64,000 nt of DNA, from contig JAFANP010000034.1 of NCBI GenBank assembly GCA_019232625.1, positions 1 to 64,000 on the forward strand, in the 5' to 3' direction. Below the pieces are notes generated by a model. It was not told where the DNA came from and ran no database searches. It saw only the letters and a program-made list of their open reading frames with translations. Made by a program: the position numbers and the translations under genes. The DNA comes from Alphaproteobacteria bacterium. GTDB taxonomy: Bacteria > Pseudomonadota > Alphaproteobacteria > Sphingomonadales > Sphingomonadaceae. Below are positions 1 to 64,000 of the stretch, piece after piece; position 1 is the stretch's first letter, and each line of letters begins with the position of its first letter.

Positions 1-110
1 GCTGAGCGAAGTCGAAGCGGCGTCTCGAAGGACGGTCCTTCGATACGGTCCCCTTCGACGCCGCCTGCGGCGTCGCTCAGGACAGGCCTCGCCAAGCTCA
101 GTCCCTACTC
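1..110. repeat. Intergenic inverted repeat at the window edge
   Basis: The first bases carry CTGAGCGAAGTCGAAG. Its approximate inverse follows about 40-75 bases later as CTTCGAC ... GTCGCTCAGGAC, so the stretch can fold on itself. A related unit (CTGAGCTAGTCGAAGGCC) occurs at about 1141. I know this motif as a common intergenic repeat in sphingomonad genomes; its function is unknown. No gene is seen before the stop codon at 144, and the left end of the element may lie outside the window. Confidence 0.55.
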
Positions 111-143
111 AGGATGAGCGGGTCAACCTAAACCCAGCGTGCT

Positions 144-1124
144 CTAGGGAAGAAGGATCGTCGAGCCGGTCGTCGCCCGGCTTTCGAGCGCGCGGTGGGC
201 CTCGGCCGCCTGGAGCAGCGGGAAGGTGGCGCCGATCCGCACCTCGATCGTGCCGTTGGCGATCAGCTCGAAGACCCGCGCCGCCGACGCCCGCATCTCG
301 TCGACTCCGGCCGCATAGTCGCCCAGCGTCGGCCGGGTGACGAAGATCGAGCCCGCGGTGAGCAGGTCGATGGCGGTGAACGGCGGCACCGGCCCCGAGG
401 CGTTGCCGTAGGTGACGATGAGGCCGCGCCGCGCCACCGAGGCGAGCGAGGCGGACCAGCTCGCGGCGCCCACTCCGTCGAGGACGATCGGCACCCCCTT
501 GCCCTCGGTCAGGGCCCGCACTTCCGCGGCGAGCGCCTCCATCGGGCAGCACAGCGCGTGGTCGGCGCCGAGCTCGCGGGCGAGCGCGGCTTTCCGGCTG
601 TCGCCGGCATGGGCGATCACGGTGGCGCCGAGATGCTTCAGCCACGGCACGAGGAACGAGCCGACGCCGCCGGCCGCGGCATGGACCAGGACGGCCTCGC
701 CGGGCTGGATGCGGGCGCAGCGCTCGATCAGATATTCGGCCGTGCTTCCCTTCAGCATGGCGGCTGCGGCCTGCTCGAAGCCGATCGAATCGGGCAGCTT
801 CACGAGCCGGTCGGTCTCGATGGTCCGGTGGGTCGCATAGGATCCGAGCGGACCGGTGAAATAGCCGACCCGGTCCCCCGCCCGGAAGTCGGTGACCTCC
901 GCGCCAACCGCCTCGACCACGCCGGCGGCTTCGGAGCCGAGGCCGGAGGGGAGCGGCACCTTGTAGAGGCCGGAGCGATAATAGGTGTCGATGAAGTTCA
1001 GGCCCACCGCCTCGTGGCGCACCAGCGCCTCGCCCGGCCCGGGGCGGGGCACGTCGATCCGCTCCGCTTCGAGCACCTCGGGGCCGCCTGTGGTCCGCAG
1101 GATGTAGGAATAGGGGTCGGTCAT
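144..1124 (-). CDS. Quinone oxidoreductase, zinc-independent MDR family (NADPH)
   Basis: Protein of 326 residues, full length for the zeta-crystallin/QOR branch of the medium-chain dehydrogenase/reductase superfamily. An N-terminal GroES-like fold includes the quinone reductase segment around NFIDTYYRSG (43-52). The Rossmann fold carries AAAGGVG at 149-155, the family's NADPH-binding glycine motif. The catalytic and structural zinc cysteines of alcohol dehydrogenases are absent, which fits the zinc-independent group. The expected reaction is NADPH-dependent reduction of quinones or alpha,beta-unsaturated carbonyls in the cytoplasm; the true substrate cannot be read from sequence. The gene runs in the same direction as the upstream dienelactone hydrolase but is separated by about 100 bases containing a repeat relic, so it may have its own promoter. 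Confidence 0.93.
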   Translation of the reverse strand: MTDPYSYILRTTGGPEVLEAERIDVPRPGPGEALVRHEAVGLNFIDTYYRSGLYKVPLPSGLGSEAAGVVEAVGAEVTDFRAGDRVGYFTGPLGSYATHRTIETDRLVKLPDSIGFEQAAAAMLKGSTAEYLIERCARIQPGEAVLVHAAAGGVGSFLVPWLKHLGATVIAHAGDSRKAALARELGADHALCCPMEALAAEVRALTEGKGVPIVLDGVGAASWSASLASVARRGLIVTYGNASGPVPPFTAIDLLTAGSIFVTRPTLGDYAAGVDEMRASAARVFELIANGTIEVRIGATFPLLQAAEAHRALESRATTGSTILLP

Positions 1125-1133
1125 GGTCTCTCC

Positions 1134-1158
1134 GTTCGGCCTGAGCTAGTCGAAGGCC
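1134..1158. repeat. Short intergenic repeat unit (CTGAGC..GTCGAAG type)
   Basis: The spacer between the hydrolase and the oxidoreductase holds GTTCGG, then CTGAGCTAGTCGAAGGCC. This is the same motif family as the element at positions 1-110. It is a single copy with no partner arm nearby, so it looks like a relic or solo unit. No function is assigned. Confidence 0.5.
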
Positions 1159-1221
1159 CTTCCTTCACCTTTGTTCCGGACCCGGCGAGGAAGAGAGGGA
1201 GGCTTCGACCGGCCCGGCCGC

Positions 1222-1914
1222 TCAGGCGAGGTGCTCGGCGAAGAAGGCCTCGGTCCGGCTGTCGGCGAGCCGGGCGGCCTCCTCGCTCCGTCTCCGGCCC
1301 ATCTCGGCGGCAAAGCCGTGGTCCTCGCCCGGATAGTCGTGGAGGGTGACGCGGGGATGGTCGTCCAGCCCCGCGTGCATCGCCTGCCGCTGGTCCGGCG
1401 TGACGAAATGGTCGGCGCCGGCGATGTGGAGCATGAGCGGGCGGGCGATGGCGTTCTTCTCGCCCAAGAGGTCCGGAATGCCGACGGCATAATAGCCGAC
1501 GCTGGCGTCGACGTCGGTGCGGGCGGCGGTCATGTAGGCGAGCCGGCCGCCGAGGCAGTAGCCCACGACGCCGACCTTGCCGCCCTCGGGCAGGCTCGCC
1601 CTCGCCGCGCGGATCGTCGCTTCGATATCGCTTATGCCGCGGTCCTGGTCGAACCGGCCCATCAGCTCCAGCGCCCGCTTGAACTCCGCCTCGACGTCGG
1701 GGTCGAGCTCCACGTGCGGCTCCAGGCGCCAGAAGAGGTCGGGCGCGAAGGCGAGATAGCCTCTGGACGCCCAATGGTCGCACTTGCGGCGGATGCCGGC
1801 ATTGACGCCGAATATCTCCTGGATGACGACGATGGCGGCCTTGGGCGTCCCCTCGGGCTCGGCCACGTAGGCGTCGAACCCGCCCTCTCCCTCGAGCGTG
1901 TCGATTCGGCGCAT
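1222..1914 (-). CDS. Dienelactone hydrolase family protein
   Basis: An alpha/beta hydrolase of 230 residues, the usual length for the DLH family (carboxymethylenebutenolidase-like). The family's Cys-His-Asp triad is visible: the nucleophile C120 in GYCLGG, D168 in GADHF and H199 in GEDHGF. The glutamate that primes the cysteine in DLH is present as E33 (IQEIFG). Classical DLH opens dienelactone in chlorocatechol breakdown. No other aromatic catabolic genes lie nearby, so I read this as a general cytoplasmic esterase or lactonase. It is transcribed divergently from the DUF6489/mnmE operon, and the 65-base spacer contains an operator-like palindrome. Confidence 0.92.
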   Translation of the reverse strand: MRRIDTLEGEGGFDAYVAEPEGTPKAAIVVIQEIFGVNAGIRRKCDHWASRGYLAFAPDLFWRLEPHVELDPDVEAEFKRALELMGRFDQDRGISDIEATIRAARASLPEGGKVGVVGYCLGGRLAYMTAARTDVDASVGYYAVGIPDLLGEKNAIARPLMLHIAGADHFVTPDQRQAMHAGLDDHPRVTLHDYPGEDHGFAAEMGRRRSEEAARLADSRTEAFFAEHLA

Positions 1915-1938
1915 GCGGCTCCTCCTTGTCTGGCGGGG

Positions 1939-1956
1939 CCTCTATACACATAGAGG
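1939..1956. promoter_or_regulatory. Operator-like palindrome between divergent genes
   Basis: A perfect dyad with 7-bp arms, CCTCTAT and ATAGAGG around ACAC, sits in the 65-base region between the divergently transcribed DLH gene and the DUF6489/mnmE operon. It is one of the few A/T-containing patches in this GC-rich region. Position and symmetry suit a regulator binding site or overlapping promoters. I do not recognise the motif. Confidence 0.35.
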
Positions 1957-1979
1957 CGGCGAGCAACAGGAGCGAGGCC

Positions 1980-2216
1980 ATGAAGATCAGCGTCGACGTC
2001 GACTGCACGCCCGAAGAGGCCCGCCGCTTCCTCGGCCTTCCCGACCTGACGCCAGTCCACCAGGCCTATGTGGAGCGGATGACCAAGGCGGTGACGGACG
2101 GGGTGAGCCCGGAGAGCTTCGCCGAGCTTGCGCGAAGCTGGGGCCCGATGAGCGAGGCGGGGATGACGATGTGGAAGGCGATGCTGGAGGGGATGAGCGG
2201 CCGGCGTGACGGCTGA
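1980..2216 (+). CDS. DUF6489 family small protein
   Basis: A 78-residue, soluble, acidic protein matching the small alphaproteobacterial DUF6489 family, usually found next to mnmE as here. I chose the ATG at 1980 because ACAGGAGCGAGG precedes it as a good ribosome binding site; an in-frame start at 1926 would overlap the palindrome and add an uncharacteristic N-terminus. The last 11 bases overlap the GTG start of mnmE, implying translational coupling. It has no membrane segment or signal peptide. Function is unknown; context only suggests co-regulation with tRNA modification and chromosome partition genes. Confidence 0.8.
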   Translation: MKISVDVDCTPEEARRFLGLPDLTPVHQAYVERMTKAVTDGVSPESFAELARSWGPMSEAGMTMWKAMLEGMSGRRDG

Positions 2217-3489
2217 CACCATCTACGCTTTGTCCTCGGGCAGCCCGCCGGCGGCGATCGCGATCGTGCGGATCAGCGGCCCGGGCGCCGACGGAGCGCT
2301 CGGCCGGCTCGTCGGGACGCTGCCGCCGCCGCGCGCGGCGCGGCTCTGCGACGTCGGGACGGTGGACGGACGCGAGCGGATCGACCGAGCGCTCGTCCTG
2401 CGATTCCCGGGCCCGGCCAGCGCGACCGGGGAAGACGTCGCCGAGCTCCACCTCCATGGCGGGCGCGCGGTGGTCGCGGCGGTGCTTGCCGAGCTCTCCC
2501 GGCTCGAGGGGGTGCGGGCGGCGGAGCCGGGCGAGTTCACCCGCCGGGCGTTCGACAACGGCCGGATCGACCTCAGCGAGGCGGAGGGGCTTGCCGACCT
2601 GCTCGCCGCCGAGACCCAGTCGCAGCGCCGGGCGGCGCTCGCCCTCGCCGGGGGTGCGCTCAGCCGCCGCGTCGCCGCCTGGCAGGCGCGGGTGGTGCAG
2701 CTCGCGGCCGCGCTGGAGGCGGTGATCGACTTTTCCGACGAGGGCGAGGTCGGCGAGCAGGTGCCGGCGGAATGGGCGGCGGAAGTCGGCGCGCTGGCGG
2801 AGGACATGACGGAGATGCTGGAACGCCCGCCCGCCGAGCGGCTGAAGGAGGGCGCGCGGATCGTCGTCGCAGGCCCACCAAACGCCGGTAAGTCCAGCCT
2901 TCTCAATTATTTAGCGGGAAGGGAGGCGGCCATCACCTCGCCGACCCCCGGTACGACCCGGGACCTCGTCGAGGCGCCGATCTCGCTCGGCGGGGTGCCG
3001 TTGCTGCTGATCGACACGGCCGGCCTTCGCGAGAGCGCGGACAGCATCGAGGGGATCGGCGTGGAGCGGGCGCGCCGCTCGCTGGCAGACGCGGACGTCG
3101 TGCTGTGGCTCGGCGCCGCCGGCGACTGCCCCGAGCGCGATCGCGCGATCCTCGTCCAGTCGAAGGCCGACGTCGCGCCGCCGGACGTGGAGGCCGACCT
3201 TCGAGTTTCCTCGCACACGGGAGAGGGGATGGACGCGCTCGCCGCCGCCCTCGTCGCCCGGGCGAAGGCGTGCCTGCCGCGGGAGGGGGACGTGGCGCTC
3301 AACGCCCGCCAGCGGAGCGCCGTCGCCCAGGCCGTCTCGGGCCTGGAGGAGGCGCTGGGCTCCGAGGACGTCCTGATCGCCGCCGAGGGGCTGAGGACGG
3401 CGCGCGACGCGCTCGACAGGATTACGGGGCGGCGCGGGGTCGAGGACATGCTTGATGCGCTGTTCGGGCAATTCTGCGTCGGAAAGTGA
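2206..3489 (+). CDS. mnmE: tRNA-5-carboxymethylaminomethyl-2-thiouridine(34) synthesis GTPase MnmE
   Basis: A 427-residue G-domain protein that with MnmG makes the cmnm5 modification at U34 of certain tRNAs, using a formyl-folate one-carbon donor. The N-terminal folate-binding domain spans about 1-115. The inserted G domain has a P-loop GPPNAGKS (223-230) and DTAGL (270-274), and the protein ends in FCVGK with the family's C-terminal cysteine. The usual G4 motif NKxD appears as SKAD, an oddity. The start is GTG inside the end of the DUF6489 gene. A parS site and mnmG follow after 39 bases. Confidence 0.97.
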   Translation: MTADTIYALSSGSPPAAIAIVRISGPGADGALGRLVGTLPPPRAARLCDVGTVDGRERIDRALVLRFPGPASATGEDVAELHLHGGRAVVAAVLAELSRLEGVRAAEPGEFTRRAFDNGRIDLSEAEGLADLLAAETQSQRRAALALAGGALSRRVAAWQARVVQLAAALEAVIDFSDEGEVGEQVPAEWAAEVGALAEDMTEMLERPPAERLKEGARIVVAGPPNAGKSSLLNYLAGREAAITSPTPGTTRDLVEAPISLGGVPLLLIDTAGLRESADSIEGIGVERARRSLADADVVLWLGAAGDCPERDRAILVQSKADVAPPDVEADLRVSSHTGEGMDALAAALVARAKACLPREGDVALNARQRSAVAQAVSGLEEALGSEDVLIAAEGLRTARDALDRITGRRGVEDMLDALFGQFCVGK

Positions 3490-3497
3490 GCCTTCAA

Positions 3498-3513
3498 TGT
3501 TTCACGTGGAACA
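3498..3513. promoter_or_regulatory. parS centromere site 1 (ParB binding)
   Basis: TGTTTCACGTGGAACA matches the bacterial parS consensus TGTTNCACGTGNAACA at every fixed base. It lies in the 39-base gap between mnmE and mnmG, about 3.3 kb upstream of parB. ParB-CTP loads at such sites and spreads to form the partition complex. A second, fully palindromic copy occurs at 5411. Confidence 0.9.
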
Positions 3514-3528
3514 TGTAGGCACCCGGCG

Positions 3529-5379
3529 ATGAAGAGGAGCTTCGACGTCGTCGTCATCGGCGGAGGCCATGCCGGCTGCGAGGCCGCGGCCGCCGCCGCG
3601 CGCCTCGGCGCCTCCGTGGGTCTCGTCACCTTTTCGCGTGGCCAGGTCGGCGCGATGTCTTGCAACCCCGCCATCGGCGGTCTCGGCAAGGGCCATCTCG
3701 TCCGCGAGGTGGACGCAATGGACGGGATTATCGGCCGGGCCGCGGACCAGGCCGGAATCCACTACAGGATGCTGAACGCGAGCAAGGGCGCCGCCGTGCG
3801 CGGCCCCCGCGTCCAGGCGGACCGGCGGCTGTTCCGCGCGGCCGTTCAGCATATCGTCTTCGGCCAAGGGGGGTTGAGCCTCGTCGAGGACGAGGCGGAG
3901 GCGCTGGAGCTCGGGGGGCGCCGGGTCGAGGGCGTCCGGATGAAGGACGGCGAGACGATCGGCGCGGGGGCCGTGGTGCTCGCCACCGGGACCTTCCTGG
4001 GCGGAAAGCTCCATTTCGGGATGAGCAGCCGCGCCGGCGGACGGGTGGGCGAGAAGGCGGCGACGGCGCTCGCGGCCCAGCTGCGCGGGCTCGGCCTGCC
4101 GCTGGCGCGGCTCAAGACGGGGACCCCGCCGCGGCTCGACGGGCGGACCATCGACTGGGCGTCGCTCGAGCGCCAAGAATCGGATTCCGGCACCTGGACC
4201 ATGTCGCCGCTCGGCGGGGGCCGGACGGCGCCGCAGCTCTTCTGCGCCATCACCCGCACCAACCTCGCGACCCACGACATCATCCGCGCCAACCTCGAAA
4301 GGTCGCCGCTCTACGCGGGGGCGATCAGCGGCGTGGGGCCGCGCTACTGCCCGTCGATCGAGGACAAGATCCATCGCTTCGCCGACCGCGACGGCCACCA
4401 GGTCTTCCTTGAGCCGGAGGGGCTGGACGATCCCAGCGTCTATCCCAACGGCATATCCACCTCGCTGCCCGCGGACGTGCAGGCGGCGATGATCCGCTCC
4501 ATGGCCGGCCTGGAGCGCGCCGAGATCCTTCAGCCGGGCTATGCGGTCGAATATGACCATGTCGACCCACGAATCCTCGGCCCGACGCTCGAGGTTCGCG
4601 ACGTTGGCGGCCTCTACCTCGCGGGCCAGATAAACGGAACGACCGGCTACGAGGAGGCGGCGGCCCAGGGGCTGGTGGCGGGGCTCAACGCCGCCGCGGC
4701 CGTGGCGGCGCGCGCGCCGATCCTCTTCGACCGCGGCGAAAGCTATATCGGCGTGATGGTCGACGACCTCATTCTCCACGGGGTCACGGAGCCCTATCGG
4801 ATGCTCACCTCGCGCGCCGAGTTCCGCCTCAGGCTGCGCGCCGACAATGCGGAGGCGCGGCTGACGCCCAAGGCGCTCGCGGCGGGTTGCGTCGGGGAGG
4901 CGCGCAGGCGCCACTTCGCCGCCCGCATAGCGGAGCGCGAGCGCCTCGACTCGCGGCTCGCCGCCTCTTGGGCGCCCGCCGCCCTGCGCGGGGCGGGGAT
5001 CGAGGTGGCCGACGACGGCGTGGCCCGGCGCCTGTCGGAGTGGCTGCGTTTCCCGGCGGTGGACACCGACGCCCTGCTCCGCCTCGATCCGGCGATCGGC
5101 GCCTGTCCCCGGGCCCTGCTCGAGGAGGCGGTCGAGGATTGCCGCTACGCGCCCTACGTCGCGCGCCAGCAGGCCGAGCTCAGCCGCTTGCGGGCCGACG
5201 AGGCCGTCCGCCTTCCGGATTCGATCCGGTACGAGTCGATCGCGGGGCTTTCGAACGAGATGGTGGAGCGGCTCTCGGCGGCGCGGCCTTCGACCCTGGG
5301 AGCGGCCGGGCGAGTGCCCGGCGTGACTCCGGCGGCCCTTGCGGCGATCCTGGTCCACGCCCGGCGGCGTGCCGCCTGA
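3529..5379 (+). CDS. mnmG: tRNA uridine-5-carboxymethylaminomethyl(34) synthesis enzyme MnmG
   Basis: A 616-residue FAD protein, partner of MnmE in U34 modification. The N-terminal dinucleotide-binding motif is [10 protein letters not shown] (11-20). The family segment with CPSIEDK follows, and a second conserved block reads [19 protein letters not shown]. The C-terminal helical domain, the MnmE/tRNA-binding part, is complete. Length is typical (about 620). Its stop TGA overlaps the ATG of rsmG by one base (TGATG). It is preceded by parS site 1. Confidence 0.97.
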
Positions 5380-6011
5380 TGGACGAGGCGGAAGCGCGGC
5401 GGAGGCTCGATGTTTCACGTGAAACACTTGAGCGGCTCGACGCCTTCGTGGCCCTCCTGCGCGAGGAGAATGAACGGCAGAACCTCGTGTCCAAGGCCTC
5501 CCTCGACCACCTGTGGGAGAGGCACATCCTCGATTCCGCTCAGCTTGTGAGATGGGCGCCCGACGGCGCGCGGACCTGGATCGACCTCGGCACGGGCGCC
5601 GGCTTCCCGGGATTGGTCGTGGCGCTCCTCTTCGACGGAGAGACGACGTTGGTGGAGGCCCGCAGGCTGAGGACCGACTTCCTTCGTCGGGCCGCCGAGC
5701 TGCTCGGCATCCCGGAGAAGGTGACGATCCTCGGGGCGAAGGTCGAGACGGTCCCGGCGCGGCCGTTCGACGTGATCAGCGCCAGGGCCTTCGCCCCGCT
5801 ACAACGCCTGATGGAACTCGGCAGCCGCTTCTCCACGGAAGAGACGGAGTGGATCCTCCCCAAGGGCCGCAACGCCAAGTCGGAACTGGAAGCGGCGCGC
5901 GCTTCGTGGCAGGGTGAGCTTCGTATCGAACCGAGCCTCACCGACGATGAAGCCGGGATCATCGTCGGACGCGGGGTCCGCCGAAAAGCGAAGGGAAAGC
6001 GCGCCCGATGA
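5379..6011 (+). CDS. rsmG: 16S rRNA (guanine(527)-N(7))-methyltransferase RsmG
   Basis: A 210-residue SAM-dependent methyltransferase that makes m7G527 in 16S rRNA. The SAM-binding motif I is IDLGTGAGFPGL at about residues 66-77, and NERQNLVSK near the N-terminus is typical of GidB/RsmG. I set the start at the ATG that overlaps the mnmG stop by one base. The early coding sequence for VSRET is itself a parS site (5411-5426), so these codons are under two constraints. The stop overlaps the ATG of parA by four bases. Confidence 0.95.
   Translation: MDEAEARRRLDVSRETLERLDAFVALLREENERQNLVSKASLDHLWERHILDSAQLVRWAPDGARTWIDLGTGAGFPGLVVALLFDGETTLVEARRLRTDFLRRAAELLGIPEKVTILGAKVETVPARPFDVISARAFAPLQRLMELGSRFSTEETEWILPKGRNAKSELEAARASWQGELRIEPSLTDDEAGIIVGRGVRRKAKGKRAR
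5411..5426. promoter_or_regulatory. parS centromere site 2 inside rsmG (perfect palindrome)
   Basis: TGTTTCACGTGAAACA is the ideal 16-bp parS palindrome. It lies inside the rsmG reading frame near its 5' end and encodes part of DVSRET. Placement of parS within gidB/rsmG just upstream of parAB is a recurrent bacterial arrangement and supports an origin-proximal location. Confidence 0.95.
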
Positions 6012-6786
6012 TCCGCATAGCCGTGGCCAACCAGAAGGGCGGCGTGGGCAAGACGACGACGGCGATCAACCTCGCGACCGGGCTTGCCGCGACCGGCTGG
6101 AAGGTGCTGCTGGTCGATCTCGACCCACAGGGCAACGCCTCGACCGGGCTCGGCATCGGCCACGCCCAGCGCGACCGCTCCAGCTACGACGTGCTGACCG
6201 GCGGCTGCCCGCTCGAGGAAGCCGTGGTGCCGACCCGGGTGCCGCGGCTCGACCTGGTGCCGGCGACGGTCGACCTCTCCGGCGCCGAGATCGAGCTGGT
6301 CGAGCTCGGGGAGCGGACCCATCGCCTCGACCTCGCGCTCGCGGCGGCGCCTTCGGGGCGGTGGGACATCTGCCTGATCGACTGCCCGCCCTCGCTCGGC
6401 CTCCTCACCATCAACGCGCTGGTCGCGGCCCAGTCGATCCTCGTCCCGTTGCAGACGGAATTCTTCGCCCTGGAAGGGTTGAGCCAGCTCCTCCAGACGA
6501 TCGAGCGGATCCGCGCCCGCTTCAATCCGGAGCTGTCGATCCTGGGGGTCGCCCTCACCATGTTCGACCGCCGCAACAACCTCTCGGCGCAGGTGGCGGA
6601 CGACGTCCGGGCATGCCTCGGAAAGGTGGTGTTCGAGACGGTGATCCCGCGCAACGTGCGCCTGTCGGAGGCGCCCAGCCACGGCGTGCCGGCGCTGATC
6701 TACGATCATCGCTGCCCGGGCTCCGAGGCCTACATGGCCCTGGCCCGGGAGCTGATCGGGCGCCTGCCCAAGCCGGCGGCCGCGGC

Positions 6787-6790
<4 letters not shown>
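6008..6790 (+). CDS. parA: Chromosome partitioning ATPase ParA
   Basis: A 260-residue Walker-type ParA/Soj ATPase that drives origin segregation with ParB. The deviant Walker A motif KGGVGKTT is at residues 10-17, and the Walker B region includes LIDCPPSLG. There is no N-terminal DNA-binding extension, so it is of the chromosomal (type Ib-like) class rather than the long plasmid class. It overlaps rsmG at its start and parB at its end by four bases each (ATGA), so rsmG-parA-parB are translationally coupled. Confidence 0.97.
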
Positions 6791-7680
<890 letters not shown>

Positions 7681-7822
7681 AGTCCGTCCTGCTGGAACTG
7701 AAACGCTGATCCGTCATGCCGGACTTGATCCGGCATCCACCTTCTTCTCACCAGGCGACAAAGGAAGATGGACCCCGGATCAAGTCCGGGGTGACGATTC
7801 CAACTGAACAGGATCGACTCTA
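7681..7822. repeat. Composite palindromic intergenic repeat after parB
   Basis: Two strong palindromes lie in the convergent gap between parB and holA. The first has arms ATGCCGGA and TCCGGCAT (7716-7736); the second is CCCCGGATCAAGTCCGGGG (7773-7791). Both contain the core GGA(C)TTGATCC or its inverse. Outer flanks are loosely inverted (AGTCCGTCCTG at the left, CAGGATCGACT at the right), so the whole block may be one mobile palindromic unit. Similar elements are common between genes in alphaproteobacteria. In RNA both stems could stop transcription from either side. Confidence 0.65.
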
Positions 7823-7853
7823 GCCTGTTCGGCGGACGGCGCCGCCGCGCCGG

Positions 7854-8876
7854 TCAGCGCAGCCGGGCGGCCTGCCGGCAGATGGCGAACAATTCCTCGT
7901 CCACCGCCACGCGGCCGAGGCTGCCCGAAGCCTTCATCTGCCGCTCCGCCGCCAGCAGCCGCTCGACGCTCTTGGCGAGGAGCGGCGCCCGCCACCTCGC
8001 CAATTGCTGTGCGACTGCAGGCTTTTCCTTCCAGAACAAGGACTTGCCCTGTGACGCCATGACGGCGTCGACGCTGTTCCCCTGTTCCACCTGGGCGCGC
8101 AGCCGCGCCAGCAGGCTCATCCGCCGCAACACCGCCCGGACGAGCGGAACGCCCTCGACGCCCTCGCTGGCGAGGCGCACCAGCTCCGCCTGCAAGGCGG
8201 CGACATGGCCCCCGCCGACGCTGTCGACGAGCCGGCTGAGGTCGCCCTCCTCCGCCGCGGCGCCCACGGCGTCGATCGCCTCATGGTCGAGCGGGCGGGG
8301 GCGGTCCGGGGCGGCGTCGAGATACAGGGCCAGCTTCGCCAGCTCCTGCTCCAGCACCGCGCGATTGCCGGCGCAGCCCTCGGCGAGACGCCGCGCGACG
8401 TCGGAGCGCAGGACAAGCCCGGCGGCCCGGGCCAGGTCGACGGCGAGCCGCTCCGCCTCCTGTCCCTCGGGAGCGTAGCTTGCGAAGGCGAGCGCCGCGG
8501 GGGCGGCAAGCGCGAGCTTGAGGAGCTTGGACGCGGGCTTCAGCGCCCCGGCGACGAGGGCCACGGGATTGCCCGCCGCGCCGGCGCCGAGCAGGGCCTC
8601 CACCGCGGCCAGGCATTCGTCGCCGGCCGGCTCGACCAGCACGAAGCGGCGGCCGCCGAACAGGGATATCGCCGCCGCCTCGTCGGCGAGGCGAGCCGGA
8701 TCCGCCTTCAGCTCGGCGCCGCTCAGCTCGACCCGTTCCGCCTCCGCGCCGAGCGCCGCGCCGACCCGGCGCGCGAGGGCGCGCGATCCCGCGGCGTCCG
8801 GTCCGTGGAAGAGGAGGAAGCGATATTCGTCCGGCGCCTTCAGCGCCCGTTCGACCTGCGCCCGGTTGGCCTTCAC
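7854..8876 (-). CDS. holA: DNA polymerase III subunit delta
   Basis: A 340-residue clamp-loader delta subunit, which opens the beta clamp during loading. The N-terminal AAA-like region begins with RFLLFHGPD and, as expected for delta, lacks a working P-loop. The middle and C-terminal helical collar domains are present. Start is GTG, overlapping the lptE stop by four bases (GTGA). It is the last gene of the operon DUF3576-leuS-lptE-holA, and the lptE-holA order is a conserved alphaproteobacterial pairing. Confidence 0.92.
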   Translation of the reverse strand: MKANRAQVERALKAPDEYRFLLFHGPDAAGSRALARRVGAALGAEAERVELSGAELKADPARLADEAAAISLFGGRRFVLVEPAGDECLAAVEALLGAGAAGNPVALVAGALKPASKLLKLALAAPAALAFASYAPEGQEAERLAVDLARAAGLVLRSDVARRLAEGCAGNRAVLEQELAKLALYLDAAPDRPRPLDHEAIDAVGAAAEEGDLSRLVDSVGGGHVAALQAELVRLASEGVEGVPLVRAVLRRMSLLARLRAQVEQGNSVDAVMASQGKSLFWKEKPAVAQQLARWRAPLLAKSVERLLAAERQMKASGSLGRVAVDEELFAICRQAARLR

Positions 8877-9373
8877 CGCGCGCCGCCGGTCCGCGACGCA
8901 TAGAGCGCGACGCGGGTGACGATCTGGTCGGCCACCTCCTTGGAGAGCCGCTCGAGCGCCGTCTGCTCCGCGGCGACGGTGGCATATTCGGACGCCACCA
9001 CGTCGATGCCGACGTCCGAGCCGGCGGTGGCGTCGAGGACGACGGTGCCCTTGTCCGCTTCCACCAGCCGGTAGCGCGCCCGCAGCGTCCGCCGCTCGCG
9101 GGTGACGGCGTCGTCGGAACGGATGCCGAAGCCGGTGATGTCGTCGTCGAGCTGGATTTCGAGCCGGTAGCGCGCCGCCGTCCCCGTGCCGGCGGCGCCG
9201 AGCCTATCCTCGAGGGCGGTGCGCACCAGCCAGCCGGCGCGGCCCTGGATCGGCGCGATCGACACGGAGCGCAGGGTCTGAGCCACCGGTCCCGATCCGC
9301 CGCCCGAATAGAGGGGCTGAAGCCCGCAGGCGGTGAGGAGGAATGCCGCGAGGAGCGCGGCGCCCCGTCTCAT
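8873..9373 (-). CDS. lptE: LPS-assembly lipoprotein LptE
   Basis: A 166-residue outer-membrane lipoprotein. The signal peptide ends in a lipobox LTAC with the lipidated cysteine at residue 16. The remainder is the LptE beta-sandwich region, which plugs the LptD barrel during LPS export. The ATG at 9373 was chosen because it gives the lipobox and overlaps the leuS stop by four bases; a longer in-frame reading into leuS has no lipoprotein signal. LptD is not in the window. Confidence 0.9.
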
Positions 9374-11886
9374 GCGACGAGGTTCACGAGGCGGTCGGGC
9401 ACGACGATGATCTTGCGCGGAGGCTTGCCGTCGAGGATGCGGACCACCTTCTCCGACGCCAAAGCCAGTTCCTCGAGCGCCGCCCTGGACGCGCCCTTGG
9501 GTGCGATGAGCGTGTCGCGGAGCTTGCCGTTGACCTGCACGGCGACCGTCACCTCGTCCTCGACCAGCAAAGCGGGGTCGGCGACCGGCCAGTCGGCCTC
9601 GGAGACGAGGCCGCTCTGGCCGAGCGCGGCCCAGGCCTGCTCGGCGAGATGCGGCACCATCGGCGCGATCAGGCGCACCAGGGTCTTCACCGCCTCGCTG
9701 CGCGAGGGCGATGGCGGCGCCTTCTCGATCGCGTTGGCAAGCTCGTAGAGGTTGGCCACGGCCTTGTTGAAGGCGAGGGACTCGATATTGGCGCCGACGG
9801 CGGCGATCGTCTGGTGGAGCTTGCGGTCCAGCGCCCGGTCGGCCGGCTCGCCGCCGAGCCAGGACGAGGCGCCGTGCTCGGCTTCCGTCGCGGCCATGCG
9901 CCACAGGCGCTGGACGAACCGCCAGCTTCCTTCGATGCCGCTCTCGCTCCACTCCAGGTCGCGCTCGGGCGGGCTGTCCGACAGCATGAACCAGCGGACC
10001 GCGTCGGCGCCATATTGGTCGACGATCGGCTCGGAATCGACCGTGTTGCGCTTTGACTTCGACATCTTCTCGACCCGGCCGCGGACGACGGGCCCCTCAT
10101 GGGTCTCGGCCTCCTCCGGAGAAAGCCAGCGGCCCTCCGCATCCTTGAAGGTGACGTGGGTCACCATCCCCTGGGTGAACAGCCCGTTGAACGGCTCGGC
10201 GATGTCGAGTTGTCCGAGCCGCTTCAGCGCCCGGGTCCAGAAGCGGGCGTAGAGGAGGTGGAGGATGGCGTGCTCGACGCCGCCGATATACTGGCCGACC
10301 GGAAGCCACCGCTCCGCCTCGACGCGGTCGAACGGCCGGTCCTCGGGCTGGCTGGCGAAGCGGATGAAGTACCAGGAGGAATCGACGAAGGTGTCGAGCG
10401 TGTCGGTCTCCCGCCGCGCCGGCGCGCCGCAGGCCGGGCAGTCGACCCTGGACCAGGTCGGGTGGCGGTCGAGCGGATTGCCCGGCTGGTCGAAGGCGAC
10501 ATCCTCCGGCAGCACCACCGGCAGCTGCTCGCGCGGCACCGGGACGGCCCCGCACGCCTCGCAATGGATGATCGGGATCGGCGTTCCCCAGTAACGCTGC
10601 CGGGAGACCCCCCAGTCGCGCAGCCGCCAGACGGTCGTGCCCTGGCCCCAGCCCTCGCTCTCCGCGCGAGCGATGACGGCGCGGATCGCGTCCTCCGCGG
10701 TCAGTCCGTCCAGCTCCCGGCTGTTCACCAGCCGGCCGGGGCCCGTATAGGCCTCGTCGCCGACGGGCTCCAGCGCTTCCTCGGGGCTGGGCGCGACCAC
10801 CCGCGTCACCGGCAGCCCGTATTTGCGCGCGAAATCGAGGTCGCGCTGGTCGTGGGCGGGGCAGCCGAAGATGGCGCCGGTGCCGTAGTCCATGAGCACG
10901 AAATTGGCGACGTAGAGCGGCAGCTTCCAGCTCGCGTCGAGCGGGTGCAGCACCTTGAAGCCGGTATCGAAGCCCTTCTTCTCCGCCGTCTCGATCTCGG
11001 CCGCGGTGGTGCCGCCGCGCTTGCACTCGTCGATGAAGGCGGCGAGCGCGGGGTCGTGCTCGGCCGCCGCGACGGCGATGGGGTGATCGGGCGAGATGGC
11101 CGCGAAGCTCGCGCCGTAGATCGTGTCGGGGCGCGTCGTGAAGACCTCGAAGCCGGTCAGGCCCGGCAGGTGCGACTGGAGCTCGAAGCGGAACCTCAGC
11201 CCCTGGCTCCGCCCGATCCAATTCTCCTGCATCAGCCGGACCTTGTCCGGCCACTGGTCGAGCTCGCCGAGCCCGTCGAGCAGCTCCTCGGCGAAATCGG
11301 TGATCCTCAGGAACCATTGGCTGAGCTTGCGCCGCTCGACCGGCGCGCCCGAGCGCCAGCCTCGGCCGTCGATCACCTGCTCGTTGGCGAGAACGGTCAT
11401 GTCGACCGGATCCCAGTTCACCTCGCTCTGCTTGCGGTAGACGAGGCCCGCGTCGAACAGGTCGAGGAACAGCGCCTGCTCGTGGCCGTAATAAGCGGGA
11501 TCGCAGGTGGCGAACTCCCGGCTCCAGTCGATCGCCAAGCCGAGCCGCTTGAGTTGCCCGCGCATCGTGTCGATGTTGGAGCGGGTCCAGGCCCCGGGAT
11601 GGACCTTCCTTTCCATCGCCGCATTCTCCGCCGGCATGCCGAAGGCGTCCCAACCCATCGGGTGGAGGACCTCGAAGCCCTTCATCCGGCGATAGCGGGC
11701 GAGCACGTCGCCCATCGCGTAGTTGCGGGCGTGGCCGACGTGGATGCGGCCCGACGGATAGGGGAACATCTCGAGGACGTAGGATCGCGGCCGTGCGCTG
11801 GCGTCGGAAGCGTGGAAGGTCCCCCGGTCCTCCCAGACCTTCTGCCAGTGCGCGTCGGCTTCGAGCGGGTTGAAGCGCGCTGTCAT
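9370..11886 (-). CDS. leuS: Leucine--tRNA ligase
   Basis: A class I aminoacyl-tRNA synthetase of 838 residues. The HIGH motif appears as HVGH (49-52) after MFPYPSG, and KMSKS is at 607-611. The CP1 editing insertion lies between them, and a zinc-type cysteine pair CEACG precedes a second pair, CPACG. Length is normal for bacterial LeuRS. It starts 15 bases after the DUF3576 gene and overlaps lptE, so it heads the essential part of the operon. Confidence 0.98.
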
Positions 11887-11901
11887 GGGGCTAGGGACTC
11901 C

Positions 11902-12372
11902 TCAGCCGGCGCTGGCGTTCCGCCGCAGGTCGCGGGCGCGGGTGAGGATGATCTCCTCCAGCTTCTGCACGGTGGCCGCCGCCACCGGTGCGTCGACCCA
12001 CTGCCCGTTCTGCATCACCTGGCGCGAGGCTGCGACCCGCAGCGCGTCGGCCCGCAGATCGCGATCGAGGATCGTCGCCGTCACCTTGACCCGTTCGTTC
12101 GGCGTGTTGGGGCTGCTGTACCAGTCGGTGACGATGACGCCGCCGTTGGAATCGGTCTGGGTCAGCGGGGCGAAGGAGAGCGTGTCGAGCGCCGCGCGCC
12201 AGAGATAGGCGTTGACTCCGATCGTGGTCACCTGGGAGGCGGCGAGATCGGCGGCCTGAGTGCGATTGGAGGGACCGCGGCCGAGCGTCTTGTTGATGTC
12301 GTTCCGGACGAAATCGCACCCGGAAAGGGTGACGGCCGAGGCGATCGCCAGGCCAAGGGAGACAGCGCGCAT
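11902..12372 (-). CDS. DUF3576 lipoprotein
   Basis: A 156-residue protein with a lipoprotein signal (lipobox LSGC, cysteine 19) and a conserved C-terminal region typical of the alphaproteobacterial DUF3576 family, often found directly upstream of leuS. It is likely anchored in the periplasmic face of a membrane. Function is unknown. Neighbouring lptE suggests an envelope role, but that is inference only. Confidence 0.85.
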   Translation of the reverse strand: MRAVSLGLAIASAVTLSGCDFVRNDINKTLGRGPSNRTQAADLAASQVTTIGVNAYLWRAALDTLSFAPLTQTDSNGGVIVTDWYSSPNTPNERVKVTATILDRDLRADALRVAASRQVMQNGQWVDAPVAAATVQKLEEIILTRARDLRRNASAG

Positions 12373-12603
12373 AAACTCGGTCCTCGAAACTCCAGGTCGG
12401 GGCCGTTATAGGGAACGGCGCGCCTGCGGCAAGCGCTCTGTCGCCCGCATGGCGGGCCCCGGCGGCCCCCGATCCACGGCGGTCCGGCCACGGTTGTGGA
12501 AAAGATGCAACAGCGGCGGATGATTCGGGGGATCGCTCCGGCCGTTCACTGGTTTGACAGCATGGTCCGTACTACATCGGCTTCATTACGGGAGTCGAAC
12601 AGG

Positions 12604-13320
12604 GTGTTGAAGCTCGGAGTCGTCGGGGGAGCGGGAAGCGCGGCAGTCGTCGCGCTATCGCTGCTGCTCGCTCCGGCGCTGGGCGCCGCCGGCCTCGGCC
12701 AGCCGGTCAAGGGCCGCCCGCTTTCGCTCCGCTCGGGCACGTTCACCCCCGCCGTCTCCGATCCGCGCCTCGCCGCGGAGCTGGCGCGCCGGGGCCTCCA
12801 GGCCAACAGCTTTCGCCTGACGCCCGCCGCCGCCGCGATCGGCAGCGGTAAGGCCTTGAGGGTCGCGGTCCGCGCCCGCGCCGCCTCGCCCGCGGCGGCC
12901 GTTCGCGCGGCGGCCGAGGAGCCTTCGGCCTCGCCGGTGACGGCGATCACGCCGACCGTCTACAGCCTTGGCGTCGCCCTCGGATGGAAGCGATTCGCCC
13001 TGTCCGGCGACGTCGACCGGGTGCGCGGCGGACCGGTCCGCGGCGGCCGCGAAGCCGCCGAAGTCGGCGTGAGCTATGCCGGCAGCAAGTTCACCGCCCG
13101 CGCCGAGGCCGGCGTCGCCCGTGCGGATCCGACCACGCCGCAGCTCATCGCCGAGGCGGAGAGCTATACGGTCGGCGTCGGCGGCTCCTACCGCATCGCC
13201 CGCAACTTGGATGTGACCGGCGGAGTCCGCTACAAGATCCAGCGCGACCGGCTCGAGCCGCTGGCGGACCAGCGGCGCGACAGCCAGGCCGTCTACATCG
13301 GCACCGCCTTCCGCTTCTAG
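12604..13320 (+). CDS. Secreted or outer-membrane beta-rich protein, unknown function
   Basis: About 238 residues from the GTG at 12604, which follows GGAG at nine bases. This start puts a standard signal peptide (KLG, then a hydrophobic alanine/leucine run, then an Ala-rich cleavage zone) at the N-terminus; in-frame ATGs at 12496 and 12562 would bury it. The C-terminal half has alternating beta-strand patterns (VGVSYAG, VGVGGSY, VTGGVRY) and ends in IGTAFRF, a terminal-phenylalanine end typical of outer-membrane beta-barrels. The middle is Ala/Arg-rich and low complexity. Porin-like function is possible but unproven. Confidence 0.7.
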   Translation: MLKLGVVGGAGSAAVVALSLLLAPALGAAGLGQPVKGRPLSLRSGTFTPAVSDPRLAAELARRGLQANSFRLTPAAAAIGSGKALRVAVRARAASPAAAVRAAAEEPSASPVTAITPTVYSLGVALGWKRFALSGDVDRVRGGPVRGGREAAEVGVSYAGSKFTARAEAGVARADPTTPQLIAEAESYTVGVGGSYRIARNLDVTGGVRYKIQRDRLEPLADQRRDSQAVYIGTAFRF

Positions 13321-13844
13321 CGGCGGCCGCGGCCCCTGCTCAGCCAGGCGTCGATCGCGGCCCATCCATGAGCCCCCCGCAGCCGCCTGAACCCCGGCGC
13401 GTCCATCCCCCCCAGAGCGACGACAGGAAGGCGCGTCCGCCGCGCGAGGGCGCCGAAACGGCGTGGCCCGAGCGGCGCGGCTCCGGGGTGGGAGCGGGTC
13501 GGGTAGACGGGGGAGACGAAGACCAGGCCGGCGCCGCGCCGCTCTGCCGCCCTCAGCTCGCCAAGGTCGTGCGCGGAGGCGCTGCGCAGCCCGGCGGAGC
13601 GGCGATTGTGGGCGCCGTCGGCCGCGCCGCAGGGTAGCCCGGCGACGAGGAGGGTCAGGCCGCGGGCGCGCGCCGTCGCCCGCACGCGCCGGAAGAGCGC
13701 CCGCCGCTCGGCCGTGGCGAGGCCGTAATGGCGGAAAACGATCCCGGCGCCGCGGGGGAGGCGCCGCAGCGCCTCCCACAGCGCCTCCCCCTGCCGCTCG
13801 TCGGTCATCAGCCAGAGGCGTGGGAGAGGGTGGCGGCGGCCCAT
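13317..13844 (-). CDS. Thiamine-phosphate synthase-like protein (degenerate ThiE/TenI)
   Basis: A 175-residue TIM-barrel-like protein resembling ThiE/TenI. The segment SAHDLGELRAAERRGAG followed by VFVSPVYPT fits the C-terminal phosphate-binding half of the family, and VALGGMD resembles the late GG motif. The lysine of the family's TK motif is not evident (TRSHPG instead). ThiE is usually at least 200 residues, so the N-terminal half is shortened. A role in thiamine synthesis is doubtful; I regard it as a paralogue of unknown activity. It converges on the envelope gene (stops overlap by four bases), and its start overlaps the yggS upstream region. Confidence 0.7.
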   Translation of the reverse strand: MGRRHPLPRLWLMTDERQGEALWEALRRLPRGAGIVFRHYGLATAERRALFRRVRATARARGLTLLVAGLPCGAADGAHNRRSAGLRSASAHDLGELRAAERRGAGLVFVSPVYPTRSHPGAAPLGPRRFGALARRTRLPVVALGGMDAPGFRRLRGAHGWAAIDAWLSRGRGRR

Positions 13845-13866
13845 GGCGCTTCCTATAGCAGCGGCG

Positions 13867-14535
13867 ATGATGGGTGCATCGGCGGCAGAGCGGCTGGACG
13901 CGGTGAAGGCGGAGATCGCCAGGGCGGCGCGGCTCGCGGGGCGTCCTCCCGGCGACACGGTCCTGGTCGCCGTCACCAAGACCCACGGCGCCGAGGCGAT
14001 CCGGCCGCTGATCGAGGCGGGGCAGCGCGTCTTCGGCGAGAACCGGGTGCAGGAGGCCCGGGCGAAGTGGCCGGCGCTGCGCGAGGATTGTCCCGGCATC
14101 GCCCTTCACCTCGTCGGCGGGCTCCAGTCCAACAAGGCCGCGGACGCGGTGACGCTGTTCGATGCGATCCATTCGGTCGACCGGCCCTCGCTGGTCGACG
14201 CGCTCGCCGCGGCGATGGCGAGGACGGGCCGCCGTCCCGATTGCTTCCTCCAGGTCAATGTCGGCGAGGAGCCGCAGAAGGGCGGCTGCGCGGTCGCCGA
14301 GCTCCCCGTCCTGCTGGAGCGCGCGCTCGGCGCCGGCCTGCCGGTGACGGGCCTGATGTGCATCCCGCCGGCGGAGCGGGAGCCCGCGCCCTGTTTCGCG
14401 CTCCTCGCCAAGCTGGCCCGGCGCCACGGCCTTCCCGGCCTCAGCATGGGCATGTCGGCCGATTATCCGACGGCGGTGACGATCGGCGCCACGCACGTCC
14501 GGGTGGGCACCGCCCTGCTCGGAGGACGGGCGTGA
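13867..14535 (+). CDS. YggS family PLP-binding protein
   Basis: About 222 residues, the single-domain alanine-racemase-like barrel that binds pyridoxal phosphate and helps PLP and amino-acid homeostasis. The PLP lysine lies in VAVTKTH (K38 from this start), and GENRVQEA follows, both family hallmarks. ATG at 13867 was preferred because an upstream ATG at 13843 would overlap the divergent ThiE-like start and adds residues not typical of the family; neither has a strong ribosome site. It overlaps the HAD gene by four bases (GTGA). Confidence 0.92.
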   Translation: MMGASAAERLDAVKAEIARAARLAGRPPGDTVLVAVTKTHGAEAIRPLIEAGQRVFGENRVQEARAKWPALREDCPGIALHLVGGLQSNKAADAVTLFDAIHSVDRPSLVDALAAAMARTGRRPDCFLQVNVGEEPQKGGCAVAELPVLLERALGAGLPVTGLMCIPPAEREPAPCFALLAKLARRHGLPGLSMGMSADYPTAVTIGATHVRVGTALLGGRA

Positions 14536-15203
14536 GGTTCGAGGCGATCCTCTTCGATTTCGACGGGGTGATCGTCGACAGCGAGAGCGTGGCGAACGCG
14601 GCTTTGGCCGACGTGCTGAGCGCCGAGGGCCACGCCGTGACGCCGGAAGAGGCGCTCGCCCGCTACACGGGGCTGCGCTGGGCCGATTGCCACCGGCTGA
14701 TCGTCGAGGAGAGCGGCCTTCGCCTCGATGCCGACGCGCTGGGCGACCGCGTGGACGCGGCGATCGCGGCGCGAACCTTCGAAGTGATGGCGATGGAGGG
14801 GCTCGAGCCCTTCCTCGAGGCGCAGTCGGATCGCCGGCTCGCCATCGCCTCGTCGAGCGAGACGGCGTGGCTGCGCTCGACTCTCGTCCGTCTCGGGCTC
14901 GACGCCTGGTTCGGCGACCGGCTTTTCAGCGCCGCCGCCCTGCCGCGCGGCAAGCCCCACCCCGACATCTACCTCGAGGCGGCCGAGGCCCTCGGGGTCG
15001 CACCGGACCGCTGCCTGGTCGTCGAGGACCATCCGCTCGGCGTCGCCGCCGGAGCGGCGGCCGGGATGATCGTCGTCGCCCTGCTCGCGGGGAGCCACAT
15101 CCGGCCGGGCCATGCCGACCGCGTCGCCGCCGCCGGCGCCCATCATGTCGCCCGCGACTATGCGGAGGTTCTCGGGATTATCGAACGCCTGGAGCGCGGC
15201 TGA
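14532..15203 (+). CDS. HAD-superfamily hydrolase, beta-phosphoglucomutase/phosphatase type
   Basis: A 223-residue HAD subfamily IA protein. Motif I is DFDG with D9 and D11 as nucleophile and acid/base. SSSET gives motif II, GKPHPD carries the motif III lysine, and VVEDHPLG supplies the motif IV acids. The alpha-helical cap sits between motifs I and II. The substrate is probably a sugar or nucleotide phosphate but is not predictable. The GTG start overlaps the yggS stop, so the two are co-translated. The gene converges on ribA with a 10-base gap. Confidence 0.9.
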   Translation: MRFEAILFDFDGVIVDSESVANAALADVLSAEGHAVTPEEALARYTGLRWADCHRLIVEESGLRLDADALGDRVDAAIAARTFEVMAMEGLEPFLEAQSDRRLAIASSSETAWLRSTLVRLGLDAWFGDRLFSAAALPRGKPHPDIYLEAAEALGVAPDRCLVVEDHPLGVAAGAAAGMIVVALLAGSHIRPGHADRVAAAGAHHVARDYAEVLGIIERLERG

Positions 15204-15213
15204 CGCCATTGCG

Positions 15214-16257
15214 TCAGAGATTGTGGCCGCTGCGCCTTCGCTTGGTGTCCAGATAGGCGGAATTGTGCGGGTTCTCCCCGACCCGGAGCGGCACGCGCTC
15301 CCCGACGCCGATACCCGCCGCCTCCAGCCCCTCGGCCTTGCGGGGATTGTTGGTGAGCAGGCGCACCCGCTCCTGGCCGAGCAGGCGCAGCATCGCGGCG
15401 GCGACCGTGAAGTCGCGCTCGTCGTCGGCAAAGCCCAAGCGGAGGTTCGCGTCCACCGTGTCGAAGCCTTGGTCCTGGAGCGCATAGGCGCGCAGCTTGT
15501 TGACGAGGCCGATGCCGCGGCCTTCCTGGCGAAGGTAGAGGAGGATGCCCCAGCCCGAGGCGGCGATCGCCTCCAGCGCGCCGTCGAGCTGCGGCCCGCA
15601 GTCGCATTTGAGCGAGCCGAGCACGTCGCCGGTCAGGCATTCGCTGTGCAGCCGCACGAGCGGCGGCGCACCGGTCGGAGCCCCGACCAGCAGCGCGACA
15701 TGTTCCGCGCCGTCGGCGGCGCGAAAGGCGACGATCTCGCCATGGCCGGCGGATCGGGTCGGGAGGTGCGCCCGGGAGACGATGCGCAGGTCCGCGCCCT
15801 TGGCCGCGCCGTTCACCTCCTCCACCGACACCGCCGCCTCGGCCGGCGCCGTACCCGATTCGAAGAGCGCGGGAAGAAGGCCGGCGAGGCGCGCCAGCCG
15901 CAGCGCCGCCGCGGCGGAGGGGGGCGAGGCGGGCGCCGCCGTCCGGAACGGCCCCTTGAGCGGATGAGCGAGGTCCAGCGCCGGGTCGGCGACGGCCCGG
16001 GCGGCGTCGAGGTCCAGCCAGGCGGTGCGGCGGATCAGCACCGGCCGGTCCGGCAGGGCATCGCGCTGGTTGGTGAGCTTGAGCGTCGCCGCGCGGGCGC
16101 CGGAGATCAGCAGCGAAGCCGGAGCGTCCCCGTCGAAGGCGGCGAGCCCTTCGGCATCCGCCGTCTCCACGGGCAGGAAGGCGAGCTCCCCAACCGCCAC
16201 CGGCCAGCCGCGCCGCAAGGCGTCGATCGCCCGGGCGACGGCGCGGCCCTCGCTCAC
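15214..16257 (-). CDS. ribA: GTP cyclohydrolase II with vestigial RibB-like N-terminal domain
   Basis: A 347-residue riboflavin-pathway enzyme. The C-terminal 200 residues are a complete GTP cyclohydrolase II: the zinc cysteines in [17 protein letters not shown], the catalytic RQEGRGIGL, and DTVDAN. The first 150 residues resemble dihydroxybutanone-phosphate synthase in [13 protein letters not shown] and [12 protein letters not shown] but lack the acidic DDxDRENEGD active-site motif, so that half is probably inactive. The GTG start overlaps the xthA stop by four bases. No FMN riboswitch is seen, since the gene follows xthA directly. Confidence 0.92.
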
Positions 16258-17048
16258 ACCTGGAACTCGGTGACGAGAGGGACGTGATCGGACGGGCGGG
16301 TCCAGTTGCGGCAGGGCTCGTGGACGACGTGAGCGGTCGCCAGCTTGGCGACGTCGGGCGTCGCCCACATATGGTCGAGGCGGCGGCCGCGGTCGTTCTT
16401 CGTCCAGTCGGGCGAGCGATAGCTCCACCATGTGTGGAGGCGCTTGGGCGCCGGGTGGAAGCGGCGGCCGAGATCGACCCAGTCGTTGCTCGCCTGCAGC
16501 TTCGCCAGCGCCTCGACCTCGACCGGGGTGTGGCTGACGACGGTGAGGAGCTGCTTGTGGCTCCACACGTCGCATTCGAGCGGGGCGACGTTGAAGTCGC
16601 CGACCATGATGGTCGGGCAGGCGCACGCCTCCGACCAGGCCGTCATCCGCCCGATGAAGTCGAGCTTCTGGCCGAACTTGGGATTGACCTCCCGGTCGGG
16701 TATGTCGCCGCCGGCCGGGACGTAGACGTTCTCCACCCTGATTCCGCTGTCGAGCCGGACGCCGATGTGGCGGGCCTCGCCGTTCGCCTGCCAGTCGTGC
16801 CTCTGCTCCTCGCGCATCGGCAGCCGGCTGAGGATGGCGACGCCGTGATGCATGCGCTGTCCGCAGACGATCGAATGCTCGTAGCCGAGCCGACGGAAGG
16901 GCTCGGCGGGAAAGTCGGCGTCGCACACCTTGGTTTCCTGCAGGCAGAGCATGTCGGGCTGCTCCTCGCGAAGGAACTGCTCGACGATGGCCAGCCGTGC
17001 GCGGACGGAATTGATGTTCCAGGAGGCGATCTTGAGGGTCGAGGGCAT
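16254..17048 (-). CDS. xthA: Exodeoxyribonuclease III (AP endonuclease)
   Basis: A 264-residue enzyme of the exonuclease-endonuclease-phosphatase fold that cuts at abasic sites and trims 3' ends in base-excision repair. It starts with [10 protein letters not shown] and has the metal-binding QETK, then RRLDHMW and the terminal catalytic SDHVPL. Length matches XthA. It is the first gene of a two-gene operon with ribA. Confidence 0.95.
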
Positions 17049-17114
17049 GGCGGTCTGTTAGACGCGGGGCGGGCCTCTGTCGATGCGGGCCCGATAGGCC
17101 CCCGAAATGCAAGG

Positions 17115-17131
17115 GCCCCCGCTCCGGGGGC
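17115..17131. terminator. Possible hairpin in the lolA-xthA spacer
   Basis: GCCCCCG and CGGGGGC flank a three-base loop in the 236-base spacer downstream of lolA and upstream of xthA, both on the minus strand. A further GGGGGCC lies just beyond. There is no clear T-run, so this is a weak terminator or simply structured leader. Nothing else recognisable is seen between 17049 and 17284. Confidence 0.3.
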
Positions 17132-17284
17132 GTGGAACGGGGGCCAACCAGGCGCTATTCACGCGAGGCTCGATTGCAGGTGCCGTATCAGGCAACAGGG
17201 GGAAATCCCGACAGCGACCTCCCGCAATCGCCCTTTCGTCTCTATCGGCCCGTTCCTGTCGCGAGGATGAATGAGCTTCGAAAA

Positions 17285-17914
17285 CTAGCCTTTCGGGCCG
17301 CGCTTGCGGGGGTCCGTCCAGCGGAACGCCGTGTCGGCGACGGGTACGTTGAAGCGCTGGCCGGAAAGCTTGACCGTGGTGACGTTGTTCTGGGAATCGA
17401 GCATCGTCCAGCCCTGCAGCATCAGGCCCGAGGGCGCCCCCGCCACCTTGGCGAAGCCGACCGTGATGGTGCCGAATTCCGGCCGTTTCGGGTCCCGCGC
17501 GGAGACGAGCAGGGTCTGCGCGTCGTTGCGGGTGACCTTGGCGATACGGGAGAGATCCGGGTTGGCATCGAGCAGAACGCCCAGCGGGGAGTTGCCGATC
17601 GGCCAGCTCTCGACGCGGCGGGTCTCGTAATCGATCATCGCCAGCCGCTTCCCGTCGGCGACGATGAGGAAGGGCGTGCCGCGCTGATATTCGAAGCGCA
17701 CGCGGCCGGGCCGCTTCAGCGTCATCGTCCCGGTCAGCGTCCGGCCGCGCTTGTCCGTCTGGCTGAAACCGGCCGTCATCGTGCCGACCGCACGCAGATG
17801 CGCCTGCACCTGGGTGAGCGGCGAGGCGTCCTGCGCCAGGAGCGCCGCCGGCGGCAGTGCGAGCGCCGCTGCGGCGGGGATCGAAGCGAGCGCGAGCGTC
17901 CTGAAACGCGTCAT
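17285..17914 (-). CDS. lolA: Outer-membrane lipoprotein carrier protein LolA-like
   Basis: A 209-residue periplasmic protein of the LolA family, which ferries lipoproteins from LolCDE to the outer membrane. A signal peptide ends near residue 27 (PPAALLA before QDA). The mature part has the LolA open-barrel pattern, with GTMTLKRPGRVRFEY and YETRRVESWP. I start it at the ATG at 17914; a longer in-frame reading overlaps the ftsK coding strand and lacks a signal. It follows ftsK by 83 bases on the same strand, the usual alphaproteobacterial order. Confidence 0.92.
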   Translation of the reverse strand: MTRFRTLALASIPAAAALALPPAALLAQDASPLTQVQAHLRAVGTMTAGFSQTDKRGRTLTGTMTLKRPGRVRFEYQRGTPFLIVADGKRLAMIDYETRRVESWPIGNSPLGVLLDANPDLSRIAKVTRNDAQTLLVSARDPKRPEFGTITVGFAKVAGAPSGLMLQGWTMLDSQNNVTTVKLSGQRFNVPVADTAFRWTDPRKRGPKG

Positions 17915-17997
17915 GAGGAACTCCGTCAGAGGGGAAAGTACGACAAGCCGTGGCCCGTCGCCCTTGAATGCGGACTGAACCTGCGGGTTCCGGCAAC

Positions 17998-20340
17998 CTA
18001 GATCGGCCGGCCCTCGGGATCGACCAGCACCTCTCGGCGGCCGACATGATCGGGCGCGCTCACCACGCCGTCCTTCTCCATCCGCTCGATCAGCCGCGCG
18101 GCGTTGTTGTAGCCGACCCGAAGCTGGCGCTGGAGGTAGGAGGTTGAGGCCTTCTGGCTCTCCGCCACGGTCTGCACGGCCTTGCGATAGAGCTGGGCCT
18201 CCGGATCGTCCTCGCCGGTGGGCTGGCCCTCGAACATGTAGCCGCCGTCCTCCGGCTCCTCGGTGACGGCCTGGACATATTCGGGCCGGCCCTGGCCCTT
18301 CCAATGCTCGGCGACGGCGCGGACCTCCTCGTCGGAGACGAACGGCCCGTGGACGCGCGCGATCTGCTTGCCCCCGGGCATGTAGAGCATGTCGCCCTTG
18401 CCGAGCAGCTGCTCGGCGCCCTGCTCGCCCAGGATGGTGCGCGAATCGATCTTCGAGGTGACGGCGAAGGAGATGCGAGTCGGCAGGTTGGCCTTGATGA
18501 CGCCGGTGATCACGTCCACCGACGGGCGCTGCGTCGCCATGATGAGGTGGATGCCGGCGGCGCGCGCCTTCTGGGCGAGGCGCTGGATCAGGAACTCGAC
18601 CTCCTTGCCGGCGGTCATCATCAGGTCGGCGAGCTCGTCGACGATGACGACGATCTGGGGAAGGACCTCGTAGTCGAGCTCCTCCATCTCGTATTTCGGC
18701 TGCCCCGTCTCCGGATCGTAGCCGGTCTGGACCCGCCGGCCCATCGACTGGCCCTTGGCCTTCGACTCGCGCACCTTGGCGTTGAAGCTCGACAGCTGGC
18801 GCACGCCGACGGAGGCCATCATGCGATAGCGCTCCTCCATCTGCTCCACCGTCCATTTCAGGGCCCTGATGGCCTTGGCCGGCTCGGTGACCACCGGCGA
18901 GAGGAGGTGCGGGATGTCGTCGTAGATGCTCAGCTCGAGCATCTTGGGATCGATCATGATCATTTTGCACTGCTCGGGCGTAAGCCGGTAGAGCAGGGAG
19001 AGGATCATGCAGTTCAAACCGACCGACTTGCCCGAGCCGGTGGTGCCGGCGACGAGAAGGTGGGGCATCGGCGCGAGATCGGCGACCACGGGGTCGCCGG
19101 CGATGTTCTTGCCGAGCACGATCGGCAGCTGCGCCACCTGATCCTCGAACGCGTGGCTCGAGATCAGCTCCGAGAGCGCGACCATCTCGCGCTTGGGATT
19201 GGGAAGCTCGATGCCGATCACGCTGCGCCCCGGGATCGTCGCGACGCGCGCCGACAGCGCCGACATGTTGCGGGCGATGTCGTCGGCGAGCGAGATGACG
19301 CGGCTCGCCTTTATCCCGCTCGCCGGCTCGAGCTCGTACATGGTGACGACCGGCCCCGGCCGGACCTCGACGATCTCCCCTTTCACCGAGAAATCCTCGA
19401 GCACCGATTCGAGCAGGCGGGCGTTGCGCTCGAGGCTCGCCTTGTCGAGCGCCGCGTTGATCTGCGGCGGCGGCGGGGCGAGCAGCTCCAGCGGCGGAAG
19501 CTGGTAGGCGTCGCCGAGCGCCAGCGAGGCCTGGCGCTCGCGCACCGGCCGTTCGCGCGCGCGTTCGGGCGCCCGGGGCCGGTCGGCGATCAGCGTACGG
19601 GGCGGGTCGGCGGCGGCGACGACCGGCGTCCGCGCCGGGCGCTCGGCGGGATCGGGCAGCGGCTCGGCCTCGTCGCCTCCCGCCTCCCGCCGCGACGGAA
19701 GAGCGATCCTTCGCGCCGCGATCCACGCCCGCTCGTCCGCGGAAAGGGCAAGCCCGCGCCAGCACAGGAACAGGCCGCCGAGACCGAACAGTCCCAGCGC
19801 CACCATTCGCAAAGGCTGCGAGATGCCGGGCTCGCCGATCGCCCGAAGCCCCCAGTCGACCAGCTTGGCGAGCGAAAGGCCGAGGACGCCGCCCCACGCC
19901 GCGGGGAGGCCGGTGACCGTGCCGCCGACGAGAAGGCTCGCCGCGGCGCCGAGCAGGACGATTCCGCCGACGCTGAGCGCCGAGGCCCTTCCCCAGCGGC
20001 CGGCGCCGATGCCGCGGGCGATCCGAAGGCCGCTGAGCGCCACCAGGGGCAGCAGCAAAGCGGCGCCCGGCCCGAACAGGCTGAGCAGGAGGTCGGCGGT
20101 CCACGCGCCGGGCGCGCCGATCCAGTTCCTGACCGGCCCGGCGGCGGCGGTGTTGAGGGACGGATCGGTCGGGCGATAGCTGATCAGGGCGAGCGCGACG
20201 AGCAGCGCCAGCGCGCCGAGCCCGCCTCCGAGCAGAAGCGCCCAGGAGCGGCGCATGCCCTGCTTCACCCCGGAGCGCCACTGCGCCAGCTTTTCCTGCC
20301 GGGCTCCGCCCGCGATCGCCACCATGGCCCCGTGCCCCAA
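17998..20340 (-). CDS. ftsK: DNA translocase FtsK
   Basis: A 780-residue septal DNA pump that clears the terminus during division. The N-terminal 200 residues hold about four membrane segments, followed by a Pro/Arg-rich linker and the RecA-like motor with Walker A GTTGSGKSVG (lysine 438). The C-terminal gamma winged helix, which reads KOPS, spans about 705-775. Length fits the short-linker alphaproteobacterial type. The ATG at 20340 is used; a start at about 20281 is possible. Confidence 0.96.
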   Translation of the reverse strand: MGHGAMVAIAGGARQEKLAQWRSGVKQGMRRSWALLLGGGLGALALLVALALISYRPTDPSLNTAAAGPVRNWIGAPGAWTADLLLSLFGPGAALLLPLVALSGLRIARGIGAGRWGRASALSVGGIVLLGAAASLLVGGTVTGLPAAWGGVLGLSLAKLVDWGLRAIGEPGISQPLRMVALGLFGLGGLFLCWRGLALSADERAWIAARRIALPSRREAGGDEAEPLPDPAERPARTPVVAAADPPRTLIADRPRAPERARERPVRERQASLALGDAYQLPPLELLAPPPPQINAALDKASLERNARLLESVLEDFSVKGEIVEVRPGPVVTMYELEPASGIKASRVISLADDIARNMSALSARVATIPGRSVIGIELPNPKREMVALSELISSHAFEDQVAQLPIVLGKNIAGDPVVADLAPMPHLLVAGTTGSGKSVGLNCMILSLLYRLTPEQCKMIMIDPKMLELSIYDDIPHLLSPVVTEPAKAIRALKWTVEQMEERYRMMASVGVRQLSSFNAKVRESKAKGQSMGRRVQTGYDPETGQPKYEMEELDYEVLPQIVVIVDELADLMMTAGKEVEFLIQRLAQKARAAGIHLIMATQRPSVDVITGVIKANLPTRISFAVTSKIDSRTILGEQGAEQLLGKGDMLYMPGGKQIARVHGPFVSDEEVRAVAEHWKGQGRPEYVQAVTEEPEDGGYMFEGQPTGEDDPEAQLYRKAVQTVAESQKASTSYLQRQLRVGYNNAARLIERMEKDGVVSAPDHVGRREVLVDPEGRPI

Positions 20341-20443
20341 ATGTTCCGACCCAGGTTAATGCGCCCGCGGGGACTCCCCGGTCAAGCGCTTGGCGTTGCA
20401 GCTTTGCATCGGTAGGGCGGGAAAATAATCGAAAGGCGCAGCC

Positions 20444-21652
20444 ATGTTACGCGCGGACGTCATCATCCTGGGAGGAGGCCTGATCGGCCTCACCCTCGCC
20501 GTCGCCCTCGGCCGGCACGGCCTCTCGGCGATCGTCGTCGACCCGGCCGATCCGGAGACGATCGCCGCGCCGGCGTTCGATGGGCGGGCGACGGCCGTCG
20601 CAAGCGCCTCCTACCGCATGCTGGAGACGATCGGCGTCGCCGAGCGCCTGGAGGGCGGGGGCTGCCCGATCCGCGCCATCCGGGTCAGCGACGGCCTCGC
20701 CCCGGGCGGGATCCTGTTCGACGCCGCCGACGAGGACGACCCGCTCGGCATCATGTTCGAGAATAGGCGCCTGCGCGCCGCGCTCCGCGAAGCCGCGGCG
20801 GCCGCGGACGGCGTGACCCTTCTGATGCCCGCCCGCGCCGCCGAGGTGGTGCGGGACTCGGCCGGGGTGCGGGTGGCGCTGGACGACGGCCGGCTGCTCG
20901 CCGCGCCCTTGCTGGTCGGCGCCGAGGGGCGCAACTCGCCGACCCGGGAGGCGGCGGGCATAACGGTGGCGCGCTGGCGCTACGATCATGCCGCGATCGT
21001 CACCACGGTCAGCCACGAGCGGCACCACGGCAACGTCGCCTACGAGATATTCTACCCGTCCGGCCCGTTCGCGATCCTGCCGATGCTGCCCGGCACCCGA
21101 TCCGCCATCGTCTGGTCGGTCCCCGCCGGCGACGCGGCGGCGGTGATGGACCTGCCCGACCGGGCGATGGCGGCGGAGGTCGAGAAGAGGATGGGCGGCT
21201 TCCTCGGCGCGGTCGGGACGGAAGGGCCGCGCTGGAGCTACAAGCTGGGCTTCCACCATGCCGCGACGATGACCGCCGAGCGGCTGGCCCTTGCCGGCGA
21301 CGCGGCGCACGGCATCCATCCCATCGCCGGCCAGGGCCTCAATCTCGGCTTCCGCGACGCGGCGGCGCTCACCCAGGTTCTGGTGGAGGGCGCGCGGCTC
21401 GGGCTCGACCTCGGCGACGCGCAGCTTCTCGGGCGCTACCAGAGGTGGCGCAGCCTCGACACCCTGTCCGTCGCCGCCGCCACGGACGGCCTCACCCGGA
21501 TCTACGGGGTCCCGGGCCGCGCGGCCTCGGCGGTCCGCCGCTTCGGCATGGGGCTCGTCCAGCGCATCGGCCCGCTCAAGGCCCAGCTCATGGCGGAGGC
21601 GAGGGGCGAAAGCGGCGAGCTGCCGCTACTGCTGCGCGGCCTCGCTATCTAG
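20444..21652 (+). CDS. UbiH/UbiF/VisC-type FAD-dependent hydroxylase (ubiquinone biosynthesis)
   Basis: A 402-residue class A flavin monooxygenase. The FAD-binding motif is GGGLIG (10-15), and GDAAHGIHPIAGQGLNLG at about residues 285-302 is the second FAD motif shared by the ubiquinone hydroxylases. It most likely hydroxylates the aromatic ring of a ubiquinone precursor; which position (C5, C6 or C1) is not decidable here. It diverges from ftsK with a 103-base spacer, and its 3' end overlaps the convergent Trm112 gene by 27 bases. Confidence 0.9.
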   Translation: MLRADVIILGGGLIGLTLAVALGRHGLSAIVVDPADPETIAAPAFDGRATAVASASYRMLETIGVAERLEGGGCPIRAIRVSDGLAPGGILFDAADEDDPLGIMFENRRLRAALREAAAAADGVTLLMPARAAEVVRDSAGVRVALDDGRLLAAPLLVGAEGRNSPTREAAGITVARWRYDHAAIVTTVSHERHHGNVAYEIFYPSGPFAILPMLPGTRSAIVWSVPAGDAAAVMDLPDRAMAAEVEKRMGGFLGAVGTEGPRWSYKLGFHHAATMTAERLALAGDAAHGIHPIAGQGLNLGFRDAAALTQVLVEGARLGLDLGDAQLLGRYQRWRSLDTLSVAAATDGLTRIYGVPGRAASAVRRFGMGLVQRIGPLKAQLMAEARGESGELPLLLRGLAI

Positions 21653-21808
21653 GCGTCGCGCTTCCTCCGCCAGCATCACCGGAATGCCGCCGCGCACCGG
21701 ATAGGAGAGGCCCGCGGAATCGGAGACCAGCGCCTCGGCGGCCTCGTCCCGGCGGAGCGGCGTGCGCGTCAGCGGGCAGACCAGGAGGCTGTCGAGCGGG
21801 CGCGTCAC
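21626..21808 (-). CDS. Trm112 family protein
   Basis: A 60-residue Trm112/YcaR-like protein: LLVCPLTRTPL at the N-terminus and YPVRGGIPVML in the middle are the family signatures. Bacterial members are small, often with one zinc-like Cys motif, and eukaryotic Trm112 activates methyltransferases. The GTG start overlaps the stop of the LON-domain gene by four bases, and the gene ends inside the 3' end of the opposite-strand hydroxylase gene. Confidence 0.9.
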   Translation of the reverse strand: MTRPLDSLLVCPLTRTPLRRDEAAEALVSDSAGLSYPVRGGIPVMLAEEARRLDSEAAQQ

Positions 21809-22434
21809 TGCAGCGTCTCCGGCCCTTCCGCGCCGCCCGGCACCATGCGCTGGAACTGCATGAACTGGACGAGCAGCTCGCAGCGCGCGGCGATGTCCGG
21901 CGCCTCGAGCAGCGCCTGCTTCGAGCCGACGTCGAGCGGCGCGATCTGGGCGATGCCGTTGACCAGCATCTCGTCGTCGAGCTGGTGGACCGCGCTCCAG
22001 TCGACCGAATAGCCGAGGGCATCGGCATAGCGCCGCGCCTCGCGCTCCAACTCGGCGCGGTGGGCGAGGCCGAGCGGCTCCGGCTCGCCATGGTCGTCGA
22101 ACGGGCTGCGGTCGGCATCGACCTGGCGATAGAGCGTCCCGACCTCGGCCTCGCGCGCGATGCGGAAGCGGCCGAGGCCTTCGAGGACGATGTTGTAGCG
22201 CCCGTCGTCGAGCGGGTCCGCGCCGACGATCCTGCCGAGGCAGCCGACCTCGAACAAGGCGGGCGGCTCGTGCTGGTCGCGGGGCTGAACCATGCCGATG
22301 AGCCGGTCGCCGGCGAGCGCGTCGGCGACCATCGCCCGGTAGCGCGGCTCGAAGATGTGGAGCGGCAGCTGCGCGCCGGGGAACAGGATCGCCCCCGCGA
22401 GCGGGAAGACCGGGATGCGCAGCAGGGCGCCCAT
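21805..22434 (-). CDS. LON peptidase substrate-binding domain protein
   Basis: A 209-residue stand-alone LON N-terminal domain. IPVFPLAGAILFPGAQLPL followed by HIFEPRYR is the classic beginning of the domain. There is no AAA or protease part. Such proteins are widespread in alphaproteobacteria and their job is unclear, perhaps substrate or chaperone binding. The start overlaps the stop of the thioredoxin/TPR gene by one base (TGATG), suggesting a shared proteostasis function. Confidence 0.92.
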   Translation of the reverse strand: MGALLRIPVFPLAGAILFPGAQLPLHIFEPRYRAMVADALAGDRLIGMVQPRDQHEPPALFEVGCLGRIVGADPLDDGRYNIVLEGLGRFRIAREAEVGTLYRQVDADRSPFDDHGEPEPLGLAHRAELEREARRYADALGYSVDWSAVHQLDDEMLVNGIAQIAPLDVGSKQALLEAPDIAARCELLVQFMQFQRMVPGGAEGPETLQ

Positions 22435-23345
22435 CAGGTGAACAGGATCGCCGAGAGGCGCCGCCGCTGGGCCGAGGCCCAGGGGTCCTCCAGCCCGACC
22501 ACCTCCATGAACTGGAGCAGGCGCTTGCGCGCGGCGCCCTCGTTCCAGTCGCGGTCCCGGCCGATGCTCTCGAGCAGCTGGTCGGCCGCCGCGTCGCGCT
22601 CGCCCGCCGCCATCAGCGCTGCGGCAAGTTCGTAACGAGCTTCATGGTCACCCGGATCCGCCGCGATCCGCCGGTCGAGCGCCGAGGTGTCGACGCCGGG
22701 CTGCGCCACCTCGGCGAGCGCCAGCGCGGAGCGGGCGCGGGCGATCGCCGGATCCTTGTCCAGCTTGTCCGGCAGGCCCTCGAGCGCGGCGCGAGCCTCG
22801 TCGGCGCGCCCGGCCTGCGCGAGGGCCCGGACGAGGCCGGAGACGACCTCCGGATTTTCGGGCGCCATGTCGCGGATCTGCGCGAAGATGTTGGCGGCCC
22901 GCTCGGCGTCCCCGCCGGCGAGCACCTCCTCGCCCATCGCGATCAGCGGCTCGATCTCCGCCTCGAGCTGCTGCTCCTCCCCATCGACGGGCAATTGGGC
23001 GAGTATCTGGTCGAGGATGCGGGTGAGCTGCCCCTCCGTCCGCGCCGGCGTCAGATCGGCGACGATCTGCCCCTGGAAGACCGCGTAGACGGTGGGGATC
23101 GACTTGACTCGGAACTGCGCCGCGATGAGCTTGTCGGCGTCGACGTCGATCTTGACCAGCCGCACGCCGCGGCCGGCATAATCCGCCGCCACCTTCTCAA
23201 GCACCGGCCCGAGCTGCTTGCAGGGCCCGCACCATTCCGCCCAGAAATCGAGGATGACCAAGGCGTCCATCGAGGGATCGACGACATCGCGCTTGAACTT
23301 CTCGATGGCCTCCTTCTCGGCCGCGCTCATGCCCAAAGTCGCCAC
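22434..23345 (-). CDS. Thioredoxin-TPR protein (CnoX/YbbN-like)
   Basis: A 303-residue co-chaperone-like protein. An N-terminal thioredoxin fold has an intact WCGPC (38-42), unlike E. coli YbbN where the motif is altered. A C-terminal tetratricopeptide region follows (about 130-290) with alanine-rich helical repeats. Family members protect substrates from oxidation and hand them to GroEL or DnaK. GTG at 23345 is used; ATG at 23330 is an alternative. It heads the operon with the LON-domain and Trm112 genes. Confidence 0.92.
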   Translation of the reverse strand: MATLGMSAAEKEAIEKFKRDVVDPSMDALVILDFWAEWCGPCKQLGPVLEKVAADYAGRGVRLVKIDVDADKLIAAQFRVKSIPTVYAVFQGQIVADLTPARTEGQLTRILDQILAQLPVDGEEQQLEAEIEPLIAMGEEVLAGGDAERAANIFAQIRDMAPENPEVVSGLVRALAQAGRADEARAALEGLPDKLDKDPAIARARSALALAEVAQPGVDTSALDRRIAADPGDHEARYELAAALMAAGERDAAADQLLESIGRDRDWNEGAARKRLLQFMEVVGLEDPWASAQRRRLSAILFT

Positions 23346-23518
23346 ATCCGCCTCTTTTCTGTCGAATCGTCCAGGGCCCTATGTGGGATCGCGCCGCCCT
23401 CTGCCAAGTCGCGGCGCACGGCCCAATCTGGGGCTTGCCCGGTCCCGGAGCCCATGCTAGCAGCCGCCGCCTTACCTCAGCCGGCCGGCCGAATGCGCCG
23501 AACCGGCTCGACGCACGA

Positions 23519-23593
23519 GCGGGCGTAGCTCAGGGGTAGAGCACAACCTTGCCAAGGTTGGGGTCGAGGGTTCGAATCCCTTCGCCCGCTCCA
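23519..23593 (+). tRNA. tRNA-Gly (anticodon GCC)
   Basis: A 75-base cloverleaf. The acceptor stem pairs GCGGGCG with CGCCCGC, the discriminator is T and CCA is encoded. The D arm contains AGCTCAGGGGTAGAGC. The anticodon stem CAACC/GGTTG encloses TTGCCAA, giving GCC for glycine codons GGC and GGT. The T arm has GGTTCGAATCC. It stands alone between the thioredoxin/TPR operon and queC. The 170 bases upstream show no gene. Confidence 0.98.
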
Positions 23594-23604
23594 TGTCCTC
23601 CCGG

Positions 23605-24300
23605 TCAGGGCCTTCCCTCCCACGCCTTCCACCCGTTCGCCCGCAGCGCGCAGGCGGGGCAGTCGCCGCAGCCGACGCCCCAGGGATGGCGGTGCGAGCG
23701 GTCGCCGCGATAGCAGCTGTGGGTCTCGTCGCGGATCAGCTCGACGAGGGGCGCGCCTCCCAGCGCCGCCGCCATCGCCCAGGTGCCGGCCTTGTCGACC
23801 CGCATGAGGGGCGCGTGGATCTCGAACTCCGCCTCCATGCCGAGGTTCAGCGCCTGCTCCATTGCGCTCATCGTCGCGGCGCGGCAGTCGGGATAGCCGG
23901 AATAGTCGGTCTCGCAGACGCCGATCACCAGGTGCCGCGCCCCGCGGCGATAGGCGAGGGCCGCGGCAAGGGTCAGGAACAGGAGGTTGCGGCCCGGCAC
24001 GAACGTGTTGGGAAGGCCGCCCTGCTCGGCGACGATCGCCATGTCGCGCGTCAGCGACGTCTCGCTGACCTGGCCGAGCACGCCGAGGTCGAGCAGATGG
24101 TCCTCGCTGAGACGCTGGCCCCAGGCCGGAAAGCCGGTGCGGATCGCCTCCAGGAGCCGAGGCCGCACCTCGAGCTCGACCCGGTGGCGCTGGCGGTAGT
24201 CGAACCCGACCGTCTCCACCGTCGCGAAGCGGTCGAGGGCCCAGGCGAGGCAGGTCGTCGAATCCTGGCCGCCCGAGAAGAGGACGAGCGCGCGGTCCAT
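23605..24300 (-). CDS. queC: 7-cyano-7-deazaguanine synthase QueC
   Basis: A 231-residue enzyme that converts CDG to preQ0 in queuosine synthesis. The ATP PP-loop is SGGQDST near residue 9. The zinc site is the C-terminal cysteine set SCYRGD...CGDCPAC. Length is standard. The gene is last in the tight run queE-queD-queC, with one-base overlaps at each junction. It converges on tRNA-Gly; 11 bases separate the two. Confidence 0.97.
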
Positions 24301-24662
24301 CAGCCGCCCCGATAGGCGCAGGAATCCCCGGTCGAGTCGCGATGGACCGTGACGCGGGAGAGGCCGGGCAGATCCGGCCCGAGCCGGCGCCAGATCCAGG
24401 CGGCGAGATTCTCCAGAGTCGCCGGGCCGAGGCCGTCGACCTCGTCGAGGAAACGGTGGTCGAGCGCATCGTGGACGCCCGAGAGGGCGCGCTCGAACAG
24501 GCCAAGGTCGAGCACCATGCCGGTGGCCGGGTCCGGCTCCCCGCGCACGACCACCTCGGCGCGATAGGAATGGCCGTGGATGCGCCGGCTCGCCTCCGCC
24601 TCGACCTCACGCCGAAGGGTATGGGCCGCCTCGAAGCGGAACTGCCTCGCAAGCTCGAACAT
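24300..24662 (-). CDS. queD: 6-carboxy-5,6,7,8-tetrahydropterin synthase QueD
   Basis: A 120-residue PTPS-fold enzyme that turns dihydroneopterin triphosphate into carboxytetrahydropterin. The zinc histidines are in FEAAHTL and HGHSYRAEV, and LDHRFLD supplies a catalytic aspartate/histidine. The start at 24662 overlaps the queE stop by one base, and the stop overlaps the queC start by one base. Folate and queuosine branches share this family, but the operon fixes it as queuosine. Confidence 0.95.
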
Positions 24663-25294
24663 CAGCGTATGCCCAGCGTCTTGTGGGTCTGGAGGCTGAG
24701 CCGCCATTCGGGGTGGGCGAGACAATAAGCGACGGCCGCGGCGGTGTTGCGCGTCGCGTCGGGCCCGTCCATCGGCTGGAGCAGGAAATGATCGAAGGCG
24801 AGGGCGGCGAAGCGCTCCGGCTCCGCCCCCGCCTGCGGATAGACCAGCTTCAGCTCGTCGCCGGCGGTGATCGCCAGCTCGGCGCCGGCCTTCGGGCTGA
24901 CGCAGATCCAGTCGATTCCGCCCGGCGCGGGAAGCGTGCCGTTGGTCTCGACGGCGACCTCGAAGCCCCTCGCGTGGAGCGCGGCGACCAGCGCCTCGTC
25001 GGCCTGGAGCAGCGGCTCGCCCCCCGTCAGCACCGCGAGGCGGGGGCCGGGGCCGCCGCGCCATTCGCGCTCGATCGCCCCCGCCAGCGCCTCGGCCCCG
25101 GCGAAGCGGCCGCCGCCGGTGCCGTCCGTGCCGACGAAATCCGTGTCGCAGAAGGTGCAGGTCGCCGTCGCCCGGTCGCGCTCGCGTCCGGACCACAGGT
25201 TGCAGCCGGCGAAGCGGCAGAAGACCGCGGCGCGGCCGGCGTTCCGGCCCTCGCCCTGAAGCGAGTAGAAGATTTCCTTGATGGCGTAGGACAT
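24662..25294 (-). CDS. queE: 7-carboxy-7-deazaguanine synthase QueE
   Basis: A 210-residue radical SAM enzyme that contracts carboxytetrahydropterin to carboxydeazaguanine. It begins with IKEIFYSLQGEG, typical of QueE. The cluster cysteines are in the variant form CRFAGCN followed, after an insertion, by CTFCDTDF, as in the alphaproteobacterial type. LTGGEPLLQ is the SAM-binding GGE motif. The ATG at 25294 was chosen since upstream in-frame sequence runs into the FKBP promoter region. First gene of the que operon. Confidence 0.95.
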   Translation of the reverse strand: MSYAIKEIFYSLQGEGRNAGRAAVFCRFAGCNLWSGRERDRATATCTFCDTDFVGTDGTGGGRFAGAEALAGAIEREWRGGPGPRLAVLTGGEPLLQADEALVAALHARGFEVAVETNGTLPAPGGIDWICVSPKAGAELAITAGDELKLVYPQAGAEPERFAALAFDHFLLQPMDGPDATRNTAAAVAYCLAHPEWRLSLQTHKTLGIR

Positions 25295-25346
25295 GGGACT
25301 GGCGCGCCCTCTAGTCCGAAGCGGCTTTTTGCGCAAAGGTGCGGGC

Positions 25347-25808
25347 ATGTTTATTCTCGCGCTTCTCCTCGCCGCCGCCGCCACCCCCGCCAAGGCGCGG
25401 CCGGCGCCTCCGCCGCATTCCTTCATCCCCCCGGTCTCGCCGCGGGCCGTCGTCGCGACTCCGTCGGGCGTGCGCATCGAGACTCTCCGGCCCGGATCCG
25501 GCTCCAAACCGACCGTCTCGGACGAGGTGCTCGTCACCTATGAAGGCCATCTCGCCGACGGGACCCTGTTCGACGCGAGCGCCCGGCCGACCGTGTTTCC
25601 GGTGAACGCGGTGGTGCCCGGCTTCGCGGAGGCGCTTCAGCTCATGCGGAAGGGCGGCCGCTACCGGATCTGGATTCCCGGCCCCCTGGCTTACGGTGCC
25701 CAAGGCATTCCGGGCGTGATCCCGCCCAACGCGGAGCTCGAGTTCATCGTCACGCTCGTCGACCTGCGGGCCGCTCAGGCTCCGCCGCAACCCGCTCCCG
25801 CCGGCTGA
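25347..25808 (+). CDS. Secreted FKBP-type peptidyl-prolyl isomerase
   Basis: A 153-residue protein. The N-terminal 17 residues form a signal peptide (MFILALLLAAAATPAKA), which is why I start at 25347 rather than further upstream. A proline-rich linker is followed by an FKBP domain (about 55-140) with VLVTYEGHLADGTLFDAS, then VVPGFAEALQLMRKGG and a final LEFIVTLVDL. It probably works in the periplasm as a folding catalyst. It diverges from queE, and its stop is only three bases before a general-stress promoter match. Confidence 0.92.
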   Translation: MFILALLLAAAATPAKARPAPPPHSFIPPVSPRAVVATPSGVRIETLRPGSGSKPTVSDEVLVTYEGHLADGTLFDASARPTVFPVNAVVPGFAEALQLMRKGGRYRIWIPGPLAYGAQGIPGVIPPNAELEFIVTLVDLRAAQAPPQPAPAG

Positions 25809-25810
25809 GG

Positions 25811-25835
25811 GGAACGCTTCGCTCCCGGCCCCGTT
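25811..25835 (+). promoter_or_regulatory. Putative EcfG (general stress sigma) promoter before the NTase gene
   Basis: GGAAC at 25811-25815 and CGTT at 25832-25835 are separated by 16 bases, an exact match to the alphaproteobacterial general-stress consensus GGAAC-N16/17-CGTT. It occupies the 36-base gap between the FKBP stop and the ATG at 25845. Only nine bases separate the -10 from the start codon, so the message would be leaderless or nearly so. Chance matches of this motif are expected about once in a window this size, so position is the main support. Confidence 0.55.
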
Positions 25836-25844
25836 CACCGAGGC

Positions 25845-26639
25845 ATGAGCAACCTCCTCGACGCCGTCGATTCCTCAAAGTTCGAGCCGCCGCCCGACGC
25901 GGTCGACTTCTATGTCGAAAGCCTGAAGCTGCTGAAGGAATCGGGCATACCGTTCCTTCTTTCCGGCACCTATGCGCTGGCCTGCTTCACCGGAATCACC
26001 CGGCCGACCAAGGACCTCGACGTCTTCTGCAAGCCGTCCGACGCGCCGCGCATCCTCGCCTTCTTCAAGGAGCGGGGCTACGGGATCGAGGTCGAGGACG
26101 TCCGCTGGATCGGCAAGGTCTGGCAGGGCGAGCATTTCTTCGACGTCATCTTCAACATCTCCTCGGCCTCCATCCCGATCACGGACGAGTGGTTCCAGGA
26201 CGCCTATGAGGCGGAGGTCTACGGAACGACGGTGCGGGTGACGCCGCCGACCCACTTCATCCTCTCGAAGCTCTTCCTCCAGACCCGCTACCGCTACGAC
26301 GGAGCGGACATCGTGCACGCCATCCTGATCAAGCACGAGGAGATCGACTGGAAGTGGCTGCTCTCCTCGATGGAGCTTTATTGGGAGGTGCTGCTCATCA
26401 ACATCCTCAACTTCAGGTTCGTCTATCCCACCGAGCGCGACCTGATCCCGCGTTGGCTCTACGACGAGCTGCTGGAGCGCCTCAGGAACCAGGACGAGAT
26501 GCCGCCGGCCTCGATCAAGATTTGCCGCGGGCGCCTGATCAGCCCGACGGACTATGTGGTCGACGTAACCGAATGGGGCTTCGCCGACGTCGTCGGCAAG
26601 GGAGTGGACGAGAAGCATGAACGACCCCAGCACCACTGA
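25845..26639 (+). CDS. Nucleotidyltransferase-fold protein (Pol-beta-like), unknown substrate
   Basis: A 264-residue soluble protein with a minimal nucleotidyltransferase core. SGTYAL (40-45) gives the GS/GT motif, KDLDVF places two metal-binding aspartates at D57 and D59, and D100 in FFDVIF is a fitting third acid, so the site looks intact. The rest is helical and ends in a conserved-looking region around YPTERDLIPRW. There is no HEPN partner; the next gene is a metallophosphoesterase whose start lies 23 bases inside this gene. The family is broad (antibiotic, tRNA, toxin or protein AMP-transferases), so substrate is unknown. Confidence 0.75.
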   Translation: MSNLLDAVDSSKFEPPPDAVDFYVESLKLLKESGIPFLLSGTYALACFTGITRPTKDLDVFCKPSDAPRILAFFKERGYGIEVEDVRWIGKVWQGEHFFDVIFNISSASIPITDEWFQDAYEAEVYGTTVRVTPPTHFILSKLFLQTRYRYDGADIVHAILIKHEEIDWKWLLSSMELYWEVLLINILNFRFVYPTERDLIPRWLYDELLERLRNQDEMPPASIKICRGRLISPTDYVVDVTEWGFADVVGKGVDEKHERPQHH

Positions 26640-27351
26640 GGCCATCACGCTTGCCGCCGTCGGCGACCTTCACGTCAGCGAGTCTTCCCAAGGCCTCTTC
26701 GCCGGCCTCTTCGCCGCCGTGTCGGACGAGGCCGACGTGCTCGCCCTGTGCGGCGATCTCACCAATTTCGGCAAGCCGGCAGAGGTCGCCAACCTCGTCG
26801 AGGACTTCAAGGCCTGCACCATCCCGACCGTCGCCGTGCTCGGCAACCACGATTACGAGGCGGGGTGCGCCGACGAAGTGGTGGCCATGCTCCAGGACGC
26901 GGGCATCGTCGTTCTCGACGAGCAGGCGACGGTGATCGCCGGGGTCGGCTTTGCCGGGGTGAAGGGATTCCTCGGCGGCTTCGGCCGCGGCGAGCTCGGC
27001 GCGTTCGGCGAGCAGGCGATCAAGCTCTTCGTCGACGAATCGCGCGAGGAGGCGAGGAAGCTCGAAAACGCTCTGCGGTCGCTGCGCACCGACCGGGTGG
27101 TGGCCGTGCTCCATTATGCGCCGGTCGCCGACACGGTCGAGGGCGAGCCCCTCGAAATCTACCCCTTCCTCGGCTCGTCGCGGCTGGCCAACGCGGTCGA
27201 CCGCTTCGACAACGTCAAGGCGGTGGTCCACGGCCACGCCCACCGCGGCCGCTACGAAGGCCGGACGCCGCGCGGCGTGCCCGTCTACAATTGCGCCCAA
27301 TATGTCGTGGAGCCGGTCTTCGGCCGCCCCTACGCCCTGCTCGAGATCTAA
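26617..27351 (+). CDS. Calcineurin-like metallophosphoesterase
   Basis: A 244-residue phosphoesterase with all family motifs in order: GDLHV (D17, H19), CGDLTNFG (D47), LGNHDY (N77, H78), a later histidine in VLHYAP and a terminal GHAHRG. It binds two metals and cleaves a phosphomonoester or diester. Its ATG lies inside the 3' end of the nucleotidyltransferase gene in another frame, so the two proteins are translationally coupled. Together they look like a transferase/hydrolase pair acting on one phospho-linkage, which is inference. It converges on the mitofilin-like gene with a 5-base gap. Confidence 0.9.
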   Translation: MNDPSTTEAITLAAVGDLHVSESSQGLFAGLFAAVSDEADVLALCGDLTNFGKPAEVANLVEDFKACTIPTVAVLGNHDYEAGCADEVVAMLQDAGIVVLDEQATVIAGVGFAGVKGFLGGFGRGELGAFGEQAIKLFVDESREEARKLENALRSLRTDRVVAVLHYAPVADTVEGEPLEIYPFLGSSRLANAVDRFDNVKAVVHGHAHRGRYEGRTPRGVPVYNCAQYVVEPVFGRPYALLEI

Positions 27352-27356
27352 GGCCG

Positions 27357-28304
27357 CTAGCGGCGCGGCGCGGCGGCGGCCGCCGCCGCGACGTCGGGCT
27401 GCTGCGGGGGCTGCTGCAGGGGCGGCGGCTGGGGCTGGGGCTGGGGCCGGGCGCCCGCGGCGGGATCGATGAGCGCCGCCGTCTCGAGCGTGTCGAGCGC
27501 CTGGCGTGCGGCGACGTAGCGCCGGGCCTTGGCGATCCAGCCGGCGGCATTCTGCCGGCCCGGGAGGCGCAGCACCTCGACGAGCGCGACCTCGACGAGA
27601 CCGGAATCGAGCGCCTGCTGGGCGCGCTTCAGCCGCTCCGAGGGAAGCGTGGAGGGCGTGTTCTCCCGCCGGATCGTGACGAGGCCTCCAAGCTCGGTCC
27701 GGAACGCCTGCCACCAGCTCTGGTCGGGGCCGCCGCCGCCGAGATGCATGGCCACGTCCTGGAATTCCGACTGCAGCTTCTGCAGCGTCACCGGGTCGCG
27801 CGCGGCGGTCAGCACCGTCGCCACCGCCTGCGGCTGGGCGGCCGCGAAGCGCTGGCGAAGCAGCGCCTCGATATAGCCGAGCGCGACGCCGCGATCGAGC
27901 GCGCGCCGCGCCGCGAAGGAGACGAGCAGCGCCTCGGCGCGATCGGCATTGCCGGTCGCCGCGCGCGACTGAAGCTCGATCTGGCCGAGCCGCTCCTCCA
28001 GGCGGTTCACCCGCCGCGTCGTCTCCGGGTCGATGACCAGCCGTTCGGTCCCGGTCGGCGCCCCCTGCGGTTCGGCGGGCGGCTCCGGCTCCACCGACAC
28101 CACCGGCTGCGGCTGGGCCGGCGCGGCGGCGACGGCCGGCGCCGAGGGCGCGAGGCCGAGCCAGCGCGCCGGCGCGCTCCAGTGCATCAGCAGCCAGGCC
28201 ATGGCGGCGAGGCCGAGCAGGAAGGCGACCAGCGGCAGGACCAAAGCCGAAGCGAGCGATCGCTTCGGCCGCACGCCCGTCTCGCCCGATACATCCATGC
28301 TCAA
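27357..28304 (-). CDS. Mitofilin/HemX-like inner-membrane protein
   Basis: About 315 residues. One membrane segment (about 18-41) follows a short cytoplasmic end. A Pro/Ala-rich linker leads to a coiled-coil stretch near 90-120 and a helical C-terminal domain, and the protein ends in a Pro/Gln and Ala-rich tail. This layout and the position after hemC-hemD match the alphaproteobacterial mitofilin homologues (Mic60-like), proposed to shape membranes. The start is TTG overlapping the hemD stop (TTGA); ATG at 28298 is the alternative. Confidence 0.85.
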   Translation of the reverse strand: MSMDVSGETGVRPKRSLASALVLPLVAFLLGLAAMAWLLMHWSAPARWLGLAPSAPAVAAAPAQPQPVVSVEPEPPAEPQGAPTGTERLVIDPETTRRVNRLEERLGQIELQSRAATGNADRAEALLVSFAARRALDRGVALGYIEALLRQRFAAAQPQAVATVLTAARDPVTLQKLQSEFQDVAMHLGGGGPDQSWWQAFRTELGGLVTIRRENTPSTLPSERLKRAQQALDSGLVEVALVEVLRLPGRQNAAGWIAKARRYVAARQALDTLETAALIDPAAGARPQPQPQPPPLQQPPQQPDVAAAAAAAPRR

Positions 28305-28990
28305 CGTCCCGTTGCCGCCGCGTCAGGCGGGGGAGTGTTGCACAGCTTGCCGGCAAGCTCCAGCAGCGCCGCGTCGCGCGGCGCGGCGGCGACGAGGATT
28401 TCGCCCCAGCCGCCGCCCGCCGCCGCCGCCGCCGCCGCGCTGATCGCGGCGAGGCTTACCCGGGGCCGCGGCGGCGCGAGGGCGGCGAAGGTCGCCGCGG
28501 CGCGCGGCGAGTGAAGCAGCACCACCGCTCCCTCGTCGAGCGCGCGCCGCGCCGCCTCAGGCAGCCTTTCCACCGCGTCGGCCGCGTAGACGATGCGCCG
28601 CTCCACCTCGATCTCGGGATGGCGGACGGCATGATGGTCGCGGCCGCACAGGTGGAGGGCGCGGCGAACGCCTTGCGCCGCCATCAGCGCCGCCGCCGCC
28701 TCCCCGTCCGCGGGGCCGGCGGTGACGTCGGCGAAGCCCGCCTCGCGCGCCGCCGCGGCGGAGGCCTCCCCGACGGCGAAGCACGGTCCGGCCGGAACCC
28801 GGCCGGCGAGGCGCGCCGCGTTGGCGCTGGTGACGAGGATCGCGTCGTAGGCTTCCGCCGGCGGCGCGTCCCAAGGCAGCGGCCGCAGCCGGAAGAGGGG
28901 CGCGACGACGGGCTCGAGGCCCCGGGCGCGGGCGCGCGCCGCCGTCGCGCCGGCGCCGGGCTCGGGACGAAGGATGAGCAGCGGCCTCAC
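28301..28990 (-). CDS. hemD: Uroporphyrinogen-III synthase
   Basis: A 229-residue HemD-family protein. The family is poorly conserved; here RPEPGA at the start, ILVTSANAAR, FAVGEASAAAAREAGF and VLLHSPRAA match the usual landmarks. It closes and inverts ring D of hydroxymethylbilane in haem synthesis. GTG at 28990 was chosen because it overlaps the hemC stop by four bases. The alanine runs near residue 200 reflect the high GC. Confidence 0.92.
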   Translation of the reverse strand: MRPLLILRPEPGAGATAARARARGLEPVVAPLFRLRPLPWDAPPAEAYDAILVTSANAARLAGRVPAGPCFAVGEASAAAAREAGFADVTAGPADGEAAAALMAAQGVRRALHLCGRDHHAVRHPEIEVERRIVYAADAVERLPEAARRALDEGAVVLLHSPRAAATFAALAPPRPRVSLAAISAAAAAAAGGGWGEILVAAAPRDAALLELAGKLCNTPPPDAAATGR

Positions 28991-29898
28991 TCCGCAAAGA
29001 AGGCCCGCAGCTCCGGCGAGGCGCGGGAGAGCAATTGCCGGGCGATGTCGAGCGGCGCCGCCTCGTCCCCGGCGGGGAAGCGGACGTCGCAGGCCGGCGC
29101 CTCGCGTCCGTCGGGGCTCAATATCTCGCCGCGCAGCCGGACGTCCCCGCCGTCCATCTCGGCCAGCGCCGCGACCGCGGAGCGGCAGGTGCCGCCCAGG
29201 CCTTCGAGGAAGCGCCGCTCGACCGCGACCGCGCGGTGGGTGGGGGCGTGGTCGATCGCCTGCATGAGCGCCCGGGTGCGGCGGTCGCCGGTCCGCGCCT
29301 CGATGCCGATGGCGCCCTGGGCGGGGGCTGGGAGCAAAGTGTCCAATATCATGCCCACCTCCTCGCGGCCGAGGCGGATGAGGCCGGCGGAGGCGAGGAG
29401 GGTGGCGTCCGCCTCCCCCATTTCGATCTTTCGAAGCCGCGATTCGACGTTTCCGCGCAGCGGCTGGATGAGGAGGTCCGGCCGGCGGGCGAGGAGCTGG
29501 GCGGCGCGGCGCGGCGACGAGGTGCCGAAGCGGGCGCCCTCGGGCAGCGCCTCCAGGCTCTCCGCACCGATCAGCCGGTCGGTCACGTCCGCCCGCTCCA
29601 GCATCGCGGCGACGACCAGCTCGGCGGGGCGAAGGGTCTCGACGTCCTTCATCGAATGGACCGAGATGTCGGTGCGGCCCTCCATCAGCGCCCTGTCGAG
29701 CTCCTTGGTCCACAGGCCCTTGCCGCCGACCTCGGCGAGCGGCCGGTCGCGTATCTGGTCGCCGGTGGTGGTGATCTCGACGATCTCGATCCGCTCGGGC
29801 CCCCAGCCATGGGCGTCGCGCAGCGCCGTCGCCACCATCCGCGCCTGGGCGAGGGCGAGCGGCGAGCCGCGGGTGCCGAGGCGAAGGGGCGGGGTCAT
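28987..29898 (-). CDS. hemC: Porphobilinogen deaminase (hydroxymethylbilane synthase)
   Basis: A 303-residue enzyme that links four porphobilinogens to hydroxymethylbilane. It starts with [15 protein letters not shown]. The cysteine that anchors the dipyrromethane cofactor lies in [12 protein letters not shown]. The sequence from [12 protein letters not shown] is the active-site region with conserved acids. It is first in the operon hemC-hemD-mitofilin and diverges from tsaD across only 44 bases, so the promoters must be compact or overlap. Confidence 0.97.
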
Positions 29899-29942
29899 GC
29901 GCCGCTTGTGCTAGCGGGTGCGCGGATGGCAGGGAAGCGCCC

Positions 29943-30977
29943 ATGAGCCTCATCCTCGGCCTCGAATCGAGCTGCGACGAGACGGCGGTCGCCCTGGTGA
30001 CCTCCGGGCGGCGCATCCTCGCCCAAAAGGTCGCCGGCCAGGAGGCCGCCCACCGGCCCTACGGCGGGGTCGTGCCGGAAATCGCCGCCCGCGCCCATGT
30101 CGAGATCCTCCCCGACCTGATCGAGGAGACGCTGGCGGAGGCGGGAGTCCGGCTCGGCGCCGTGGACGCGGTCGCCGCGACCGCCGGCCCGGGCCTGATC
30201 GGCGGCGTCATGGTGGGCCTCGTCGCCGCCAAGGGTCTCGCCTTGTCCGCCGGCAAGCCGCTCGTCGCGGTCAACCATCTCGAGGGCCACGCCTTGTCGC
30301 CCATGCTGACGGAGCCGTCCCTCGCCTTCCCCTACCTCCTCCTCTTGGTCTCGGGCGGGCATTGCCAGCTGCTCCTCGTCGAGGGGCTGGGGCGCTACCG
30401 GCGGCTCGCGACGACGATCGACGACGCCGTCGGCGAGGCGTTCGACAAGGTCGCCAAGCTGCTCGGCCTCGGCTTTCCCGGCGGGCCGGCGGTGGAGCGG
30501 GCCGCGTCGGCGGGCGATCCCCGCGCCGTCCCCCTCCCCAGGCCGCTCGTCGGCAGCGGCGAGCCGCATTTCTCCTTCGCCGGCCTCAAGAGCGCCGTGC
30601 TGCGCGCCCGGGAGAGCGGCCGCTGGCGGGCCGAGGACCTCGCCGCCTCGTTCCAGCAGGCGGTAGTCGACTGCCTCGTCGACCGGACCCGCCTCGCCCT
30701 CGCCCGCGCCGGCGAGTCGACGGCGCTGGTGGTCGCCGGCGGGGTCGCGGCCAACGGCCCGATCCGCGCCGCCCTCGCCGCGCTGGCGGGGGAGCATGGC
30801 CTGCCCTTCCTCGCCCCGCCACCCTGGCTGTGCACCGACAATGCGGCGATGATCGCCTGGGCCGGGGCGCTGCGCTTCGAGGCGGGCCTGGTCGACGGTC
30901 TCGACGCGCCCGCCCGGGCCCGCTGGCCGCTCGATCCGGCGGCCGAGACCGTGCGCGGCGCCGGAGCCAAGGCGTGA
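29943..30977 (+). CDS. tsaD: tRNA N6-adenosine threonylcarbamoyltransferase TsaD
   Basis: A 344-residue ASKHA-fold enzyme that transfers threonylcarbamoyl to A37 of ANN-decoding tRNAs. [11 protein letters not shown] is at 5-15, and the metal-binding pair NHLEGH places H112 and H116. Length is standard. It overlaps the gpsA GTG start by four bases and is divergent from hemC, a conserved alphaproteobacterial arrangement. Confidence 0.97.
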
Positions 30978-31951
30978 GGATCGGGATCCTCGGCGGCGGC
31001 GCCTGGGGCACCGCCCTCGCCCAGGTCGCGGCCGGCGGCGGCGAGGCGCTGCTCTGGGCGCGCGAGCCCGAGGTGGTGGCGAGCGTCAACGACGACCATG
31101 TCAACCGCCTCTTCCTTCCGGGCGTCGCCCTCGACCCGGCGATCCGCGCCACCGCCGACCTCGCCGAGCTCGCCGACTGCGCCGCCCTGCTGGTGGTCAC
31201 TCCGGCCCAGCACATGCGGGCGGTGCTCGCCGCCCTGCCGCGCCTCGCCGTTCCTTTGATCCTCTGCTCGAAGGGCATGGAGGAGGCGTCGATGAAGCTG
31301 ATGCACGGCGTCGCCCGCGAAGCCCAGCCGGACGCGCCGCTCGCCGTGCTCTCCGGACCCACCTTCGCGCACGAGGTCGCAGCGCGGCTGCCCGCCGCCG
31401 TCACCCTGGCGGTGGAGGACCGCGCCGTCGGAGAGGCGTTGCGGGACCGAATCGCCCGTCCCTGGTTCCGCCCCTATCTCTCGGACGACGTGATCGGCGC
31501 GGAGATAGGCGGCGCCGTCAAGAACGTGCTCGCCATCGCCTGCGGGGTGGTGGAGGGCCGAAGGCTGGGCCGGAACGCCCGCGCCGCGCTCATCTCCCGC
31601 GGCTTCGCGGAGATGACCCGCTTCGGCCTTGCGCTGGGCGCCCGCGCCGAGACGCTGGCGGGCCTTTCCGGCCTCGGCGACCTCGTCCTCACCTGCTCCT
31701 CGACCCGCTCGCGCAACTTCAGCCTCGGCAAGGGGCTCGGCGAGGGCGCGCGCGCCGCCGACCTGCTTGCCGACCGCCGCACGGTGGCGGAAGGCGCCCA
31801 TACCGCGCCCGTCCTCCACCGCGCCGCCCGCGAGGCGGGCGTCGACATGCCGATCGTCGCGGCCGTCTGCGCGCTGCTGGCCGGGGAGGCAAGCGTCGAC
31901 GCCGTGGTGGAGCGGCTCCTGTCGCGGCCGCTTCGCGCCGAGGGGGTCTGA
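30974..31951 (+). CDS. gpsA: Glycerol-3-phosphate dehydrogenase [NAD(P)+]
   Basis: A 325-residue enzyme that makes sn-glycerol-3-phosphate for phospholipids. The Rossmann motif [10 protein letters not shown] is at 7-16. [18 protein letters not shown] and [13 protein letters not shown] are the family's substrate and catalytic lysine segments. The start is GTG, overlapping the tsaD stop (GTGA), so the two are translated together. Confidence 0.96.
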
Positions 31952-31978
31952 CCCCCAAGGGTCCTTCGGCGGGCGCCT

Positions 31979-32143
31979 TCAGAAATCCCAGCAGATGCCC
32001 TTATTCTCCCAGTCGCCGTAGCGGGTCGGCTCCTCACCCTTGGGGCCGCCGGTCTCCTCGGCGGCCGGTGGGACGGCCGGCTCGGGCGGCGGGCTCGTCG
32101 TCCAGTGCTTCGGGGCGCTGAGGTGGGGCGGACGCCGGCCCAT
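31979..32143 (-). CDS. Succinate dehydrogenase assembly factor 4-like small protein (DUF1674)
   Basis: A 54-residue protein. Its last third reads GPKGEEPTRYGDWENKGICW and ends in DF, the signature of DUF1674/SDHAF4, which helps assemble the flavinylated SdhA subunit. The N-terminal part is Pro-rich and variable, as usual. It converges on gpsA (27-base gap) and diverges from the RsmB-type gene. Sdh genes are not in the window, so the link is by family only. Confidence 0.88.
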   Translation of the reverse strand: MGRRPPHLSAPKHWTTSPPPEPAVPPAAEETGGPKGEEPTRYGDWENKGICWDF

Positions 32144-32202
32144 CGATCGTCTCCGGTAAAGAGTGGACCCTCCCTTTCCGCTGTGGCAGGCCGCGATGCA
32201 AG

Positions 32203-33450
32203 ATGAGCGATCCCCCCGGCACCGCCTCGCGCCGCGCGGCGATGCGCCTGCTCGACGCCGTGCTCCGCAAGGGCCTGCCGCTCGAAGGGGCGCTCGGCGC
32301 CGCGGCGCGCGACCTCGACCGGCCCGACGACCGCGCCTTCGCCCATGCCATGGCCGCCGAGGCGCTGCGCCGCCTCGTCGACCTCGACGCGCTGATCGAC
32401 GGCGCGACGAGGAAGCCGCTGCCCGACGACGCCAAGGCGCGGTTCGCGCTGCGCATCGCCCTCGTCCAGGCGCTGGCGATGGAGACTCCGCCGCACGCCG
32501 CCATCGCCACCGTCCTGCCGCTCCTCGACGGCGGGCCCCGCCGCCTCGTCCACGGCGTGTTCGGCACGCTGATGCGCAGCGGCGCCGGCCTCCCGGACGT
32601 GCCGACTCTGCCGCTCAGGATCGGCGAGCGCTGGGAGCGCCATTGGGGCGCCCGAGTCGCCGAGGCGGCCGCCCGCCTGCTCGCCACGCCGCCACCGCTC
32701 GACCTCTGCTTCGCGCCGGGCGCGAAGCCCGACATGGAGGGCGTGAGCCTCATGCCGGGCCACCTGCGCCTGCCGGCGCGGACGGCGGTTGCGGGGCTGA
32801 CCGGCTATGGCGAAGGCGGCTGGTGGGTGCAGGACGTGGCGGCCTCGGTGCCGGCCCGGCTGCTGGGGCCCGGCGAGGGCCGCACCGCGCTCGACCTCTG
32901 CGCCGCGCCGGGGGGCAAGACGATGCAGCTCGCCGCCGCCGGCTTCCGCGTCACCGCCGTCGACGCGTCGGAAAGTCGTCTCGGACGACTTTCGGAGAAT
33001 CTCGAGCGCACCGGCCTCGCGGCGGCGATCGTCGCTGCGGACGTGCTCCGGTGGCAGCCGAGCGAGCCGGCGGACGCGATCCTGCTCGACGCGCCCTGCT
33101 CGGCCACCGGCATCTTCCGCCGTCACCCCGAGGTCCTCCACCGCCTCCGCCCGCGCGCGCTCGCAGAGCTGGCGGAGGGGCAGAAGGCAATGCTCGCCCG
33201 CGCCGCCGGCTGGCTTAAGCCCGGCGGGACGCTCGTCTACTCGGTCTGCTCGCTGGAGCCGGAGGAAGGCGAGGCGGTGGTGGAGGCGTTCCTCGCCTCC
33301 CGCCCCGAATTCCGCCTGGCGCCGCTCGCCCCGGGGGAGCTGCCGCCCGACATACCGGCCGGCGAAGGGCCGGTGCGGACCCTCCCCGGCCTGTTCGAGG
33401 CGCAAGGCGGCGCCGACGGCTTCTTCGTCGCCCGTCTGGCACGCGACTGA
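32203..33450 (+). CDS. RsmB/NOP-family 16S rRNA m5C methyltransferase
   Basis: A 415-residue protein. The N-terminal NusB-like helical region (about 1-130) precedes a SAM-dependent RNA methyltransferase. Motif I is LCAAPGGKTMQLA. The two catalytic cysteines are in DAPCSATG and SVCSLEPEEGE, as in RsmB (C967). I favour m5C967 of 16S rRNA, but other NOP-family targets are possible. It stands alone in front of a repeat cluster and rpe. Confidence 0.93.
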   Translation: MSDPPGTASRRAAMRLLDAVLRKGLPLEGALGAAARDLDRPDDRAFAHAMAAEALRRLVDLDALIDGATRKPLPDDAKARFALRIALVQALAMETPPHAAIATVLPLLDGGPRRLVHGVFGTLMRSGAGLPDVPTLPLRIGERWERHWGARVAEAAARLLATPPPLDLCFAPGAKPDMEGVSLMPGHLRLPARTAVAGLTGYGEGGWWVQDVAASVPARLLGPGEGRTALDLCAAPGGKTMQLAAAGFRVTAVDASESRLGRLSENLERTGLAAAIVAADVLRWQPSEPADAILLDAPCSATGIFRRHPEVLHRLRPRALAELAEGQKAMLARAAGWLKPGGTLVYSVCSLEPEEGEAVVEAFLASRPEFRLAPLAPGELPPDIPAGEGPVRTLPGLFEAQGGADGFFVARLARD

Positions 33451-33460
33451 AGGGGGGACT

Positions 33461-33583
33461 GGGGACGGTTACTTTTCCGGGCGGTGGATGGGGACAGTTA
33501 CTTTTCATCGCCGCCGCGATCAGCCTGGCGACGCCGTGCGGAAAAGTAACTGTCCCCGAACCCTGTGCGGAAAGTAGCTGTCC
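33461..33583. repeat. Cluster of GGGGACAGTTACTTTTC repeats, direct and inverted
   Basis: Four related units fill the 200-base gap before rpe. Two are direct: 33461-33478 (one base different) and 33490-33506. Two are inverted: GAAAAGTAACTGTCCCC (33541-33557) and a decayed GGAAAGTAGCTGTCC (33569-33583). The direct and inverted copies could pair into a long hairpin. Similar sequences in other proteobacteria occur as REP-like ends associated with RAYT-type transposases; no transposase is present here, so it is a non-autonomous element or relic. Confidence 0.7.
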
Positions 33584-33656
33584 GCCGAGCACTTATCGGG
33601 GGATAAAAGCGCCCAGCTTCCTTGCCGCGCGAATCGCCCTTGGTTAACGTTTGCGC

Positions 33657-34319
33657 GTGCCGCAGCCCGTCCGCATCGCCCCCTCGATCCTCAGCGCCGA
33701 TTTCGCGCGGCTGGGCGAGGAGATACGCGCCGTCGACGAAGCCGGCGCGGACTGGATCCACATCGACGTGATGGACGGGCATTTCGTCCCCAACCTCACG
33801 ATCGGGCCGGGGGTGGTGAAGGCGCTCCGGCCGCACAGCGCCAAGCCGTTCGACGTCCACCTGATGATCGCGCCGGTCGATCCCTTCCTCGAAGCCTTCG
33901 CCGCCGCCGGCGCGGACACGATCACCGTCCATCCCGAAGCCGGCCCGCACCTCCACCGCACGCTCCAGGCGATCAAGGCGCTCGGCAAGCGCGCCGGCGT
34001 GTCGCTCAACCCGGCTACGCCGGCCAAGATGCTGGACTATGTGCTCGAGGAGGTGGACCTCGTCCTGGTGATGACCGTCAATCCCGGCTTCGGCGGCCAG
34101 GGCTTCATCGCCAGCCAGCTTCGCAAGATCGAGGCGCTGCGCAAGCAGATCGACAGGAGCGGGCGGACGATCGACCTCGAGGTGGACGGCGGGATCGACG
34201 CGGAGACGGCGCGCCGCGCGGTGGAGGCGGGCGCCGACGCGCTGGTCGCCGGGACCGCGACCTTCCGCGGCGGCCCGGACGCCTATGCGGCGAACATCCG
34301 GGAGCTGCGCGGCGCATGA
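33657..34319 (+). CDS. rpe: Ribulose-phosphate 3-epimerase
   Basis: About 220 residues, TIM-barrel enzyme of the pentose phosphate pathway. [22 protein letters not shown] and [12 protein letters not shown] with EVDGGI are all hallmark segments with metal-binding His and Asp. I prefer GTG at 33657 over TTG at 33651; neither has a good ribosome site. It overlaps the heparinase-like gene by four bases. Confidence 0.96.
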
Positions 34320-36055
34320 GCCTGCTGGAGAAGATCGACCCGCCCGAGGAAGCGCCGATCGAGCCGGGGCGCCAGCTCATCCGGGCGGCCCAGGAGGGCG
34401 GCGCGTCGTTCGTCGAGCGCATCGCCTGGCGGCTGCAGCGCCTGTCCTGGCGGGGGCCGTTGCAGGGGCTGCGGCTCGGTGGCCGGCCGGCGCTGAAGCT
34501 GATCGCCGTCCCCAAGGATCCGGTGGCGGGTGACAAGGCCCGGGGCGAGGCGCTGATGCGCGGGCGGCTGGTCCATCGCGGCGGCGCGATCGCGCTCAAG
34601 ACGCTCGACTTCGCCGACTTCTCGCTGCCGCGCGAGACGATCGACTATCTCCACAGCTTCGAGTGGCTGCGCGACCTCGCTGCGGCGGCGACGCGGGAGA
34701 GGGCCCACAAGCTCGCCGAGGCGCTCGTCCAGCGCTGGCTCGCCGCCCATGCCGAGGCGGTCGCGGAGCCCGCCTGGCGGCCCGACCTGTGGGGGCGGCG
34801 CATCCTCTTCTGGAGCGCCTACGCGCCCTACATCCTCTCCAGCCGCGACCAGGCCTATCGCACGCTCGTGCTCAAGACGCTGGCGCGCGGCGCGCGCCAC
34901 CTCGCCGGATCGGCCGACCGCGCGCCCGCCGGGATCCGCCGCGTCACCGCCTGGGCCGGGATCGTCGCCGCCGGCCTGGTTGTGCAGGGCGGCCCGGTGC
35001 GGCTCGCGCGTGGAGAGGCCGGCCTGATTCGGTCGCTCGGCGCGGCGCTGGGCGAGGATGGCGGCCTTGCCAGCCGCTCGCCGACCGAGCAGCTCGCGTT
35101 GGTCGAGCTGCTGAGCCAGCTCCGCGCCGCCTACAACGCCGCCCGCCGCGACGTGCCGGAGCCGCTCGGCGAGGCCCTTGCCGGCTCGGTCTCGGCCTTG
35201 CTCGGAGTCACGCTCGGCGACGAGGCGCTGTCGAGCTGGCAGGGCGGCAACCCATCGTCGCGCCGCCGCGTGGCCGCCGCCCTCGAAGGCTCCGGCGTCC
35301 GCGCCCGGCCGCTCCGCCAGGCGCGCGGCTGGGGCTATCAGCGGCTCGAGGCGAAGGCCGCGATCGTCCTCGTCGACGCCGCCCCGCCCCCCGCCGCCCG
35401 GGCCCTTTCCGGCGGGTCCGCCTCCACCCTCGCCTTCGAGATGACCGACGGCGCGAACCGCCTCGTCGTCAATTGCGGCGGCGCCGGCGCGGCCGTCGAC
35501 GCTCTGTCCAAGGGGCTGACGGAGGCGCTGCGCACCACCGCCGCCCACTCGACGCTGACGCTGGGCGACCGCAACTCGACGGCGATCCTCGACGACGGCG
35601 CGCTCGGCCGCGGCGTCGGCCAGGTCGAGCTGGCGCGCGACGAGACGGGCGGGGTCGCCCAGGTCGAGGCGAGCCATGACGGCTATGCCAGGCGCTACGG
35701 CCTGATCCACCAGCGGCGGCTCACCCTGGCGGGCGACGGGCGCGAGCTGACCGGCGAGGACGCGCTGATCGCCTCCGGCCGCCGGCGCCGCGGCGAGCCG
35801 GTGCCCTTCGCCCTGCGCTTCCACCTCGGCCCGTCGGTCGAGGTCGCGACGACGGCCGACGGCCAGGGCGCCCTGCTCAGGGTCCGCGGCGGCGGCGTCT
35901 GGCATTTCCGCTGCCGCGGCGGGCGGCTCGCGATCGAGGACAGCCTGTGGATCGACGGCGAGGCGAACCCGCTGCCCAGCCTTCAGCTCGTCGTGGCGGG
36001 CGAGACTCCGGCGGACGGGATGGTCATCGCCTGGTCGTTCCGCCGGGCCTCTTGA
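34316..36055 (+). CDS. Heparinase II/III-like family protein
   Basis: A 579-residue protein with the two-part layout of the heparinase II/III family: an alpha-helical toroid region (about 1-310) and a C-terminal beta-sandwich domain (about 330-570, with [16 protein letters not shown]). No signal peptide is visible, which is unusual for a polysaccharide lyase and argues that it acts inside the cell or on an imported product. It is fused by overlap (ATGA) to rpe and lies just before purH, an arrangement I recall from other sphingomonads. Substrate unknown. Confidence 0.85.
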
Positions 36056-36071
36056 ACCAGGGAGCGGAAGC

Positions 36072-37664
36072 GTGCCTGACCGGGTGAAAGCGAAGCGGGC
36101 CCTCCTCTCCGTTTCCGACAAGACGGGCCTCGCCGATCTCGGCCGCGTCCTCGCCGGGCACGGCGTGGAGCTGGTCTCGACGGGCGGCACCGCCGCGGCG
36201 CTGCGCGAGGCGGGGCTCGCGGTGCGCGACGTCGCCGAGCTCACCGGCTTTCCCGAGATGATGGACGGGCGGGTGAAGACGCTCCACCCGAAGGTCCATG
36301 GCGGCCTCCTGGCGGTTCGGGATGCGCCCGACCATGCGGCGGCGATGGACGCGCACGGCATCGGCGCGATCGACCTCCTCGTCGTCAACCTCTACCCCTT
36401 CGCCGCGACCGTCGCCCGCGGCGCGGGGCGCGACGAGGTGGTGGAGAATATCGACATAGGCGGGCCTTCGATGGTCCGCTCGGCGGCCAAGAACCATGCC
36501 TACGTCGCCTGCGTGACCGATCCCGGGGATTATGAGCGGCTGGAGGCGGAGCTGGCGGCGGGTGACGCCACGACGTCCCTCGCCTTTCGCAAGTATCTGG
36601 CCGCCAAGGCTTTCGCGGCCACCGCGGCTTATGATTCGGCGATCGCCCAATGGTTCGCCTTCGCCGACCAAGGGGAGAGGTTTCCCGAGACGCTGCCGCT
36701 GACGATGCGGCGCGGGCCGGAGCTTCGCTACGGCGAGAACCCGCACCAGAAGGCGGCGCTCTACCTTCCCGCCGGGCCCCATGCGCGCGGCGTCGCCCAG
36801 GCGGAGCAGGTCCAGGGCAAGGCGCTCAGCTACAACAACCTCAACGACGCCGACGCCGCGCTGGAGCTCGTCGCCGAGTTCCGCGACGGCGGCCCGGCCT
36901 GCGTCATCGTCAAGCATGCCAATCCCTGCGGGGTGGCGACGGCGGCGACGCTCGCCGGCGCCTACGAGGCGGCCTTCGCCTGCGACACCGTCTCGGCCTT
37001 CGGCGGCATCGTCGCGGTCAACCGGCCGCTCGACGCCGAGGCCGCCGAGGCGATCACCCGCATCTTCACCGAAGTGGTCATCGCCCCCGACGCCGACGCG
37101 GAGGCGCGTGCGATCTTTGCCCGCAAGAAGAACCTCCGCCTGCTCTTGGCCGGCGCGCTGCCCGATCCCGCCCGGCCGGGGCTGGCGCTGAAGTCGATCG
37201 CCGGCGGCTACCTGCTCCAGTCCCGCGACAATGGCCGCGTCGACGGCGCGGCGCTGCAGGTGGTGACGAAGCGCGCTCCGAGCGAGCGGGAGCTGGCCGA
37301 CTGCCTGTTCGCCTGGACGGTGGCCAAGCACGTCAAGTCCAACGCCATCGTCTATGCCAAAGACGGCGCCACGGCGGGGATCGGGGCGGGGCAGATGAAC
37401 CGCCTCGAATCGGCCCGCATCGCCGCCTGGAAGGCGCAGGACGCGGCGGCGAAGGCGGGCTGGGCGGAGCCGCGCACGATCGGCTCGGCCGTCGCCTCGG
37501 ACGCCTTCTTCCCCTTCGCCGACGGCCTGCTCGCCGCCGTGGAGGCGGGGGCCAGCGCCGTCATCCAGCCCGGGGGCTCGATCCGCGACGACGAGGTGAT
37601 CGCCGCGGCCGACGAAGCGGGCCTGGCGATGGTCTTCACCGGCATGCGCCACTTCCGGCATTAG
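36072..37664 (+). CDS. purH: Bifunctional AICAR transformylase/IMP cyclohydrolase
   Basis: A 530-residue enzyme doing the last two steps of IMP synthesis. The IMP cyclohydrolase domain (about 1-200) starts with [14 protein letters not shown] and has [10 protein letters not shown]. The AICAR transformylase domain follows, with [18 protein letters not shown] and KHANPCGVA. The start is GTG after GGAGCGGAAG. The stop interlocks with that of the convergent flippase gene (TTAG read both ways). Confidence 0.97.
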
Positions 37665-39253
37665 GCGGCGGGCGGCGCGGCTCCGGGCGGGGTGGTGCCG
37701 GGGGGCGGGGGGAGATCGGGCGTCTCGCTCTTCTTGAGCTTGAACAGCACCCGGTCCTCGTGGGTGAAGCCGCGCTTCCAGACGATCGCGCCGAAGGTGA
37801 AGAGGATGGCGGGGATGCCGAACGCCAGCTCCACCCATTCGAGGCTTTGCGGCAGGGCGGTGAACAGCCAGCCGACGATCACCGCGCCCCCGGCCGCCCA
37901 GACGAGCGGCCAGCGCCAGCCCTGGACGGGCGCGTCGAGCAGCCGGCAGAGCAGCCGCGCCTTGAGGATCGAGGAGAGGCCGAGCGCGAGCATCAGCGAC
38001 AAGGCCGCGGCGGCCGCCTGATAGGCCTGGCGCTCGCCGGGCGAGGCCGGCCAGCCGACCGCGTCCATCGTCGCGAGGAGGGCGACGGTCAGCAGCGCCT
38101 GCACCGCGATCATCAGGAGCGAGATCATCAGATTGCGGTGGCGGGCGACGTAGACCAGGGCGGATTCGGAGACGACGGCGGTGGCGGCGACCACCTCGGC
38201 GGCGAGAAGGAAGGCCAGGGCGGCGGTCCCCCCGACGAAGGCCTTGCCGACGATCCCCATCACCGCCTCGCCGGGTATGCCGAGGGCGAGGGCGATGCCG
38301 GCCTGGGCGGCGATGATCCAGAATCCGACCTGCCGCACCTGCCGCGCCACGGCCTTGCGGTCCCCTTCCGCCAGGCGCTGGGTGATGACCGGGGCGAGGA
38401 TCGGGTCGAAGCTCGTCTTGAGCTTCTGCGGCAGCGAGGCGACCTGCTGGGCGACGTAATAGACGCCGACATAAGCGGGCGCGACGAACAGGCCGAGTAT
38501 GGCGATGTCGAGGCGGCGCGAGCCCCACTCGATCGCGTCGGCGGCGGCGAGCGGGATGTTCTTGCGGGCGACGGCGAGGATCTGGGTGGGATTGGGCTTC
38601 CAGCTCCTTGGGACGCCGTAGCTCCTCCAGAGCGGCACAAGCGAGGCGACCAAAGCCGCGACCACCGAGAGGACGTAGGCGATGATCAGCCCGTCGCGCG
38701 AGCGGGTGCCGTCGGCGGCGGCGGGGAAGACGAGGACGCAGGCCGCGGCGGCGAGGCTGATCGTCCAGGGCTCGACGAGCGCCCGCGCCCGCACCGTCGC
38801 CGCGACGTTGTGGCGGTAGGCCAGGGCGGCGAGGGCGATGTCGGCCCCGGCGGTGGCGAAGATGACGAGCGGAAGCAGCCAGTCCGCGCCGTGTATCCCG
38901 CCCGCCGGAAACATCGCCTGCGGGTAGATCATCAGCACCACGCTCGCCGCCGCGGAGGCGATGAAGGCGGCGAGCATGGCGTCCATGACGACGCAGGCAT
39001 GCGGCTGGTCGGTGGTCGAGAGCTGCTGGGCGAGGCCGCGCTTGAGGCCGAGCGTGGCGAGCTGGGCGGCGAACTCGATGACGATCACGGCGTAGGCGAA
39101 GGCGCCGAGCGCGCCCGGGCCGTAGAGCCGGCCGGCGATGAACAGGAACGGCAGGCGCGCGGCGAGCCGCAGCAGGAAGCCGAAGAAGTTGGTCCGCCCG
39201 CCTTTGGCGAGCGCGGCAATGTCCTCACCCCCGTCGGGAACGGCCTCGCTCAA
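37661..39253 (-). CDS. Polysaccharide/lipid flippase family membrane protein (MVF/MATE-like)
   Basis: About 530 residues with 12 or more hydrophobic segments and the typical beginning of the polysaccharide-export (Wzx-like) family ([20 protein letters not shown]). The tail is a Pro/Gly-rich cytoplasmic end. It probably flips a lipid-linked sugar across the inner membrane; no glycosyltransferases adjoin, so the cargo is unknown. I start at TTG 39253, which forms a TTGA overlap with the polA stop; an ATG at 39268 is the other option. It shares the polA transcript. Confidence 0.85.
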
Positions 39254-42030
39254 TGCGCGGCGCCCCAATTGGCGCCGGTGCCGATGTCGACGCCGAGCGG
39301 CACGTCGAGCTTCACCGCGGGCTCCGCCGCCGTCTCCATGACGTGGCGGATGACCGCGCTCGCCGCCGGCACGCTGCCTTCGGGGACCTCGAAGACCAGC
39401 TCGTCATGGACCTGCATCAGCATGCGCACGCCGCCCAGCCCCTCGCGCGCCAGGGCCGGGCCCATCCGCACCATGGCGCGCTTGATGATGTCGGCGCTGG
39501 TGCCCTGGATCGGCGCGTTGATCGCCGCCCGCTCGGCGCCCTGCCGCTCGCCCTGATTCTTGGCGCGGATCGACGGAAAGTGCGTCTTTCGGCCGAAAAG
39601 GGTGGTCGTGAAGCCCGTCTCGCGGACCTGGGTCAAGGTGTCGTGTATGTAGTCGCGAATGCCAGGGAAACGCTCGAAATACCGGTCGATCATCGCTTGC
39701 GCCTCGTCCGCCGTGATCGAGAGGCGGCCGGCCAGCCCCCAGCGGGAGATGCCGTAGAGGATGGCGAAGTTGATGGTCTTGGCCGAGGCGCGGGTGTCGC
39801 GGGTGACCTCGCCGAACAGCTCCTGCGCCGTCAGCGAATGGATGTCGTCTCCGCGCGCGAACGCCTCCTTGAGCTGGGGGACGTCGGCCATGTGGGCGGC
39901 GAGGCGCAGCTCGATCTGGCTATAGTCCGCCGCCAGCATGACGTGGCCGGGCTCGGCGATGAAGGCGTCGCGGATGCGGCGGCCGATCTCGGTGCGGATC
40001 GGGATGTTCTGGAGGTTGGGATCGGTCGAGGAAAGGCGCCCGGTCTGCGCGCCCGACAGCGAGTAGCTGGTGTGGACCCGCCCGGTCTCCTTGTTGATCT
40101 GCTGCTGCAGCGCATCGGTGTAGGTGGACTTGAGCTTGCTGAGCTGCCGCCATTCGAGGACGAGGCTCGCGATCGGAACGCCCTCGCGCGACAGGCGCTC
40201 CAACTCGTTGACGTCGGTTGACCAGGTGCCGGACTTGCCCTTGCGGCCGCCCTTCAGGCCCATCTGGTTGAACAGCACCTCGCCCAATTGCTGGGGGCTG
40301 CCGATAGTGAAGCGACAGCCCGCCTCGCCGCAGATGCGCTCCTCCAGGGCGGCGATCTGCTCGGTGAACGCGTGGCTCAGCCGGCCGAGCTCGTCCCGAT
40401 CGACCTTCACTCCCTCCCGCTCCATCCGCGCCACGACGGGGACGAGCGGCCGGTCGACCGTCTCGTAGACGCGCGCCACCCGTTCGTGCGGCAGGCGGGT
40501 CTTGAACCGCTTCCACAGCCGCAAGGTCACGTCCGCATCCTCGGCGGCATATTCCGTCGCCCGGTCGAGAGGCACCTGGTTGAACTTGATCTGCTTCTGC
40601 CCGGAGCCGCAGACCTCCTTGTAGGCGAGGCAATCGTGGTCGAGATGCTTCTTGGCGAGGTCGTCCATGGCGTGGCTGTTGAGGCCGCCGGCGTCGAGAT
40701 CGAAGCTCATCACCAGGCTGTCGTCGATCGGCGCGACGTCGATGCCGCGCCGGTCGAACACGATCCAGTCGAACTTGAAATTGTGCCCGACCTTGAGGAC
40801 TGCGGGATCCTCGAGCAGGGGCTTCAGCCGCGCCAGCGCGTCGGCGGCGGGGATCTGGTCGGGCCGTTCCGAGAGGAGGTCGTGGCCGCCATGCTCCAGC
40901 GGCACGTAGCAGGCCTTCCCGCATTCGGTCGCGAGGCTGACGCCGACCAGCTTGGCGGTGACGCAGTCGAAGCCGTCGGTCTCGGTGTCGACGGCGACGA
41001 AGCCGTTGGCCCGCGCCTCGGCGATCCACCGGTCGAGCGCCTCGATCGTGGTGACGGTCTCGTAGGCGGAGCGGTCGATCTTCGGCTCCGGGCGCACGTC
41101 CGCCTGGCGCGGCGCGACGATCGGCGCGCCGGCCGGCGACGGCGCATGGGCGCCGCCGCCGCCGCCGGTCATCCGGTTGAGCAGGGCCTTGAACCCCTGC
41201 TCCTCGAGGAACTCGCGCAGCGGCTCGGGCGGGATGCCCTTCATCTCGAGCGCGTCGAGCGGCTCCGGCAGCGGCGCGTCGCAGACGAGGCGCACGAGCT
41301 CGCGAGACAGGCGCGCCGCGTCGGCATGCTCGATGAGGTTCTGCTTGAGCTTGGGCTTGGCGATCTCGTCGGTGTGGGCGAGGACCGCCTCGACGTCGCC
41401 ATATTGCTGGATGAGCTGCGCCGCCGTCTTCGGGCCGATGCCCGGGACGCCGGGAATGTTGTCGACGCTGTCGCCCATCAGCGCCAGCACCTCGCCCAGC
41501 TGCTCCGGCGGCACGCCGAACTTCTCGACGACATAGGCGCGGTCGATGCGGCGGTCGTTCATCGTGTCGTAGAGGTCGAGGCGGTCGTCCTCGATCAGCT
41601 GCATCAGGTCCTTGTCGGACGAGACGATCGTCACCTTCCAGCCCGCCGCAAGCGCCGCCCTCGCATAACAGGCGATGATGTCGTCCGCCTCCAGCCCCTC
41701 CTCCTCGATGCAGGGCAGCGAGAAGGCGCGGGTGGCGTCGCGGATCAGGGGGAATTGCGGCACGAGGTCCGGCGGCGGCGGCGGCCGCTGCGCCTTGTAG
41801 CCTTCGAACATCTCGTTGCGGAACGTGTGCGAGCCGGCGTCGAAGATCACGGCGAGGTGGGTCGGGCCGTCCGCCTTGTGGAGGCTGTCGGCCAGCTTCC
41901 ACAGCATGGCGGTATAGCCGTAGACCGCGCCGACGTTGAGGCCGTGGCGGTTGGTGAGAGGCGGCAGGCGGTGATAGGCCCGAAAAATATAGCTCGAGCC
42001 GTCGACCAGGTAGAGATGCGGGGAAGGCAT
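39250..42030 (-). CDS. polA: DNA polymerase I
   Basis: A 926-residue polymerase with three domains. The 5'-3' exonuclease (1-300) starts LYLVDGSSYIFRAYH and has SSDKDLMQLI. The 3'-5' exonuclease keeps its catalytic DTETDG, so proofreading is expected to be active. The polymerase domain has ADYSQIELR and the terminal QVHDELVFEV. It acts in repair and Okazaki fragment processing. It diverges from the antiporter gene across 80 bases. Confidence 0.98.
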   Translation of the reverse strand: MPSPHLYLVDGSSYIFRAYHRLPPLTNRHGLNVGAVYGYTAMLWKLADSLHKADGPTHLAVIFDAGSHTFRNEMFEGYKAQRPPPPPDLVPQFPLIRDATRAFSLPCIEEEGLEADDIIACYARAALAAGWKVTIVSSDKDLMQLIEDDRLDLYDTMNDRRIDRAYVVEKFGVPPEQLGEVLALMGDSVDNIPGVPGIGPKTAAQLIQQYGDVEAVLAHTDEIAKPKLKQNLIEHADAARLSRELVRLVCDAPLPEPLDALEMKGIPPEPLREFLEEQGFKALLNRMTGGGGGAHAPSPAGAPIVAPRQADVRPEPKIDRSAYETVTTIEALDRWIAEARANGFVAVDTETDGFDCVTAKLVGVSLATECGKACYVPLEHGGHDLLSERPDQIPAADALARLKPLLEDPAVLKVGHNFKFDWIVFDRRGIDVAPIDDSLVMSFDLDAGGLNSHAMDDLAKKHLDHDCLAYKEVCGSGQKQIKFNQVPLDRATEYAAEDADVTLRLWKRFKTRLPHERVARVYETVDRPLVPVVARMEREGVKVDRDELGRLSHAFTEQIAALEERICGEAGCRFTIGSPQQLGEVLFNQMGLKGGRKGKSGTWSTDVNELERLSREGVPIASLVLEWRQLSKLKSTYTDALQQQINKETGRVHTSYSLSGAQTGRLSSTDPNLQNIPIRTEIGRRIRDAFIAEPGHVMLAADYSQIELRLAAHMADVPQLKEAFARGDDIHSLTAQELFGEVTRDTRASAKTINFAILYGISRWGLAGRLSITADEAQAMIDRYFERFPGIRDYIHDTLTQVRETGFTTTLFGRKTHFPSIRAKNQGERQGAERAAINAPIQGTSADIIKRAMVRMGPALAREGLGGVRMLMQVHDELVFEVPEGSVPAASAVIRHVMETAAEPAVKLDVPLGVDIGTGANWGAAH

Positions 42031-42110
42031 CAGGAGGATTTAGCCAAAATGAAGGGCGAAACAACCTTTGTGGGCCCGGAGCCGCCGCCGGGGCCGGGCG
42101 AAAGCGCGCG

Positions 42111-43304
42111 GTGAGGGAGATCGACTTTCCCCTCCTCGGCCTGCTGCTGTTCGTCGCGTCGCTGGTGGCGATGGTGACGCGCCGGCTGAACCTTCCCTAC
42201 AGCGCCGGCCTCGTCCTCGCGGGCCTCGTCCTCGCGCTTCTTCCGTTCGGCTTCGAGGTCCCGCTCACGCCGGAGCTGGTCTTCACCGTGCTCCTCCCGC
42301 CGCTGATCTTCGAGGCGGCGATCCAGATACCCTGGCGCCCGTTCCGCCGAGAACTGCCGATCCTGCTGGCGCTGGTGACGATCGGCGTGCTGCTCGCCGC
42401 GGCCGTCGTCGCGGCGGGGATGCACTGGCTGGTCGGATGGTCCTGGCTCGGTGCCGCCTTCTTCGGAATCCTCATCGCCGCGACCGACCCCGTCTCGGTC
42501 CTCGCTATGTTCCGCACCTTGCGGGTCGAGGAGCGCCTCCATCTGCTGGTCGAGTCGGAGAGCCTGCTCAACGACGCCGTCGCCGCGGTCGGCTTCGCGG
42601 TGCTGGTGGCGATCGCCGGCGGAGAGTCGGCGGGCGCGGCGGCGGCGGCGGGCAAGTTCCTGCTCACCGCCGCGGGGGGCGTGGCGGCCGGCGCGGCGAT
42701 CACCCTGCCGCTCCTCGCCCTCGCCGGCCGGACCACCGACCATCTCGTCGAGATCACCCTCACCACGCTCGCCGCCTGGGGGGCCTTCCTGCTGGCCGAG
42801 CATTTCCACGTCTCCGGCGTGCTCGCCGCCCTCACCGCCGGCATGCTGGTCGGCAATGTCGGCTGGATGGGCTCGATCTCGGACGAGGGCCGGCCGGCCG
42901 TGCTCAGCTTCTGGGAATATGCCGCCTTCCTCGCCAACGGCGTCGTGTTCATCCTGATCGGCGGCGGCGAGGCCCGCGTCCCGCTCGGCGCGGTGCTGGA
43001 GGCCGCGGGCGTGGCGATCATCCTGTCCCTGGTCGGCCGGATCGCTACCATCTACCCCGTCGCGCTCGCCTTCGGCCGATCCCGACTCGCCTTGCCTCGC
43101 GCCTACCGGATCGTCCTGTGGTGGGGCGGGCTGAGGGGCGCGCTCGCCCTCGCCCTGGCGCTGGCGCTGCCGCCGACCGTCGCCGAGCGCGACGAGATCG
43201 TCGCCGTCGCCTTCGCCGTCGTCGCCTTCTCGGTGTTCGTGCAGGGGCTCACCATGGAGCCGCTGATGCGCCGGCTCGGCCTGCTGCCGCGGCGCGGCCG
43301 CTAA
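42111..43304 (+). CDS. Na+(K+)/H+ antiporter, CPA1 family
   Basis: A 397-residue membrane protein with roughly 11-12 hydrophobic segments. The ion-site motifs are present: AATDPVSV (D126) and ESLLNDAVA (N154, D155), the ND pair of electroneutral CPA1 exchangers. There is no long cytoplasmic C-terminal domain, so it is a short NhaP-like type. It probably exports sodium or potassium in exchange for protons. Start is GTG. The alpha/beta hydrolase gene follows after 35 bases on the same strand. Confidence 0.9.
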   Translation: MREIDFPLLGLLLFVASLVAMVTRRLNLPYSAGLVLAGLVLALLPFGFEVPLTPELVFTVLLPPLIFEAAIQIPWRPFRRELPILLALVTIGVLLAAAVVAAGMHWLVGWSWLGAAFFGILIAATDPVSVLAMFRTLRVEERLHLLVESESLLNDAVAAVGFAVLVAIAGGESAGAAAAAGKFLLTAAGGVAAGAAITLPLLALAGRTTDHLVEITLTTLAAWGAFLLAEHFHVSGVLAALTAGMLVGNVGWMGSISDEGRPAVLSFWEYAAFLANGVVFILIGGGEARVPLGAVLEAAGVAIILSLVGRIATIYPVALAFGRSRLALPRAYRIVLWWGGLRGALALALALALPPTVAERDEIVAVAFAVVAFSVFVQGLTMEPLMRRLGLLPRRGR

Positions 43305-43339
43305 TCGTGGGTTCAAGCCGGCGGCGGCAAGGACGCCCG

Positions 43340-44290
43340 ATGCGCTACCTCGCCGCCGCCGCCGCTCTCCTGCTCCTCGCCGGGCCGGCCAGCGCCGTTC
43401 CGCCCCGGGCCGCCGCGGCGGCGAAGCCCTTCGCGCCGACCCGCTTCTCGGTCGAGGTCGAGGGCAACGGGCCGGACGTGATCCTCATCCCCGGACTCAC
43501 CGCCTCGGCCGGCATATGGCGGGGCACCGTCGCCGCCGTGCCCGGCTATCGCTACCATCTCGTCCAGGTCGCGGGTTTCGCCGGCGCGCCGTCGCGCGGC
43601 AACGCGCGGGGCGAGGTGGTGGCGCCGCTCGCCGAGGAGATATCCCGCTACGTCGCCGCGCGCGGGCTGGTCCGCCCCGCGATCGTCGGCCATTCGATGG
43701 GCGGCACGGTGGCGATGATGGTCGCGGCGCGCCACCCGGACCGGGTCGGCAAGGTGATGGTGGTGGACATGCTGCCGCAGCCGGCGGGGCTGCTCGGCGC
43801 CTCGGCGTCGGGCCTGCGCGGCCTTGCCGGCCTTCTCCGCGACCTGGGCGGAAGCGAGGCGGGCCGCAGCCTCGTTGGTTCGGCGATCCGGATGTTCGGA
43901 AGCGATCCCGGGGAGAATGGCCGCAGCGATCCCGACGTCGTCGCGCGAGCCGCCCAGGAGCTGGCGGTGACCGATCTCACGCCGGAGCTGCCGCGTATCG
44001 CGGCGCCGCTGACGGTGGTCTACGCCTCGCCGGACCCGCAGCGGCGTGCGGCGGTCGACCGGGCTTTCGAGTCGGCTTATGCGGGAAGGAAGGGCGCCAA
44101 GCTCGTCCGGCTGGACGGCAGCGGCCACATGGTCATGTACGACCAGCCGCGGCGCTTCGCGGAGGCGCTGAGGGCGTTCCTCGGGGCGTCGCCGCCAGGA
44201 ACAGCTGCAGGCGCCGCATCCACTGGAGGTAGAGCGAGCGGGCCCGCATCTCAGGCGGCCTCGGGCGCGACCCAGGCGGCGACGAGGTAG
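43340..44290 (+). CDS. Secreted alpha/beta-fold hydrolase
   Basis: A 316-residue protein. A signal peptide covers about the first 19 residues (RYLAAAAALLLLAGPASA). The hydrolase core has LIPGLTASAGIW for the oxyanion region, the nucleophile S119 in VGHSMGGT and a histidine in DGSGHMVMYDQP. The last 30 or so residues are low-complexity Ser/Ala/Gly, and their codons are the reverse of the pspC 3' end (44251-44290), so the tail may be a read-on after loss of an earlier stop. Substrate unknown; possibly periplasmic ester hydrolysis. Confidence 0.88.
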   Translation: MRYLAAAAALLLLAGPASAVPPRAAAAAKPFAPTRFSVEVEGNGPDVILIPGLTASAGIWRGTVAAVPGYRYHLVQVAGFAGAPSRGNARGEVVAPLAEEISRYVAARGLVRPAIVGHSMGGTVAMMVAARHPDRVGKVMVVDMLPQPAGLLGASASGLRGLAGLLRDLGGSEAGRSLVGSAIRMFGSDPGENGRSDPDVVARAAQELAVTDLTPELPRIAAPLTVVYASPDPQRRAAVDRAFESAYAGRKGAKLVRLDGSGHMVMYDQPRRFAEALRAFLGASPPGTAAGAASTGGRASGPASQAASGATQAATR

Positions 44291-44439
44291 ATGGCGACCG
44301 CGGCCGGGCCGATGATGAACAGGCTGGCGACGGCGGCGAGCCGCACCAGGGTGACGTCCACCTCCGTCGCGGCGGCGATCCCGGCGCAGACGCCGGAGAG
44401 CTTGCGGTTGGCGCGATCGAGGGCGAAGGGACGGGTCAT
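44251..44439 (-). CDS. PspC domain small membrane protein
   Basis: A 62-residue protein that is essentially one PspC domain: RKLSGVCAGIAAATEVDVTL, followed by a hydrophobic segment of about 20 residues (VASLFIIGPAAVAIYLVAAW). PspC proteins sense envelope stress and in enterobacteria belong to the sigma-54/PspF phage-shock regulon. Here the gene follows a 37-residue protein gene with a sigma-54 promoter match upstream, so the same control is plausible. pspA, pspB and pspF are not in the window. Confidence 0.88.
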   Translation of the reverse strand: MTRPFALDRANRKLSGVCAGIAAATEVDVTLVRLAAVASLFIIGPAAVAIYLVAAWVAPEAA

Positions 44440-44483
44440 GGTCTTGATCCTGAAGCCGGAGGAAGGGGCCGTGGGCGCGGCGG

Positions 44484-44597
44484 TCAGATGAGCTGACCGA
44501 CCGGCCCGACGGCGGCGGAAACGAACAGGGTGGCGGCGACGAGGGCGCCGACGATGGAAACCGCGAACTGCTGCGCATTGGCGAAATTGAAGGACAT
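44484..44597 (-). CDS. 37-residue single-span membrane protein
   Basis: A 37-residue protein. It begins MSFNFANAQQFA and continues as a hydrophobic run (IVGALVAATLFVSAAVGPV), so one membrane segment is expected. GGGAG lies at a good distance before the ATG. It precedes the PspC gene by 45 bases and follows the sigma-54 match by about 50 bases. I recall similar short proteins in other sphingomonads. Function unknown; an envelope-stress role is suggested by context. Confidence 0.75.
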   Translation of the reverse strand: MSFNFANAQQFAVSIVGALVAATLFVSAAVGPVGQLI

Positions 44598-44649
44598 TGT
44601 CTTACTCCCTGATCCGGCGTCCGGACTGTCCGGCGCCATGCCAAGGGTA

Positions 44650-44667
44650 TTGCAGAGCCCGTGCCAA
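44650..44667 (-). promoter_or_regulatory. Putative sigma-54 (RpoN) promoter before the small protein-PspC genes
   Basis: On the minus strand the sequence reads TTGGCACGGGCTCTGCAA. It fits the consensus TGGCACG-N4-TTGCW with one mismatch, and GG and GC are separated by exactly ten bases as required. It is about 50 bases upstream of the 37-residue gene, leaving room for a short leader and the GGGAG ribosome site. A 12-bp palindrome, GCGGAAATCCGC (44680-44691), lies just upstream and could bind a regulator. Known PspF/sigma-54 control of psp genes supports this reading. Confidence 0.65.
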
Positions 44668-44805
44668 ATGGACGGAATGGCGGAAATCCGCGGTTTCTTG
44701 AACAAGAGGACGGCCAGCCCGAGAATTGCCGCCTCAACAATTGGTGAAAATTCCCAAGCCTTGGCGACCGCCTTCGAGCGTCTTCGTCCGAAACCGGACA
44801 GGCGG

Positions 44806-45374
44806 TCAGCGGCCGTTCGGGCCGAGGTCGAGGACGAAGACTGGGCCGAGGTCGATCGTCTGCTTCGCGGTGGCGAGATGGACCGAGACGTTGAGCGCGC
44901 CCGCCGGATAGTCGCGGTCGACCTTGCCCTCACCTCGTACATCTTCCATTCCGACCCGATCGTCGCCGGGCCGGAGAAGAGCGGCGTGTAGGGCGCGGCG
45001 GCGAGCTGGACCTGATTGGAAGGAAGGAGGGCCGTGGTCGCGCCGCCCTCGCCCTTCACGAGCCGGGCCCAGAAAGCGAGGACGAGGACGTCGCCGGCCT
45101 TGACCGGCTTGGCGATCGGGTTGGCGGCGGCGACGTCCCAAGGATGGGCGCCCTTGCCCGGCACCTCGACCCGCACCGCCTTGCCGCCCTGCACACCGGC
45201 ATCCTTGCGCAGCGCCGGCTTGTCGCGGAGGCCGTCGATCCGCCAGGCCGAAGGCGGCGGCACGTTGATCACCTTGTCGAGGATGTCGCCGGCGCCCGAC
45301 TGCGCGGCGAGCGCGGCCGGCGCGGCCGGCGCGGCCGCCAATGCGAGCGTCGCGGCGAGACGTAGGACCTTCAT
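44806..45374 (-). pseudogene. Secreted carbohydrate-binding-like protein, frameshifted
   Basis: A protein of about 189 residues when read across a one-base shift. It has a good ribosome site (GAGGAAGGGGG), a signal peptide of about 24 residues and a beta-rich domain resembling carbohydrate-binding jelly rolls (VLAFWARLVKGEGG and EWKMYEV). After EWKMYEV, near 44925-44936, the sensible continuation (GEGKVDRDYPAGALNVSVHL, ending in LDLGPNGR) is in another frame; one base appears missing. It is either a recent pseudogene or a sequencing error. The in-frame read would run on past the real stop with basic nonsense. Confidence 0.7.
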
Positions 45375-45455
45375 CTATCCCCCTTCCTCTGATCGGCGGG
45401 CGCAGCTAATCACGAGGGCGCGCCGCGATCAACCGGCGCGCGAGGAGACGAGCCC

Positions 45456-45995
45456 ATGCGCATATTCGTGACGGCGGCCGCGGCGGCCCTGGCCCTCCTC
45501 CCTGCCTCGGCCTCGGCGGCGCTTCCCCAGGGGGGCAAGGCGCCCGACTTCAGGACCGTCGGCGCGCTTGCCGGCAAGCCCTTCCGGCTCCACCTCGCCG
45601 AGCAGCTGCGGCGCGGGCCGGTGGTGCTCTATTTCTTCCCCAAGGCCTTCACCAAGGGCTGCACGCTCGAAGCGCACGCTTTTTCGGAAGCGGCGGGGGA
45701 GTTCAAGAAGATGGGCGCCAGCGTCGTCGGTCTCTCGGCCGACGATTACGAGACGCTGCGCCGCTTCTCGGTGGAGGAATGCCGCAATGCCTTCCCGGTG
45801 GCGATGGCCTCCTCGGCGACGATCGGCGCCTATGACGTCCGCTTCAAGGAAGGCGCGGCACTGACCAATCGCACGTCCTACGTAATCGCCCCGGACGGCC
45901 GCATCCTGCTCGCTTATTCCGACCTCGACTGGAAGAACCACGTCGCCAACAGCCTTGCGGCGGTCAAAGCGTGGCGGGCCGCGCACCGGCGGTGA
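45456..45995 (+). CDS. Secreted peroxiredoxin (AhpC/TSA or Bcp type)
   Basis: A 179-residue thiol peroxidase. Residues 1-21 form a signal peptide, so it should be periplasmic. The peroxidatic cysteine is C69 in FTKGCTLEA, with the TxxC pattern; a second cysteine, C109, in VEECRNAFP may resolve it. The domain ends with VIAPDGRILLAYSD. It reduces peroxides with thioredoxin-like partners. Its stop overlaps the GTG start of the DUF488 gene by four bases. Confidence 0.9.
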   Translation: MRIFVTAAAAALALLPASASAALPQGGKAPDFRTVGALAGKPFRLHLAEQLRRGPVVLYFFPKAFTKGCTLEAHAFSEAAGEFKKMGASVVGLSADDYETLRRFSVEECRNAFPVAMASSATIGAYDVRFKEGAALTNRTSYVIAPDGRILLAYSDLDWKNHVANSLAAVKAWRAAHRR

Positions 45996-46425
45996 GGCGG
46001 CTCTACACGATCGGCTACGAAGGCAAGACGCTGGACGAGTTCCTGGGTGAGCTCGGCGCCGCCGGCGTCGAGACGGTGATCGACGTGCGCGCGATCGCCG
46101 CGTCGCGTCGCCCCGGTTTCTCCAAGACGGCGCTGGCCGGGGCGCTGGCCGAGCGCGGCATCGGCTATCGCCACCTGCGCGCGCTCGGCACGCCCGCCGA
46201 GGGCCGCACCGCCGCCCGCGCCGGCCGAGTCGCCGACATGCGGCGCATCTATGCCGGGCAGCTCGAGACGCCGGAAGCGGAGCTGCAGGTCGAGCAGGCG
46301 ATCGGTACCCGCAGGAAAGTCGCTCGGCCCTGCTCTGCTTCGAGAAGGAGGCCGCCGGCTGCCACCGCACGATGCTGGCGGAGCGTATGGTCGCGCGCTC
46401 CGGGTTCGAGGTCGTTGACCTGTAG
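45992..46425 (+). pseudogene. DUF488 family protein, frameshifted
   Basis: The start matches DUF488 (RLYTIGYEGKTLDEFLGEL, then DVRAIAASRRPGFSK). After about residue 105 the frame turns to Arg/Pro-rich nonsense, while from 46318 another frame gives SALLCFEKEAAGCHRTMLAE and ends in VVDL with stop at 46425, the expected DUF488 C-terminus with its CH motif. So one base appears lost near 46300-46318. The GTG at 45992 overlaps the peroxiredoxin stop. Function of the family is unclear. This is the second such shift within 1.5 kb. Confidence 0.72.
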
Positions 46426-46426
46426 C

Positions 46427-47203
46427 TCAGCGCGGCCGGCGTTCGAGGTGGAGGTAGGTCGGGTCGAACTCCGCGACGCGCTGCAGCCGGTCCCAGTCGT
46501 GGATCGAGACCCGGCCGTTGCGAAAGGTGCACAGGCCGTCGTCGCGCAGGCGCCGGAGCATGCGGTTGACGTGCACCGAGGTGAGGCCGGTCGCGTCGGC
46601 GAGATCGGTCTGGGTGATGGGAAGCTGGTAGCCGTCCTCGTCGGCGAGGCGGACGAGGCGCAGGCGGACGAACAGCTCGCACAGAAGATGGGCGATGCGG
46701 GCGACGGCGCTGCGACGGCCGATCGAGAGAATCTTCTCGCGGTGAATGGCGGCGTCGATCAGCGTCGAGAACCACAAAAGCCGGGCGAGATGGGGATGGG
46801 TCTCGGTGATCCGGCGGATGGCGTCGTGCGGCACCGCGACGTAGCGGACGGGCGTCAGCGCGCCGACATTGTGGTCGATCTGCTTGAGCAGGAAGCCGTG
46901 CAGGTCGAGGAAATCGCCCGAGACGTGTATCTCCATGATCTGGCGCTGGCCGTCGGCGAGGTCCTTGTAGCGGCAGACCAGCCCCTCGACGAGCAGGGTC
47001 GACTCGCTGAGCACCGTGCCGGAGCGGACGATCACCTTGCCGGCGGGCAGGGTCCTGATCTGGCCGAGCGCCTCGCGCAGCACCTGCTCCTCCTCGGCGT
47101 CGACGACGTCGCGCGCGCGCATCTTGAGGAGCAGGGAGGCGAGCGCCGCCTCGCAATCCTCCGCGGCCGGATCAGCGGGCACGATCGGCCCTCCCTGGCG
47201 CAT
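46427..47203 (-). CDS. Crp/Fnr family transcriptional regulator
   Basis: Up to 258 residues. A cyclic-nucleotide-type beta-barrel (about 35-150, with [16 protein letters not shown] and [12 protein letters not shown]) is followed by a dimer helix and a winged helix-turn-helix (about 185-250: [20 protein letters not shown]). No FeS cysteine cluster of FNR type is seen, so it is more like the sphingomonad Crp-type stress or redox regulators. The start may be downstream of 47203, as the first 32 bases overlap the DUF962 gene. Targets unknown. Confidence 0.88.
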
Positions 47204-47528
47204 CGACCACGCCGGCCGCCTCCAGATGGGGCTCGAGCCGCCCCGTCAGCCACAAGGTCCACATGCGGAAATCGGCGGCGAGGGACCAGGCGGGGTAGGT
47301 AAAGGTCGCCGGCCGGTTCCGCTCGACGCCGAAATGAGCGAACCAGGCGAAGCCGTAGCCGGCGACCGGCAGCGCGGCGAGCAGCCGCCAGGCCCCGGTG
47401 ACGAACGCGCCCGCGGCGATCAGGATGACGAGGGTGGTGCCGGCATAATGGAGTCGCCGAGTCGCCGCGCGGCTGTGCTCGCGCAGATAGAAGGGCCAGA
47501 ATTCCGCGAAGCTGCGAAAGCGCTTCAC
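47172..47528 (-). CDS. DUF962/Mpo1-like membrane protein
   Basis: A 118-residue membrane protein with two or three hydrophobic segments (about 28-60). [24 protein letters not shown] and [20 protein letters not shown] match the DUF962 family, whose yeast member Mpo1 is a dioxygenase for 2-hydroxy fatty acids. Sphingomonads make 2-hydroxylated sphingolipids, so this role fits but is inference. The start is GTG at 47528, 40 bases after the SDR gene on the same strand. Confidence 0.85.
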
Positions 47529-47568
47529 GTTCCCGGCCTCTCCGCGTTGCGAAGGCGCTGCTGCCCGC

Positions 47569-48438
47569 TCATCCGGCGACGATCGTTCCTCCGTTCGGGT
47601 GGAGCACCTGGCCGCTCATATAGCTCGAATCCTCGCAGGCAAGGAACAGGAACGAAGGGGCGACTTCGTTGGGCTGGCCCTTGCGGCCCATGGGCGTGTC
47701 CTCGCCGAACGTCTCGAGCTTCTCCGGGGTCGCGCCGCCGAACGGATTGAGCGGCGTCCAGATGGGCCCGGGCGCCACCGCATTGACGCGAATCCCGTCC
47801 TCTACGAGATTCTCGGACAGGGAGCGGGTGAATGCGGTGATCGCCCCCTTGGTCGCCGAATAGTCGAGCAGCTCCTTCGAGCCCTTGTACATGGTGATCG
47901 AGGTGCAGTTGACGATCGCCGAGCCTTTGGCGAGGTGCGGGCGGGCCGCCTGGGTCATGAAGAACATGCCGAAGATGTTGGTCTGGAAGGTGCGCTTCAG
48001 CTGCTCCTCGCTGATGTCGCGTATGTCCTTGTCGGGATGCTGCTCGCCGGCATTGTTGACGAGGACGTCGAGGCGTCCGAGCGTCTTCACCGTCTCCGCG
48101 ACGGCCCGGTCGCAAAATTCCTTGTCGCCGATGTCGCCCGCGATCGTTATCGCACGACGCCCCTCGGCCTCGACGATGCGCTTCGTCTCGGCGGCGTCGT
48201 CATGCTCGCACAAATAGAGGATGGCGATGTCGGCGCCTTCGCGGGCGAAGAGGGCCGCGACGGCGCGCCCGATGCCGCTGTCGGCGCCCGTGATCAGCGC
48301 CACCTTCCCCGCCAGCCGGCCGGAGCCGGGATAGCGCGGCTGCCAGTCCGGCTTCTCCTCCATCTGCGATTCGTGGCCCGGGAGATCGTCCTCGTGGATC
48401 ATCTCCAGCGTTTCGGTGTCGTCGCTCATGCCGGTCAC
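47569..48438 (-). CDS. Stress-type SDR oxidoreductase (YdaD/GSP39-like)
   Basis: A 289-residue short-chain dehydrogenase. An acidic N-terminal extension of about 40 residues with [11 protein letters not shown] is typical of general stress protein 39 and YghA. Then come TGADSGIG (50-57), NNAG (128-131) and the catalytic S180, Y193, K197 (YSATKG). It probably uses NAD(P)H on aldehydes or alcohols. Start is GTG overlapping the stop of the 72-residue gene (GTGA), with an ATG at 48429 as the alternative. It belongs to the EcfG-promoter operon. Confidence 0.92.
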
Positions 48439-48653
48439 TCCTTCGCCGCGATGCCGGCGCCCGCCTGGCCGAACGCCTCGATCGCGGACTGGTCCTGCCG
48501 GTCCTCCGGCGGCGCCGCCTCCGCGGCGGTCCTGCCGCCCGTGCGGCCCAGCCGCTCCGAATTGCGGCTGCCGTCGCCCGGATCCTCGGACATCCGGTTG
48601 TTCTGGTTGGCCGGCCGGTCGGCCGTATCGGGATTGTGGAGGTTCTTGCTCAT
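48435..48653 (-). CDS. 72-residue polar protein, stress-linked, unknown function
   Basis: A 72-residue hydrophilic, probably disordered protein (KNLHNPDTADRPANQNNR, then an acidic, Ala-rich tail with DRQDQSAIEAFG). It has no membrane segment. GAGGAAG precedes the ATG at a good distance. It is the first gene after an EcfG-type promoter match at 48684 and is coupled to the SDR gene. I do not recognise a family. Confidence 0.7.
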   Translation of the reverse strand: MSKNLHNPDTADRPANQNNRMSEDPGDGSRNSERLGRTGGRTAAEAAPPEDRQDQSAIEAFGQAGAGIAAKE

Positions 48654-48683
48654 GTCTTCCTCGTGTCGCGTATCGTCGAGGTT

Positions 48684-48708
48684 AACCGCCGCCCGCGGTG
48701 ACGGTTCC
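48684..48708 (-). promoter_or_regulatory. Putative EcfG promoter for the 72-aa protein/SDR operon
   Basis: On the minus strand GGAAC (48708-48704) is followed after 17 bases by GTT (48686-48684), fitting GGAAC-N16/17-cGTT. The first gene starts 30 bases later with a ribosome site, a normal leader. The downstream SDR belongs to a family known from general stress regulons. Confidence 0.6.
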
Positions 48709-48878
48709 GGCCCTGCGGACGCCGCCGCACTTTGCCGGACGGGCCGGACACTTGCGCACCGTGAGCCGCGCGGCCGGCGGAGATTTGCCGCAGCGTCCCG
48801 TGGCGCCGCCCGGCGCGACCGGGCAAAGGCGCGGCCGCAACGCAGCCGGGCGCCCACCCGTCATAAAGGAAGTTCGTC

Positions 48879-48980
48879 ATGTCGGATCTCAGCGCCCGGG
48901 GCAGCCTCGTCGGCCTGCTCGTCGTCACCCTGATCCTGCTCGCCGCCCAGATCGGGCCGGCGGTCGGGCTCGTCGCCTGA
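48879..48980 (+). CDS. 33-residue hydrophobic peptide, possible membrane protein
   Basis: An ATG preceded by AAAGGAAG opens a 33-codon frame: a short polar start (SDLSARGS) and then an almost uninterrupted hydrophobic run (LVGLLVVTLILLAAQIGPA), long enough for one membrane span. The good ribosome site and clean composition suggest a real gene. It lies between the divergent stress operon and an opposite-strand gene that ends two bases away. No homologue is recognised. Confidence 0.5.
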   Translation: MSDLSARGSLVGLLVVTLILLAAQIGPAVGLVA

Positions 48981-48981
48981 A

Positions 48982-49254
48982 TCAGGTCCTGAGCGGGCTC
49001 ACCCTGGCATCGACCCGCCCGCCCGCCGGGCGGCGCGCCTGGTCGGCACGCACCTTCGGAGCGGCCCCGGCGGCGACGCACTGCGCGACGATCACGGGGG
49101 AGTCGACGTCGCCGGCGCGGGTGAGCGCCGCCTCCGTCGCCGCCGTGCAGGCCGCCTGGCTCTCGTAGCGCGTGTCGAGGGTGCGCACCGTCTGGCAGGG
49201 CGCGTCGCCTTCGCCGCAGCCGAGGATCGCGATGAGGAAAATGCCCGGTCCCAT
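48982..49254 (-). CDS. Small cysteine-containing protein, conserved in sphingomonads
   Basis: A 90-residue protein. It begins MGPGIFLIAILGCGEG with cysteines following (CQTV, ACTAAT, AQCV), and ends in a basic tail. I recall similar short proteins in related genomes. The N-terminus could be a short exported segment. An EcfG-like promoter match lies nine bases before the start codon, so the transcript may be leaderless. Function unknown. Confidence 0.65.
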   Translation of the reverse strand: MGPGIFLIAILGCGEGDAPCQTVRTLDTRYESQAACTAATEAALTRAGDVDSPVIVAQCVAAGAAPKVRADQARRPAGGRVDARVSPLRT

Positions 49255-49263
49255 GTCAGGCTA

Positions 49264-49288
49264 AACCCTTGGCGGGCCACGGCGTTCC
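49264..49288 (-). promoter_or_regulatory. Putative EcfG promoter before the 90-residue gene
   Basis: On the minus strand GGAAC (49288-49284) and GTT (49266-49264) are 17 bases apart. The distance from the -10 to the ATG is nine bases, the same as at 25811-25845. With a usual start point six to nine bases after the -10, the message would begin at or next to the ATG. Confidence 0.5.
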
Positions 49289-49344
49289 TACTGTTTCGCA
49301 GCCGTTCCTTGGGCGCCGGACGAAAGCTCACTACGTAGGAGGCG

Positions 49345-51162
49345 ATGCGGCCTCTCGAATCCTCCGACACCACCCCCCGCGCCGGCTGGGGCGCGCTTCG
49401 CCGGTTCCTGCCGTGGCTGTGGCCGGCGGGCGAGCCGGCGCTGCGCGCCCGCGTCGTGCTGGCGGTGGTCCTCGTCTTCCTGGCGAAGGGCGCCACCCTG
49501 CTCATGCCCTTCGCCTACAAGGGCGCGATCGACCGCATGTCGCACGGCATCACGCCGGCGGCAGGGCTCGCGATCGCGCTCGTCGTCGGCTATGCCGGCG
49601 CCCGCTTCGGCGGCGTGCTGTTCGACAATCTGAGGAACGCGATATTCGAGCGGGTCGGCCAGGACGCCGCGCGCCGGCTCGCCGAGACGGTGTTCCGCCA
49701 CATCCACGCGCTGTCGCTCCGCTTCCACCTCGAGCGGCGCACCGGCGCCCTCACCAAGATCGTCGAGCGGGGCACCAAGAGCATCGACATGATGCTCTAC
49801 TTCCTGCTCTTCAACATCGCTCCGACGATCATCGAGCTCGCCGCCGTCTGCATCATCTTCGGCGTGAAGTTCGGCGCAGGCCTCGTCGCCGCCACGCTGG
49901 TGATGGTCGTCGCCTACATCGCCTTCACCCGCCTCGTCACCGAATGGCGCACCCATCTCCAGCGGCGGATGAACGAGGTCGACAACCAGGCGATCGCCCG
50001 CGCCGTCGATTCGCTCCTCAATTACGAGACGGTGAAATATTTCGGCGCCGAGGACCGCGAGGCGGCGCGCTACGGCCAGGCGATGCGGGCCTTCGCCGAC
50101 GCGGCGGTGAGGAACGAGACGTCCCTCGCCTGGCTCAACATCGGCCAGTCCTTCATCACCAACCTGATGATGGCCGGGGCGATGGCCTATACGGTGTGGG
50201 GATGGAGCCGCGGCGAGTTCACCACCGGCGACGTGGTGTTCGTCAACACCTTCCTCGCCCAGCTCTTCCGGCCGCTGGACATGCTGGGCTGGGTCTACCG
50301 CACCATCCGCCAGGGCCTGATCGACATGGAGGCGATGTTCGACCTGATCGACACCCCGGCGGAGGTGACGGACGCGCCCGGCGCCGCCGACCTCGCCGTC
50401 ACCGCGGGCCGGGTGCGCTTCGAGGACGTGCGCTTCGGCTACGATCCCGAGCGCGAGATATTGAAGGGGATCGACATCGACGTCGCGCCCGGCACGATGC
50501 TGGCGGTCGTCGGCCCGTCCGGAGCGGGCAAGTCGACCCTCTCGCGCCTGCTGTTCCGCTTCTACGAGCCGACCGCCGGCCGGATCACCATCGACGGGCA
50601 GGACATCGCCGCAGTCACCCAGAAGAGCCTGCGGGCCGCGATCGGCATCGTCCCGCAGGACAGCGTCCTGTTCAACGACACGGTCGGCTACAATATCGGC
50701 TACGGCCGCGAGGGCGCGGGGCAGGCCGAGATCGAGGCGGCGGCGCGGGGCGCGGCGATCCATGCCTTCATCGCCGGGCTTCCCGACGGCTACGGCGCGA
50801 TGGTCGGCGAGCGGGGGCTGAAGCTGTCGGGCGGCGAGAAGCAGAGGGTGGCGATCGCCCGCACCCTGCTCAAGGACCCGCCCATCCTGATCCTCGACGA
50901 GGCGACGTCGGCGCTCGACAGCCGCACCGAGGCGGCGATCCAGGAGACTCTGCGCGACGTCGCGGCGAAGCGGACGTCGATCGTCATCGCCCACCGCCTC
51001 TCCACGATCGTCGACGCCGACCAGATCGTGGTGCTGAACGAGGGGCGGATCGTCGAGCGCGGCACCCATGCCCAGTTGCTTCGCAGGAGCGGGCTCTACG
51101 CCGACATGTGGGCGCGCCAGCAAAGCGAGGCGGACGAGCAGGCTGCGCAAGCCGCGGAATAG
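49345..51162 (+). CDS. Atm1/HMT1-type ABC exporter, permease-ATPase fusion
   Basis: A 605-residue half-transporter. The N-terminal membrane domain (about 30-320, six spans) has the type IV exporter layout. The ATPase (about 350-590) has Walker A GPSGAGKST, signature LSGGEKQR, Walker B ILILDEATSALD and the H-loop IAHRLST. It resembles Atm1 of mitochondria and alphaproteobacteria, which export glutathione-linked compounds for Fe/S maturation or metal detoxification. It would act as a homodimer in the inner membrane. Confidence 0.92.
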   Translation: MRPLESSDTTPRAGWGALRRFLPWLWPAGEPALRARVVLAVVLVFLAKGATLLMPFAYKGAIDRMSHGITPAAGLAIALVVGYAGARFGGVLFDNLRNAIFERVGQDAARRLAETVFRHIHALSLRFHLERRTGALTKIVERGTKSIDMMLYFLLFNIAPTIIELAAVCIIFGVKFGAGLVAATLVMVVAYIAFTRLVTEWRTHLQRRMNEVDNQAIARAVDSLLNYETVKYFGAEDREAARYGQAMRAFADAAVRNETSLAWLNIGQSFITNLMMAGAMAYTVWGWSRGEFTTGDVVFVNTFLAQLFRPLDMLGWVYRTIRQGLIDMEAMFDLIDTPAEVTDAPGAADLAVTAGRVRFEDVRFGYDPEREILKGIDIDVAPGTMLAVVGPSGAGKSTLSRLLFRFYEPTAGRITIDGQDIAAVTQKSLRAAIGIVPQDSVLFNDTVGYNIGYGREGAGQAEIEAAARGAAIHAFIAGLPDGYGAMVGERGLKLSGGEKQRVAIARTLLKDPPILILDEATSALDSRTEAAIQETLRDVAAKRTSIVIAHRLSTIVDADQIVVLNEGRIVERGTHAQLLRRSGLYADMWARQQSEADEQAAQAAE

Positions 51163-51263
51163 CCCGCTCTTGCTGAAAGCGCGCCGCCCCGGCGGCCGCG
51201 TTGCGGGGCCTGCCGCGCGATGCTAGCCCGGCCCGCATCGCCCGCCCATCGTGGAGTCCGCCC

Positions 51264-53300
51264 ATGTCCTCCCGCCCGGCCGCCCTCGTGGCGGCGCTGC
51301 TGATCACCGCCGCCTCCCCGCTTGCCGCCCAGAGCGCCGCGCCGCACGCCCGATACGGCAGCTGGGGCGTCGCCACCGAGGACATGGACAAGAGCGTCAG
51401 GCCGGGCGACGACTTCTATCGCTACGCCGAGGGAAATTGGCTGCGCACCGCTCAGATCCAGGCGGACAAGGCCCGGGCCGGATACAATTACGACCTGCCC
51501 GACGCGACCGAGGCCGAGGTCCGGGCGCTGGTGGAATCGGCCGGCGCCCAGCCGTCGGACCCGATCATGCGGCAGGTGGGCGACTTCTACGCCGCCTGGA
51601 TGGATGAAAAGGGCATCGAGGCGCGCGGCACGGCCCCGCTCAAGCCGTATCTGGCCCGCATCGAGGCGCTCCGCACCCGGCGCCAGCTCGTCGAGCTGAT
51701 GGCCGAGCCCGGTTACGCCGCTCCGATCCGGCTCGGCATCGAGCCCGACCAGAAGGACCCCACCCGCTACACGGTCGGCTCCGGCCAGGGCCGGCTGGGC
51801 CTTCCGACCCGCGACTATTACCTGCTGCCGGGCGCCAAGTACGAGGGGATCCGCAAGGCGTATCACGACTACATAGCGCGCATCTTCACGCTCGCGGGAA
51901 TCGGCGGCGGAGAGGCCAAGGCAGACGCCATACTCGCGCTCGAGACGCGGCTGTCCCAGGACCAGTGGGCGCCCGAGCGCCGCCGCGATCCGGTGGCGAC
52001 CTACAATCCGATGACCCGCGCCCAGCTGGCGGCGCTGGCGCCGCAGATCAACTGGCAGCCGATGCTGGCCCATGTCGGCCTGGGCGCCATGCCGATCGTC
52101 GTGGTCGGCGAGCCGAGCGCCGTCTCCGCGGCGGGCAAGAGGCTGGAGGACGTGCCGCTCGCCACCTGGAAGGACTGGCTCACCTTCCGCTTCATCAGCG
52201 ATCACGCCCAGTTCCTGCCCAAGGCGTTCGACGACGCCCGCTTCGGCTTCTACAGCCACACGCTCCAGGACGTGCCGGCCCAGGCCGAGCGCTGGAAACG
52301 CGGCATCCGCCTGCTCAACGCCAATCTCGGCGAAGCGGTCGGACAGCTCTACGCCCGCCGCCACTGGACGAGCGAGACCGAGCGCCAGATGAACGAGCTG
52401 ATCGACGACCTGAGAGCGTCTTACGGCGACCTCATCCGCAAGGCCGCCTGGATGGACGAGCCTACCCGCAAGGAAGCGCTGGCGAAGCTCGCCAGCTTCG
52501 ACCCGCGCATCGGCCACCCCGTCAAATATATCGACTATTCGACGATGAAGGTGCGCCGCGGCGACCCGCTCGGCAACATCATGGCCTCGGGCGACTTCGA
52601 GTGGAAGCTGCAGCTCTCCCGCCTCGGCAAGCCGGTCGACCGCAGCCTCTGGGACATGAACGTCCAGGAGGTGAACGCCTATTACAACCCGCTGATGAAC
52701 CAGGTGACCTTCCCGGCCGCCATCCTCCAGCCCCCCTTCTTCGACGCGGCCGCGGACCCGGCGGTCAATTACGGCGAGACCGGCGCCACGATCGGCCACG
52801 AAATGGGCCATGGCTTCGACGACGAGGGGCGCCAGTTCGACGCGCAGGGGCGGCTGCGCGACTGGTGGACGAAGGAATCGGCGGAGCGCTACACCGGCCA
52901 CGCCCAGGCGCTGGTCAGGCAGTTCGACGCCTATGAGCCGATCCCCGGCGTCCACATCAAGGGCCAGCTCACCCTCGGCGAGAATCTCGGCGACCTCGGC
53001 GGCCTCGAGGCGGCCTACGCCGCCTATCGCCGCTATGTCGCCCGCCACGGCGAGCCGCCGGTGATCGACGGCTATACCGGCGACCAGCGCTTCTTCATCG
53101 CCTATGCGCAAAGCTGGCAGGGCAAGGCGCGCGAAGGGGCGCTGCGGGCCCAATTGCTCTCAAACCCGCACAGCCCGGAGGAATATCGGGTCAACGGTAT
53201 CGTCCGCAACATGGACTCCTGGTATTCGGCGTTCGGCGTCAAGCCGGGCGACAAGCTCTACCTCCCGCCCGACCAGAGGGTGCACGTCTGGACGAACTGA
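51264..53300 (+). CDS. M13 family metallopeptidase (neprilysin-like)
   Basis: A 678-residue secreted zinc peptidase. The signal peptide covers about 22 residues (ALVAALLITAASPLAAQ). The zinc motif is HEMGH (H512, E513, H516), and the third ligand is in GENLGD (E573). Substrate-binding NVQEVNAYYNP matches the NAYY motif of the family. The ATG at 51264 follows GGAG and places the signal correctly; an earlier in-frame TTG at 51201 does not. It probably degrades peptides in the periplasm. Confidence 0.95.
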   Translation: MSSRPAALVAALLITAASPLAAQSAAPHARYGSWGVATEDMDKSVRPGDDFYRYAEGNWLRTAQIQADKARAGYNYDLPDATEAEVRALVESAGAQPSDPIMRQVGDFYAAWMDEKGIEARGTAPLKPYLARIEALRTRRQLVELMAEPGYAAPIRLGIEPDQKDPTRYTVGSGQGRLGLPTRDYYLLPGAKYEGIRKAYHDYIARIFTLAGIGGGEAKADAILALETRLSQDQWAPERRRDPVATYNPMTRAQLAALAPQINWQPMLAHVGLGAMPIVVVGEPSAVSAAGKRLEDVPLATWKDWLTFRFISDHAQFLPKAFDDARFGFYSHTLQDVPAQAERWKRGIRLLNANLGEAVGQLYARRHWTSETERQMNELIDDLRASYGDLIRKAAWMDEPTRKEALAKLASFDPRIGHPVKYIDYSTMKVRRGDPLGNIMASGDFEWKLQLSRLGKPVDRSLWDMNVQEVNAYYNPLMNQVTFPAAILQPPFFDAAADPAVNYGETGATIGHEMGHGFDDEGRQFDAQGRLRDWWTKESAERYTGHAQALVRQFDAYEPIPGVHIKGQLTLGENLGDLGGLEAAYAAYRRYVARHGEPPVIDGYTGDQRFFIAYAQSWQGKAREGALRAQLLSNPHSPEEYRVNGIVRNMDSWYSAFGVKPGDKLYLPPDQRVHVWTN

Positions 53301-53339
53301 CGGCGGCGAGGGAGAAGGCGCCGAGAAAGGGGATTGCCG

Positions 53340-53864
53340 ATGCACCGCTTCCTGCTCCTCGTCGCGGCGCTGCTGCTCGGCGGCGCGGCGCCGTCGCCAC
53401 GGCCTGTGGCCTTGCGCCCGGGAGAGAGGGTCACCCTGCTGATCGACGACGGGGGGCGGTCGAGCGAAGCCGCGCGGGGCGAGGCGGGCGAGCTCGGCCC
53501 GTTCGAGCGGAGCGCGGCGGCGGCCTTCATGGGCGGCGCCTACGATTATGCGGTCGGCCCGACGGCTGCGCTGATCGGCGAAGGCCTGCCGACGCCGAAG
53601 GCGGTCGAGCCGGGGGCGGTGCGGGTGCGGCTGGTTTCGCTGCCGCGCGGCTACACCATGCTGATCCTGGAGAACGGCTATCGCGGCGCGCTGCGATACC
53701 GGGCCAAGCTGAAGGCGGGCGCCCATTCGGGCCCCACCGACGTCTGCCAGGTGATGCCGCTCAAATACGGCTTCGAGACATGGCCCTATCCCATTTCCCG
53801 GATCGAGCTGTCGGACCTCAAGATCGAGGCCTGGTCCGAGGGGCAGCCGCCGGTCTGCGAATGA
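53340..53864 (+). CDS. Exported protein of unknown function
   Basis: A 174-residue protein with a signal peptide (HRFLLLVAALLLGGAAPS) and a beta-rich body. GERVTLLIDD, VRVRLVSLPRGYTMLILENGY and GALRYRAKLKAG are conserved-looking strands, and two cysteines (VCQVM and the terminal PVCE) could pair in the periplasm. I do not recognise the family. It follows the M13 peptidase by 39 bases and precedes recQ on the same strand. Confidence 0.75.
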   Translation: MHRFLLLVAALLLGGAAPSPRPVALRPGERVTLLIDDGGRSSEAARGEAGELGPFERSAAAAFMGGAYDYAVGPTAALIGEGLPTPKAVEPGAVRVRLVSLPRGYTMLILENGYRGALRYRAKLKAGAHSGPTDVCQVMPLKYGFETWPYPISRIELSDLKIEAWSEGQPPVCE

Positions 53865-53926
53865 CCCGCCCGCCCGGTCCCGCGCTGACGGCTGGACAGA
53901 GCGGGAACGGGGACTAGAGGAGGGAC

Positions 53927-55699
53927 GTGGCCCCACCTCTCGAGATCCTGCGCAAGACGTTCGGCTTCGCCGCCTTCCGCGGACCGCAGGAGGCGGTGAT
54001 CGCGCGGGTCATGGCGGGCCAGCATACGCTCGCGGTGATGCCGACCGGGGCGGGCAAGTCGCTCTGCTACCAGGTGCCGGCGGTGGCGCTCGGCGGCACC
54101 GCGCTGGTCGTCTCGCCGCTCATCGCGCTGATGCACGACCAGATCCGCTCGGCGGAAGGCTTCGGCCTGCGCGCCGCTTCGCTGACCTCCGCCGACGACA
54201 ACCGCCAGGAGACGATGGCGCGGCTGAAGGCGGGCGAGCTCGACCTGCTCTACGTCGCCCCGGAGCGGGCGAGCACGCCGGCCTTCCGGGAGCTGGCGGC
54301 GCGGCTGCCCTTGTCGCTGATCGCGGTCGACGAGGCGCATTGCGTGTCGGAATGGGGACACGATTTCCGCCCGGACTACCGCCTGCTGCGGCCGCTGCTC
54401 GACGCCTTCCCGAACGTGCCGCGGCTCGCCCTTACCGCCACCGCCGACCGGCAGACGCGGGCCGACATCCTCGTCCAGCTCGGCATCGCGGAGGACGGGC
54501 TCGTCCTCGCCGGCTTCGACCGGCCCAACATACGCTATCACGTCCGGCCCCGCGACGGCGCCGCGCAGCAGCTCAAGGCGCTGCTCGCCGAGCAGCCGGG
54601 CCCGGGCATCGTCTACGTGCCGAGCCGCGACAAGGCGGAGAAGCTGGCCGAGCAGCTCTCGACCCCGGGCCGCCGCGCCCTTGCCTATCATGCGGGGCTC
54701 GACCCGGCGGTGCGGGCGCGCAACCAGGCCGCCTTCGTCGCCTCGGAAGACATGGTGATGGTGGCGACGATCGCTTTCGGCATGGGAATCGACAAGCCCG
54801 ACGTGCGCTTCGTCGCCCATGCCGGCCTGCCCAAGTCGATCGAGGCCTATTACCAGGAAACGGGCCGCGCCGGCCGCGACGGCGAGCCGGCCGAGGCCTG
54901 GCTGCTGTGGGGCGCCGAGGATTTCGCCCGCGCCCGCCAGCGCCTGGAGAGCGAGGTGCCGGAGGAGCGGCGGCCGGGCGAGCGCCAACGCCTGAACGCG
55001 CTCGCCGCCCTGGTCGAGACGGCCGGCTGCCGCCGCGCCCTGCTGCTGCGGCACTTCGGCGAGGATCCGGCGGAGCGCTGCGGCAATTGCGACAATTGCC
55101 TCGCGCCGCCCGCGACGGTGGATGCGACGGAGCTGGCGCGCAAGCTCCTCTCCGCCGCCTTCCGCACCGAGATGCGGTTCGGCCTCGGCCACCTCACCGA
55201 CGTCCTCGCCGGCCGGGAGACGGACAAGGTGCTGGGCTCGGGCCATCACCGCCTTTCCGTCTTCGGCATCGCCGACGAGGAGGAGCTGGCGCTGGTCAAG
55301 CCGGTCGGGCGCGCCCTGCTCGCGCGCGACGCGCTCCGCGCCGATGCCTATGGCGGCCTCTCCTTCGGCCCCGGCGCGCGGCCGCTGCTCAAGGGCGACG
55401 ACCGGCTCGAGTTGGTCCTCGCGCCCAAGCGCGAGCGGCGCTCCCGCCGCGACCGCGCCGCCAATCCCGAGGGCGATCCCCTGTTCGAGGCGCTGCGCGC
55501 CTGCCGCCGCGACCTCGCCCGCGAGGCGGGGGTGCCGCCCTACGTCGTCTTCCACGACAGCACGTTGCGGGAGATGGCGGAACTCAGGCCGACGACGGTC
55601 CAGGCGCTGTCTCGGGTCTCGGGCGTCGGCGCCGCCAAGCTGGACAAATATGGCGCCGCCTTCGTCGCGGTCGTCCGCTCTCACGCCGAGGCGGCATGA
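53927..55699 (+). CDS. recQ: ATP-dependent DNA helicase RecQ
   Basis: A 590-residue 3'-5' helicase. The Walker A is TGAGKSLC (K44), the DEAH box is in VDEAHCVSEWGHDFRPDY, and the RecQ-specific arginine finger lies in ETGRAGRDG. The zinc cysteines are CRR...CGNCDNC, then a winged helix, and a C-terminal HRDC domain (about 515-585, LFEALRACRRDLARE). The start is GTG after a GGAGGG site. It overlaps the next gene by four bases. Confidence 0.97.
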   Translation: MAPPLEILRKTFGFAAFRGPQEAVIARVMAGQHTLAVMPTGAGKSLCYQVPAVALGGTALVVSPLIALMHDQIRSAEGFGLRAASLTSADDNRQETMARLKAGELDLLYVAPERASTPAFRELAARLPLSLIAVDEAHCVSEWGHDFRPDYRLLRPLLDAFPNVPRLALTATADRQTRADILVQLGIAEDGLVLAGFDRPNIRYHVRPRDGAAQQLKALLAEQPGPGIVYVPSRDKAEKLAEQLSTPGRRALAYHAGLDPAVRARNQAAFVASEDMVMVATIAFGMGIDKPDVRFVAHAGLPKSIEAYYQETGRAGRDGEPAEAWLLWGAEDFARARQRLESEVPEERRPGERQRLNALAALVETAGCRRALLLRHFGEDPAERCGNCDNCLAPPATVDATELARKLLSAAFRTEMRFGLGHLTDVLAGRETDKVLGSGHHRLSVFGIADEEELALVKPVGRALLARDALRADAYGGLSFGPGARPLLKGDDRLELVLAPKRERRSRRDRAANPEGDPLFEALRACRRDLAREAGVPPYVVFHDSTLREMAELRPTTVQALSRVSGVGAAKLDKYGAAFVAVVRSHAEAA

Positions 55700-56106
55700 G
55701 CCGGCGGCGCCTTGAGGAGCGGGTCTGGGTGGCGCCGCGGCAGGTCCGCCCGGCGGACGTGCCGGCCCTTGCTGCCGAAGGGATACGTATCCTTGTGAAC
55801 AACCGCCCGGACGGCGAGGAGCCCGGCCAGCCGAGCGCGGCCGAGATCGCCGAGGCGGCGGCGGAGGCAGGCCTCGCCTATCGCCACATCCCCGTTGCCG
55901 GGGGATTCTCGCCGGCGCAGGCGGAGGCGATGGCGGAGGCTCTGGACCAGGGCCCGGCCCTCCTCTTCTGCCGGACCGGCACCCGCTCCACCTATTTGTG
56001 GGCGTTGGCGCGGAGCCGCGGCGGCGAGGACCCCCAGGCGCTGACGTCGCGCGCCGCGGCCGCCGGCTACGACCTGGCGCCGATCCTGCCCCTGCTCAGC
56101 CGCTGA
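55696..56106 (+). CDS. DUF442/TIGR01244 phosphatase-like protein
   Basis: A 136-residue protein of the Blh/TIGR01244 group, a dual-specificity-phosphatase-like fold. LFCRTGTRST is the cysteine-arginine loop and ILVNNRPDGEEPGQPS is the family's characteristic N-terminal segment. Some members are fused to beta-lactamase-fold sulfur dioxygenases and act in sulfide oxidation; here it stands alone after recQ. The last 11 bases overlap the convergent DUF2007 gene. Confidence 0.9.
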   Translation: MSRRRLEERVWVAPRQVRPADVPALAAEGIRILVNNRPDGEEPGQPSAAEIAEAAAEAGLAYRHIPVAGGFSPAQAEAMAEALDQGPALLFCRTGTRSTYLWALARSRGGEDPQALTSRAAAAGYDLAPILPLLSR

Positions 56107-56293
56107 GGCAACCCCGCGCCCGGGCGAGATCCTCCTCGTCCACCATCAGGCGGACCGGCACCACGCCGTCGAGGCCGCCCCAATTGGTCTCCAGGTCGAA
56201 GATGAAGCTGTCTATGCCCAAGTCGGTGAGGCGCGACTGGGCGATCCCCGCCTCGAAGCCGTTGTAGAATTTCGCCGCCTCGACCAGCGCCAT
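56096..56293 (-). CDS. DUF2007 domain protein (putative signal-transducing)
   Basis: A 65-residue protein: MALVEAAKFYNGFEAGIAQS and LVDEEDLARAR-type end (MVDEEDLARARGCLSG) match DUF2007 (PII-like small domain). The ATG at 56293 overlaps the DUF924 stop by one base; a GTG at 56296 is an alternative. Function is unclear. Third gene in the tldD operon. Confidence 0.85.
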   Translation of the reverse strand: MALVEAAKFYNGFEAGIAQSRLTDLGIDSFIFDLETNWGGLDGVVPVRLMVDEEDLARARGCLSG

Positions 56294-56826
56294 CACCAGG
56301 GGACCACGTCGGCGGCGGCGGCTTCGTCGCCGCGGGGCGGCCGCCCGAGGACGGCGTTGCGGTGGGGGAACCGGCCGAAGCGGGCGATGACGTCATGGTG
56401 CTTGCGGGCGTAGGCGAGCTGATCCTCGTCGCCCAAGGCGGTGAAGAGGGCGAGGGAGCGGCGCTGATCGTCGGCATCCTCGCTGTGCTGGAAGGGCATG
56501 TAGAGGAAGCCGCGCTCCGCCGGGCTCGCCGCCTCGTCGAGCCGCCGCTCGACCGCGCCCTTGGCCACCGCCAGCGCGAGAGGATCGGTCGAGAACTGGT
56601 CCGCATGGCCGCGGAACATGTTGCGGGGGAATTGGTCGAACAGGATCACCGCCGCGACGGCGTCGCGGGCGCTGCCGAGGAACGCCTCGGGCAGATTCTC
56701 CCGCTCCTTTTCCCAAACAGGGAGGAATCGGTCGCGGATGTCGGCGTCGAGCGCGGGATCGCCGCGCCACCATTGCTCCTTGGTGAGGGCGAACCAGAAG
56801 GCGAGGAGGTCGTCCTGCCACGCCAT
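56293..56826 (-). CDS. DUF924 family protein
   Basis: A 177-residue helical protein with the DUF924 hallmarks: VILFDQFPRNMFRG, ERGFLYMPFQHSED and FPHRNAVLGR. The family resembles tetratricopeptide folds and has no proven biochemical role. It overlaps tldD by one base (TGATG) and DUF2007 likewise, so the three are co-translated. Confidence 0.92.
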   Translation of the reverse strand: MAWQDDLLAFWFALTKEQWWRGDPALDADIRDRFLPVWEKERENLPEAFLGSARDAVAAVILFDQFPRNMFRGHADQFSTDPLALAVAKGAVERRLDEAASPAERGFLYMPFQHSEDADDQRRSLALFTALGDEDQLAYARKHHDVIARFGRFPHRNAVLGRPPRGDEAAAADVVPW

Positions 56827-58256
56827 CAGGCGGCGGTGCCGCCGATCGTCAGCCCCTCGATCATCAAGGTGGGCTGGCCCACCCCCGCGGGAACGGACTG
56901 GCCGCCCTTGCCGCAGACGCCGACTCCCTCGTCCAGCGCCATGTCGTTGCCGATCGCCGCCACCCGGGTGAGCACGGTCGGTCCGTCGCCGATCAGCGTC
57001 GCGCCCTTGAGCGGGGCGCCGAGCCTGCCGTTCTCGATCCGATAGGCCTCGGTGCAGGAGAAGACGAACTTGCCCGAGGTGATGTCCACCTGCCCCCCGC
57101 CGAAGCTCTTGGCGTAGATGCCGTTCCCGGCGCGGGCGAGTATCTCGCCCGGATCCTCGGTGCCGCCCAGCATGAACGTGTTGGTCATGCGCGGCATCGG
57201 GGCGTGGGAGAAGCTCTCGCGGCGGCCGTTGCCGGTCGGCGCAACGCCCATCAGCCGCGCGTTCAGCCGATCGTGGATATAGCCCTTGAGGATGCCGTCC
57301 TCGATCAGCGTCGTGCGCTGCGTCGGAGTCCCCTCGTCGTCGATGGTGAGGGAGCCGCGGCGTTCGCCAATCGCGCCGTCGTCCACCACGGTGACGCCGG
57401 GGGCGGCGACGCGTTCGCCGACGCGGCCGGAAAAGGCGGAGGTGCCCTTGCGGTTGAAGTCGCCCTCGAGGCCGTGGCCGATCGCCTCGTGGAGGAGGAC
57501 TCCGGGCCAGCCCGGGCCGAGCACGACGGTCATCTCCCCCGCCGGGGCGGCGACCGAGTCGAGATTGACGAGCGCCTGGCCGAGCGCGACGTCGATCGCC
57601 CGGCGCCAAGTCCCCTCCTCGAAAAAGGCGTCGTAGAGATAGCGTCCGCCCAGGCCGTGATAGCCGGTCTCCCGCCGCCCGTTCTGCTCGACGACGATCT
57701 GCACGCCGAGGCGGACCAGCGGCCGTACGTCATGGGCGACGAAGCCGTCGGCGCGCACGATCTCGATCACCGACCAGGAGCCGGACAGACCCACCGTCAC
57801 CTGCGCCACGCGCGGGTCGCGGGCGCGGGCGGCGGCGTCGATCGTCTGGCAGAGCTCGACCTTGCGGGAGAAGGGTATGAGGCCGAGCGGGTCGGACTCG
57901 GTGTAGAGGCGGGCGTTGGTGCGACGCGGCGCCGCCGGGCGCGCGCCGCGGGCGGGATCGAGGACGGTCATCGTCTCCGCCGCGCGCCGGATCGCCGCTT
58001 CGCTGAGCTCGTTGGCATGGGCGAAGGCGGTGGTCTCCCCCGAGACGCCGCGCAGCCCGAAGCCGGCATTGGTCTGGAAATCCGCCGTCTTGAGCCGGCC
58101 GTCGTCGAAGCCGAAGCTTTCCGACGCGGTATATTGGAGGAACAGCTCGCCGTCGTCGCAGCCCTTTAGCGCGTCGGCGGTGAGGCGAAGCGCGGAGTCC
58201 GGAGTCAGCGCATCGTCGCGATAAAGGAAGCGGCGGGGATCGGGGGAAAGGTTCAT
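56826..58256 (-). CDS. tldD: Metalloprotease TldD
   Basis: A 476-residue zinc protease subunit that with TldE (PmbA) degrades unfolded peptides and trims modified peptides. The zinc motif is HEAIGH (256-261) followed by EGD. Length is normal (about 480). TldE is not in the window. ATG at 58256 is used because the in-frame sequence upstream (to 58292) overlaps the divergent NUDIX region and lacks family features. First gene of the tldD-DUF924-DUF2007 operon. Confidence 0.96.
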   Translation of the reverse strand: MNLSPDPRRFLYRDDALTPDSALRLTADALKGCDDGELFLQYTASESFGFDDGRLKTADFQTNAGFGLRGVSGETTAFAHANELSEAAIRRAAETMTVLDPARGARPAAPRRTNARLYTESDPLGLIPFSRKVELCQTIDAAARARDPRVAQVTVGLSGSWSVIEIVRADGFVAHDVRPLVRLGVQIVVEQNGRRETGYHGLGGRYLYDAFFEEGTWRRAIDVALGQALVNLDSVAAPAGEMTVVLGPGWPGVLLHEAIGHGLEGDFNRKGTSAFSGRVGERVAAPGVTVVDDGAIGERRGSLTIDDEGTPTQRTTLIEDGILKGYIHDRLNARLMGVAPTGNGRRESFSHAPMPRMTNTFMLGGTEDPGEILARAGNGIYAKSFGGGQVDITSGKFVFSCTEAYRIENGRLGAPLKGATLIGDGPTVLTRVAAIGNDMALDEGVGVCGKGGQSVPAGVGQPTLMIEGLTIGGTAA

Positions 58257-58315
58257 GCCTTCAGATATAGGCCCGCGCGCTGGCCGCGCCACCCCGCAGC
58301 GGCTAGTCTCGGCGA

Positions 58316-58777
58316 ATGAGGCTGTTGATCAGGCTGGGGTACGGCCTTCGCCGGTTTCTCCTGCGCCGGCTGCGGATCAGGACCCGCGGCGTCAAGGTGA
58401 TGGTGTTCAACGGGGCGGGGGAGATATTGCTCATCCGCAACAGCTACGGCGATCGCGGCGCCTTCCTGCTGCCGGGCGGAGGGATCGGCTTCGGCGAGAG
58501 CCCGGAGGCGGCGGCGGTGCGCGAGGTGCGAGAGGAGGCGGGAGTCCCGGTCCACCGCCTCGCGCCGCTCGCCCGCTATGCGTCGGCGGCGGAGGGGAAG
58601 CGGGACACCGTCTTCCTCTTCCGCGGCGAAACCGACTCCGTGCCCGAGGCGGACGGGCGGGAGGTCGTCGAGGCGCGCTTCTTCGCGCTGGATTCGCTCC
58701 CGCCGCGCGTTTCGGCGGCGACGCTCAGGCGTATCGCCGAGCTTCGCGGCGAGCGCGCCCGCGACGGGCGCTGGTGA
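58316..58777 (+). CDS. NUDIX hydrolase
   Basis: A 153-residue protein with a complete Nudix box at about 55-77 (GGGIGFGE, then REVREEAG). An N-terminal basic stretch (LRRFLLRRLRIRTRG) precedes the domain. It hydrolyses a nucleoside-diphosphate-linked compound; the substrate is not predictable. It diverges from tldD across 59 bases. Confidence 0.92.
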   Translation: MRLLIRLGYGLRRFLLRRLRIRTRGVKVMVFNGAGEILLIRNSYGDRGAFLLPGGGIGFGESPEAAAVREVREEAGVPVHRLAPLARYASAAEGKRDTVFLFRGETDSVPEADGREVVEARFFALDSLPPRVSAATLRRIAELRGERARDGRW

Positions 58778-58792
58778 CCGGCTCCGCGACCG

Positions 58793-59002
58793 TCAGGCGG
58801 CGGCGGCGCTGCCCTCGTCGGCCGGGCCGCCCTTGAGGACGAAGCGCTTGTCGCAATAGCCGCAGTCGACGAAGCCCTTCTCGTCGATCTGAAGGTAGAC
58901 GCGCGGATGGCCGAGCGCGGGATGGGTCTGCGCGGCCCCGTCGCACGCGACGCGCGGGCTGGTCACATAGACGATCTCGGGCGTGAAGCGGTCGGTCTGC
59001 AT
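58793..59002 (-). CDS. Zinc-finger domain protein (NDUFS6-type)
   Basis: A 69-residue protein with a C-x(n)-H-x(n)-C-x2-C metal site: VACDG, HPRVYL and [11 protein letters not shown]. This is the fold of the complex I NDUFS6 subunit and its alphaproteobacterial homologues, which bind zinc. It may be a complex I assembly or accessory subunit, but the nuo genes are not here. It converges on the NUDIX gene with a 15-base gap. Confidence 0.88.
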
Positions 59003-59068
59003 GGTCGGCGCTGTAGCAACGGGCGAGGCGGGGGGACAGCCACTTGTTGGCCGCCCCCTCGCCCCGCG

Positions 59069-59860
59069 TCAGCTTTCGCTCTTCTCGGCCTCCGCCGTCC
59101 CCGGCTCCGCCTGCTTGCGGTGCATCTGCGCTGCGACGCCGCCGCCGAGCATCGTCGCAGCCGCCACCTGAACCTTGTTGTGGAGCCCGTGGATGACGCT
59201 GCGCTCGCCCGCCATCATCGCGTCGTAGCCGGTCCTGGCGACGTCGGCGGGATCGTCCTTCTTCATCGTGCCGACCTTGGTGTCCATCATGTCGGCGCGC
59301 TCGAAGAACTCGGTGTCGGTCGCGCCGGGCTTGAGGCAGGTGACGGTGACGCCGCTGTCCTTGAGCTCGTTGCCCAAAGCGTCGGCGAAGCTGTCGATGA
59401 ACGCCTTGGAGCCGTTGTAGACGGCCTGGAAGGCGCCCGGGATGTGCCCGGCGATCGACCCGGTGATGAGGATCCGCCCCTCGCCCCGCGCCACCATGGA
59501 GCGGGCGACCTTCTGGAGGAGGTAGAGGGTGCCGGTGACGTTGGTGTCGACGACGTGACGCCATTCCGCCGGATCCTGGTCGAGGAAGGCGCGGCCGAGA
59601 CCGTGGCCGGCATTGGCGAACAAGGCGTCGATCGGCCGTCCTCCCGCGGCGTCGAGCAGGCGGTCGACGCCCTCCCATGTCGAAAGGTCCACCTCCACGT
59701 TGGAAACCTCGACGCCGAGCCCGTCGAGCTGGCCGGATGCGTCCACCAGCGGCGTGTCGGCCGCGACGACGAGGTCGAACCCGTCGCGGGCGGCGAGCTT
59801 CGCCAGTTCCAGGCCGATGCCGCTCGAGGCACCTGTGACGATCGCGAGTCTGTCAGCCAT
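59069..59860 (-). CDS. SDR family NAD(P)-dependent oxidoreductase
   Basis: A 263-residue classical short-chain dehydrogenase. TGASSGIG is at 9-16, NAG at 83-85, and the catalytic S135, Y148, K152 (YNGSK) are all present. ATG at 59860 overlaps the end of the P450 gene by eight bases, so the two form an operon, and the SDR may act on the P450 product. The terminal 40 residues are polar and variable. Confidence 0.92.
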   Translation of the reverse strand: MADRLAIVTGASSGIGLELAKLAARDGFDLVVAADTPLVDASGQLDGLGVEVSNVEVDLSTWEGVDRLLDAAGGRPIDALFANAGHGLGRAFLDQDPAEWRHVVDTNVTGTLYLLQKVARSMVARGEGRILITGSIAGHIPGAFQAVYNGSKAFIDSFADALGNELKDSGVTVTCLKPGATDTEFFERADMMDTKVGTMKKDDPADVARTGYDAMMAGERSVIHGLHNKVQVAAATMLGGGVAAQMHRKQAEPGTAEAEKSES

Positions 59861-61238
59861 CGAAGTCTCCATCCGGGGAAAGCGGGTTAACCGCCCCCAG
59901 CAGGGCCGGTTCCCGGCGGCTGCGGGGAAGCGGACGCAGAGAGAGGCGGAGCGCGAAATGGTCGAACGTCGCCGGCAGCGCCTCGGGATCGAGGCCGGTC
60001 CCGGGCGGCAGCAGCACCACGTGCCGCCGGATCGCCGCCTCGATCCAGGCGCCGGCGACGAGCAGGACGAGGTTCGCCGCCGGACAGCCGGCCGGACCGG
60101 CGCTGAACGGGACGAACGGCCAGGCCTCGGCCCGCCCGTCGAGCCAGGCGGCGGGGGTGAACCGGTCCGCATAGGGTATCCGGCCGCGGTCGCGGTGGAA
60201 GAAGGGAAGATGGACGAGCAGGCCGGTTCCGGCCGGCAGGGTGCGGCCCTCCCAGTCTGTGTCGCGCTCGGAGCGGCGCAGCACGGCCGGAGTCGTCGGC
60301 CAGAGGCGGAGGGTGTCCAGCATTGCGGCCCGCACGAAGGGCCGGTCCCGCCGCGCCCGCGCCGCCGCGTCGGGGTGCAGGGCAAGCATCGCCAGCGTGC
60401 GGAAGGCGCCGATCGCGGCGGCGTCGAAGGCGAAGAGCCAGTGGGCGATCTGGTCCTCCGGCGCCGCCTCGGGCGTCGCGCGGGCCCTGGCGAGGCCGGC
60501 GAGGCTGTCCGCCGGCGCCTGGCGCAGCTTCTCCCCCACGGCGGCCAGGAAGGTCCGGCGGAGCCGGCGCCGGCGGGGCTTCAGGAAGGCCCAATTGGCG
60601 TCGCCGCGCAGCGCGTGGAGCATGGCGGTCAGCGCTTCGTCGTCCCGCGCGGCGGGACCGAAGATGGCCGCCCGCACCATCCGGAACCAGGCCGCCTGGA
60701 ACTCGGGCCAGGCGAAGCCTCCCCGCGCCAGGAGCGAAGCCGCCTCGCCCTCGCAGAGGCGGATCAGCGCCGGCGCCAGGCTGTGGACGGGACAGCCGGT
60801 CTCGAGGACGGCCTCGTTGAAGCGGCGGCGCTCGGCCCTTTCGGCGCCGGAGGAGACGAGCACGCCGCGCGGCTGGAAGTGGGCCAGCGACGCACGCTTC
60901 TCGGGCGTGTCGGCGGCGAACGGCTCCGGCGTCTCGGCGAGCAGCCGGCGGAGGTGGCGCGGCGAAAGGATCAACGCCGCGCCGCGCAGGGGGAAGGCGA
61001 GGCGCAGCGGCCCCTCGCCATATTTGGCGCGTAGCCGCGCGAGGAGGGCGATGCCGCGCGCCTCCGCATCGGTGCGGGCGAGGAAGCGCACCATGGCGGG
61101 ACGGCGCCGGATCAGGCCCTTGGCGAAGAGCGGCCCCGCGGCCAGGAGAAGGATGCGCAGCGTGTCGGCCGGCGATGCTTTGGGAAGCGGGGCGGGCGCG
61201 GCGACGGTCACGGCGGCAACAACGCCCGATCGGCGCAC
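59853..61238 (-). CDS. Cytochrome P450, atypical
   Basis: A 461-residue P450. The haem loop is FSAGPAGCPA (378-387): F378, G381 and the ligand C385 are kept, but A387 replaces the usual final glycine. The K-helix ExxR is DTLR (308-311), Asp for Glu. In the I-helix (about 265-285) the acid-alcohol pair has D272 followed by Ala, not Thr. It should still bind haem; oxygen activation may be changed. No ferredoxin or reductase gene adjoins. It is coupled to an SDR gene and diverges from the ABC ATPase gene. Substrate unknown. Confidence 0.88.
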   Translation of the reverse strand: MRRSGVVAAVTVAAPAPLPKASPADTLRILLLAAGPLFAKGLIRRRPAMVRFLARTDAEARGIALLARLRAKYGEGPLRLAFPLRGAALILSPRHLRRLLAETPEPFAADTPEKRASLAHFQPRGVLVSSGAERAERRRFNEAVLETGCPVHSLAPALIRLCEGEAASLLARGGFAWPEFQAAWFRMVRAAIFGPAARDDEALTAMLHALRGDANWAFLKPRRRRLRRTFLAAVGEKLRQAPADSLAGLARARATPEAAPEDQIAHWLFAFDAAAIGAFRTLAMLALHPDAAARARRDRPFVRAAMLDTLRLWPTTPAVLRRSERDTDWEGRTLPAGTGLLVHLPFFHRDRGRIPYADRFTPAAWLDGRAEAWPFVPFSAGPAGCPAANLVLLVAGAWIEAAIRRHVVLLPPGTGLDPEALPATFDHFALRLSLRPLPRSRREPALLGAVNPLSPDGDFDG

Positions 61239-61280
61239 CGGCTCCTAGGCGAGCGCCGCCCGAGCCGCTAAACGCGGCGG

Positions 61281-62213
61281 ATGACCGCAGCCGCCGCCAT
61301 CTCGATCCGCGACCTCCAGAAGACCTATGCCGGCGGCAAGCGCGCCCTCGACGGAGTCAGCCTGGAGGTTCCGCGCGGCCAGATATTCGGGCTCCTCGGC
61401 CCGAACGGCGCGGGCAAGTCGACGCTGATCAACATCCTCGCGGGCCTGGTCAACAAGAGCGGCGGGACGGCCTCGATCTGGGGCTTCGACATCGACCAGC
61501 ACCCGCGCAACGCCAAGGTGTCGATCGGCATCGTGCCGCAGGAGATCGTCTTCGATCCCTTCTTCACCCCGTCGGAGACGCTTGAGATCCAGGCGGGGCT
61601 CTACGGCGTGCCGAAGGACAAGAGGCAGACCGCCGAGCTGCTTCGCGCCATGCACCTCGAAGACAAGGCGAACGCCTATTCGCGCACGCTCTCCGGCGGC
61701 ATGAAGCGCCGCCTGCTGGTCGCCAAGGCGATGGTCCACTCGCCGCCCATCCTCGTCCTCGACGAGCCGACCGCCGGCGTCGACATCGAGCTGAGGCAGC
61801 AGCTCTGGGCCTATGTGCGGCGGCTGAACGAGGAGGGCGTCACCATCGTCCTCACCACCCATTATCTTGAGGAAGCCGAGGAGCTCTGCGGCCGGATCGC
61901 GATCATCAACCACGGCCGCCTCATCGCCAACGAAGCGACGCGGGCGCTGGTCGGGATGGCCCAGGAGAAGGCGGTCGAGGTCACCGTCGACCGCGACGTC
62001 GCGCAGCTGCCCGACGCGCGCTGCTTCGAGAAGATCGAACTGAAGGGGGAGCGGACCCTCGCCGTCACCTACCGCAAGGACAAGGTGAATGCCGGCGAGG
62101 TGCTCGCGGCCCTGCAGCGGGAGGGGTTCGGGATCGTCGACGTCTCCACCCGAGAGGCCGACCTGGAGGACGTCTTCCTCAACCTCACCCGCGCCAGTGA
62201 CTCGGGTGAGTGA
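61281..62213 (+). CDS. ABC transporter ATP-binding protein (ABC-2 type), orphan
   Basis: A 310-residue ATPase of the YadG/NatA-like group. Walker A is GPNGAGKST, signature LSGGMKRRL, Walker B ILVLDEPTAG, H-loop LTTHYLEEAEE. A C-terminal regulatory region (about 220-305, with AVEVTVDRDV and FGIVDVSTREADLEDVF) follows. Normally a separate ABC-2 permease gene is next, but nadB follows here, so the partner must be elsewhere. Substrate unknown; probably export. Confidence 0.92.
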   Translation: MTAAAAISIRDLQKTYAGGKRALDGVSLEVPRGQIFGLLGPNGAGKSTLINILAGLVNKSGGTASIWGFDIDQHPRNAKVSIGIVPQEIVFDPFFTPSETLEIQAGLYGVPKDKRQTAELLRAMHLEDKANAYSRTLSGGMKRRLLVAKAMVHSPPILVLDEPTAGVDIELRQQLWAYVRRLNEEGVTIVLTTHYLEEAEELCGRIAIINHGRLIANEATRALVGMAQEKAVEVTVDRDVAQLPDARCFEKIELKGERTLAVTYRKDKVNAGEVLAALQREGFGIVDVSTREADLEDVFLNLTRASDSGE

Positions 62214-62252
62214 CGGTCTGAAGGCCTTTCCGCCCGCGGGGGAGGGAAGGCG

Positions 62253-63854
62253 TTGAGCGTTTCCCACCCCTTCGACGTCGTCATCCTGGGGTCCGGCGCG
62301 GCGGGGCTGAGCGCGGCACTGACGCTCGCGCCCGGCCTCAAGGTCGCCGTCCTCGCCAAGGGAAACCTGTCCTCCGGCTCGACGGCCTGGGCGCAGGGCG
62401 GGATCGCCGCGGTGCTGGAGCCCGGCGACACGTTCGAGAGCCATGTCGAGGACACGATCGAGGCGGGGGCCGGCCTCAACCGCCGCGAGACGGTGGAGTT
62501 CGTCGTCGGCAACGCCCCGGCGGCGATCGAGCGCCTGGCGAAGCTCGGCGTGCCGTTCGACCGCGGCGAGGCGGCGCGCTGGCACCTCACCCGCGAGGGC
62601 GGGCATAGCCACCGCCGAATCGTCCACGTCGCCGACGCCACCGGCTGGGCGGTCCAGCAGGCCCTGGAGAAGGCGGCGGCCGACCATCCCAACATCACCC
62701 TCATCCCCGATCGCGTCGCGATCGACCTGGCGACCTCGCGCCATGCCGCCTCTCCCGGAGGACCGGCGCGGGTGTGGGGCGTCTACGCGCTGAACCGCGA
62801 GAGCGGCAGCGTCGAGCTGTTCACCGGCCGGGCCACCATCCTCGCCACCGGCGGCGCCAGCCGCGCCTGGCTCTATTCGACCAACCCGAAGGGCTCGACC
62901 GGCGACGGCATCGCCATGGCCTGGCGGGCGGGGTGCCGGGTGGCGAACATGGAGATGAACCAGTTCCATCCGACCTGCCTCCACAACCACCAGGTCAAGA
63001 ACTTCCTCATCACCGAGGCGATGCGCGGCGAGGGCGGCCGGCTGAAGATCCCGACCACCGGACGGCGCTTCATGAAGCGCTTCGACCCGCGCGAGGAGCT
63101 GGCGCCGCGCGACATCGTCGCCCGCGCCATCGACCATGAGCTGAAGCGGCTGGGGCTGGACTATGTCCATCTCGACATCAGCCACCGCGGCCGCGACTTC
63201 ATCCTCGACCACTTCCCGACCATCGCCGCCCGCCTGGCCGAGCCGGACATCGGCATCGACATCACCCGGCAGCCGATCCCGGTCGTCCCAGCCGCCCACT
63301 ATACGTGCGGCGGGGTTATCGTGGACCTCGACGGCCGGACCGACGTCGACGGACTGTACGCGGCGGGGGAGGTCACCATGTCGGGGCTCCACGGCGCCAA
63401 TCGCCTCGCCTCCAACTCGGTGCTGGAATGCCTCGTCTTCGGCGTGGCGGCGGCGGAGGCGATCAACCGCTCCTGGGGCGACCTGCCGCCGCCGCCGCCG
63501 GTCCGGCCGTGGGACGAAAGCCGGGTCACCGATTCCGACGAGGAAGTCGTCGTCCACCACAATTGGCGCGAGATCCGCCGCTTCATGTGGGATTACGTCG
63601 GAATCGTCAGGACGACGAAGCGGCTCGAGCGGGCGCTGCACCGGGTCGAGCTCCTGAAGCGGGAGACGGAGGATTATTACGGTCACTTTCGAGTCACCGC
63701 CGACCTCATCGAGCTCAGGAACCTCGTCATGGTGTCCGAGCTGATCGTGCGCTGCGCGCTCGCCCGCAAGGAGAGCCGCGGCCTCCACTACACGCTCGAC
63801 TATCCCGAGACGCTCGCCGAGGCGGCGGACACGGTGCTGACCCCGCATGGCTGA
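62253..63854 (+). CDS. nadB: L-aspartate oxidase
   Basis: A 533-residue FAD enzyme that makes iminoaspartate for NAD synthesis. The FAD motif is [13 protein letters not shown] near the N-terminus, and HYTCGGV with [15 protein letters not shown] marks the flavin-binding and catalytic part shared with fumarate reductases. Start is TTG after a strong GGAGGGAAGG site. nadA and nadC are not adjacent. Its end overlaps the next gene by eight bases. Confidence 0.95.
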
Positions 63855-64000
63855 GCCCCGCCGCCCCTTCTGGACGACGCTCTACTTCCGCGTCCTGGTG
63901 GCGATCGCGCTAGGAGTCGCGGTCGGCTGGGCCTGGCCGGAGACGGGACGGGCGCTGAAGCCGCTCGGCGACGGCTTCGTCAAGCTGGTCAAGATGATCA
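63847..64000 (+). CDS. Dicarboxylate/amino acid:cation symporter, 5' part only
   Basis: The first 51 residues of a membrane transporter. [20 protein letters not shown] is a first membrane span, and [12 protein letters not shown] is typical of the N-terminus of the DctA/GltP (DAACS) family. The gene runs off the window. It starts inside the last eight bases of nadB, so it is co-translated with it. Confidence 0.85.

Follow-up and report, generated by a model that had tools for sequence, protein, structure and literature searches.

Organization of a pspC locus with a small leading gene

The window analysed here is a 64-kb stretch of contig C52 from a 3.6-Mb genome, which was scanned in full. On its minus strand it carries, in the 5'→3' direction, an enhancer-like element, a palindromic box, a -24/-12 promoter, a leader of ~50 nt, a 37-codon gene, a gap of 44 nt and a 62-codon pspC gene. 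The PspF-type enhancer (UAS; 44740–44769, minus strand) was located with a UAS matrix, has a TTGG-N9-CCAA core at 44741–44757, and is an element beyond those described in the original prediction. Between enhancer and promoter lies the palindromic box GCGGAWWTCCGC (44680–44691, strandless), placed in the same register as the genus consensus. The sigma-54 promoter TTGGCACGGGCTCTGCAA (44650–44667, minus strand) was identified by mismatch count, matrix score and conservation, and the end of the leader (44598–44615, minus strand) contains AGGGAG, likely the ribosome-binding site of the small gene. This gene (44484–44597, minus strand) encodes the 37-residue protein MSFNFANAQQFAVSIVGALVAATLFVSAAVGPVGQLI, with a single helix predicted at residues 5–36, as assessed from family alignments, relatives in the genus and AlphaFold2.

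The second gene (44251–44439, minus strand) had been named as pspC in the original prediction, and a PF04024 match (E=1.5e-16; 60.4 bits, cut-off 25) bears out this identity. Its 62-residue product consists of the PspC domain only, missing the full-length equivalog TIGR02978 (46.6 bits vs 104). Such minimal PspC proteins, of 58–65 residues, are found in 32 of the 37 small gene–pspC units measured in the genus and in other genera (37 of 39 loci, the remaining two having no recognised start). A search of contigs with the window PspC returned five remote loci only, and was uninformative on relatives.

Upstream of the unit, a secreted-looking gene (44806–45374, minus strand) appears frameshifted near position 44930, which accounts for a mechanical 296-residue ORF (44484–45374) running through the small gene. 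A divergent, peroxiredoxin-like gene (AhpC/TSA, 45456–45995) lies near the window pspC unit, and among 38 other loci, many of them possibly incomplete, five (L055, L059, L062, L066 and L069) have an AhpC/TSA gene after the pspC unit.

The genome contains four PspC loci. The classical locus is on contig C31, where pspF is divergent from a small gene–pspA–pspB–pspC operon; contig C41 has a second operon of small gene, pspA, pspB and pspC; C52 is the window unit; and C44 has a pspC without the small gene. A block of palindrome-CATTCC-N6-TTGGCACG is common to C31, C41 and C52 with identical spacing. A separate sigma-54-like site and a UAS (11.5 bits, p=0.005) accompany the C44 pspC (L039), where the small gene is absent. 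At C31 (L037), the UAS overlaps the start of pspF, so that autorepression would be possible, as in E. coli.

The sigma-54 promoter is conserved upstream of the small gene

The original prediction had proposed a correctly spaced sigma-54 match, TTGGCACG-GGCT-CTGCAA, ~50 bases before the small genes on the minus strand, differing from the consensus at one base. Indeed, the site lies at 44650–44667, deviates from TGGCACGNNNNTTGCW at a single position and has the GG-N10-GC arrangement of TGGCAC-N5-TTGCW-type promoters, and the ATG of the 37-residue protein lies ~50 nt after the -12 element. CTG is the commonest -12 form, occurring in 31 of 63 first-in-unit promoters from relatives and the own genome (TTG in 15 of 63), so the apparent mismatch is ordinary in these bacteria. 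TTGGCACGGGCTCTGCAA is the only site with ≤1 mismatch in the 64-kb window, and in a whole-window scan with a matrix from which the window had been excluded, it scored 23.6 bits, against 14.5 bits for the next best site. At low stringency there was no motif enrichment, either in the window at ≤3 mismatches (35 matches vs 74.5 expected) or in the genome under a reversed control (110 matches vs 193); the case for the promoter is therefore made by score and conservation, not by counts.

Conservation of the -24/-12 element, on which the original prediction had staked itself, was strongly positive: for 62 of 69 small genes, none of 100 shuffles reached the score of the best sigma-54 site upstream. 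Six of the seven genes below this level are second copies of tandem pairs, and the seventh (L092) has a clear site scoring 16.4 bits, where the highest shuffle reached 16.7. The promoter matrix was built from 37 strict sites of the same locus set and applied with one row left out at a time, near relatives being kept in. The shuffles for the promoter and UAS tests were first-order resamplings, as opposed to exact dinucleotide shuffles, and the relatedness of the sequences means that both the shuffle and the Fisher values exaggerate significance. As the 16 profile seeds had mostly been drawn from loci with an already observed promoter, we repeated the promoter count without them, and all 48 non-seed genes among the 63 first-in-unit genes had a site of >9 bits 60–100 nt upstream. 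Over the 63 first-in-unit genes the distance from promoter to start is 62–97 nt, and the gene following the small gene is pspA in 35 units, pspC in 18 and neither recognisably in 10.

A PspF-type enhancer probably links the unit to the psp regulon

To define the enhancer we searched 16 pspF-divergent promoters, and no others, for an ungapped motif. The result, TTGGCGnATTTTCCCAAnnnTTGGCAAg, lies 91–93 bp upstream of the -24 element in 12 of these promoters and further off in four. In the window, the element at 44740–44769 is the top hit of the resulting matrix (23.6 bits, next independent hit 7.1 bits), and in the promoter scan it scored 19.2, with none of 200 shuffles exceeding 9.1. Among 47 small-gene promoters unlinked to pspF, 37 have a UAS at p≤0.05 and 10 have none that reaches significance; the core is nearly palindromic, and only 25 of the 47 have their best match on the plus strand.

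The proteins expected for such a system are encoded in the genome. rpoN is present with one full domain match (PF04552, E=1.7e-65), and a second, partial match at a contig edge (L035, L036) reflects either two genes or one split by the assembly. PspF scores 479.6 bits against the TIGR02974 cut-off of 443.55 (479.2 in the genome search). Across the order, 231 of 246 genomes, the own genome among them, have a pspF that exceeds the curated cut-off; we use this number since relaxing the threshold to E≤1e-80 gives 245 of 246 but may also admit other enhancer-binding proteins. Control by PspF and sigma-54, which had been guessed from analogy, thus gains support from the shared enhancer, from the wide distribution of pspF and from the presence of rpoN. 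Overall, putative sigma-54/PspF control of the window unit is strongly supported by comparison, with binding of PspF suggested by motif sharing only.

We also searched 298 genomes of the family with a composite, DNA-only pattern of UAS and sigma-54 promoter. In the own genome it has three matches (C31, C41 and C52) and no control match; as the pattern was written after these three sites had been seen, only the absence of other own-genome matches is informative. The pattern was matched in 125 of the 298 genomes, and by our count 17 of the entries listed had a control match. Thirty composite-pattern loci were returned, 23 of them psp units and seven not, and a short ORF of 36–59 residues leads 22 of the 23 psp units, the other (L276) having a longer form. 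This genus supplies seven of the 23, one of which is the own C31 locus.

The small gene belongs to a recurrent family of predicted membrane proteins

The 37-residue protein of the window belongs to a family defined by a short, single hydrophobic helix, a VGAL/AAVGP motif and a position as first ORF after a PspF-type promoter. Sixteen members from several genera align with the consensus ...VGAL...AAVGP, and AlphaFold2, run on a single sequence, predicts one helix at residues 5–36 (pLDDT 87.6). Scans of the short proteins returned neither a Pfam hit, even at E≤1, nor an NCBIfam family above its cut-off. Pfam includes models for PspG and PspD.

A first search of the family with the 37-residue peptide (E≤1) gave matches in 48 of 119 genomes, many of them inside long ORFs, and 29 loci were examined. 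A search of the class matched 4 of 385 genomes, namely the own genome, one of the same family and two of other families, in a draw with few members of the order; the two other-family matches were rejected as chance, being located inside frames of 666 and 803 residues. A protein profile then gathered 69 non-redundant small genes (the window, three own loci, L054–L112 and L143–L162). The small family was found in all 26 genus genomes searched, with 1–6 matches each. The original prediction had called for the same promoter and small gene before pspC in relatives, and at least 21 of the 26 genus genomes have the small gene directly before pspC, a number obtained by our assignment of loci to genomes from a subset of the hits. 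Of the 71 genus loci entries, two (L213 and L217) have a misassigned start or lie outside any psp context, and a third, L214, lacks a PspC match. In the order as a whole, 52 of 246 genomes match the small family at E≤0.01, probably an underestimate, since the DNA pattern search finds more divergent peptides.

Linkage of the gene to psp genes in many genera upholds the 37-residue protein as a candidate new phage-shock component, and, as judged from sequence, the small peptide is likely to be a working part of the Psp system.

Alternative readings of the palindrome, the small gene and the promoter

A palindrome had been noted upstream of the promoter, and GCGGAAATCCGC at 44680–44691 does pair at 5 of 6 positions. 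We profiled it in the 64 of 71 genus small-gene loci entries whose promoters passed 11 bits. The consensus GGCGG-W4-CCGCC stands at a fixed place; 43 of the 64 promoters retain 8 or more of its 10 arm bases, 26 retain 9 or more and 58 retain 6 or more. The palindrome is probably not a PspF site, given that the enhancer lies ~50 bp further upstream. It may instead be the site of a dedicated second regulator and not a structural element, a reading that we consider possible though less probable than its opposite: the motif is clear in the genus and includes G/C positions beyond what bending by A tracts would require, but across the order (63 promoters) mainly its A/T core is kept, and the upstream A/T content is periodic at ~10 bp. 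This period is 9.75–10.5 bp, depending on the stretch, and is in register with the -24 element. Its power in the genus (110 bp) was 1.05, against a shuffle maximum of 0.037; these shuffles test for any positional signal, so it is the period, not the size of the power, that is informative. IHF is reported to bend the psp promoter region in E. coli (PMC3709507), and we infer that bending of upstream A/T-tract DNA might replace or join IHF here.

The small ORF could also serve only as a leader through which the pspC message is better expressed or more stable, with a peptide that is itself inert. This we regard as unlikely. The spacing between the promoter and the start of the small gene is indeed almost constant, and coding evidence is modest: codon positions 1–3 differ at 0.37, 0.26 and 0.45 among 26 genus sequences, and a pN/pS of ~0.7 (0.70) indicates weak purifying selection. 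Moreover, quite different short ORFs fill the slot in other families. Among 20 pspF loci examined, at least 10 from other families of the order have a short arginine-rich ORF between promoter and pspA, while pspA is itself the first gene of the pspF-linked operon in three loci of g77; such unrelated ORFs are a warning against a simple story of peptide function. Against an inert leader, the hydrophobic helix recurs throughout the family with a nearly invariant proline, small genes occur in tandem (four in L164 of genome G318, three in L172 of G324), and some versions are extended by a TonB_C-like domain.

In L068, the small-protein N-terminus is extended into a longer protein with a TonB_C match over the cut-off, while the extended protein of L061 has a TonB_C match just under it; L150 and L276 have extended forms as judged by eye. 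In L230 and L244 (genus g25, 2.1-Mb genomes), pspF loci have a longer, TonB-like ORF in the slot, also by eye. The unrelated arginine-rich ORF, of ~50–70 residues and often starting with MNIL, lies between the sigma-54 site and pspA in L231–L238, L240 and L249.

It is quite improbable that the sigma-54 promoter is served by a different enhancer-binding protein, for example of the NtrC or FlbD type. The genome has six strong sigma-54 activators, five of them besides PspF (relatives have 3–8 strong enhancer-binding proteins in all; 44 genomes), but the window enhancer matches those of pspF-divergent promoters. Among seven other sigma-54-like sites of the own genome, the UAS is present at the C44 pspC (p=0.005), marginal at one site (p=0.035) and lacking at five (p≥0.26), that is, at five of the six sites other than C44. 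Finally, a chance promoter match, with the 37 residues being the end of a 296-residue protein, is barely credible: the frame is open from 45374 to 44484, but promoter and enhancer fall within it, the ~110 residues before the 37 look to us like an out-of-frame, R/S-rich translation, and relatives encode a free-standing peptide.

Discussion

At the level of sequence, our comparisons establish the predicted promoter and enhancer, the gene order and the conservation of each. The conserved promoter and enhancer before a small gene and pspC, together with the composite-pattern hits, make it highly probable that the window holds a two-gene satellite unit of the Psp response and the PspF regulon, made up of a sigma-54 promoter, an enhancer, a gene for a small membrane protein and a minimal pspC.

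The steps that would operate such a unit, from PspF binding and DNA looping to membrane insertion and the function of the pair, we infer as follows. Upon envelope stress, PspF would be freed from PspA, as is established for E. coli, and would bind the enhancer ~90–100 bp upstream of the -24 element to activate sigma-54 RNA polymerase at TTGGCACG-N4-CTGCA. A/T tracts spaced ~10 bp apart, the palindrome core included, would help the DNA bend into a loop. The transcript would yield a single-helix, 37-residue inner-membrane peptide and a minimal PspC, and the pair would most likely act as an inner-membrane auxiliary of the main PspABC system, adjusting its activity and either sensing membrane damage or stabilising the damaged membrane, a role comparable to that of PspG or PspD in E. 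coli.

A broader and more tentative proposal, which we put forward as possible but on balance doubtful, is that sphingomonad-type bacteria have rebuilt the Psp response on an undescribed family of tiny membrane proteins. There would be several dispersed PspF promoters per genome, most of them leading with the peptide; peptide and domain-only PspC would form a separate module able to work without PspA; and GGCGG-W4-CCGCC would add a second input. The comparative signature predicts several PspF targets per genome, as against one operon plus pspG in E. coli, and points to an overlooked small-protein family that recurs ahead of psp genes. The system offers a test, feasible in environmental bacteria kept as laboratory strains, of the role of a small Psp protein and of whether PspC acts apart from PspA, and the motif pair can guide the annotation of genes that may be listed as hypothetical in databases. 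Among the listed titles and abstract openings of open-access papers, we found no account of the sphingomonad small family, its promoter or satellite pspC units.

The unit resembles the E. coli psp regulon (pspABCDE, pspG, PspF, sigma-54 and IHF) in several respects: PspF and RpoN are present, psp genes stand under -24/-12 promoters with an upstream enhancer, and pspF is divergent from pspA. Release of PspF by PspA, enhancer binding and activation are described for E. coli in two reports (PMC3709507, PMC9239133), the latter giving the psp operon and pspG as the PspF targets (PMC9239133). Unlike in E. coli, three PspF-type promoters were matched here, two of them serving extra pspA or pspC units, and a small gene whose protein has no pspD- or pspG-type domain heads each of the three matched units. 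Like PspG and PspD, the 37-residue protein is small, apparently PspF-controlled and predicted to reside in the membrane, making a similar role plausible; unlike them, it has no counterpart in Pfam (E≤1) or NCBIfam.

Parallels are also found in Zymomonas and Sphingomonas. In Zymomonas mobilis, the accessible text of one study lists phage shock proteins ZMO1061, ZMO1063 (pspA), ZMO1064 (pspB) and ZMO1065 (pspC) with the hypothetical ZMO1062 between them, and its authors suggested a psp regulon that includes ZMO1062 (PMC3495753). We take ZMO1061 to be pspF, and liken ZMO1062 to the small gene by its position and description there; that part of the study describes no satellite pspC unit for Zymomonas (PMC3495753). 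In Sphingomonas parapaucimobilis (NZ_CP155749.1), whose records share 82.6% (PspA) and 73.8% (polA) identity with this genome and so place it among the sphingomonads, pspF is divergent from a small gene and pspABC with a sigma-54 site and UAS. The small protein (WP_347091103.1), of 48 residues and annotated as hypothetical, is of similar make by eye; it heads a pspF-linked operon, unlike the satellite pspC unit of the window.
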